Assembly (NCBI GenBank): GCA_030647435.1
Contig: JAUSJX010000170.1
Location: 1 to 33,026 of the forward strand
Length of the DNA: 33,026 nucleotides
Direction: 5' to 3'
DNA from: Candidatus Rokuibacteriota bacterium
GTDB taxonomy: Bacteria; Methylomirabilota; Methylomirabilia; Rokubacteriales; CSP1-6
Shown: positions 1-33,026 of the stretch, one piece after another
Position numbering within the stretch: the stretch's first letter is position 1
Layout of the letters: each line of letters begins with the position of its first letter
Program-made: the position numbers and the translations under genes
Notes under the pieces: generated by a model
The model's database searches: none
What the model saw: only the letters and a program-made list of their open reading frames with translations
Told to the model about the DNA's origin: nothing

Positions 1-381
1 GATGTGGGCTCGACGGCCGAGGCGCGGCGCATGGTCGACGACACGGGCTGCCACTCGGTCATGATCGGCCGGGGCACGCTTGGCAGCCCGTGGGTCTTCG
101 ACGAGGGCTTCGACGCGCTCCAGCCTGAAGCCCAGCGCGACTACAAGGACCACGTCATCCGCCGGCACATGGCCCTGATCCAGGAGCACTGCTTCGACCG
201 CTACGCGCTCTCGCAGATGAAGAAGCACCTCGCCTGGTACACGGACGGGCTGGTGCACGCCACCGACTGCCGCGCCCGCATCTTCCACACGAAGAGCCCG
301 GCAGAAGTGTGGGAGGTCTTCCAGGAGTACTGGGAGACCTCAGCCCGCGGCGCCGAGACTGCGACCGCCGCCGCAGTCTGA
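1..381 (+). CDS. dus: tRNA-dihydrouridine synthase, C-terminal part
   Basis: This is the 3' end of a gene that starts outside the window; the open frame runs from base 1 to the TGA at 379-381. The first residues, D-V-G-S-T-A-E-A, followed by V-M-I-G-R-G-T-L-G-S-P-W-V-F, match the phosphate-binding and FMN-binding end of the Dus TIM barrel (family knowledge: N-G-D-V-x-S ... G-x-M-I-G-R-G-A-x-G-x-P-W). The remaining ~80 residues fit the helical C-terminal tRNA-binding domain, with a W-Y-T-D-G segment comparable to the usual H-x-x-W-Y. The enzyme would reduce uridine to dihydrouridine in tRNA D-loops with NADPH. It looks most like the DusB group, but the subclass cannot be fixed from a fragment. 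The Ala-rich tail is unremarkable. Confidence 0.9.
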   Translation, partial: DVGSTAEARRMVDDTGCHSVMIGRGTLGSPWVFDEGFDALQPEAQRDYKDHVIRRHMALIQEHCFDRYALSQMKKHLAWYTDGLVHATDCRARIFHTKSPAEVWEVFQEYWETSARGAETATAAAV

Positions 382-416
382 GCGAACTCCCCAGCAGTGA
401 AACCCGGGCCGGTTCA

Positions 417-484
417 GGTCTTGAAGCATCATATTCCAGCGGGTATCAGGGATTGGTTCGGTCGCGATGCCGGATTTCAAGACC
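417..484. repeat. Inverted repeat / small dispersed repeat
   Basis: The 68 bp between the Dus stop and the importer operon start with GGTCTTGAA and end with the exact inverse TTCAAGACC. The right arm (463-484) is also found with one mismatch in 22 bases at 18303-18324. It could be a miniature or REP-like element, or a hairpin ending the Dus transcript; no coding potential is convincing here. The rest of 382-639 holds the probable promoter and leader of the importer operon. Confidence 0.4.
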
Positions 485-639
485 CCATCTCCCCGAACGT
501 ACTCTTCCAGTAGGCGGGGCGGGGATGCGGAAGTTGTGCTAGCATCGTCGCCGGACCGATGTTTCTCCGATTTCGTCCCCGGACGGTACCCGCTCTGGAA
601 TCTGCGATGGGTCAGGCTAACCCCTAGAGGAGAACCGCA

Positions 640-1989
640 ATGGAGCAGCGAACTCGCCGAGACTTCCTGAAGACCACCGCCACCGGGGCCGCCGCCGCGG
701 CGGTCGCGGGGTTCCCGCACGTCGCCCGCGCCCAGACCAAGCTCACGTTCGGCGTCTGGGACCACTGGGTCCCCGGCGCCAACGATGTGCTGAAGGGCAT
801 CGTCATGGAGTGGGGAAAGAGCAATCGGGTCGATATCAGCATCGACTTCATCACGTCCATCGGCAACAAGCTCGACCTGACGTCCGCCGCCGAATACCGG
901 GCGGGTTCCGGTCACGACATCATCGCCTTCGGGACGTGGTACGGCACCCTCTACAAAGACAAGCTCGAGACGGTCAGCGACGTGGTGGAGTCGATCCAGA
1001 AGCAGTACGGCAAGTACAACGACAACGCGGTCTACATGAACTACCAGGACGGCCGCTGGATCACCGTCCCCGCGCCCATCGGGTCCCACACGTACCCGCT
1101 GGAGACCCGGATGGACATCTGGAAGAAGAGCGCGGGCATCGACGTCCAGGACATCTTCCCGGCCGACGTGAAGAAGCGGGACAAGAAGAAGATCGAGGCC
1201 TGGGACTGGAAGGCGTTCCTGGCCGGCGCCAAAAAGGTGCACGCGGCCGGCTTTCCCTTCGGCGCCTCCATCGCCGAGAACACCGACTCCAACGACTGGC
1301 TGGGGCCGCTCTTCGCCGACCACGGCGTCTTCCCCATGGACGAGAAGGGCAACATCACCATCGAGCAGGACGCGACGCTCCAGGTGATCGAGTACCTCCG
1401 CGAGCTCACCCAGTACATGCCCAAGGAGATCTACGGCTGGGACGACGCCTCCAACAACCGTTGGCTGATCTCGGGCAAGGGCTCGGCCATCATCAACCCC
1501 CCCAGCGCCTGGACGGTGGCCAAGCGGGACCAGCCCCAGGTGGCCGCCCAGGTCTGGCACCACGACATGCCGCGCGGACCCAAGGGGCGGTGGCGGGGCG
1601 CCCTGCCGTTCTCCTGGGGCATCTGGTCGTGGTCGAAGAACAAGCAGGCCGCCAAGGACCTCCTGCTCTACCTGTCTCTGAAGGAGGTCCAGTGGAAGCT
1701 GATCACAGCCTCTCAGGGCTACGACTACCCGCAGCTCCCGTCGTTCATGACCCACCCCGTCTGGACCGAGATCGTTCCGCCGCCGGGCGGCCAGTACAAC
1801 TACCCGATCCGGGGCGACGAGAAAATCATCACCGCCGGCTACCCGGCCAAGCAGGAGTACGGCGTGCAGGTCTACTACAAGTGGCTGCTGCCGACCATGG
1901 TCGGCAAGGTCACCTCGGGCGGCACGACTCCCAAGGACGCGGTCAAGTGGGCGGCCAAGGAGCTCGAGAGCTACAAGCAGCGAGGGTGA
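640..1989 (+). CDS. ABC sugar-type transporter substrate-binding protein (family 1, Tat-exported)
   Basis: A 449-residue extracellular solute-binding protein. The N-terminus carries a twin-arginine signal (T-R-R-D-F-L-K at about residues 5-11, then an Ala-rich hydrophobic stretch ending A-R-A-Q), so it is probably exported folded through the Tat system. The body resembles MalE/UgpB family-1 binding proteins that deliver sugars or related polyols to the two permeases downstream; the ligand cannot be read from sequence. Start ATG 640 is preceded by AGAGGAGAA at a good distance. Only 10 bases separate it from the first permease gene, so the three genes form one operon. No ATPase gene follows, so the importer probably shares an ATPase encoded elsewhere, as is common for MalEFG-type systems. 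Confidence 0.9.
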   Translation: MEQRTRRDFLKTTATGAAAAAVAGFPHVARAQTKLTFGVWDHWVPGANDVLKGIVMEWGKSNRVDISIDFITSIGNKLDLTSAAEYRAGSGHDIIAFGTWYGTLYKDKLETVSDVVESIQKQYGKYNDNAVYMNYQDGRWITVPAPIGSHTYPLETRMDIWKKSAGIDVQDIFPADVKKRDKKKIEAWDWKAFLAGAKKVHAAGFPFGASIAENTDSNDWLGPLFADHGVFPMDEKGNITIEQDATLQVIEYLRELTQYMPKEIYGWDDASNNRWLISGKGSAIINPPSAWTVAKRDQPQVAAQVWHHDMPRGPKGRWRGALPFSWGIWSWSKNKQAAKDLLLYLSLKEVQWKLITASQGYDYPQLPSFMTHPVWTEIVPPPGGQYNYPIRGDEKIITAGYPAKQEYGVQVYYKWLLPTMVGKVTSGGTTPKDAVKWAAKELESYKQRG

Positions 1990-1999
1990 GCGCAGCAGG

Positions 2000-2929
2000 A
2001 TGAGCCCCACCACCACCGTTGACGTCGCCGCAGCCGCGCGGGCCCACCCCGCGCGGTTGCAGCTCGGGCGGCGCCTCCGGTCTCGCTCCGCCATCGGTGT
2101 GCTCATGTGCCTGCCGCTGATCCTCCTGATCGGCGGCCTCGTCGGGTACCCGTTCTTCTACTCGATCTACCTCAGCCTGCTCAACAAGCGGGAGACGGCC
2201 TTCGTCGGGCTCGCCAACTTCCGCTACCTGCTGACGGTCGACACCTTCTGGATGGTGGTCCAGATGTCCTTCCTCTTCACCGGCCTGGCGGTGCTCTGGA
2301 AGGCCATACTCGGCTTCACGCTGGCCGTGGTCATCAACACCCTCCCCGTCCGCGGCCAGCGGATCTGGCGCGGGCTGTCCCTGATCCCGTGGGTCATGCC
2401 GCTGGCGCTGTCGAGCCTCGGCTGGTGGTGGATCTACGAGCCCACCCACAGCGCGCTCAACTGGATCCTCGCGCTCCTCGGCATCAGCCCCAAGCCCTGG
2501 CTGTCGGAGCCCTCCTGGGCCAAGTTCTCCGTCATCCTCGTCAACATCTGGTACGGGACGCCCTTCTTCATGATCATCTACCTGGCGGGGCTCAAGTCGA
2601 TCCCCAACGAGCTGTTCGAGTCCTCGGCCATCGACGGGGCCAGCGCCTGGCAGCGCCTGCGCTTCATCACGCTGCCCATGCTGAAGAACATCATCGCGAT
2701 CACGGTGCTCTTCTCCACCATCGTGACGTTCGCCACTTTCGACATCATCCGGGTCCTCACGCGGGGCGGCCCTCGGCAATCCACCCACGTCTTCGCGACC
2801 TACGCCTTCGAGCTCGGCATCGCCACTGGCGATGTGCCCCTGGGGGCGGCGGTGTCGCTCTTCATGTTCCCCATCCTCGCCGTGTCCGCCTTCTTCATCC
2901 TTCGCGGGATCCGCCGGAGCACCATGTGA
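2000..2929 (+). CDS. ABC sugar transporter permease, MalF type
   Basis: A 309-residue inner-membrane permease with six predicted hydrophobic segments after a ~30-residue cytoplasmic lead. The EAA-like cytoplasmic loop is visible as S-S-A-I-D-G-A-S-A-W-Q-R-L-R-F-I-T-L-P near residues 212-230; it docks the ATPase. With the next gene it should form the heterodimeric channel of the importer served by the binding protein just upstream. Its stop codon overlaps the GTG start of the second permease (ATGTGA), a sign of translational coupling. Confidence 0.9.
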   Translation: MSPTTTVDVAAAARAHPARLQLGRRLRSRSAIGVLMCLPLILLIGGLVGYPFFYSIYLSLLNKRETAFVGLANFRYLLTVDTFWMVVQMSFLFTGLAVLWKAILGFTLAVVINTLPVRGQRIWRGLSLIPWVMPLALSSLGWWWIYEPTHSALNWILALLGISPKPWLSEPSWAKFSVILVNIWYGTPFFMIIYLAGLKSIPNELFESSAIDGASAWQRLRFITLPMLKNIIAITVLFSTIVTFATFDIIRVLTRGGPRQSTHVFATYAFELGIATGDVPLGAAVSLFMFPILAVSAFFILRGIRRSTM

Positions 2930-3783
2930 CGCTCAGGACGAAGCGCTCCCGCCGGAAGCTGACCCTGGTCGCCTGCTACGGCATCCTCTTGCTGTTCGTC
3001 GTCTTCTTCCTCTTTCCGCCGTACTGGATGGCCATCACCTCGCTCAAGACCAACCACGAGATCGAGGGGCTCAAGGGCATCCCCCTGATCATCCAGGAGG
3101 GCGTGACGTTCCAGCACTACCGGGACCTCTTCGAAAAGACCGACTTCCTGATCTACTTCAAGAATTCGGTGCTCGTCACCGTCCCGGTCGTCTTCATCTC
3201 CATGCTGATCAGCGTGCTGGCGGCCTACGCGCTCTCGCGGCTCGGCTTCCTCGGCGCGGGCGTGATCGGTACCGCCGTGTTCCTGGTCTACCTGGTGCCC
3301 GACTCCCTGCTCTTCATCCCCCTCTTCAAGATCATCGGCATGCTGGGGCTGCTCAACTCCAAGTGGTCGCTGGTCCTCGTTTACCCGACCCTCATCGTGC
3401 CGTTCTGCACCTGGCTCTTGATCGGCTACTTCGCCTCGATCCCCAAGGAGTTGGACGAGGCGGCGCTCGTGGACGGGGCCAACCATTGGCAGATGCTCGT
3501 CCGGATCTTCCTGCCCGTTGCGGTGCCAGGGATCATCGCCGCGACGATCTTCGCCTTCACCGTGTCCTGGTCCGGCTTCCTCTACCCGCTGGCCTTCCTC
3601 TTCTCCAGCGACCAGCAGGTGCTCACGACCGGCACGGTGACGAGCCTCATCAAGGGGGACGTCTATCACTGGGGCGGGCTCATGGCGGGCGCGGTGCTCG
3701 CCTGCCTGCCCCCGGTCCTGCTGTACGTCTTCCTCATGGACTACTACATCTCCGGCCTCACCTCCGGCAGCACCAAAGGCTGA
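2926..3783 (+). CDS. ABC sugar transporter permease, MalG type
   Basis: The second permease of the importer, 285 residues, with about six membrane segments. I chose GTG 2926: it overlaps the stop of the MalF-type gene by four bases (GTGA), and the protein read from there (V-T-L-R-T-K-R-S-R-R-K, then a first membrane helix) has the usual MalG layout. The longer open frame that extends upstream to 2107 is only the shadow of the first permease. The EAA loop is clear: D-E-A-A-L-V-D-G-A-N-H-W-Q-M-L-V-R-I-F-L-P. The chain ends normally in the short charged tail S-G-S-T-K-G. Confidence 0.9.
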   Translation: MTLRTKRSRRKLTLVACYGILLLFVVFFLFPPYWMAITSLKTNHEIEGLKGIPLIIQEGVTFQHYRDLFEKTDFLIYFKNSVLVTVPVVFISMLISVLAAYALSRLGFLGAGVIGTAVFLVYLVPDSLLFIPLFKIIGMLGLLNSKWSLVLVYPTLIVPFCTWLLIGYFASIPKELDEAALVDGANHWQMLVRIFLPVAVPGIIAATIFAFTVSWSGFLYPLAFLFSSDQQVLTTGTVTSLIKGDVYHWGGLMAGAVLACLPPVLLYVFLMDYYISGLTSGSTKG

Positions 3784-3811
3784 GCCCCCACCGCTCGGTC
3801 GTGGGGGGCTC
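3782..3811 (+). terminator. Hairpin after the importer operon
   Basis: Starting inside the stop codon of the MalG-type gene, GAGCCCCCAC and GTGGGGGGCTC can pair into a very GC-rich stem of about ten pairs with one bulged G and a nine-base loop. No T-run follows, so it may act as an attenuating or RNA-protecting hairpin instead of a classical intrinsic terminator. Confidence 0.4.
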
Positions 3812-3854
3812 GGGCGTGCGGGACCCAGGCCCAGGACGCGGCCTCCCCACAGCG

Positions 3855-4053
3855 TTCTGGAAGGACTGCCGCGACAAGGGTGGACTGGCCTGGGACGACA
3901 CGAACAATCACCGCGCCTTCCACGCCGGCGAGACAACTACGGCACGCGGCTCCAGACCAGGAGGCCTACAGCGTCGGCCCCACCAAGAAGTGGGAGAACG
4001 ATCCCATGTGGGGCAAGGTCGACGAGCTCCTCAAGATGTTCCGCACGGCGGCC
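3855..4053 (+). pseudogene. Remnant of a second ABC substrate-binding protein gene
   Basis: Two short stretches look like pieces of one family-1-type binding protein but lie in different frames. From 3855, frame 3 reads F-W-K-D-C-R-D-K-G-G-L-A-W-D-D-T-N-N-H-R-A-F-H-A-G-E; from 3961, frame 1 reads E-A-Y-S-V-G-P-T-K-K-W-E-N-D-P-M-W-G-K-V-D. Both recall conserved segments (the W-D-D-T-N-N-N-R-A-F region and the C-terminal G-P-T-x-x-W-x-x-x-P-M-W region) of soil-bacterial binding proteins. The ~150 residues that should separate them are missing, so the gene has suffered a large internal deletion and a frame change. The assignment rests on motif memory only. The rest of 3812-4202 shows no gene. 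Confidence 0.5.
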
Positions 4054-4184
4054 CGGACACCTCCGCCTCGCCGATTGCCGCCGGTATCGCGCCATGCGAT
4101 AGTGAGCTGCCGCACGCCGATCGGGAGGAGACACGACCATGGTCACGAAGATACGCCCCGCGCTGCACACGCCGCGCTGTTACA

Positions 4185-4201
4185 GGGGTCAGGTTGACCC
4201 C
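4185..4201. terminator. Perfect short hairpin downstream of the family-5 binding protein
   Basis: GGGGTCA-GGT-TGACCCC is a perfect seven-pair stem with a three-base loop, lying one base beyond the stop codon of the minus-strand gene that ends at 4203. It could terminate that gene or be a REP-like unit (GGGGTCAGG-type inverted repeats are common intergenic elements). There is no T-run on either side. Confidence 0.4.
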
Positions 4202-4202
4202 G

Positions 4203-5816
4203 CTACTTGTCGAGCCAGACTTCCTGGAGACGGCAGCAGTTGTAGGTGACCTGGTTCGGAATCAGGTTCTTCACGTACGGGTGGTGCGCGAAGCGGTCGA
4301 CCCGCCAGCCCATCGTCGGCCGCGCGGCGTCCTCCTCGAGCTTCCTCTGGATCTGCCAGACGAGCGTGAGGCGCTTTTGGGGATCGGTCTCCTGCGACTG
4401 CTGGTCGATGAGCCGCATCACCTGCTCGTCGCAGTAGTCGCCGTAGTTGCGCGATGAGCCGCAGGCGTAGTTTTCGTAGAAGTTGGCGTCGGGGTCGTCC
4501 ACGCCGAGACCCGTAAGGTTGGCGGCCATCTGAAACTCCCGACGCGTGGCCAGCGGGTGCCACTGCGCGGTTTCGATCTGCTTGAGCGCGGCGTCCACCC
4601 CGACGTGCTTGAACTCGCTGATCACGAAGGCGGCGAAGTCAAGGTAGATGGCGATGGCGCGCGTGACCATCTCGACCTTCAGCGGGTTGGCGGGCCCGAA
4701 GCCTGCCTCGGCGAGGAGCTTGCGGGCCCGCACCTTCTCCTCTTCCCCCTTGCCGTAGCCCGGGAGCTGGACCGTGTCCTTCTGCAGGAGCCCCCAGGCG
4801 CCCCACGGCTTGGGCGCCATGGCGGCGCCCACGATGGCGCTCCCGGAGTGGACGGCCTTCACGTACGCGGGCCGATCGATGGCCAGGCTGAGGGCGCGGC
4901 GGACTTTGACATTGTCGAACGGCGGCCGCTTCGTGTTGAGGAGCAGGTTCTCGCTGACGTTGGTGGCGGTCTCCGTGAAGACCATCCGGGGCACGGAGGC
5001 GCGCAGCTGCTCGGCGATCGCCACCGTGGTGTCGCCGGGGTACGCCACGTCCACCTGCCCGGTCTGCAGCGCGGCAACCCGCGTTCCCCGCTCGACGATG
5101 ATGATGTAGCGCACGCCGTCGAGGTACGGGCGGCCTTTCACGAAGTAGTCCGGGTTCTTCACCAGGTCCACGTACTGGCCCCGCTTCCACTCCTTGAACT
5201 TGAAGGGGCCGCTGCCAAGGCACCGCGTGCGGTGCTCCGCCAGCGGAACGTGCGCCGGGAGCACCGGCGAGTAGCCGGAGGCGAGCATCGCCAGCAGCGA
5301 CGGCTGCGGACGCTTGAGCCGGAAGACGACGGTATAGAGGTCAGGAGCCTCAATGGCCTCGACGTTGGCGTACCATTCTTTTCGCGGATTGAGACGGAGC
5401 TTGGTCGGAGCGTCCTTGGCCTCGCGCACCAAGTCGAAGGTGAACTTCACGTCTTTGGATGTGACGGGCTGCCCGTCGTGCCAGCGGGCGTCTTTTCGCA
5501 GGAAGAACACGAGGTTTCTGTAGTTGTCCTGCCACGACCAGCGCTCCGCCAGCTCGGGGACGATGGTCTCGACGCGCCCGATGGGCTTGAGCTGGTCGAA
5601 GATGACGAGGTTGCTGTAGCAGGGCATCGCCGGCCACGTGACCGAATTCGTGGCGGTCTCGTGAATGGCGAAGCCTTGCGGCAAGTCCTCGCGGTGCACC
5701 AGCCGAAGCACGCCGCCGTGCTTGCCTTCTCGCGAGGCCGGCGCCTGGCCGGCCGCAGGAGTCGCCAGCAGAAGAACGGCCAGCGCGACGCCGAGAACAG
5801 GCCTGATGTAGTGCAT
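4203..5816 (-). CDS. ABC transporter substrate-binding protein, family 5 (peptide/nickel type)
   Basis: A 537-residue SBP_bac_5 protein. It has a Sec signal peptide (M-H-Y-I-R-P-V then a hydrophobic core ending A-A-G-Q-A), the opening K-H-G-G-V-L-R-L, the hallmark W-x-D-G-Q-P-V-T-S-K-D-V-K-F-T-F-D near residues 108-124, and G-S-G-P-F-K-F followed by N-P-D-Y-F near 210-235. Family members bind oligopeptides, nickel chelates, opines or similar ligands in the periplasm. No Dpp/Opp permease or ATPase genes are adjacent, so it is an orphan whose partner transporter must be elsewhere. ATG 5816 is supported by an AGGGGGG ribosome-binding site five bases upstream. Confidence 0.9.
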   Translation of the reverse strand: MHYIRPVLGVALAVLLLATPAAGQAPASREGKHGGVLRLVHREDLPQGFAIHETATNSVTWPAMPCYSNLVIFDQLKPIGRVETIVPELAERWSWQDNYRNLVFFLRKDARWHDGQPVTSKDVKFTFDLVREAKDAPTKLRLNPRKEWYANVEAIEAPDLYTVVFRLKRPQPSLLAMLASGYSPVLPAHVPLAEHRTRCLGSGPFKFKEWKRGQYVDLVKNPDYFVKGRPYLDGVRYIIIVERGTRVAALQTGQVDVAYPGDTTVAIAEQLRASVPRMVFTETATNVSENLLLNTKRPPFDNVKVRRALSLAIDRPAYVKAVHSGSAIVGAAMAPKPWGAWGLLQKDTVQLPGYGKGEEEKVRARKLLAEAGFGPANPLKVEMVTRAIAIYLDFAAFVISEFKHVGVDAALKQIETAQWHPLATRREFQMAANLTGLGVDDPDANFYENYACGSSRNYGDYCDEQVMRLIDQQSQETDPQKRLTLVWQIQRKLEEDAARPTMGWRVDRFAHHPYVKNLIPNQVTYNCCRLQEVWLDK

Positions 5817-5955
5817 GGCACCCCCCTAGTGCGGTGATCTTAGCGGCATCGGAGCCGCCCCACAAGCGCCTGTGAAAGTCGCTGGTTCAGTCGTGTGTGA
5901 TTTAAGTCATCGCTTTGTTGCCTCGGCTTCCGCCATCATGGCAATGGAGGTGGCT

Positions 5956-7218
5956 ATGAAAGCGACGATCCCCACGGAACAGGCTCAGCGGGCGGACGCC
6001 GGTGCGGGGCGGCGCCTCGCGGCACGGGGTGCAATCGTTCTGTCCTTCGTCGTCGCCCTCGAGATCGTGATCATGATCAGCCCGTTCGCCCTCTTCTTCT
6101 ACGCGGTCTTCAACCCGGTCCTCCTGGCGCTCGATCGCTCGCCGGCTACGCGCTGGCTCACGGCGTTCTTCCTCCCGCACATGGTCATCTCACCCGATCC
6201 GGCCTTGAGCGCCATCCGGGTGCTCGGGTCCGTGGCGTTCATCGTGGGCGCCGTCGTCTTCCTCGCCTGCGCTGTCCAGGTCTACGCGGGCAAGCTCCTC
6301 CGGACAGGGCCCGCGACGCGGGGCCTCTACGCGGTAATCCGCCACCCGCAGTACCTCGCCCTTGCCGTGTCGGGGTTCGGCCTCGCCATCCTGTGGCCGC
6401 GGTTCCTCACGCTCGTCCTCCTCGCCGTCATGCTGTTCCTCTACTACCTGCTCGCGAGGGACGAGGAGCGGCGCATGCTCGCTCGCTTCGGGGACGGCTA
6501 CCGCGGCTTCATGGCGCGCACGGGCATGTTCTTCCCGCGCCTGCCCTGGAACCGGACGCCGCTGCCCGAGTCTCCGCGGCCTCTCGGCGCCGGCCGCGGG
6601 CTCGCGATCCTCGCGGCCCTGCTCGTGATCAGTGTCGGCGCCGGCTTCCTGGCGCGCGCCTATACCGTCCGCCATCTGCCGCTGGGCGCCGTCGGCCCGG
6701 TGGACGTCATCACCATCACGCCCGAGGACCTGACGGCCGCCCGGGAGGTCCTGCCCGACGTGCTCAAGGACCCGGCCGTCGCCGCGAGGCTCGGCGCAGT
6801 CCGAGATCACCCAGGCCGCGTCCTCGCGTACTTCGTCCCGATCGACTACACGATGCAGGGCATGATCGCGGACACCGGGGAGGAGTGGAAGCTCTTCGCC
6901 CGCCACACAACGGTCCGAATGATCACGGACTACGTGCTTCATCCCGTGGCGCACCTCGCGCAAGGGCATGGCCATCCCGGTGCCGTGGGCCACGGGGCCG
7001 CCATGCACGAGAGCCCCACGCTGAAGCGCCGGATCATCTTCGTCGACGTGTCCGCGCGCGGGCGGACGCTCGCGTCGCCGGTGGATGACTTCGGGATTGC
7101 CGTCACGAGACGGCCACTCTTCTTCGTCGACGTCCACCTGCACACGAGGGAGATCCTCGCCGTCCGGGACACGCCGCCAGGAAGCGGCTGGGGCACCGTG
7201 CCGACGCCGGTGTTCTGA
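5956..7218 (+). CDS. Membrane protein with isoprenylcysteine/phospholipid methyltransferase-like domain plus unknown C-terminal domain
   Basis: A 420-residue two-part protein. Residues ~15-200 hold four or five hydrophobic segments and the ICMT/PEMT-type signature: R-T-G-P-A-T-R-G-L-Y-A-V-I-R-H-P-Q-Y-L, then after two helices A-R-D-E-E-R-R-M-L-A-R-F-G-D-G-Y-R-G-F. In this superfamily these motifs bind SAM at the membrane face. A further helix near residues 212-232 leads into a ~190-residue soluble domain containing a His-rich stretch (H-P-V-A-H-L-A-Q-G-H-G-H-P-G) that I do not recognise. I chose ATG 5956 because GGAGG lies five bases before it; an upstream in-frame ATG at 5872 has no such site. 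No operon partner is evident. Substrate unknown. Confidence 0.75.
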   Translation: MKATIPTEQAQRADAGAGRRLAARGAIVLSFVVALEIVIMISPFALFFYAVFNPVLLALDRSPATRWLTAFFLPHMVISPDPALSAIRVLGSVAFIVGAVVFLACAVQVYAGKLLRTGPATRGLYAVIRHPQYLALAVSGFGLAILWPRFLTLVLLAVMLFLYYLLARDEERRMLARFGDGYRGFMARTGMFFPRLPWNRTPLPESPRPLGAGRGLAILAALLVISVGAGFLARAYTVRHLPLGAVGPVDVITITPEDLTAAREVLPDVLKDPAVAARLGAVRDHPGRVLAYFVPIDYTMQGMIADTGEEWKLFARHTTVRMITDYVLHPVAHLAQGHGHPGAVGHGAAMHESPTLKRRIIFVDVSARGRTLASPVDDFGIAVTRRPLFFVDVHLHTREILAVRDTPPGSGWGTVPTPVF

Positions 7219-7331
7219 CAGAAACGCCGCGGACCAGGTCGCTGCCCAGCGTCTACGCATGCGAAGAGATCGGTAAGGACGAGTTCGAAGCGAGGTGCCA
7301 GGGTCCGGACGGGCGTGCGGCATGATGCCGA

Positions 7332-7636
7332 GTGCTCTCGGTGAGTGACACCTACCACGACCACGTGAGCTTTGCGGTCCGGCGGGGCGAGGTCTTCGGC
7401 TTCCTCGGCCCGAACGGGGCCGAGAAGAGCACGACCGTCAGGATGCTGACCGGCTACGTGCCCCCCAGCGACGGCCCGGCGCTCCTGAACGGCCACGACA
7501 TCGTGAACGATGGCTTGGCCGCGCGGCGGCGCGGGCGTCCGGGTCTACACGCGGACACCGGGCGCCACGGCCCAGGAGATCGCGGCTCGGGCCACGGGCC
7601 GCGGCCGCCGCGCCGAAGATTGTTGGCCGAGGTGAC
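7332..7636 (+). pseudogene. Degenerate ABC transporter ATPase (broken Walker A)
   Basis: The start of an ABC-2-type exporter ATPase is recognisable: V-S-D-T-Y, H-V-S-F-A-V-R-R-G-E-V-F-G-F-L-G-P-N-G-A-E-K-S-T-T-V-R-M-L-T-G-Y. The Walker A should be G-P-N-G-A-G-K-S-T-T; here an invariant Gly is Glu. The ~15 residues normally found between the first strand and D-H-V-S-F are also missing. After N-G-H-D-I-V-N-D-G-L-A-A-R-R-R the frame goes off and the Q-loop, signature and Walker B are absent. A C-terminal-like stretch in another frame (G-V-R-V-Y-T-R-T-P-G-A-T-A-Q-E-I-A-A-R) runs to just before the permease remnant. It cannot be a working ATPase. Confidence 0.75.
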
Positions 7637-7638
7637 TT

Positions 7639-7843
7639 GTGAATCGCTGGTGGGAGCAAGCGCGCGTGGCGTTGGTCATAGCGAAAAAGGACGTGCTGAT
7701 CCACTACTTCAAGCCCCCGGTCGTGACCTTCGGGCTCGTCTTCCTCCCCCTTCTTCTTCCTGGCCTTCGCCGTCGATCGGCCTGTGCCGCTCGTGAGCCT
7801 CGTCCCCATCGACCGGATGCTGGCGGACTTTGGCGCCTCATAG
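7639..7843 (+). pseudogene. Truncated, frameshifted ABC-2 type permease
   Basis: The N-terminus of an ABC-2 exporter permease: M-N-R-W-W-E-Q-A-R-V-A-L-V-I-A-K-K-D, then P-P-V-V-T-F-G-L-V-F. At a C/T-rich run near 7746-7756 the frame shifts; in the shifted frame the text continues P-F-F-F-L-A-F-A-V-D-R-P-V-P-L-V-S-L-V-P and reaches TAG at 7841-7843. Only the first ~65 residues of a ~250-residue permease remain, and the end runs into the 3' end of the opposing LysR gene. With the broken ATPase just upstream this is a dead exporter operon. The LysR gene may have arrived with the deletion. Confidence 0.7.
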
Positions 7844-8791
7844 GGTCCGTCCGGCTGGAGACGCGGCCCGTTCGCCACGGGCGGTCCGGCGCTCGGTCTC
7901 CCCTCGGGCTCCACTGAGCGCCTCCACGAGCGCCCGCGCGCTGTGCGTCAGCAGGCGGGCCTCGTTGTGGATCACGTGGAAGTGCCGCCGGAGCCTGAAC
8001 CCCTTGAGGCGCACCGCGAAGAGATGCTTCGCCTTGATCTCCCCGCGCACGGCGTGCACGGAAACGAAGGCCACGCCGAGCCCCGCGGCGACCGCCTCTT
8101 TGATGGCTTCGGTGTGGCCGAGCTCCATGGCGACGGTGAACCGGGCCCCCGCCTGCTGGAAGATTCGCTCCGTCAGTTGGCGAGTCGCCGAGCCCTCCTC
8201 CCGCATGAGCATCCGTTCCTGGACCAGAAGGCCGGGTGAGACCTCGCGCCGCCCCGCCCAGCGGTGCTTGGGCGGAACGATCAGCACCAGCTCGTCCAGC
8301 AGGCCCGCCGCCAGGCATTCCTCGCCCTGCCGGAGCACGTGGCCACCCACGACCCCGAGATCCACCTCGTTCGCCCGGACGCGCTGCTCGATGAGGGCTG
8401 AGTTGGCGATCTGGAGCTTGAGCTCGATCCCGGGGTAGCGGGTCTGGAAAACGGCGAGGACGCCCGGTAGCACGTAGATGCCGGGCGTCGTGCTCGCCCC
8501 GACGACGAGAGAGCCACGCCTGAGCCCGCTCAGCTCACGTATGGCCTCGCGGGCGCTCTCCAGGGTGGCGAAGAGGCGCTGCGCATGCCCCTCGAGAATG
8601 CGCCCGGCCTCGGTGAGCTCGACCGTCCGCCCGAGGCGATCGAAGAGCCTCGCGCCGAGCTCCCGCTCGAGCTCGCCGACGTGCTGGGACAGGGCCGGCT
8701 GGCTGAGATGAAGCGCCTCCGCCGCTCGACGAAAGCTTTTCGCGCGCGCGACGGCCAGGAACACCTCGAACTGCCGGAGTGAAGAACCCAT
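7838..8791 (-). CDS. LysR-family transcriptional regulator
   Basis: A 317-residue LysR regulator. Residues 1-60 give the winged helix-turn-helix (L-R-Q-F-E-V-F-L-A-V-A-R-A-K-S-F, A-A-E-A-L-H-L-S-Q-P-A-L-S-Q-H-V), followed by the linker helix and an effector-binding domain from about residue 90 (L-V-V-G-A-S-T-T-P-G-I-Y-V-L-P), a start seen in the CysL/CbbR-like branch. The C-terminal ~25 residues are Arg/Gly-rich and overlap the permease remnant on the other strand, so the tail may be an extension created by the rearrangement. It is transcribed away from the selenoprotein-type methyltransferase gene and may control it through the shared 200-base spacer. Effector unknown. Confidence 0.92.
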   Translation of the reverse strand: MGSSLRQFEVFLAVARAKSFRRAAEALHLSQPALSQHVGELERELGARLFDRLGRTVELTEAGRILEGHAQRLFATLESAREAIRELSGLRRGSLVVGASTTPGIYVLPGVLAVFQTRYPGIELKLQIANSALIEQRVRANEVDLGVVGGHVLRQGEECLAAGLLDELVLIVPPKHRWAGRREVSPGLLVQERMLMREEGSATRQLTERIFQQAGARFTVAMELGHTEAIKEAVAAGLGVAFVSVHAVRGEIKAKHLFAVRLKGFRLRRHFHVIHNEARLLTHSARALVEALSGARGETERRTARGERAASPAGRTL

Positions 8792-8800
8792 AAGCCTTAG

Positions 8801-8817
8801 CTTACCGATCAGATAAG
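8801..8817. promoter_or_regulatory. Candidate LysR operator
   Basis: CTTA-N9-TAAG is an interrupted palindrome with the T-N11-A spacing typical of LysR boxes. It sits nine bases upstream of the LysR start and just before the candidate promoter of the divergent methyltransferase gene, where autorepression and divergent activation sites are usual. Confidence 0.45.
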
Positions 8818-8827
8818 AACATGTGAT

Positions 8828-8857
8828 TTGACCTTATTCAAGCGACCCGCCTACGCT
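8828..8857 (+). promoter_or_regulatory. Candidate sigma-70-type promoter for the methyltransferase gene
   Basis: TTGACC (8828-8833) and TACGCT (8852-8857) are separated by 18 bases, a plausible -35/-10 pair pointing at the gene starting at 8994. The leader would be about 130 nt and contains a perfect palindrome. Judged by eye. Confidence 0.35.
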
Positions 8858-8891
8858 GGGCTCACGAGGTGAATTGAAGCCTTGTGAAGTG

Positions 8892-8905
8892 GGCGGCCGG
8901 CCGCC
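8892..8905. repeat. Perfect 14-bp palindrome in the methyltransferase leader
   Basis: GGCGGCCGGCCGCC is its own reverse complement. It lies between the candidate promoter and the start codon at 8994, so it might be an operator or form a hairpin in the leader RNA. GC-only palindromes also arise by chance in DNA this GC-rich. Confidence 0.3.
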
Positions 8906-8993
8906 TAGCTGTGGAAATTGAAGTTAAAGATGTTGAGTCGAAGGACCTATGGTCGAAACCGATGGTTTGACTGTCGCCTTCTGGGAGGGACCC

Positions 8994-9740
8994 ATGGCCC
9001 AGTTACCCGGCGGTGTCTCCTCGCAACTCCGAAACGCTGTCCAGAAAGCCTATTCCGCAGCCGCCGAGAGGCCCTTGGAAAAGCATGCGTTCCCGGTTGG
9101 CCGGGTTCTGGCCGAGCGGCTCGGATATCCCGCCGAGTGGCTTGAGACCTTGCCTCCGATCTCGGTCGAGGCCTTTGCGGGAGTCTCTAACGTAGCGGTC
9201 TTCGCGGCGATCCCGGCGGGCGCCACCGTGCTCGACCTAGGCTGTGGGGCAGGCCTCGATAGCCTGATCGCCGCACGGCGGGTAGGAGGAGGCGGGCGCG
9301 TGATCGGGATTGACTTCAGCGACTCGATGCTCGCACGCGCACGTCAGGCCGCGGCCGTGTTCGGCGTCGACGTGACGTTTTTTCGAGGCGACGCCGAGCA
9401 GCTCCTGCTGGAGAGCGCTGCGGTGGATGTGGCACTCGTCAACGGCATTTTCAATCTCAACCCCGCGCGCGCTGAAATCTTCAGGGAACTCGCGCGAGTC
9501 GTGCGGCCGGGCGGATATGTTTATGGCGCGGAACTCATCTTGCGGGAAGCCGTCTCCAAACCTGGCCACTTCACCGAGGCGGAGTGGTTTGCCTGAATCG
9601 CCGGGGCGAAGGAAGGCGGTGCCTTCCTGGACGAGTTCCGCGAGGCGGGATTTCACGAGGCGGTGCTGCTCCGGGTTACCCGGAACGCCCGTTGCAAGGA
9701 CCCGCGCGTCATGGCCGCGGAGGTCTGTGCGACACGGTAA
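8994..9740 (+). CDS. Selenoprotein: ArsM/UbiE-like SAM-dependent methyltransferase (Sec201)
   Basis: A 248-residue class I methyltransferase read through an in-frame TGA at 9594-9596. Motif I is V-L-D-L-G-C-G-A-G at 79-87, followed by V-I-G-I-D-F-S-D-S-M, N-G-I-F-N-L-N-P and R-V-V-R-P-G-G. After the TGA the same frame gives I-A-G-A-K-E-G-G-A-F-L-D-E-F-R-E-A-G-F, which is the expected end of the fold, and closes at TAA 9738. Relatives I recall have Cys in W-F-x-C-I-x-G-A, where TGA stands here (E-W-F-A-U-I-A-G-A). A seven-pair hairpin follows 14 nt later. I chose ATG 8994 because GGGAGGG lies four bases upstream; 8949 has no such site. Arsenic or other metalloid methylation is a guess from family resemblance. 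A standard gene caller would stop at 9596. Confidence 0.82.
9594..9627 (+). promoter_or_regulatory. UGA (Sec) codon and bSECIS-type hairpin of the methyltransferase gene
   Basis: After the TGA, GGAAGGC (9611-9617) pairs perfectly with GCCTTCC (9621-9627) around the three-base loop GGT. The loop begins 21 nt after the TGA. Known bacterial SECIS elements place a GU-containing apical loop on a short stem about 16-37 nt past the UGA, so position and loop both fit SelB recognition. Confidence 0.72.
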
Positions 9741-9882
9741 GCAGTCAACGCTGGCCGCGAAGCTACATCTGTTTACTGAATTGTTTGCCTTGGCGATTGC
9801 GGGCGATGGGCCCGTCCGTTTCCCATGGTTCCGTGATAGTCCCACGTCGCTTTCTAGATGATTCTCATTGTCGCCCGCTGCG

Positions 9883-9926
9883 ATATAGTGCAAATGGGTA
9901 CCTTATATAGTGCAACTGGTGTACCT
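9883..9926 (+). promoter_or_regulatory. Tandem 22-bp direct repeat upstream of the peroxiredoxin genes
   Basis: Two copies of ATATAGTGCAA-(A/C)TGG-GTACCT (9883-9903 and 9905-9926, period 22) end about 20 bases before the first peroxiredoxin start. The spacing of two helical turns suggests a regulator binding twice on the same face. Each copy contains TATAGT, which could serve as a -10 element. The 207 bases between the methyltransferase and this gene hold nothing else I can support. Confidence 0.5.
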
Positions 9927-9947
9927 TGACGGCCAGGAGATCGACAC

Positions 9948-10544
9948 ATGAGCAGGCTGCCGAAGCTCGTGAGAAGCTGGTTGCTGTTGGGCGCGCTGCT
10001 GGCCGGCGTGCTCGTGGGAGCCCGCGCGGCCACAGCCCTGGAGGTCGGGGAGAAGGCGCCGGACTTTACGCTCCCCGGCACGACGGGGGAGAAGATCAGC
10101 CTGAGCCAGTTCCGCGGCAGCAAGCTGGTTCTCATCGAGTTCTACGTCGGCGAGTCTCCAACGTGAGCGGCGAACCTGTCGACCAGGAAGGTCGACTATG
10201 GCAGGTTCCGGGACTTGAACGTCCAGATTCTCGGGATCAGCGCCGACCACACCTTCGCACAACAGACGTTTGCGGAGTCGCTGAAGCTCCCGTACCCGCT
10301 CCTCAGCGACTCTCCGGACCTCCAGGTTATCCGGAATTACGGCGTCCTGTGGCCCGACCAGATTGGCCCCGTGAAGGACAGCGGTGTGGTGGTCGAGCAT
10401 CGACCGAATACGGCTGCACGGCGGGCGTTCTTCCTGGTGGATCGGCGGGGGATCGTCCGGGGGAAGTGGTTGATCGCGAACAACGCCGTTTTCCCCAGCG
10501 TGGACATACTCAAGGTAGCGCGCGAGTTGACTGGGAAGCAGTAG
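9948..10544 (+). CDS. Selenoprotein: secreted peroxiredoxin-like protein 1 (Sec73)
   Basis: A 198-residue AhpC/TSA-fold protein read through TGA 10164-10166. A Sec signal peptide ends near A-A-T-A; then come the peroxiredoxin opening G-E-K-A-P-D-F-T-L-P and F-Y-V-G-E-S-P-T-U-A-A-N-L-S. In peroxiredoxins the peroxidatic Cys sits exactly here (F-Y-P-x-x-F-T-P-V-C-T). The rest of the fold continues in frame (Q-I-L-G-I-S-A-D, L-P-Y-P-L-L-S-D, A-F-F-L-V-D-R-R-G-I-V). There is no Cys anywhere, so Sec would be the only redox residue and reduction must come from another protein; the TlpA-like thioredoxin two genes downstream is the obvious candidate. AGGAG lies eight bases before ATG 9948. The gene lies 52 bases before its paralogue. 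Confidence 0.88.
10164..10196 (+). promoter_or_regulatory. UGA (Sec) codon and bSECIS-type hairpin of peroxiredoxin 1
   Basis: GTCGACC (10178-10184) pairs perfectly with GGTCGAC (10190-10196) around the loop AGGAA. The loop begins 18 nt after the TGA. The same loop, distance and flanking bases recur in the second peroxiredoxin gene. Confidence 0.75.
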
Positions 10545-10596
10545 GACGCACCGTCCAAGAACGAACGCCGACACTTTCACGGGGGAAGACGCAGAC

Positions 10597-11160
10597 ATGG
10601 GGAACTTGGTGAGCCGAACGTTTGGGGTCGTGCTGCTGGCAACGGTACTGGGAATGACCTTGGTCGCCGTCGGTCCAGGGCCGGCGAGGGCGGTGGAGGT
10701 TGGCGAGCCGGCGCCCGCCTTCAGCCTGGCGAGTACCACCGGTGGCGATATCTCCCTCAATGACTTTCGGGGTAAGAAGTGGGTCCTCCTTGAGTTCTAC
10801 CTCGCGGACTTCGGTCCCACGTGAGCGGCGAACCTGTTAGCCAGGAAGGCCGACTACAAGCGGTTCGAAGCCCTGGGGATCCAGAACCTCGGGATCAGTT
10901 CCAACTTGACCTTCTCGCAGCAGACGTTCGCCGAATCTCTGAAGCTGCCGTACCCGCTGCTCAGCGACTTTCCCGGAGCGAAGGTCATGCGCAGCTACGG
11001 AGTCTTCAATGAGAAATACATGTGGGCGAACAGGTCGTTTTTTCTGATTGATCCGCAGGGCGTCATCCGCAAGAAGTGGATAATCGAAAACGGCGGGGGG
11101 ACGGTTGTTCCTAGCGACACCCTCCTGCGGGATATCCGAGAGGTGCTCGGCAAGCGCTGA
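10597..11160 (+). CDS. Selenoprotein: secreted peroxiredoxin-like protein 2 (Sec76)
   Basis: A 187-residue paralogue of the preceding protein, read through TGA 10822-10824. It has a signal peptide ending G-P-A-R-A, then G-E-P-A-P-A-F-S-L-A and F-Y-L-A-D-F-G-P-T-U-A-A-N-L-L, with U at the peroxidatic Cys site. Downstream N-L-G-I-S-S-N, Q-Q-T-F-A-E-S-L-K-L-P-Y-P-L-L-S-D and F-F-L-I-D-P-Q-G-V-I-R complete the fold. It too has no Cys. The long identical stretch Q-Q-T-F-A-E-S-L-K-L-P-Y-P shows a tandem duplication, but copy 1 carries an extra ~20-residue insert (about W-P-D-Q to N-T-A-A) before A-F-F-L-V-D. A GGGGGAAG site lies 8 bases before ATG 10597. Only two bases separate its stop from the TlpA-like gene, so the two are co-transcribed. 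Confidence 0.88.
10822..10854 (+). promoter_or_regulatory. UGA (Sec) codon and bSECIS-type hairpin of peroxiredoxin 2
   Basis: GTTAGCC (10836-10842) pairs with GGCCGAC (10848-10854) with one T-G wobble and one A-C mismatch; the loop is again AGGAA and again starts 18 nt after the TGA. The loop is unchanged from copy 1 while the middle of the stem has drifted. Confidence 0.68.
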
Positions 11161-11162
11161 CC

Positions 11163-11774
11163 ATGACGCCGAGCCGCCCGGCTGCGATGGACGCATGGCC
11201 GCCCGCCTGGCTCGCCGCACGGCTGCTCGCGTTCGGCTTGCTCGTCGCCGGCCTGGCCGGGGCCGCGAGCGCCGATCAGCCGGCGCTGGCACCTCTTCTC
11301 AAGACCCTCGACCTCCGTGGCTATACCTCCCGCACGGCGCCTCCCCAGTTCAGTGGCAGCACGCTCGACGCCCGGCAACTGTCAATGACGGAGTACCGAG
11401 GGACGGTCATTGTTCTGACCTTCTGGGCGAGCTGGTGTCTCGAGTGTCGGGTAGACATGCCCGCGCTGGAGCGGCTCCAGCGCGAGTTCTCGCCGCGGGG
11501 ATTCGCGATCATCGCGGTCAATGCCCGTGAGAACAAGGAGACCGTCAGGCGCTACGCCAAGGAGCTGGGCCTGACGTTCCCGCTCGTGTTCGATCCGGAC
11601 GGCAAGATCAATGCCCTGTACGGCGTCATCGGGCTTCCGACGACGTTCGTCGTCGGCCGGGATGGACGGGCCATCGCCTTTGCCATCGGACCTCGCCGGT
11701 GGGAGAGTGCGCCGGCCCGCGCGCTCATCGAGGCGCTGCTGGCCGAGCCGGTCCCGGGTCCAGCTACCCAATGA
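11163..11774 (+). CDS. TlpA-like periplasmic thioredoxin-fold protein
   Basis: A 203-residue TlpA/ResA-type thiol-disulfide protein. A signal sequence or anchor occupies about residues 15-38. The redoxin core carries T-F-W-A-S-W-C-L-E-C-R-V-D-M-P with a C-L-E-C active site at Cys92/Cys95, and the cis-Pro loop V-I-G-L-P-T-T-F-V. Such proteins reduce periplasmic disulfides using electrons from a CcdA/DsbD-type membrane protein, which is not in this window. Its position two bases after the second Sec peroxiredoxin suggests it recycles the Cys-less peroxiredoxins; that is an inference. ATG 11163 follows GAGGTG at a long spacing, so ATG 11187 is possible. The last four bases overlap the next gene (ATGA). 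A decayed copy of its C-terminal half lies at 13642-13779. Confidence 0.88.
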   Translation: MTPSRPAAMDAWPPAWLAARLLAFGLLVAGLAGAASADQPALAPLLKTLDLRGYTSRTAPPQFSGSTLDARQLSMTEYRGTVIVLTFWASWCLECRVDMPALERLQREFSPRGFAIIAVNARENKETVRRYAKELGLTFPLVFDPDGKINALYGVIGLPTTFVVGRDGRAIAFAIGPRRWESAPARALIEALLAEPVPGPATQ

Positions 11775-12757
11775 CCGCAGGCCGCGGCTTTCTACTCGCG
11801 CTCGGAATCGTGCTCGCGACCGCCGGGCCTATGGCTCGCGTCACCGAAGCGCAATCACCTCGCCTGGTGAAGATCGGAGCGCTGACGGAGTCATGGGGCC
11901 CGACGCCGGCCATCGTCGGCCTCCGGGACGGTCTTCAGGAGCTTGGATACCGCGAGAACCAGGACTTCGTGCTCGGAGTGCGGTTCACACAGGGCAACGT
12001 CGCCGAGCTACCCGAGGCCGCCCGCGCCCTCGTCCGGCGCGGGGTGGATCTCATTGTTGTCTCTTCTGGAGAGAATGCGGCGAAGGCGGCCCAGATGGCG
12101 ACCACCCGGATCCCGATCGTCTTCATGGGCGGGAGCGACCCGGTAGAAGCAGGACTGGTGAAGAGCTTCGCGCGACCCGGTGGAAACGTCACCGGGATCG
12201 CGGATCTCGAAGTCGAGCTCGTGCCGAAGCGAATGGAGATCTTTCACGAGCTCATCCCAGGCCTGAAACGAGTGCTCCTGGTCTATGACGGGACGAACCC
12301 AGTCGCTGTCTCGAGATTGGCTGTGCACCGTGACGCCGCGCGTCGCCTCGGCCTCACGCTCGTCGAAAGACCGGTGCGGACAGAAGATGAAGCTCGATCC
12401 GTGATCAACGCGCTCAGAAAGGGCGAGGTGGACGGAATCTTCTCGCCTCGCTTGCTGTTGCAGAATATCCCAGGCTTGATTCTCGAGATCGCACCCAAGC
12501 GGGCGATTCCGACCATGTTCGACGACGCTTTCTACGTCGAGCGGGGCGGCCTCGCGAGCTATGCCGCGAACTTTTACGGGCTGGGCCGCCAGGCCGCGCG
12601 CCTGGTGGACAAGATCCTCAAAGGCGCGAGGCCGAGCGATGTCCCGGTCGAGCAGCCGACGAAGTTCGAGCTGGTGATCAATCTGAAGGCCGCCAAGGCG
12701 CTCGGCATCACGATTCCTCAATCCATACTGCTGCGGGCGGATCGACTCATTCCATGA
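11771..12757 (+). CDS. ABC transporter substrate-binding protein, PF04392 type
   Basis: A 328-residue binding protein with a signal peptide ending near T-E-A-Q. Hallmarks are I-G-A-L-T-E-S near the start, F-R-E/G-L-(Q)-E-L-G-Y-x-E-N as G-L-Q-E-L-G-Y-R-E-N, R-R-G-V-D-L-I-V, I-P-I-V-F-M-G-G-S-D-P-V, L-A-R-P-G-G-N-V-T-G seen here as F-A-R-P-G-G-N-V-T-G-I, and the terminal I-P-Q-S-I-L-L-R-A-D. This family is often an orphan binding protein in soil bacteria; some members bind amino acids. Ligand unknown. The start ATG overlaps the TlpA-like stop by four bases, so translation is coupled. No permease gene is present. Confidence 0.87.
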   Translation: MTAGRGFLLALGIVLATAGPMARVTEAQSPRLVKIGALTESWGPTPAIVGLRDGLQELGYRENQDFVLGVRFTQGNVAELPEAARALVRRGVDLIVVSSGENAAKAAQMATTRIPIVFMGGSDPVEAGLVKSFARPGGNVTGIADLEVELVPKRMEIFHELIPGLKRVLLVYDGTNPVAVSRLAVHRDAARRLGLTLVERPVRTEDEARSVINALRKGEVDGIFSPRLLLQNIPGLILEIAPKRAIPTMFDDAFYVERGGLASYAANFYGLGRQAARLVDKILKGARPSDVPVEQPTKFELVINLKAAKALGITIPQSILLRADRLIP

Positions 12758-12863
12758 TCGATTGCGTTCCTCTCCGCGGTCGTGGGCGCGACCCCGGCCG
12801 GTTTGAAAGGTGCCGCGGATCGGACTCTTGCACGTGGCGTTCGACCATGCCAGTCGCCCGAAG

Positions 12864-13628
12864 ATGAACAGGGTCGCCCCTGGGGTGACGTGCATGCTGG
12901 TTGCCTTCGCGTCCACCGTAGGTTTCGGCGCGGAGCAGGCCGTCCGAGCCGAGAATGGTGCCGAGATGGTGCTGGTCGCGGCAGGCGAGTTCTGGATGGG
13001 GAGCGACGACGGTAACGACGACGAGAAACCTCGCCATCCGGTCGATCTTGATGCCTACTACATCGATAGGTACGAGATCACCAACGGGCTCTACCAGCGC
13101 TTCATGGAGGCCACCAATCGTCCGGGGCCACGGTATTGGAGCGACAGCCACCTCAATGGTGCCTCCCAGCCGGTCGTGGGCGTGAGCTGGTACGACGCTG
13201 AGCGGTATTGTCGATGGGTCGGGAAGCGGTTGCCGACGGAGGCTGAGTGGGAAAAGGCCGCGCGCGGCGACGATGGACGGAGGTATCCGTGGGGTGAGCA
13301 GTGGGACTCCAGCCGGGCGAACTCGAAAGAGAGCCAGCGGAACAAGCCTGCGCCGGTCGGCTCGTACCCGAGCGGGGTGAGCCCATACGGAGCGCACGAT
13401 ATGGCGGGCAACGTGTGGGAGTGGGTCGCCGACTGGTACGCGAAGGACGGTTACGAACGCAGCCCCCGGCGGAACCCGCGGGGTCCGGAGACCGGTCCGT
13501 GGAAGGTCCTCCGTGGAGGGTCCTGGGGCTACCTGCCGTCTCTCCTGCGAACGACGGGCCGCCTCAGTATTATGCCGGACCTCCAGAACACCGTGATCGG
13601 GTTCCGTTGTGCGAACGGAATATCGTAG
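12864..13628 (+). CDS. SUMF1/FGE-sulfatase-fold protein, probably without oxidase activity
   Basis: A 254-residue exported protein (signal peptide to about V-R-A-E) with a full formylglycine-generating-enzyme fold: M-V-L-V-A-A-G-E-F-W-M-G-S, Y-Y-I-D-R-Y-E-I-T-N, P-V-V-G-V-S-W-Y-D-A-E-R-Y-C, R-L-P-T-E-A-E-W-E-K-A-A-R-G, Y-P-W-G, D-M-A-G-N-V-W-E-W-V and L-R-G-G-S-W. True FGEs have two Cys just after G-G-S; here that stretch is W-G-Y-L-P-S-L-L-R-T-T-G-R, without Cys, so sulfatase activation by Cys oxidation is unlikely. Such relatives often act as binding or scaffold domains. I chose ATG 12864 because it begins a good signal peptide; GTG 12810 is possible. It lies 106 bases after the binding-protein gene and may be the last gene of that transcript. 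Confidence 0.87.
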   Translation: MNRVAPGVTCMLVAFASTVGFGAEQAVRAENGAEMVLVAAGEFWMGSDDGNDDEKPRHPVDLDAYYIDRYEITNGLYQRFMEATNRPGPRYWSDSHLNGASQPVVGVSWYDAERYCRWVGKRLPTEAEWEKAARGDDGRRYPWGEQWDSSRANSKESQRNKPAPVGSYPSGVSPYGAHDMAGNVWEWVADWYAKDGYERSPRRNPRGPETGPWKVLRGGSWGYLPSLLRTTGRLSIMPDLQNTVIGFRCANGIS

Positions 13629-13641
13629 CGGAGCGCTCCGA

Positions 13642-13779
13642 GCGAATCCGGATGGCACGGTCAACGGGGTGTACGGAGTGGTCGGTCTCCCGGAGATGTT
13701 CTCCGTGGCCCGGAATGGTCGCGCCATCGCGTTCGCTCTCGGCGCTCGCGAGTGGAACGTTCAGTCAAGCATCTTCTAG
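13642..13779 (+). pseudogene. C-terminal remnant of a TlpA-like gene
   Basis: In one frame this reads N-P-D-G-T-V-N-G-V-Y-G-V-V-G-L-P and N-G-R-A-I-A-F-A-L-G-A-R-E-W before TAG at 13777. The TlpA-like protein encoded at 11163 has D-P-D-G-K-I-N-A-L-Y-G-V-I-G-L-P and D-G-R-A-I-A-F-A-I-G-P-R-R-W in the same order and spacing. Only the cis-Pro half of the fold is left; the CxxC half is gone and no start is present. It is a decayed duplicate. Confidence 0.75.
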
Positions 13780-13803
13780 GCGACTCGCGGCCGCGCCGCC
13801 GCT

Positions 13804-14997
13804 TCAGCCGCGCGCCATGTTCCGACGCTCCCGGAACCACAGAATGGACGTGGCGAGGGCCGTGAGCGCGAGGAAAGGCACGGTGAGCCTGGTGAGCATC
13901 GCCCAGCCGCCGCTGCCTGTGACCACCACGCCGGATGTCAGCGAGGAGCTGACCATGACCGCGAACACCAGGGAGTCGTTGACGCCCTGAACCTTCGCCT
14001 TCTCCGCCGGCCTGTGGGCTTCGGTGAGGAGCATGGTGCCGCCGATGTAGAGGAAGTTCCAGCCCACCCCCAGGAGAGTCAGCGCCCACCAGAAGTGCAT
14101 GAGCGTGACCCCGCTCATGGCGATGGCGACGCAGACGAACATCAGGGCGGCGCCGGCGAGCAGCACGTTCAGCACCCCTAGGCGGCGGATGAGGCCGCCG
14201 GTGAAGAACGACGGCGCGAACATGCCGACCACGTGCCACTGCAGCACGAACGTCGCGTCGGCGAACGGATGGCCGCAGCAGAGGTCCATGGCGAGCGGCG
14301 TGACGCTCATGAGGAGGTTCATTACGCCGTAGCCCACCGCCGCCGCCAATACCGCCACCACGACGGCGGGCTGGCGCAGGATCACGCCCAGCGGCCGACC
14401 CGTGCCATGCCGCTCCTCTGGCGACTGCTCGGGGAAGGAGAGCCCGGCGGCGATGACGAACGACGCCAGCGCGAACACCGCGAGCGCGGCGTAGGAGGCG
14501 AGAAACTGGGGCTCGACCAGGTCGCGCGTGACGCGTCCCACGGCCGAGCCGATGAAGCCGCCGAAGATCCCCCCGGCGAGGGTCAGCGAGATGGCCCGGC
14601 TCTTCCAGTCAGGCGGCGCCGCATCGGCGGCAGCGAAGCGATAGTACTGGCCGAAGGCGTTATAGATGCCGCACAGGAACGTGCCGGCGAGCAGCAGCGT
14701 GAAGCTGTGCACGGCGATCGCGATCGCGCCGACGGCGCCGCCTGCCATGCCGAGGATCGAGCCGACGAGAAAGCCCGCCCGCCGACCATGGCGCTTCATG
14801 AAGAGAGACGCGGGCAGGGTGGATATCGCCGCACCCAGCACGTAGGCTACGGCGGGCACCGTAGCCAACCGCGGGGAGGGCGCGAGGGCATATCCCGCCA
14901 GGGCGCCCACGGCGGCCATCAACACGCCGTTCGAGAGCAACAGCATCTGGCAGACGGCGAGCCGGGCGACCGTCCTCTTCGGGGACCTGACGCGCAC
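13804..14997 (-). CDS. Major facilitator superfamily transporter
   Basis: A 397-residue protein with about twelve hydrophobic segments and MFS features, including the loop F-M-K-R-H-G-R-R-A-G-F between helices 2 and 3 and a charged central loop near residues 205-215 (P-E-Q-S-P-E-E-R-H-G). It uses GTG 14997 as start and follows the Sec MerB-like gene by 11 bases on the same strand, so it is the third gene of a GrdB-like / MerB-like / MFS operon. Substrate cannot be told; export of a product of the two upstream selenoproteins, or of a metal(loid), is a contextual guess. Residues L-C-C-G-H near helix 7 give a vicinal Cys pair that could bind thiophilic metal. Confidence 0.85.
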   Translation of the reverse strand: MRVRSPKRTVARLAVCQMLLLSNGVLMAAVGALAGYALAPSPRLATVPAVAYVLGAAISTLPASLFMKRHGRRAGFLVGSILGMAGGAVGAIAIAVHSFTLLLAGTFLCGIYNAFGQYYRFAAADAAPPDWKSRAISLTLAGGIFGGFIGSAVGRVTRDLVEPQFLASYAALAVFALASFVIAAGLSFPEQSPEERHGTGRPLGVILRQPAVVVAVLAAAVGYGVMNLLMSVTPLAMDLCCGHPFADATFVLQWHVVGMFAPSFFTGGLIRRLGVLNVLLAGAALMFVCVAIAMSGVTLMHFWWALTLLGVGWNFLYIGGTMLLTEAHRPAEKAKVQGVNDSLVFAVMVSSSLTSGVVVTGSGGWAMLTRLTVPFLALTALATSILWFRERRNMARG

Positions 14998-15008
14998 GCT
15001 CTATCGGG

Positions 15009-15749
15009 TCAGGCGCTCGGGGCCGGCGTGCCGAGCCAGAAGGGCGATGCCTTGCCGATCCGCGCGAGGTACTCGCGGCGTTCAGCCGCGCGCATCGGGT
15101 ACCAGCGCGACAGGTAGTCGGCATCCAGCATGTGCTGCCGCGACTCGGTGCCAAAGAGGCCCGCCAGCTCCGGCAGGGAGATGAACCCCTCATCAGACTC
15201 GGGGCGGAATTGCTCCCAGCGCCGGGCATGCTCTTCCGACCGGAAGAGGTTCATGCCCGTTCACAAAAATGGCGGGCGGCCCCGTGACGGGCCAAAGCCG
15301 TAGTTCAGGTGACCGATAACGGTCGGAGGATCGATCCACGTGAGGCGGCCGTCGAGCATCTCGACGGTCAGCGGGTCGCCGCAGTCGAGACAGGCGGCGT
15401 CAATCCGCACTCGTTCTCCCGGAAAGAGCCAGGTCACCGACGTCGCCTCGAAGCCGCACTGGGCGAACCACTTCTGCTCCCCGCGCACCGTCACCCGGTA
15501 CTGGGTGGGGAGGCCGTTCAGGGGCGGGAACGAGGCGATGTAGTCCGTCTCGGGATGCAGCCACCCGATCGGGTACGCTTGCAGGACGGCATGAAGGATC
15601 GTCCGGCTCTCGGCGGGACTCACGCCGAGCGAGCGAGCAAGCTCCGCGTAGTGCGGCGGCCGGCCCGTGTCGATCAACGCCCGCGTGATGCGGTTCCACA
15701 TCCGGTCGGTGATTCCGCCGCCCGCCATCTCCGTCCCGCTGCCGGGCAT
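15009..15749 (-). CDS. Selenoprotein: organomercurial lyase (MerB)-like protein (Sec163)
   Basis: A 246-residue protein read through an in-frame TGA at 15263-15261. Residues ~12-75 form a winged-helix-like N-terminal domain as in MerB. Then W-F-A-Q-C-G-F-E (Cys98, Glu101) lines up with MerB W-C-A-L-D (Cys96, Asp99), and A-A-C-L-D-C-G (Cys120) with MerB Cys117. The TGA codon, residue 163, falls at MerB catalytic Cys159; what follows, T-G-M-N-L-F-R-S-E-E-H-A-R-R-W, matches the MerB segment after Cys159 (x-x-H-F-F-x-S-x-x-x-A). Spacing between the two catalytic positions is 65 here and 63 in MerB. A near-ideal SECIS hairpin follows. MerB cleaves C-Hg bonds; selenium binds mercury even more tightly, so C-Hg lysis or Hg capture is plausible but unproven. 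The gene starts three bases after the GrdB-like stop. No merA, merT or merR is seen. Confidence 0.82.
15223..15263 (-). promoter_or_regulatory. UGA (Sec) codon and strong bSECIS hairpin of the MerB-like gene
   Basis: On the minus strand, one base after TGA, CGGGCATG pairs with CATGCCCG (eight pairs); after an AAC bulge on the 5' side, CTCTTCC pairs with GGAAGAG (seven pairs) around the loop GGTC. That is fifteen Watson-Crick pairs without a mismatch. The loop begins 19 nt after the TGA and contains GGUC, the core of the E. coli fdhF SECIS loop. This is the clearest of the five elements. Confidence 0.88.
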
Positions 15750-15752
15750 CCG

Positions 15753-16646
15753 CTAGATCTTCCCCGTCGCCTTCAGGGCGCGATACGTCTCCTTGCGCTC
15801 CAGCCACTTCCGCGTGGCTTCGGGGTCGAGGAACGGCTGCGCCTTGGTGAGGACCTTGTCCTTCCAGGAGTGGTCGGCGCTCCACTCGTAGGGCGTGACC
15901 ACCGTGGTGCCAGCGGCCGTCGCATTGACGAGAAGGTCGAGCCCCAGGGACAGGACCTCGCGCTGCATGTCGAGGTCGTACGGCTTGCCGGTGGGGTTGC
16001 CCAGCGGAAAGTCGCTGAAGACGAAGCGCGGGACTCCGCAATGCTCGACGATATCGCGCGCGCAGCCGAACACAACGGTCGGGATTCCATTCTCTTCCAG
16101 ATACCGGGCGGCCAGACTCACGGTCTGGTGGCAGACGGGTCAGACCGCGGTGAGGACCGCCACGTCCACGCGGTCCTCCCGCATCTGCTTCAGGATCTCC
16201 GGCGCGTCGACGGTCAGCGTCTTGCGCTGGCTGTACTCGGACTGGATCATCTGGAACCGGGGCGCCACGGCGCCGATCGTCCCCTCAGCGACGAAGCGGT
16301 GGAGGTGGGTCAACGGGAGATAGCTGTCCACATCGTCGAGGGTGGTGGCGTAGCGGTCGTACGCCGCCTTGCGACTGCAGAGCTCGTCCACGAAGATGTC
16401 GGTCGGTAGCGCGTACACGAGCCGCCTGGGGTCGTCGGGTCCGGCCTCCACGCCCCGGCGCGCCATCTCGCTGGTCGTCACCACGCCCACGCGGCACTCG
16501 GAGAGCGGCTTGCCGACCGAGGCGAACGGCGTGAACGGAATGTGGTCGAAATGCGCCCACTCGTACGGCGTGGCGTAGCCCTCAGCCTCGTAGTATGCCC
16601 GTGTCTTGTCGATGTATCGGACGTGACTCGCCGTCCCGCGGCTCAT
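15753..16646 (-). CDS. Selenoprotein: GrdB/PrdB-type reductase family protein (Sec169)
   Basis: A 297-residue protein read through TGA 16142-16140. Around it the frame reads V-A-V-L-T-A-V-U-P-V-C-H-Q-T-V-S-L-A-A-R-Y-L-E, the redox motif U-x-x-C placed as in selenoprotein B of glycine/sarcosine/betaine/D-proline reductases. Upstream, R-V-G-V-V-T-T-S-E-M and S-Y-L-P-L-T-H-L-H-R-F fit the same family, which has G-A-V-A-P-R-F seen here too. Relatives outside Clostridia lack the GrdA/GrdC partners and have no proven substrate; none of those partners is seen here. The start ATG 16646 has AGGAGGGG three bases upstream. First gene of the operon with the MerB-like and MFS genes. A gene caller would split it at 16140 and restart at 16121. 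Confidence 0.86.
16112..16142 (-). promoter_or_regulatory. UGA (Sec) codon and bSECIS-type hairpin of the GrdB-like gene
   Basis: On the minus strand CCAGAC pairs with GTCTGG (six pairs) around the loop CGTGA, which begins 17 nt after the TGA. Position fits a bacterial SECIS; the stem is shorter than in the MerB-like gene. Confidence 0.68.
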
Positions 16647-16781
16647 TGCCCCTCCTCGCTGGAGACCCGACTAGCGCGCGCGAGACGCGCCCTTGTCTGC
16701 GAGGGCGCGAGTCTCGGGCACACCGCCATTCTACCCCGCTCGCTCGGGGCTTCGCCAGCGCGCGGGCGGATCTGGTCGCGC

Positions 16782-17135
16782 TCATCGCGCCATGAGCACG
16801 CCGGCTATGGCCGCGAGACCGCCGACCACGGAGAGCACGAATCCGATGCCGCCCAGCCGGTACCATACCTTGATCCGTCGCTGCTCGGCATCGCTTAGGT
16901 GGATGTGCAGGTCCGAGGGAGACACCCACCACCTGCGCGGAAGCCGGATCTTCGCCGACACGATACGGTACAGGACCACGTGATACCAGAAACCCGTGGG
17001 CACGCCCACGACGAGGCCGAGCAACAGCGTGCCGAGGGCGATCACGGCCATGAAACCGGGAGTCAGAACCGTGGCGAGGAGGGCGCCGAGTCCAACCGCC
17101 ACCACGGCGGTCAGCACCAGGGTGATTTCGAGCAT
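16782..17135 (-). CDS. Small membrane protein, unknown
   Basis: A 117-residue protein with two hydrophobic segments in the first ~55 residues, a polar middle (S-A-K-I-R-L-P-R-R-W-W-V-S-P-S-D-L-H-I-H-L-S-D-A-E-Q-R-R) and a third hydrophobic segment at the C-terminus. Codon use matches neighbouring genes. I do not recognise the family. It lies 30 bases downstream of the acyltransferase-like gene on the same strand and may be co-transcribed with it. The 135 bases between it and the GrdB-like gene contain that gene's ribosome-binding site but no other feature I can support. Confidence 0.65.
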   Translation of the reverse strand: MLEITLVLTAVVAVGLGALLATVLTPGFMAVIALGTLLLGLVVGVPTGFWYHVVLYRIVSAKIRLPRRWWVSPSDLHIHLSDAEQRRIKVWYRLGGIGFVLSVVGGLAAIAGVLMAR

Positions 17136-17165
17136 GGGCGGAGACGCTTGCTCGAGGCTCGGACG

Positions 17166-18239
17166 CTACGCCGTCCCCAGGCCCGCCAGCCTGCGAAGGC
17201 GAGGCTTCACGGCAAGCCAGGCGCGACCCATGTACACGCACAGGACGATCAGCGCGACGGTCGCGGTCCAGTAGGCGATCCAGTTGTTGAACCGCAGCCC
17301 GAGCGCCCGGTGGATGATCGTCTCCTCGATCACCTGGTGGGCGAAGTAGAGGATCAGCGCCGTCTGGCCGAGCGTCACGAGCCACGGCAGCTCCCAACGC
17401 CGCACCTCCATGAGCCAGTAGCAGAGGGCGAGGAGCCATGCGGTCCCCGCGATGATCAGGAACGTCGTCATGCCGCGCGGCGTCCAGTAGTGGTTCAGGC
17501 CGAAGTCCCGCGGGAAGCCGAAGCGTGGGGTCGTCGGGATCCACCACTCCCAGACGTCGTACGCCACCAGGAAGACCAGGCCCACGACCGCGGCGGTCGC
17601 GAAGTAGCGCGCCTCGGCGCCAGGCCCGAGAGCCCGAGCCTCGAGCCACACCCAGCCCAGGACGAGCCCGATGAGCGCGGCGGCGAGCCACGGCCAGGGC
17701 GGGAAATCGCCGAACACCATCGTGCCCAGCGTCGGATGTGCCGCGCACCAGCGGGCGAGGGCCGGGCGCGCCCAGCCGAAGGAGAGGTAGATGAGCGCGG
17801 CGATCCCCACCAGCGCCCAGCGCGCCCAGGCCCTGCGCAGCGCGGGCACGAGCGGGCCCAGCAGGATGATGCCGAGCCCGATCGTCTGAAGCACTCCGCC
17901 GTGCCACACCTGTTCCGTGGGCGGCACGGGTGGCCTGGGCAACATGATCACGTTGAGGACGTACCCGGCGGCAACGATGCCGATGCCACGCCGGAAGTAC
18001 TTGCGGAGATCCCTCAGGAACCCTTCGCTTTCCCTGCGGCGGTAGTACGAGATCGGCAGGCAGAAGCCCGCGACGAAGAGGAAGATCGCGGCCGGCAGGA
18101 TGAGGCTCCCGTAGACCAGATGGTAGCGCGCCCACCCCATGCCGACATCCATCCAGTCGCGCGAGGTGTGGTTGATGACCATGAGGATGAGCGCGATCCC
18201 GCGCAGCCCGTCGAGGAAGCGCAGCCGCCCGTCAGACAT
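17166..18239 (-). CDS. Membrane acyltransferase-like protein (HGSNAT/DUF1624 or acyltransferase-3 type)
   Basis: A 357-residue multi-pass membrane protein with about ten hydrophobic segments. The opening R-L-R-F-L-D-G-L-R-G-I-A-L-I-L-M-V-I-N-H-T matches the start shared by heparan-alpha-glucosaminide acetyltransferase-like (DUF1624) proteins and acyltransferase-3 enzymes, including the His in helix 1 used to move acyl groups across the membrane. Another conserved-looking stretch is L-V-T-L-G-Q-T-A-L-I-L-Y-F-A-H-Q-V near the end. It likely acylates a cell-surface glycan or lipid; the acceptor is unknown. I prefer ATG 18239 over an in-frame codon at 18278, since the conserved start begins at once and AGGA precedes it. 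Confidence 0.72.
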   Translation of the reverse strand: MSDGRLRFLDGLRGIALILMVINHTSRDWMDVGMGWARYHLVYGSLILPAAIFLFVAGFCLPISYYRRRESEGFLRDLRKYFRRGIGIVAAGYVLNVIMLPRPPVPPTEQVWHGGVLQTIGLGIILLGPLVPALRRAWARWALVGIAALIYLSFGWARPALARWCAAHPTLGTMVFGDFPPWPWLAAALIGLVLGWVWLEARALGPGAEARYFATAAVVGLVFLVAYDVWEWWIPTTPRFGFPRDFGLNHYWTPRGMTTFLIIAGTAWLLALCYWLMEVRRWELPWLVTLGQTALILYFAHQVIEETIIHRALGLRFNNWIAYWTATVALIVLCVYMGRAWLAVKPRLRRLAGLGTA

Positions 18240-18302
18240 CGTCCTGCCATTCCTTCTTGGCCCTGCGGCGGAGACCACTAGCGGAGACCACTACATGTCA
18301 GC

Positions 18303-18324
18303 CGCGATGCCGGATTCCAAGACC
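18303..18324. repeat. Second copy of a 22-bp intergenic repeat
   Basis: CGCGATGCCGGATTCCAAGA plus CC matches 463-484 at 21 of 22 positions. Both copies are intergenic. Just before it, a 13-bp unit beginning CGGAGACCACTA is also tandemly repeated (about 18270-18294). It may mark a small dispersed element of this genome. Confidence 0.35.
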
Positions 18325-18339
18325 TGGTGCCATCCGGCT

Positions 18340-18762
18340 CTACGGCAGCGTGCCCTGCGCCTCGATGAAGGTGTAGTCCCACACCGTCACCTTGTAGGAA
18401 GCGGCGGCGGCAAGATGATCGATCTCGAAGTACACCTGAGTGAATCCAGGGACGCCGCCGGGAACCCACTCGATGCGCTGGCCGACCACTTTCCCGCCTT
18501 GGTCGACCGCCATCCCGAGCACACGGAAGGGCGAGGCATGCTGCCCATAATGGCTGTAGATCCGGCCGTAGACCCGGCTGGTGCCGTCCTTCGCGGGCTC
18601 CACTTTCCAGTCGAGTGTGAACTTGGACTCCCACCCCGGCACGAGCGTGTCGTACTCTGTGCGGCTCGTGAGCGGATCGCCCCCGGTCGCGCAGGCCGAG
18701 ACGACGACGGCAATCAGGGCAAGCTCAACCCAGGACACGATCGACGTCGGCAGCGTCCTCAC
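18340..18762 (-). CDS. Putative lipoprotein, unknown function
   Basis: A 140-residue protein with a lipoprotein signal: a hydrophobic core followed by V-V-S-A-C-A-T-G, a good lipobox with Cys24 as the lipidated residue. The mature part is mostly beta-rich (W-E-S-K-F-T-L-D-W-K-V-E-P, R-V-Y-G-R-I-Y-S, Y-K-V-T-V-W-D-Y) and reads like a small immunoglobulin-type or FxLYD-like fold; I recognise no family. It stands alone, divergent from the small coiled-coil gene at 18877. Confidence 0.65.
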   Translation of the reverse strand: MRTLPTSIVSWVELALIAVVVSACATGGDPLTSRTEYDTLVPGWESKFTLDWKVEPAKDGTSRVYGRIYSHYGQHASPFRVLGMAVDQGGKVVGQRIEWVPGGVPGFTQVYFEIDHLAAAASYKVTVWDYTFIEAQGTLP

Positions 18763-18876
18763 AGATTGATGCTGCCAGATCGGCAGCAGCGCGTCAAATC
18801 GCGACCCGGCCGGCCCGCTGGGTGTTCACTCGAGGACACACTTGAAGGGAGGGTTGCCCTGAGGTAGACATGGGCC

Positions 18877-19107
18877 ATGACGTCGGCCGAATACCAGCAG
18901 CTGGTCGAGCTCCTGACGCGCCAAGCCACCGGCATGACGCGCCAGTTCGCCGGCGTGGACCGTCGATTCAACGAGATTGCGCTCGGAGTCACCACATTGC
19001 GACAGGAGGTGCTCGGCCACTTCGACGACGTCTACCGACGATTCGAGCGCCTCGAGCAGAAATATCAGGCGATCACCCAGGCGCTGCGCCGGATCGAGGG
19101 TCGGTAG
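18877..19107 (+). CDS. Small coiled-coil protein, unknown
   Basis: A 76-residue, highly charged protein with heptad-like spacing through most of its length (L-V-E-L-L-T-R-Q ... F-A-G-V-D-R-R-F-N-E-I ... F-D-D-V-Y-R-R-F-E-R-L-E-Q-K-Y-Q-A-I). It has no membrane segment and no Cys. Similar short coiled-coil proteins are common orphans in bacteria. The ATG at 18877 has no strong ribosome-binding site. The 134 bases downstream to 19241 hold no gene I can support. Confidence 0.55.
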   Translation: MTSAEYQQLVELLTRQATGMTRQFAGVDRRFNEIALGVTTLRQEVLGHFDDVYRRFERLEQKYQAITQALRRIEGR

Positions 19108-19241
19108 CAGCGCCCGGGTTCCCGATCGGAGCGCCGGACCACTTCTTCCCGCCCACCTTGTCGTTCTTCTTATCCATCATCGTGCGGGCGGCATCGTGCC
19201 GGCGGCGGCCGGCGCCTGCGCGTCCTCCGCCGGCTACAGGG

Positions 19242-20342
19242 CTACTGCGAGCGACCGCGGCCCGCGATGTCCCAGACGGCTTCGACCTTCTGGCCGCGCA
19301 TGGCGTAGATGCGGTCGTAGAGGTTGATCGTGGGATCGCAGTGCGGCGGGAAGAATTCGATCAGCTGGCCGAGGGCGGGCAGTCTCCCCTCCTCCGACAC
19401 GGTGAGCCGGCCGTGCTCGTCGCCGGCCCAGGAGTACGTCACGCCCGGGCACTCGACGGCCTCGGGCACGAAGGGCTTATCGGTGGAGAAGGCCTTGAGC
19501 CCGCCGTCCACCATGGCCATCTCGCGGGTCGGCACGCTGATCACCGTCGTCAGCACGGTCAGCGCCATCTCGAAGTCGTCGTAGTCGCCGCCGCCCTTGC
19601 CGCCGATCTTCCGGTAGTCGAGGTCCATCACGCAGTACGAGCCCGATTGCAGCTCCGTCAGTCCCTTGAGGTCGGTGTCGATGTTGAAGGTGCCCGAAGA
19701 CCCGCCGCTGACGATCTCGACGGGTAGCCCGTTCTTCTCGAAGAGATCGCGCGTCTTCATCAGGCGGTTCATCCACCGGTGCGAGGTCTTGCGCCGGTTG
19801 GCGTAGCCCGGCACGTGGGCGCAGTGCCCCGCGTACCCCTGGAGCCCGCGCAGGTTGAGCGCGGTCTCGAGCGTGCCCATGCGCGCGACGTGCACCGCGG
19901 GCTCCCCGGGCTGCGCGCCGGTGCGGCGGCCGCCCACGTCCACGTCTACGAGGATGTTGAGCACTTTCCCGGCGCGCGCCATGGCCTGCCCCAGCTCGCG
20001 CACGTTGTCCGGGTTGTCCACGACGACGAGCGTCTCGGGCGCGCGCTCGAGCACGCCGAGCAGCCGGCCGATCTTCTCGGGCCCGACGACCTCGGTGGTG
20101 ATCAGGATGTTGCGGATGCCAGACTCCGCCATCACCTCGGCTTCGCCCACCTTGGCGCAGCAGATCCCGACGGCGCCCGCGGCGATCTGGCGGCGCGCGA
20201 TCTCCGGGCACTTGTGGGTCTTGGAATGCGGCCGGAGCTTCTTGCCGGCCGTCTTCACCCAGGCCGCCATCTTCGCGATGTTGCGCTCGAAGCGGTCGAG
20301 GTCGAGCAGGAGCGCGGGCGTGGGGATCTCGTCTCGCGTCAT
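19242..20342 (-). CDS. PLP-dependent D-threonine aldolase / D-serine dehydratase-like (DSD1) enzyme
   Basis: A 366-residue fold-type III PLP enzyme. It starts T-P-A-L-L-L-D-L-D-R-F-E-R-N-I and has R-P-H-S-K-T-H-K, where the first Lys should hold PLP. Y-A-G-H and S-G-G-S-S-G-T-F follow, then the C-terminal metal site P-P-H-C-D-P-T-I-N-L-Y-D with His and Cys expected to bind Zn or Mn. Such enzymes split D-threonine or similar beta-hydroxy-D-amino acids, or dehydrate D-serine; substrate cannot be fixed from sequence. I chose ATG 20342, directly before the conserved opening; a longer in-frame extension to 20603 is antisense to the neighbouring gene and does not look coding. It is divergent from the gene at 20383 with a 40-base gap. 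Confidence 0.88.
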   Translation of the reverse strand: MTRDEIPTPALLLDLDRFERNIAKMAAWVKTAGKKLRPHSKTHKCPEIARRQIAAGAVGICCAKVGEAEVMAESGIRNILITTEVVGPEKIGRLLGVLERAPETLVVVDNPDNVRELGQAMARAGKVLNILVDVDVGGRRTGAQPGEPAVHVARMGTLETALNLRGLQGYAGHCAHVPGYANRRKTSHRWMNRLMKTRDLFEKNGLPVEIVSGGSSGTFNIDTDLKGLTELQSGSYCVMDLDYRKIGGKGGGDYDDFEMALTVLTTVISVPTREMAMVDGGLKAFSTDKPFVPEAVECPGVTYSWAGDEHGRLTVSEEGRLPALGQLIEFFPPHCDPTINLYDRIYAMRGQKVEAVWDIAGRGRSQ

Positions 20343-20382
20343 GGCGTGGCGAGCATACCACGGCCGTTGTATCATCGACGCC

Positions 20383-20997
20383 ATGACGATCCCTACGCTC
20401 ACGCATCCCGGTGTGGTGGACTGGTCGGGCGAGAACCCCGGCATGTACCTCAAGGAGAAGGCCGACGGCCCTTTCGTCACGCTCGTCTCTTTCTTCCGCG
20501 TCGTCGCCTCGCCCCACGGGCGCGGCCACGCGCTCGTGCTGCTCGAGGCGCCGCTGCTCGACCGGAGCCTGCCCGAGGCCCTCAACGTCTGCGTGACGGA
20601 CAACGACGCGCTGGCGCGTTACCTCGTCGCCGACTTCGTCACCCACTTCGGCGCCTTCAAGGAAGCCCCGGCGCTCCAGCACATGGACTACGTGCCGCTC
20701 GAGGGCGTCGCCGCTTCGGGCGACACGCGCTCGTCCTACATGGAGTGGGTCAAGGGCCGGGACGTGGAGGCCACGCTCTCCTGGGAGAACCTGGGCGAGC
20801 CCTTCATGGTCAATATCCCGAAGGAGAAGTCGGCCACGGGCAAGCACGCGCTCCACAGCCTCTTCGTCGACGCGCGCAGCGTGACGGCGACCGTCAACGG
20901 CCGCACGCTTAAGGGCCGCCCCTTCCCGCGCGAGTTCGCGGGACGACAGAGCAGCACGGCCTTCCTCGCCTACTCCGAAACCTGGCTTCGACTCTAG
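20383..20997 (+). CDS. Conserved-looking hypothetical protein
   Basis: A 204-residue soluble protein without signal peptide or membrane segment. It starts M-T-I-P-T-L-T-H-P-G-V-V-D-W-S-G-E-N-P-G-M-Y and ends F-L-A-Y-S-E-T-W-L-R-L. Codon use is strongly GC3-biased in this frame, supporting a real gene, but I do not recognise a family and see no catalytic motif. It is divergent from the PLP enzyme and may share its 40-base promoter region. The open frame upstream of 20383 is antisense to that enzyme and is not included. Confidence 0.68.
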   Translation: MTIPTLTHPGVVDWSGENPGMYLKEKADGPFVTLVSFFRVVASPHGRGHALVLLEAPLLDRSLPEALNVCVTDNDALARYLVADFVTHFGAFKEAPALQHMDYVPLEGVAASGDTRSSYMEWVKGRDVEATLSWENLGEPFMVNIPKEKSATGKHALHSLFVDARSVTATVNGRTLKGRPFPREFAGRQSSTAFLAYSETWLRL

Positions 20998-21031
20998 GTC
21001 CGGCCGCCGATAAGGGCCCATCTGCTTCGTT

Positions 21032-21092
21032 GGCGCCCACGGCCGCACGCTCAACGTACAGGAGTACGCCTCGCGTGCGGCCTTCGGGCGCC
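21032..21092. repeat. Long nested stem-loop, probable dispersed structured repeat
   Basis: Three nested stems share one axis: GGCGCCC/GGGCGCC (21032-21038 with 21086-21092), GGCCGCACGC/GGCCGCACGC complement (21041-21050 with 21073-21082) and CGTAC-AGGA-GTACG (21055-21068). Together they give 22 perfect pairs with small internal bulges. The text C-T-G-C-T-T-C-G-T-T before it and the C-A-A-C-G-T-A-C / G-T-A-C-G-C-C core recall an intergenic repeat I have seen in other high-GC genomes. It may also separate the two transcripts that converge here (20997 and 21152). No gene lies in 20998-21151. Confidence 0.6.
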
Positions 21093-21151
21093 GCCTCGCA
21101 GCCGGACCCTTCTCGACGCCCGGCCGCTGACTGGCCCTTCTCGGCGGCCGA

Positions 21152-21604
21152 CTAGCCGAGGGTCACTTGGTCGGATAGCTCGTTCTTGTCGCCGGGCCGC
21201 CGGGGGAAGTGATGGCCGAGCTCCCGGCCCAGTTCCGCAAGCGCAAAGATGAGGCCGTCGCGTGACTGCTGCTGCCTCAACCGCTCGCGGACGGCGGCGA
21301 CCAATCCCTGCCAGTAGGCCTCGCCCACGCGCTCGTGAATGCCCTTGTCGCCGATGACGGCGAGCTTCCTGTCCGTGACCGAGATGTAGACCAGGACGCC
21401 GTTGCGATCGGCGGGCCTGTGCATGCCGAGCCTCTCGAAGACCTTGATGGCCCGCTGGAGCGCGTCGCCCTCGCACGAGTGGTCGAGGTGGACGCGGACC
21501 TCGGCTGACGTGTGGCCCTCGGCCTCCGCCACGGCGCGCGCGATGGCCGCGAGGTCGTCGTCCGAGAGAATCGCGCGCACCCACTTTGGATGACGAGCCA
21601 TCAC
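21152..21604 (-). CDS. TPM-domain protein
   Basis: A 150-residue protein with a TPM (TLP18.3/Psb32/MOLO-1) domain: L-A-A-I-A-R-A-V-A-E-A-E-G-H-T-S-A-E-V-R-V-H-L, then N-G-V-L-V-Y-I-S-V-T-D-R-K-L-A-V-I-G-D-K-G-I-H. It has no signal peptide or membrane segment, unlike its upstream neighbour. It overlaps the larger TPM gene by four bases (ATGA) and is the third gene of a lemA-TPM-TPM operon. Such pairs are widespread; a membrane-associated quality-control or phosphatase-like role has been proposed for the fold, but function here is unknown. Confidence 0.85.
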   Translation of the reverse strand: MMARHPKWVRAILSDDDLAAIARAVAEAEGHTSAEVRVHLDHSCEGDALQRAIKVFERLGMHRPADRNGVLVYISVTDRKLAVIGDKGIHERVGEAYWQGLVAAVRERLRQQQSRDGLIFALAELGRELGHHFPRRPGDKNELSDQVTLG

Positions 21605-22374
21605 CAGTCTCCGCTCGCCCCGCCGCCGCCGAAGCCGCCACCGCCGCCCCCGAAGTCTCCGCCTCCGCCTCCGCCACTACCACCGCTGCCCCAGCCCCCG
21701 CCGGGGAAGATGATGGGGCCGCCCCAGCCGCGCCGGCCGCCGGTCCAGCCCTGGCGCCTGATGTGCGAGCCGTAGAGTGCCGAAATCACGATGGAGAAGA
21801 TGCCGCCCACAACGATCAAGAGGAGCATGAGCTGGACAGGGCTAAAGCCCCGCGCCCGGGCGGCCTGGTCCTGCGGCGCCGCCTTGTAGGTGCCCGCGAT
21901 GGCCTGCTGGATGGCATCGAGCCCGGCCGCGATGCCGTCGGCGACCTTGCCCTCGCGGAAGGGCGGCGCGACGACCTGGCGCAGGATCTGGCTCGCGAGC
22001 GCGTCGGTCAGCTTGGACTCGAGGCCGTAGCCGACCTCGAGGCGCATCTTCCTGTCATCGAGGAAGACCAGGAAGATGACGCCGTTGTCGAGGCCCTTCT
22101 GTCCCACGCGCCAGGCCTGCGCCAGCCGGATCGAGTAGTCCTCCAGGCTCTCGCCCTGGAGCGAGCGGAAGACGGCGACCACGATCTGGTTGCTGCTTTC
22201 CCGCTCGCGCGCGCGGAGCGTGTCTTCGAGCCGCTTGCGCTCGTCGCCCGACAGGACGCCCGCGTAGTCGTTGATCCGGCGGTCGGGCGGCGGCGGAATG
22301 GGGAGGGCCGCCGAGGCCGCGCCGGCAAGCGCGGCGAGCAGCAGCACCGCCAGCAGCGGTCGGCTCAGGCGCAT
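21601..22374 (-). CDS. YgcG-type TPM-domain membrane protein with Gly-rich tail
   Basis: A 257-residue protein: signal peptide (L-L-A-V-L-L-L-A-A-L-A-G-A-A-S-A-A), an extracytoplasmic TPM domain from about residue 35 (I-N-D-Y-A-G-V-L-S-G-D-E-R ... S-N-Q-I-V-V-A-V-F ... N-G-V-I-F-L-V-F-L-D-D-R-K-M-R-L-E-V-G-Y-G-L-E), one membrane helix near 180-202, and a cytoplasmic tail rich in Gly ending G-G-F-G-G-G-G-A-S-G-D-W. This layout is the standard YgcG form found next to lemA. It lies 31 bases after the LemA gene. Confidence 0.88.
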   Translation of the reverse strand: MRLSRPLLAVLLLAALAGAASAALPIPPPPDRRINDYAGVLSGDERKRLEDTLRARERESSNQIVVAVFRSLQGESLEDYSIRLAQAWRVGQKGLDNGVIFLVFLDDRKMRLEVGYGLESKLTDALASQILRQVVAPPFREGKVADGIAAGLDAIQQAIAGTYKAAPQDQAARARGFSPVQLMLLLIVVGGIFSIVISALYGSHIRRQGWTGGRRGWGGPIIFPGGGWGSGGSGGGGGGDFGGGGGGFGGGGASGDW

Positions 22375-22405
22375 TCTCCCGGCTTCGGGTGGCTCTCCTG
22401 ATCCC

Positions 22406-22999
22406 CTAGAACTTCACTTTCGGGACCGTCTCGCTGCCGGGCGCCGCCTCGAAGAACGCCTTCTCCTTGAAGCCCATCATCCCGGCGACGAGCGCGCCGG
22501 GCATCAGCTTGATCTTCGTGTTGTAGTCGCGCACGGCCTCGTTGAAGCGCATGCGCTCCACGGTGATGCGATTCTCCGTCCCCTCGAGCTGGCTCTGGAG
22601 CGCCAGGAAGTTCTGGTTGCTCTTGAGCTCGGGGTAGCGCTCGACCGTGACGAGGAGGCGCGAGAGCGCTCCGCCCAGCTGGTTCTGCGCGTCCTGGAAC
22701 TTCTTGAAGGCGACCGGATCGTTGAGCAGCTCCGGCGTTGCCTTGATCCCCGCCACGCTCGCCCGCGCCTTCGTCACCTCTTCGAGCACGGTCTTCTCCT
22801 GGGCCGCGAAGCCCTTGACCGTCTCGACGAGGTTGGGGATCAGGTCGGCGCGGCGCTGGTAGACATTCTGTACCTGCGCCCACTTCTCGTTGACGCTCTG
22901 CTCGGCGGTGACGAACCCGTTGTAGACGCCGAAGAGCGAGCCGAACCCGATCAGCAGGATCAGGACGACGACGCCTAGGACGATCAATGCTGTTTTCAT
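22406..22999 (-). CDS. lemA: LemA family protein
   Basis: A 197-residue LemA protein: one N-terminal membrane helix (A-L-I-V-L-G-V-V-V-L-I-L-L-I-G-F), then Y-N-G-F-V-T-A-E-Q-S-V-N-E-K-W-A-Q-V-Q-N-V-Y-Q-R-R-A-D-L-I-P-N-L-V-E-T-V-K-G, the signature of the family, and the helical bundle ending F-F-E-A-A-P-G-S-E-T-V-P-K-V-K-F. Molecular function is not known. It heads an operon with the two TPM-domain genes and lies 27 bases past the end of the Ehr-type operon on the same strand. Confidence 0.92.
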   Translation of the reverse strand: MKTALIVLGVVVLILLIGFGSLFGVYNGFVTAEQSVNEKWAQVQNVYQRRADLIPNLVETVKGFAAQEKTVLEEVTKARASVAGIKATPELLNDPVAFKKFQDAQNQLGGALSRLLVTVERYPELKSNQNFLALQSQLEGTENRITVERMRFNEAVRDYNTKIKLMPGALVAGMMGFKEKAFFEAAPGSETVPKVKF

Positions 23000-23026
23000 G
23001 GCCTGAGTATACCTCCCACGCTGCCG

Positions 23027-24604
23027 CTACAGATCGTTGCCGGAGTAGGACTGGTTGAAGGACTTGTTGCAGAGCGGAAAGTCCGGAACGATGTTCTTGA
23101 GGAGCGCGTAGGACAGCGGCCGCCAGTTGAGGAAAGACGGGTCCATGATCTTGACGCGGTAGAGCAGGCCCGCCGCGTCGGCCATGACCCAGTGCACGAT
23201 GGCGCCCCGCCAGCCCTCGACGAAGCTCCACGCGGGCTCGAATGCCGGGAGGGAGCCGAGCGGGGCCGTCAATCGCCCCGTCGGCATTCTCGCGATGGCC
23301 TCATGGATCAGGCGCACCGATTCGCGGGCCTCTTCCACCCGCACGAGGGTGCGCGCCTTGACGTCCCCCGTGGCGAACACGGGGACGCGGAAGGTGAGGT
23401 CACCGTACGCGGCGAAGGGGTGGTCACGCCTCACGTCGGCGTCGATGCCCGAAGCGCGGGCGACATACCCCAGGACCCCATGGTCCCGCGCCGTGCGCGT
23501 CGTCAGTCGGCCTGTCCCGTCCAAGCGGTCCAGGACGAGCGTGTTCGCCAGGCTCAGCGCCACGATCTCCTCGAAGTCCTCGAGGGCCGCCCCGACCTCG
23601 CCCGCCAGATCGAGATCGGCGGGCAGGTCCCGGCCCACGCCGCCTGGGACGACACCGCCGCGCAACAGCCGGTTGCCCGTGAGACGCTTGTTGAGCCGCA
23701 GCAGGCGCTCGCGGATCCGGAAGCAGTGGGAGTGGGCGACCGCGTAGCCCGTGTCGTTGGCGATCATGCCGAAGTCGGCCACGTGGTTGTAGAGCCGCTC
23801 CATCTCGAGGAGCACGACGCGAAGATAGCGCGCCCGGTCCGGCACGACGGTCCCGGCGGCGGCCTCCAGGGCCTGGCAAAACGCCAGCGCGTGGCCCACG
23901 GTGGTGTCGCCGGAGACGCGCTCGGCCAGCTCGACGCCCGCCGCGGGCTGCCGGCCCTCGAAGAGCTTTTCGGTGCCCTTGTGGGTGAAGTACAGGCGCG
24001 ATTTCATGTCGATGATGGTCTCGCCCACCACGCTGAAACGGAAGTGCCCCGGTTCGATCACGCCGGCATGCACCGGGCCCACCGGGATCTCGTACACGCC
24101 CTCGCCGCCCACCTCGGTGAACGGGAAAGCGCGCCCGTCGTCGGTGAACTCGCGGGGCGCCGCGTCCTTCCGCAGCGGGAAGAAGTCGGCCGGCCAGAAG
24201 GCATGGCGCACGAGCGGCCGCGGGTCGGGATGGCCCTCGGCAACGATCCCGAAGAGGTCGTAAACTTCCCGCTCGAAGCGCGAGGCCGGGTAGTGGAGCG
24301 TGGCCAGCGACGTAATAGCGGGGGCCTCCGCGGGCACGGCGGCGGTGGCGTGGAGGAACCAGTCCTCCCGCTCGGGCCCGAAGAGATAGTGGACCTCGAA
24401 GACCCCGCGGTCCGCGCGCCGGTCGGCTGCGGCCATGAACACCAGCTCGGCGCCAAACCCGGCGCGGAGGAGCTCCGCCAACGCGGGGACGGCAGGAGCG
24501 CGGACCGAGCAGTGGAGCTCGTTGTCCCGCACCACGCGCACGTCGGTCACACGATCGGTGAGCCTCTCGGCGAGCGCCGTCCTCAGCTGCGGCAGGCGCG
24601 TCAT
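23027..24604 (-). CDS. HyfG/HycE-like large subunit (NuoC-NuoD fusion) without Ni-Fe ligands
   Basis: A 525-residue fusion of a 30-kDa (NuoC-like) domain, about residues 1-165 (L-H-Y-P-A-S-R-F-E-R-E-V-Y-D-L-F-G-I), and a 49-kDa (NuoD/HycE-like) domain (G-P-V-H-A-G-V-I-E-P-G-H-F-R-F). In real [NiFe] hydrogenases the first metal motif is E-R-x-C-G-x-C; here residues 228-233 read E-R-V-S-G-D. The second motif, D-P-C-x-x-C near the end, is replaced by Q-S-Y-S-G-N-D. With all four Ni-binding Cys gone it cannot be a hydrogenase and fits the Ehr (energy-converting-hydrogenase-related) group. ATG 24604 overlaps the HyfF-like stop by four bases; the open frame upstream of it is a shadow. Last gene of the operon. 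Confidence 0.88.
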   Translation of the reverse strand: MTRLPQLRTALAERLTDRVTDVRVVRDNELHCSVRAPAVPALAELLRAGFGAELVFMAAADRRADRGVFEVHYLFGPEREDWFLHATAAVPAEAPAITSLATLHYPASRFEREVYDLFGIVAEGHPDPRPLVRHAFWPADFFPLRKDAAPREFTDDGRAFPFTEVGGEGVYEIPVGPVHAGVIEPGHFRFSVVGETIIDMKSRLYFTHKGTEKLFEGRQPAAGVELAERVSGDTTVGHALAFCQALEAAAGTVVPDRARYLRVVLLEMERLYNHVADFGMIANDTGYAVAHSHCFRIRERLLRLNKRLTGNRLLRGGVVPGGVGRDLPADLDLAGEVGAALEDFEEIVALSLANTLVLDRLDGTGRLTTRTARDHGVLGYVARASGIDADVRRDHPFAAYGDLTFRVPVFATGDVKARTLVRVEEARESVRLIHEAIARMPTGRLTAPLGSLPAFEPAWSFVEGWRGAIVHWVMADAAGLLYRVKIMDPSFLNWRPLSYALLKNIVPDFPLCNKSFNQSYSGNDL

Positions 24605-26058
24605 GACCCGGCGATCTCCACGATCCGCGTCAGCAGCACCCGGAGCGGCGCCGGCAGCGTGAGCCCGAGAACGACGAGGGCCGCCACGCAGAGGCCGAGC
24701 GGCACCAGCGGCCACGCGCTCCCCTCGCCTACCGTCACGCCCGCAGCGGGCGCGCCGTAGAGCATCCGGTTCAGGTGGCCGATCATCGAGACAAAGGCCA
24801 CCGCGAGCAGCGCCAGGACGAGCCCCATCAGCCACGGACGACCCGCGGCGAAGCCCGCTCGGAAGAGCGCGAACTCGGAGATGAAGAGGCCGAAGGGCGG
24901 CAGTCCGATGACGGCCAGCACGCCCGCCGCAAATAGACCGCCTGTCCACGGCATTGCCGTGAGGAGGCCCGACACGCCGCTGATCTCGGTCGTCCGATAC
25001 CGATGCAACACCCGCCCGGCGAGAAAGAAAATCGTGGACTTCGCCAGCGCGTGGTTGAGCAGGTGAAGCATCGCGGCGAACATCCCGAGGGGTCCCAACG
25101 CAAGCCCGACACAGATCAACCCGGTGTGTTCGATGCTCGAGTACGCGAGCATACGCTTGTAGTTGCGCTGGATCACGAGGCTGAACGCGCCGATCGCCAG
25201 CGAGAGGAGTCCCATCGCGGTGAACAAATCGTCCGTGAACCCCGTCCCAACGGCCGCGTTCACCACGAACTTCCATCGAATCACCGCGTACAACGCCACG
25301 GCGAGCAGCACACCCGACATCATAGCGGACAAGGGCGCGGGCGCCTCCGAATGGGCATCCGGCAGCCACGTGTGCATGGGAGCGAGGCCTGCCTTCGTGC
25401 CGTATCCGATGAGGATGAAGACGAACGCGAGCTGAATCACCTGCGGGTGAAGGTGTGGCGCCGAGGCCATCAGCACCGTCCAGTTCAGCGCCCCCTCCTG
25501 ACGGCCGGCCAGGTTGACGAAGTCGAAATAGCCGAGCACCGTTCCCCCGAAGGCCAGGGCGATGCCGACGGAGCCGATCAGAATGTACTTCCACGACGCT
25601 TCGACGGAGGCCTTCGTCACGTGCAGCGGAATGAGCATGGCCGACGTGATCGTGGTCGCCTCGATCGCGATCCACATGAAGCCGACGTTGTTCGAGACGA
25701 CCGCGAACAGCATCATGAGCGTGAACAGGTTGGCGAAGATGCGGAAGCGTCGGGCCTGGGCGCCGTCGTAACCGTCATCCCCGCCCATCCCCGGTCCGAG
25801 CCATGCGGCCAGCGCGCCCACCACGCTCACGCACAGCGCGAGCAAGGTCGAGAGGGCGTCGGCCCGCAGGAACTCCAGGGGCCCCGAGGTCAGCACGTCC
25901 CCCGCCAGGATGTGGCGCCACAGAACCACCGCCGCCCCCAGGGAGAGGAGGGACAGCAGGGCATTCGTCCATCCGACGAAGCGCCGATAGGGCTTCACCG
26001 CCGCGGCCAGCAGCGCCGCGAGGAGAGGCGGCCCAAGGAGCATCGCGAATGTGTTCAC
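24601..26058 (-). CDS. HyfF-like antiporter-type membrane subunit
   Basis: A 485-residue proton-translocating subunit of the NuoL/M/N-Mrp family, with about 14 hydrophobic segments. Conserved features include W-I-A-I-E-A-T-T-I-T-S-A (Glu in helix 5), G-Y-G-T-K-A-G-L-A-P-M-H-T-W-L-P-D-A-H-S-E-A-P (Lys in the helix 7 region) and N-H-A-L-A-K-S. The T-K-A-G-L-A-P-M-H-T-W-L-P-D-A-H form is typical of HyfF. It lies six bases after the HyfE-like gene and overlaps the HyfG-like gene by four. Confidence 0.88.
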   Translation of the reverse strand: MNTFAMLLGPPLLAALLAAAVKPYRRFVGWTNALLSLLSLGAAVVLWRHILAGDVLTSGPLEFLRADALSTLLALCVSVVGALAAWLGPGMGGDDGYDGAQARRFRIFANLFTLMMLFAVVSNNVGFMWIAIEATTITSAMLIPLHVTKASVEASWKYILIGSVGIALAFGGTVLGYFDFVNLAGRQEGALNWTVLMASAPHLHPQVIQLAFVFILIGYGTKAGLAPMHTWLPDAHSEAPAPLSAMMSGVLLAVALYAVIRWKFVVNAAVGTGFTDDLFTAMGLLSLAIGAFSLVIQRNYKRMLAYSSIEHTGLICVGLALGPLGMFAAMLHLLNHALAKSTIFFLAGRVLHRYRTTEISGVSGLLTAMPWTGGLFAAGVLAVIGLPPFGLFISEFALFRAGFAAGRPWLMGLVLALLAVAFVSMIGHLNRMLYGAPAAGVTVGEGSAWPLVPLGLCVAALVVLGLTLPAPLRVLLTRIVEIAGS

Positions 26059-26064
26059 GCTCTC

Positions 26065-26721
26065 TCAGTGCCTCAGGCGATTGAGCTGTTCCACGTCGAT
26101 GCTCTCGAAGGTCTCGTGGATCTGGTAGATGAAGATCTGCATGACGAGGAAACCCATGAGGACGTCCAGGAACACGCCGAGCTCGACGATCAGCGGGATC
26201 CCGTAGGTCCCCAGCACCGCCAACAGGGCGAGCCCGTTCTCGAGCATCAGAAAGCCGATGACCTGGGTCAGCGCCTTCTTGCGGCTGATTATGACGAAGA
26301 GGCTCACGAGTACCAGTCCCATCGCGAGCGGCATGCCCGCCCGGGTCGGCAGTTGGCTGAGCGCGACGAGGGGCCGCGTGATGGCATAGCCGAACAGCAC
26401 GAGCAGGCCGGAGATCACCAGCGAGGTCGCCGTGTTCACGTACGGCGCCAGCTCCCGCTCGGCCGCGAACCGGCGCTCCATTCGTCTCAAGAGCCGCGGG
26501 ATCACCACGACCTTGAGCAGGAAGAGGGCGACCGCGACCCAGTAGAGCTCGTGGTCGTGACCGAAGTAGGCGACGATTGCCGTCACTCCCGAGAGCACGG
26601 CGGACTGCCACGTGAAGGCGCTGATGTAGGCGGTCACACCCCGGCGCCACAGCAGGATGAGCCCGAAGATCAGCACCAGGCTCGAGCCCATAACGGAGAG
26701 TTGGGAAAAGACGCTGTCCAT
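26065..26721 (-). CDS. HyfE-like membrane subunit
   Basis: A 218-residue protein with about seven hydrophobic segments. The C-terminal half is NuoK-like: Q-V-I-G-F-L-M-L-E-N-G-L-A-L-L-A, with the membrane Glu expected in the helix, then E-L-G-V-F-L-D-V-L-M-G-F-L-V-M. HyfE proteins have this layout of extra helices before a NuoK-like core. It lies three bases after the HyfC-like gene and six before HyfF, in one operon. Confidence 0.87.
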   Translation of the reverse strand: MDSVFSQLSVMGSSLVLIFGLILLWRRGVTAYISAFTWQSAVLSGVTAIVAYFGHDHELYWVAVALFLLKVVVIPRLLRRMERRFAAERELAPYVNTATSLVISGLLVLFGYAITRPLVALSQLPTRAGMPLAMGLVLVSLFVIISRKKALTQVIGFLMLENGLALLAVLGTYGIPLIVELGVFLDVLMGFLVMQIFIYQIHETFESIDVEQLNRLRH

Positions 26722-26724
26722 ACG

Positions 26725-27666
26725 CTACCTGAGGAGGAACGACGAAGTGACCGCGAGCAGCGCCAGGACGAAAGAGGCGCTCAGCAGCTCGGGGACCCGG
26801 AAGAGCCGGAGCTTCGCGATGCGCGTTTCGAGCACGGCCACCACCCCCGCCAGGACCACGAGCTTGGCCAGCAGGCTGGCCACGGCGATGGCGAGCGTCG
26901 ATGGTGTCATGGTCACGGATACGCCCCACGGAACGAAGAGGTTGCCGAGCAGCGAGAAGAAGATCAGCAGCTTGACCGCAGCCGCCCACTCGATGAGGGC
27001 GAGGTAGCGTCCGGAGTACTCGAGGACCATCGCCTCGTGGATCATCGTCAGCTCGAGGTGCGTCGCCGGGTTGTCGATCGGGAGGCGCCCGGTCTCGGCG
27101 AGCGTCACGATGAAGAGGGCGCCGAACGCGAGCAGATGGCCGGGGCTCAGGGCCGCCCCCGGATCCGCCATTGTGCGCGCCACGATCTGGCCGAGGTTCG
27201 TGGAGCCCGCGCTGAGGGCGAGGGCGAAGATGGCGAGGGCGACGGTGGGCTCGGCAAGGGCGGCCACGGTCATCTCGCGGCTGGCCCCCATCCCCCCGAA
27301 TGGCGAGCCCGGGTCGAGCCCGGCGAGCGAGAGGAAGAAGGTACCGAGCAGGAGGAGATAAACAACAACCAGCAGGTCGCCGACCCCGTCGAAAGGGAGC
27401 GGCACGGCAAGAATCGGCACGAGGAACGTCACCGCGACCACGCTGGCGAAGACGATGAACGGCGTGGCCCGAAACAGCCACGACGCGTTGTTCGAGACGA
27501 CAACCTCCTTCCGGAACAGCTTGCCCAGCTCCCAGTACGGCTGCAAGACGGGAGCACCGCGCCGGTTCTGCAGCCGCGCCTTCATCCAGCGGATCAGTCC
27601 GACCAGACCCGGCGCCAGCAGGAGCGCCAGCGCCGCCTGCGCCACCACGAGCACGTACCCGATCAT
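26725..27666 (-). CDS. HyfC/HycD (NuoH)-like membrane subunit
   Basis: A 313-residue protein with about eight hydrophobic segments. R-L-Q-N-R-R-G-A-P-V-L-Q-P-Y-W-E-L-G-K-L-F-R-K-E and E-T-G-R-L-P-I-D-N-P-A-T-H-L-E-L-T-M-I-H-E-A are the loops that in complex I and group-4 hydrogenases contact the hydrophilic arm and carry key Glu residues. I chose ATG 27666, which overlaps the preceding HyfB-like stop by four bases and leads straight into helix 1; the longer open frame to 27999 is a shadow. It would link electron transfer to ion movement. Confidence 0.9.
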   Translation of the reverse strand: MIGYVLVVAQAALALLLAPGLVGLIRWMKARLQNRRGAPVLQPYWELGKLFRKEVVVSNNASWLFRATPFIVFASVVAVTFLVPILAVPLPFDGVGDLLVVVYLLLLGTFFLSLAGLDPGSPFGGMGASREMTVAALAEPTVALAIFALALSAGSTNLGQIVARTMADPGAALSPGHLLAFGALFIVTLAETGRLPIDNPATHLELTMIHEAMVLEYSGRYLALIEWAAAVKLLIFFSLLGNLFVPWGVSVTMTPSTLAIAVASLLAKLVVLAGVVAVLETRIAKLRLFRVPELLSASFVLALLAVTSSFLLR

Positions 27667-29687
27667 CTCCCCCACCTCGCCACCGTGAGCAGCACCATCA
27701 GCGCGACCGTCATGTACACGAGGTAGAGGTGCACCGAACCCCCTTGGAGCCGGCGGACCCACGTGGCCGCCGTGCCGAGGACGTGCACCAGCGGATCGTA
27801 GAGGACCCGCTCGAACCACGGGCGGATCTCGCTCCGGTACTCGATCGACTGCACGAAGTACTTCGACTCCGGGTGGAAGTCGATGGAGAGATCCCGCGAC
27901 GGGCGATATAGCTCGGCGAAGACGCGCCTCAAGGGCTCCGCGAAGGCGGTCGCGGTGTACTCCATGCGAGGTGTCTGGCCGATCCGGCCGCAGCCCCACG
28001 TGTCACCGAAGCGCAGCCGGCGGTCGGCACCCGCGAGCCAGAATCCCAGCGGGACAAGCCCCAGCAGGAGCACGAGCCCGAGCGCCAGGAGGGGCGGGGA
28101 CATCTCCCCGACCGCGCCGGGGACGCGGAGCGGCAGCCCCAAGGTGAACCCCACTTCGGCCGGCGCGAAGCGCTCGAGGCCGGACAGCGCCGCCCCGATC
28201 ACCCGCACGACGGCTGAGGGCGCCAGCCCGAGCGCCGCGCACATGAGCGCCAACGAGACCATGCCGGCCTGCATGGACAGCGGGGCCTCGTGCGCGTGCT
28301 CGGCCTCCGGCGATCGCGGGATGGCAAGGAACGTGATCCCGAACGCCTTGACGAAGCAGGCCGCGGCAAGCCCACTCGTGAGCGCGAGCATGGCCACGGC
28401 GATCGGCATGATCACCGCGACCTCGGGCTGAGGGATCGCCGACCCGCCGAGCAGGGCCTGGAACACCAGCCATTCGGAGACGAACCCGTTGAGCGGCGGC
28501 AGCGCCGAGATCGCGCAGGCTCCGACGAGGAAGAAGAGGGCGGTGCGCGGCATTCGTTTGATCAGCCCGCCCATCTCCTCCATGTTGCGCGTGCCCGTCG
28601 CGTGCAGCACCGACCCCGCGCCCAGGAACAGTAGCCCCTTGAAGCACGCGTGGTTGATCGTGTGATACAGGCCACCGATGATGCCCAGGGTGGCGAGCGT
28701 CGTCAGCCCGTAGCTCTGGAACATCAGGCCCGCCCCGATCCCGATGAAGATGATGCCGATGTTCTCGACGGAGTGGAAGGCGAGCAGCCGCTTGAGATCG
28801 TGCTCCATCAGGGCATAGAGCACCCCGAGGAGCGCCGAGACGGTGCCCAGGCCGAGCACGAGGCCGCCCCACCACGCGGGCCCGCCCGCGAGCAGGTCGA
28901 TCGTGACGCGGAGCAGCCCATAGACACCCATCTTGATCACGACGCCGGACATCAGCGCCGACACGTGGCTCGGGGCCACGGGATGCGCCATCGGCAGCCA
29001 CACGTGCAGCGGGACAACGCCCGCCTTGGTGCCGAATCCGAAGAGCGCCAGCAGGAAGGCCGCGTTCCGGACCCCGTGCGCCAGAGGCGCCGATCGCATC
29101 GCCGCGAATGACGTCGTCAGGTCGCCCGCGGACAGGAGGAGAAACATCGCCACGAGGGCCGCGAAGCCGGCGTGCGTGAAGGCGATGTACCAGTGCGCGG
29201 CGCGTATCGTCCCCGGCTGATCGTGCTCCGTGAGGACCATGACGTAGACCGACAGCGACATGGCCTCCCACGCCATGAGAAAGGTCAGGGCGTTGTCGGC
29301 CATCACCTGGACGCTCATGGACAGCAGCAGGACGTTCAGCATCGCGCCCAGCATCCTGAGCGAATAGCGTCCCTCGTACGCCGCCGAGTAGCCGAATCCA
29401 TACACAGCGCTTGCGGCACCGACCACGCCGATGACGATGAGGAAGAACGCGCTCAGGCCGTCGATGCGAAGTGCAATGCCGGTCAGCGGAAGGAATGAAG
29501 CGGTGAAGGTCGGCGCGAGTCCGCCGCCGAGACGGACGGCGCCCAGCACCAGCCCGGCCAGGGCGCCCACGAGCGCGCACCCGGCGACGAGGCCACGTCC
29601 CGGCGCTCCACGGATACCGAGCGCGGCGAGCGCCCCGATCGGGTACGCGGCAAGGATCATCACAAGCAGGAGATGCTCGGAGGCCAT
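27663..29687 (-). CDS. HyfB-like antiporter-type subunit, second copy
   Basis: A 674-residue NuoL/HyfB-type subunit with about 16 hydrophobic segments. Key sites: M-A-W-E-A-M-S-L-S-V-Y (helix-5 Glu), F-G-T-K-A-G-V-V-P-L-H-V-W-L-P-M-A-H-P (helix-7 Lys), E-H-D-L-K-R-L-L-A-F-H-S-V-E-N-I-G and H-A-C-F-K-G-L-L-F-L-G-A. The C-terminal part D-T-W-G-C-G-R, R-M-E-Y-T-A-T-A-F-A-E-P-L-R-R is HyfB-specific. It is a clear tandem paralogue of the preceding gene, with only one base between them. It apparently fills the place of HyfD, so the complex would have three antiporter-like subunits, two of them full-length HyfB-type. Confidence 0.9.
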   Translation of the reverse strand: MASEHLLLVMILAAYPIGALAALGIRGAPGRGLVAGCALVGALAGLVLGAVRLGGGLAPTFTASFLPLTGIALRIDGLSAFFLIVIGVVGAASAVYGFGYSAAYEGRYSLRMLGAMLNVLLLSMSVQVMADNALTFLMAWEAMSLSVYVMVLTEHDQPGTIRAAHWYIAFTHAGFAALVAMFLLLSAGDLTTSFAAMRSAPLAHGVRNAAFLLALFGFGTKAGVVPLHVWLPMAHPVAPSHVSALMSGVVIKMGVYGLLRVTIDLLAGGPAWWGGLVLGLGTVSALLGVLYALMEHDLKRLLAFHSVENIGIIFIGIGAGLMFQSYGLTTLATLGIIGGLYHTINHACFKGLLFLGAGSVLHATGTRNMEEMGGLIKRMPRTALFFLVGACAISALPPLNGFVSEWLVFQALLGGSAIPQPEVAVIMPIAVAMLALTSGLAAACFVKAFGITFLAIPRSPEAEHAHEAPLSMQAGMVSLALMCAALGLAPSAVVRVIGAALSGLERFAPAEVGFTLGLPLRVPGAVGEMSPPLLALGLVLLLGLVPLGFWLAGADRRLRFGDTWGCGRIGQTPRMEYTATAFAEPLRRVFAELYRPSRDLSIDFHPESKYFVQSIEYRSEIRPWFERVLYDPLVHVLGTAATWVRRLQGGSVHLYLVYMTVALMVLLTVARWGR

Positions 29688-29688
29688 C

Positions 29689-31725
29689 TCACGCCCCCCG
29701 CACGAGGAGGATTGCCAGGAGCCCCAGCAGCGCGATGACGAGATAGGTCAGATACGCGTGCGCGGAGCCCGACTGGATCGCGCGGGCGCGGCTCGCCCAC
29801 AGATTCACCCATGCGATCACAGGGGCGTAGAGGTAGCGCTCGAACCAGGGCACCACCTCACTCCGATACTCGATGGACTGGACGAAGTACCTGGATTCCG
29901 GATGAAAGTCGATGGAGAGGTCTTGGGTCGGCCGGTACAGCTCGGCGAACACGCGGCGCAAGGGCTCGGCGAACGCGGTCGACGTGTACTCCATCCGCGC
30001 CGTCTGGACGACACGGCCGCATCCCCACGTCTCACGGACGCGGAGCCCCCGGCCCGCCCCGAGGATCCGGACCCCCAGCCACACGCCGGCGATGACAACG
30101 ACGAGCCCCAGGGCCACGAGCGTCGGCGACATCTGCGCGAACCCCCCGGGCGTGGAGAGCGAAAGGCCTTGACCCAGCCGCGGCGCCACCGCAGGAAGCC
30201 CCGCGTGGCCGGCGAGGACGGCGCCCAGCGCCGAGAGGATGGGCACGGCCGCCAGGCCGAGACCCGCGCACGCGACCGCGAGGATTCCCATGCCGACCCG
30301 CATCGACCGTGGTGCCTCATGGGCGGCCTCGGCCGCATCCGACCGCGGAATGGCAAGGAAGGTGATCCCGAAAGCCTTCACGAAACCCGCGGCGGCGAGA
30401 CCTCCGGTGAGGGCGAGGATTCCGACCGCCAGCGTCATAAGCGGCGCCACCAGCGGGGCCGAGCTGCCGATCCCGGGCAGGAGCGACTGGAAGAGCAGCC
30501 ACTCGCTGACGAAGCCGTTCAGCGGGGGCAGCCCGGCGATGGCCAGGGAGCCTGTCAAGAAGCAGAGGGCGGTCCAAGGCAGCCTGCGGATCAAGCCGCC
30601 CAGGCGGTTCATATCGCGCGTATGGGTCGCGTGGAGGACGGACCCGGCGCCGAGGAACAGCAGCCCCTTGAACGCGGCGTGGTTCAGCGCGTGGTAGAGG
30701 CCGGCGCTCAGGGCGAGCACCGCCGCCGAGGCGGCCCCCAGGCTCAGGAAGAGGAAGCCGGCGCCGACGCCGATGAAGATGAGGCCGATGTTCTCGACGC
30801 TCGAGTAGGCGAGCAGCCGTTTGAGATCGTTTTCCATGAGGGCGTAGAGGACCCCGAGCACGGCCGACAGCGCGCCGAGGCCGATCAGCAGGGCCCCCCA
30901 CCAGGCCGGCCCGCCGCCCAGCAGATCCAGGCCGACCCGGAGGAGCCCGTACACGCCCAGCTTGATCATCACGCCCGACATCAGCGCGGAGACGTGGCTC
31001 GGCGCGGCGGGGTGAGCGCGCGGCAGCCACACGTGGAGCGGGATGATCCCCGCCTTGGACCCGAACCCGAGGAGCGCCAGGCAGAACACGGCATTGCGCG
31101 TCGCCGGCGAGAGCGCGGCCGCCGCCGTGCGCAGGTCGCCGAAGGCGGTCGTGCTCGCGCCCGCTGCTAAGAGCAGGAAGGCCGCGAGCACGAGCGCCAG
31201 CCCGCCGTGCGTCATGGCCAGGTACCAGCCGCCGGCGAGAACCGTATCCGACTCGTCCGTCTCCGTCATCACGAGGAAGTAGGACGTGAGAGACATACCT
31301 TCCCACATCAGGAGGAAGGTCAGCACGTTACCGGCACAGGGAACCAGGCTCATGGTGAGGAGGAAAAGATTGAGCATAGCGCCGAGGAACCTCAGCGAGT
31401 AGCGATCCTCGTAGGCCGCGGAGTAGCCGGCGCCATAGATGCCGCACGGAATGGCGACGAGTCCGACGAGAGCCAGGAAGAACGCGCCCAGCGCATCGAG
31501 GCGGAAGGCGAGGCCGTCCGCGACCGAGAGGAGCCCAGGCGCCTCGAGGAGGAAGGGCGCCCCGCCGGCGAAAACTGAGAGCGCGAGAACGAGTCCCGCT
31601 CCCCCGCCTGCCACCGCACCCGTCGCGGCCCAGCGGCGCGCAGCGGCGCCGTCCGGGGCTAGAAGCGCGCCGGCCGCCCCGAACGCGTAGCCGCCGAGCA
31701 TGAGGAAGAATAACAGGAGGATCAT
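29689..31725 (-). CDS. HyfB-like antiporter-type subunit, first copy
   Basis: A 678-residue NuoL/HyfB-type subunit laid out like its tandem neighbour: M-W-E-G-M-S-L-T-S-Y-F (helix-5 Glu), F-G-S-K-A-G-I-I-P-L-H-V-W-L-P-R-A-H-P, E-N-D-L-K-R-L-L-A-Y-S-S-V-E-N-I-G-L, H-A-A-F-K-G-L-L-F-L-G-A and the HyfB tail D/E-T-W-G-C-G-R, R-M-E-Y-T-S-T-A-F-A-E-P-L-R-R. Start ATG 31725 overlaps the stop of the Fe-S subunit by four bases; upstream open frame belongs to that gene's shadow. In group-4 complexes this subunit moves protons or sodium. Confidence 0.9.
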   Translation of the reverse strand: MILLLFFLMLGGYAFGAAGALLAPDGAAARRWAATGAVAGGGAGLVLALSVFAGGAPFLLEAPGLLSVADGLAFRLDALGAFFLALVGLVAIPCGIYGAGYSAAYEDRYSLRFLGAMLNLFLLTMSLVPCAGNVLTFLLMWEGMSLTSYFLVMTETDESDTVLAGGWYLAMTHGGLALVLAAFLLLAAGASTTAFGDLRTAAAALSPATRNAVFCLALLGFGSKAGIIPLHVWLPRAHPAAPSHVSALMSGVMIKLGVYGLLRVGLDLLGGGPAWWGALLIGLGALSAVLGVLYALMENDLKRLLAYSSVENIGLIFIGVGAGFLFLSLGAASAAVLALSAGLYHALNHAAFKGLLFLGAGSVLHATHTRDMNRLGGLIRRLPWTALCFLTGSLAIAGLPPLNGFVSEWLLFQSLLPGIGSSAPLVAPLMTLAVGILALTGGLAAAGFVKAFGITFLAIPRSDAAEAAHEAPRSMRVGMGILAVACAGLGLAAVPILSALGAVLAGHAGLPAVAPRLGQGLSLSTPGGFAQMSPTLVALGLVVVIAGVWLGVRILGAGRGLRVRETWGCGRVVQTARMEYTSTAFAEPLRRVFAELYRPTQDLSIDFHPESRYFVQSIEYRSEVVPWFERYLYAPVIAWVNLWASRARAIQSGSAHAYLTYLVIALLGLLAILLVRGA

Positions 31726-32228
31726 CGGCGGCCGATCGCGGCGAGGATGCCCCGCAGGATATCGGCCGGCTCCGGTGGACATCCGTCGACGAAGGCGTCC
31801 ACCGGAATGATCTGGTCCACGCTGCCGGCCACGGCGTAGCTGCCCTTGAAGACCCCGCAGGTCCGTGCGCAGTCTCCCACCGCCACCACCAGCTTCGGCG
31901 CGGGCGTGGCTTCGTAGGTCTTCACCAGCGGCACCACCATGTTGCGCGTCACCGGGCCCGTCACCAAGAGCATGTCGGCGTGACGGGGCGAGGCCACGAA
32001 GTGGACGCCGAAGCGCTCGCTGTCGTACACGGGGCTCATGAGTCCGATGATCTCGAGCTCGCAGCCGTTGCACGAGCCGGCATCCACCTCCCGGATCGCG
32101 AGCGCGCGGCCGAACAGCCGCCGGGCCCGCCCATCGACCTCGTGCAGGAGGCGAACGACATCGTCTCCGCCCGGGAGCAGGGGCTCGGTGGCCAGGCCGA
32201 TCCGGAAGATCTTGGAGAAGAGACGCAT
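31722..32228 (-). CDS. NuoB/HyfI-like Fe-S small subunit
   Basis: A 168-residue NuoB/PSST-type subunit. The ligands of the terminal (N2-like) 4Fe-4S cluster are all present: G-S-C-N-G-C-E-L-E, G-D-C-A-R-T-C-G-V-F and D-G-C-P-P-E-P. This places an electron-carrying centre next to the HyfG-like subunit even though the latter has no Ni-Fe site. ATG 32228 directly follows the ArsR-type stop codon with no gap, so regulator and complex are one transcript. No NuoI/HyfH ferredoxin-type or NuoF-type subunit is in the operon, so the electron partner is unknown. Confidence 0.9.
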   Translation of the reverse strand: MRLFSKIFRIGLATEPLLPGGDDVVRLLHEVDGRARRLFGRALAIREVDAGSCNGCELEIIGLMSPVYDSERFGVHFVASPRHADMLLVTGPVTRNMVVPLVKTYEATPAPKLVVAVGDCARTCGVFKGSYAVAGSVDQIIPVDAFVDGCPPEPADILRGILAAIGRR

Positions 32229-32582
32229 CTACCGGTGACGCGCCTCCCGTCGCAGGTCGCGGAGCATCGTCTGAGTGCCGATCAGGTGGTTGTCGAAGAT
32301 CCGACGGGCGACCTCGAGCAACCCCCGGAGGGCGGCGTCGCGAACGGTGTAGCGCACGGCCGTGCCCGTCTTGTGGGCCTCGACAATGTTCTTGGCCCTC
32401 AGCACGGCGAGTTGCTGGGAGACGGTGGGCTGGTCGACGCCGAGCGCCTTCTGGAGCTCATGCACGCTCCGCTCGCCTGAGACGAGGAGCTCGAGGATGC
32501 GGATGCGGATCGGGTGCGCCAGGGCCTTGAAGAATTCCGCCTTGAAAGCCTGGAGCTGCGCGCCGCGCGCCGGCTGCTTCAT
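32229..32582 (-). CDS. ArsR-type transcriptional regulator
   Basis: A 117-residue winged-helix regulator: K-A-L-A-H-P-I-R-I-R-I-L-E-L-L, S-V-H-E-L-Q-K-A-L-G-V-D-Q-P-T-V-S-Q-Q-L-A-V-L-R as the recognition helix region, then the wing G-T-A-V-R-Y-T-V-R-D. It has no Cys, so thiol-based metal or redox sensing as in ArsR/SmtB proper is unlikely; it could sense another signal. First gene of the Ehr-type operon and probably its regulator, acting on the promoter just upstream. Confidence 0.9.
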   Translation of the reverse strand: MKQPARGAQLQAFKAEFFKALAHPIRIRILELLVSGERSVHELQKALGVDQPTVSQQLAVLRAKNIVEAHKTGTAVRYTVRDAALRGLLEVARRIFDNHLIGTQTMLRDLRREARHR

Positions 32583-32591
32583 ACGTTCTCT

Positions 32592-32620
32592 CTTATATAG
32601 TAATATACATAAACTGTCAA
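32592..32620 (-). promoter_or_regulatory. Sigma-70-type promoter of the ArsR-Ehr operon
   Basis: On the minus strand TTGACA (32620-32615) and TATAAG (32597-32592) are 17 bases apart, close to consensus, and end ten bases before the ATG at 32582. The start of transcription would fall at or just before that ATG, giving a very short or absent leader. The AT-rich spacer (TATATAGTAATATACATA region) is unlike its GC-rich surroundings and is a likely operator for the regulator. Confidence 0.65.
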
Positions 32621-32917
32621 GCTGGGGGTATGGAGTCCGACCAGATTGTGTCCGATCGGCAGGCGGCAGAGTGGGGTTGCCCCGGTGAGGCCGGAGTGCG
32701 CCCGGTGATCGAGCGAAGCTTGATGGCCCAGTCGACCTTTCGAGCGAGCAGGAGCGGATCCCGTTCAGGCCGCTCGATCGGAGTGGCGCCGCTCAGGCCG
32801 TCACCTCGGATGAGGACCACCGACCTCGAGTCACGATGACCCTTATCGCCCGAACGTGATTCAGTCCACCTCGTGGCCCGCGTCGAGCTTCGATCAGAAA
32901 CCCGCCGGCGCCTCGAC
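32621..32917. other. Stretch without a supported gene
   Basis: About 300 bases upstream of the Ehr promoter. A minus-strand frame covering 32617-32850 has GC3-rich codons (S-V-V-L-I-R-G-D-G-L-S, R-D-P-L-L-L-A-R-K-V-D-W-A-I-K-L-R), which might be the worn end of a gene, but no start, family or conserved end can be given. I annotate nothing here. Confidence 0.4.
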
Positions 32918-33026
32918 TCATCCCTTGGCTTTGCCTTCGTCGATGAGGAATACGATATCGACGTGCTCGTCTTCCGCAGTGCAAGCGAGGAGAAGCGCAT
33001 TCCCCAGGCTGCGCGCAACTCCGGCA
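32918..33026 (-). CDS. 3' end of an unidentified gene (partial)
   Basis: On the minus strand, entering from beyond the window edge, one frame reads A-G-V-A-R-S-L-G-N-A-L-L-L-A-C-T-A-E-D-E-H-V-D-I-V-F-L-I-D-E-G and then K-A-K-G before TGA at 32920-32918. The alternating hydrophobic strand and charged residues look like a real protein end. Too short to name. The longer overlapping minus-strand open frame here (to 33018) is Ser/Arg-rich and looks like its shadow. Confidence 0.4.
   Translation of the reverse strand, partial: AGVARSLGNALLLACTAEDEHVDIVFLIDEGKAKG

Follow-up and report, generated by a model that had tools for sequence, protein, structure and literature searches.

A MerB-superfamily gene of a Candidatus Rokuibacteriota bacterium with a predicted selenocysteine at the MerB Cys159 position

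MerB is the textbook methylmercury-destroying enzyme, and the binding of selenium to mercury is stronger than that of sulphur. In published calculations, mercury is held in MerB by a site made up of Cys96, Asp99 and Cys159 (PMC4525700). The literature already contains an alkylmercury lyase MerB-like selenoprotein (PMC9312934), and SaoL, the MerB-like organometallic lyase of the selenocysteine (Sec)-assisted organometallic (SAO) system, is listed, in a passage of PMC13188914 that cites Haft and Gwadz 2023, as a selenoprotein resembling MerB that carries a CU motif. Two genes that score above the SaoL cut-off were found in the present analysis, and both have Sec at the Cys159 column. The preliminary description of the locus treated below took a Sec MerB to be undescribed; since Sec at this column was already known in the superfamily, that claim of novelty fails. 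What is new is a large Sec-containing family with the MerB fold, together with members of it that have predicted Sec at both catalytic positions. No description of this family or of a double-Sec MerB was found in the literature covered, which does not include Haft and Gwadz 2023 or Haft and Tolstoy 2025.

The window, the whole 33,026-nucleotide stretch that was analysed, is contig JAUSJX010000170.1 of assembly GCA_030647435.1. Its MerB-like gene lies on the minus strand at 15009..15749 and encodes 246 amino acids with predicted Sec at codon 163, the assignment to the superfamily being based on the Pfam MerB score and the predicted fold. The two minus-strand frames, 15261-15749 and 15009-15254, are a single frame split by a TGA at 15261-15263, as the preliminary description had read them. 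The joined protein scores 55.2 bits against Pfam MerB (PF03243, residues 81-194), above the curated cut-off of 27, while the part upstream of the TGA scores 33.7 bits alone and no family was found for the downstream part searched alone. The window gene is confirmed as one MerB-superfamily gene read through the TGA at codon 163. In HMM alignments to the solved MerB structures 5c17, 3f2g and 1s6l, Cys98 (15456..15458) corresponds to Cys96, Cys120 (15390..15392) to Cys117, Glu101 (15447..15449) to Asp99, and the TGA falls on the Cys159 column with no gap between codon 163 and the following M-N-L-F. All of these residue assignments had been proposed from the sequence beforehand, and they stand. 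The strict MerB active site is not retained, since Cys96 is kept but Asp99 is replaced by Glu (in 70 of 73 relatives, the other three having Asp) and Cys159 by Sec (in all 73). The two NCBI MerB equivalog models give only 26.5 and 21.8 bits, far below their cut-offs of 193 and 200.

The AlphaFold model of the window protein has a pLDDT of 92 and a pTM of 0.88, based on an alignment of 59 rows. It aligns with seven MerB crystal structures with Z scores of 15.1-17.5 over 182-192 residues; the closest is 5c17 (Z 17.5), the other MerB entries give Z 15.1-15.8, and the best unrelated structure reaches Z 8.6. Judged from this predicted model, MerB is the sole solved fold that matches the window protein well; folds not listed in the comparison are not counted as absent. 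In the tree, the window family forms a single clade with 99/99 support, with Sec in 28/28 sampled rows, while SaoL and the other Sec paralogues are placed among the Cys-type MerB proteins; on the well-supported branches, Cys and Sec must have been exchanged at least three times. Identity of the window gene with SaoL was considered and dropped, since the gene scores 33.2 bits against the SaoL model (NF040728, cut-off 140) and belongs to a separate, well-supported clade.

When species-representative genomes were scanned, 80 loci were recovered. They come from Rokubacteria, Chloroflexi (Dehalococcoidia, SAR202), Acidimicrobiia, Deltaproteobacteria, Nitrospinota, Tectomicrobia and other bacteria of soil and ocean. 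Because the scan motif on the post-TGA side begins after the TGA codon, Cys forms could have been found as well, yet no Cys form of the window subfamily was found among the 80 loci. Every locus that covers codon 163 has TGA there (73/73 in the codon alignment, whose relatives come from Rokubacteria, Chloroflexi, Acidimicrobiia, Deltaproteobacteria and Nitrospinota) and none terminates at this column, so that neither outcome named beforehand as contradicting the assignment, a TGA away from the Cys159 column or homologues ending at it, occurred. Many orthologues with the TGA are also present among 95 genomes of the same phylum. The Cys/Sec exchange for which a check by homologue alignment had been proposed is seen only between branches: Cys occupies the column in L037 and L038 of the same phylum and in plasmid MerB proteins, and none was seen within the window subfamily. 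The plasmid search returned only distant Cys-type MerB. Position 98 (Cys or Sec), Cys120 and Sec163 are invariant in the 73 relatives, and position 101 is always acidic. Judged by these alignments, the conservation of the TGA is far beyond chance.

The same data bear on whether the TGA is a feature of a pseudogene, a sequencing error or a codon that this genome has reassigned to encode an amino acid. The sequences come from draft metagenome assemblies, and the frame is broken in some relatives, by a TAG in L013 and by a frameshift in L024. However, the same TGA is found in 73 sequences from many genomes, the median dN/dS is 0.23 after the TGA, indicating purifying selection there, and 0.16 before it, and TGA is also the normal terminal stop of the window gene, which argues against reassignment. 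These explanations are refuted by the conservation and are left with a negligible probability. Several Acidimicrobiia loci, among them L089 and L106, are extended at the C terminus by about 140 residues, for a total of 384-399 amino acids, and have Gly in place of Cys123.

Immediately 3′ of the TGA, a bacterial SECIS hairpin is predicted on the minus strand at 15223..15259 (MFE -26.3 kcal/mol, z -3.14), with its apical stem at 15231-15248 and a GGUC loop at 15238-15241. The fdhF SECIS of E. coli has a GGUC loop as well. Codons 168-173 are nearly fixed across phyla as CTC TTC CGG TCG GAA GAG, with synonymous entropies of 0.43, 0, 0.76, 0.38, 0.18 and 0.39 bits, compared with 2.20 and 2.14 bits at the conserved Leu37 and Leu108, 1.57 at Arg85 and 1.43 at Ser73. 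Synonymous variation collapses only at these six codons, whose bases make up the apical stem and the GGUC loop. Folding after codon 163 has a mean z of -1.69 relative to synonymous shuffles. The same hairpin is kept by Sec-type MerB paralogues outside the window family, and it does not form in any of the eight Cys homologues inspected. Rfam at gathering thresholds gives no match in the window, bacterial SECIS elements being poorly covered by Rfam. The Sec machinery of the window genome lies together on contig 56, with tRNA-Sec (71 bits, in agreement with ARAGORN), selA (584 bits) and selB (381 bits). Of 24 host genomes, 23 have a selB above cut-off; only a Tectomicrobia bin does not. Three features by which bacterial selenoproteins are recognized are present, namely a conserved TGA paired with Cys in homologues, a hairpin after the TGA and Sec machinery in the genome. 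From this comparative evidence, it is nearly certain that codon 163 (TGA) is translated as Sec, and the hairpin would direct the insertion.

Other Sec candidates are present in the same genome and class. A second MerB paralogue of the window genome, L001 (402-778 on the minus strand of contig 120), has a TGA at the Cys159 column. Next to it lie a UxxC glutaredoxin-like frame and a merR-like gene in divergent orientation, and its own frame is broken in the assembly. L182 (contig 119, 4271-5602, minus strand) is a MerA-like flavoprotein in which a TGA occupies the position of the second redox Cys (GGTCVNRGUIPKK); its 340 bits against the MerA model are below the cut-off. L033 and L041 form a further MerB branch with a TGA at the Cys159 column (UPSTNFF) and come from another family within the class.

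In 24 of the 73 relatives, codon 98, equivalent to MerB Cys96, is TGA too (L075, L080, L084, L116, L131 and 19 more loci), so both catalytic thiols would be replaced by Sec in these proteins. Leu103 is encoded by CTG in all 24 of them, and every Arg106 codon among them is CGC, a fixation that is absent in the Cys98 members. Folding 3′ of codon 98 is more stable in the TGA98 members, with a mean z of -1.08, than in the Cys98 members, with -0.24 (Mann-Whitney p 0.004, a guide only, because the rows are related). This second TGA also helps to decide whether the first could be a true stop, with translation restarting at the ATG three codons on to give two polypeptides. Such a restart would account for an ATG close behind the TGA and for the invariance of Met166 in the window family. 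However, no obvious ribosome-binding site precedes the M166 ATG, Sec paralogues such as those with UTTINFF or UPSTNFF lack the Met, and the TGA at codon 98 (QUGFE) is followed by its own hairpin and by no start codon; moreover, the active site would be cut in two. Given the paralogues without the Met and the second TGA without a following start, a restart at Met166 is rejected as highly improbable.

Three bases upstream of the MerB-like gene ends a PrdB/GrdB-like gene (15753..16646, minus strand; TIGR04483, 105.9 bits) with an in-frame TGA of its own (codon 169, 16140-16142) within a UPVCHQT motif, and 11 bases downstream lies an MFS transporter gene (13804..14997, minus strand; Pfam MFS_1, 80.6 bits). 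The PrdB-like and MerB-like genes and the transporter gene likely form an operon, of which the transporter is probably the third gene. In 67 of the phylum's 95 genomes the PrdB-like gene has a relative, and almost all of these relatives contain a single TGA. The hairpin of the window's PrdB-like gene scores weakly against shuffled sequences (z -0.51); the case for Sec in this gene rests on conservation. The preliminary description mentioned neither this TGA nor the second MerB paralogue. Only in the window, G059, L079 and L084 are a PrdB-like and a MerB-like gene close to each other, in varying order, and the other neighbours vary, which weakens the case for a conserved operon partner. Neighbours elsewhere are catabolic and differ between genomes, including ABC transporters, CoA-transferase III, amidohydrolase, enoyl-CoA hydratase and Rieske oxygenase. 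No mer genes are found among the scanned neighbours of window-type loci, and no MerA above cut-off is found in the window genome.

The window protein is a predicted selenoprotein of the MerB superfamily and, by analogy with MerB, probably carries out an organometal-lyase type of reaction; its substrate is proposed to be an organomercurial or another soft organometal(loid). Sec163, Cys98 and Glu101 would take the places of Cys159, Cys96 and Asp99. The selenolate and the thiolate would grip the metal of the organometallic compound, a proton would be delivered to the leaving carbon with the help of the acid, and the bound metal would then be handed to thiols; with a selenolate, capture of the metal may be faster or tighter. 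MerB-like chemistry is supported by the invariance of the metal-binding positions as Cys or Sec. Organomercury as the main substrate is a tentative assignment, and the catabolic neighbours and the lack of a MerA above cut-off disfavour it as the native one. The replacement of Asp99 by Glu, the C-terminal extension, the wide distance from the MerB equivalog cut-offs and the absence of mer genes all count against a lyase assignment, and the carbon-metal bond need not be the target. With Sec real, the MerB fold could instead have been turned to breaking a different kind of bond (carbon-sulphur, carbon-selenium or carbon-nitrogen, for instance) in catabolic pathways, possibly alongside selenoproteins of the PrdB-like type. 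Variable catabolic neighbours without mer genes agree with such a role, as do the Glu and the PrdB-like Sec gene adjacent or nearby, in either order, in the window, G059 and two Deltaproteobacteria bins. Cleavage of another bond is nevertheless unlikely, since Cys or Sec is retained at every metal-binding position of MerB, something that a switch to a new class of substrate would not require, and since the PrdB-like gene adjoins the MerB-like gene in few loci only.

With Sec fixed at one of its catalytic sites and frequent at the other, such a family would offer a natural experiment on why selenium is used there. Annotation of TGA as a stop would cut such genes short. Since they would then be easily missed, the capacity of soil and dark-ocean bacteria for organometal breakdown may be underestimated.

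Each of the related systems shares some features with the window protein. MerB (PF03243, for example PDB 3f0o and 5c17) has the same fold, the same Cys96, Cys117 and Cys159 positions and an acid at position 99. The window family differs from it in having Sec for Cys159, Glu for Asp99 and sometimes Sec at Cys96, and the window protein has an extra C-terminal extension, no mer operon and 18-20% identity. SaoL is likewise a selenoprotein of the MerB superfamily whose Sec occupies the same column, where TCUNVMNFF of SaoL (L157) aligns with FLUTGMNLF of the window protein, but SaoL has a Cys just before the Sec that the window protein lacks. The window gene is flanked by the MFS and PrdB-like genes, with no SAO genes seen beside it. 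That the family is a pan-phylum group of MerB-fold selenoenzymes, independent of SaoL, with one or both catalytic thiols as obligate Sec, working apart from any mer operon and with a substrate that is not organomercury, is less likely than not. The adjacent gene belongs to the family of PrdB and GrdB, of the D-proline and glycine reductases, and has the UxxC motif in common with them, but scores only 106 bits where the PrdB cut-off is 300. The phylum's Sec-type MerB paralogues (L001, L039 and L040) likewise have the TGA at the Cys159 column and the same hairpin, CTTCTTCCGGTCGGAAGA; they are shorter and nearer to canonical MerB, and the copy in the window genome is the one that adjoins the merR-like gene.
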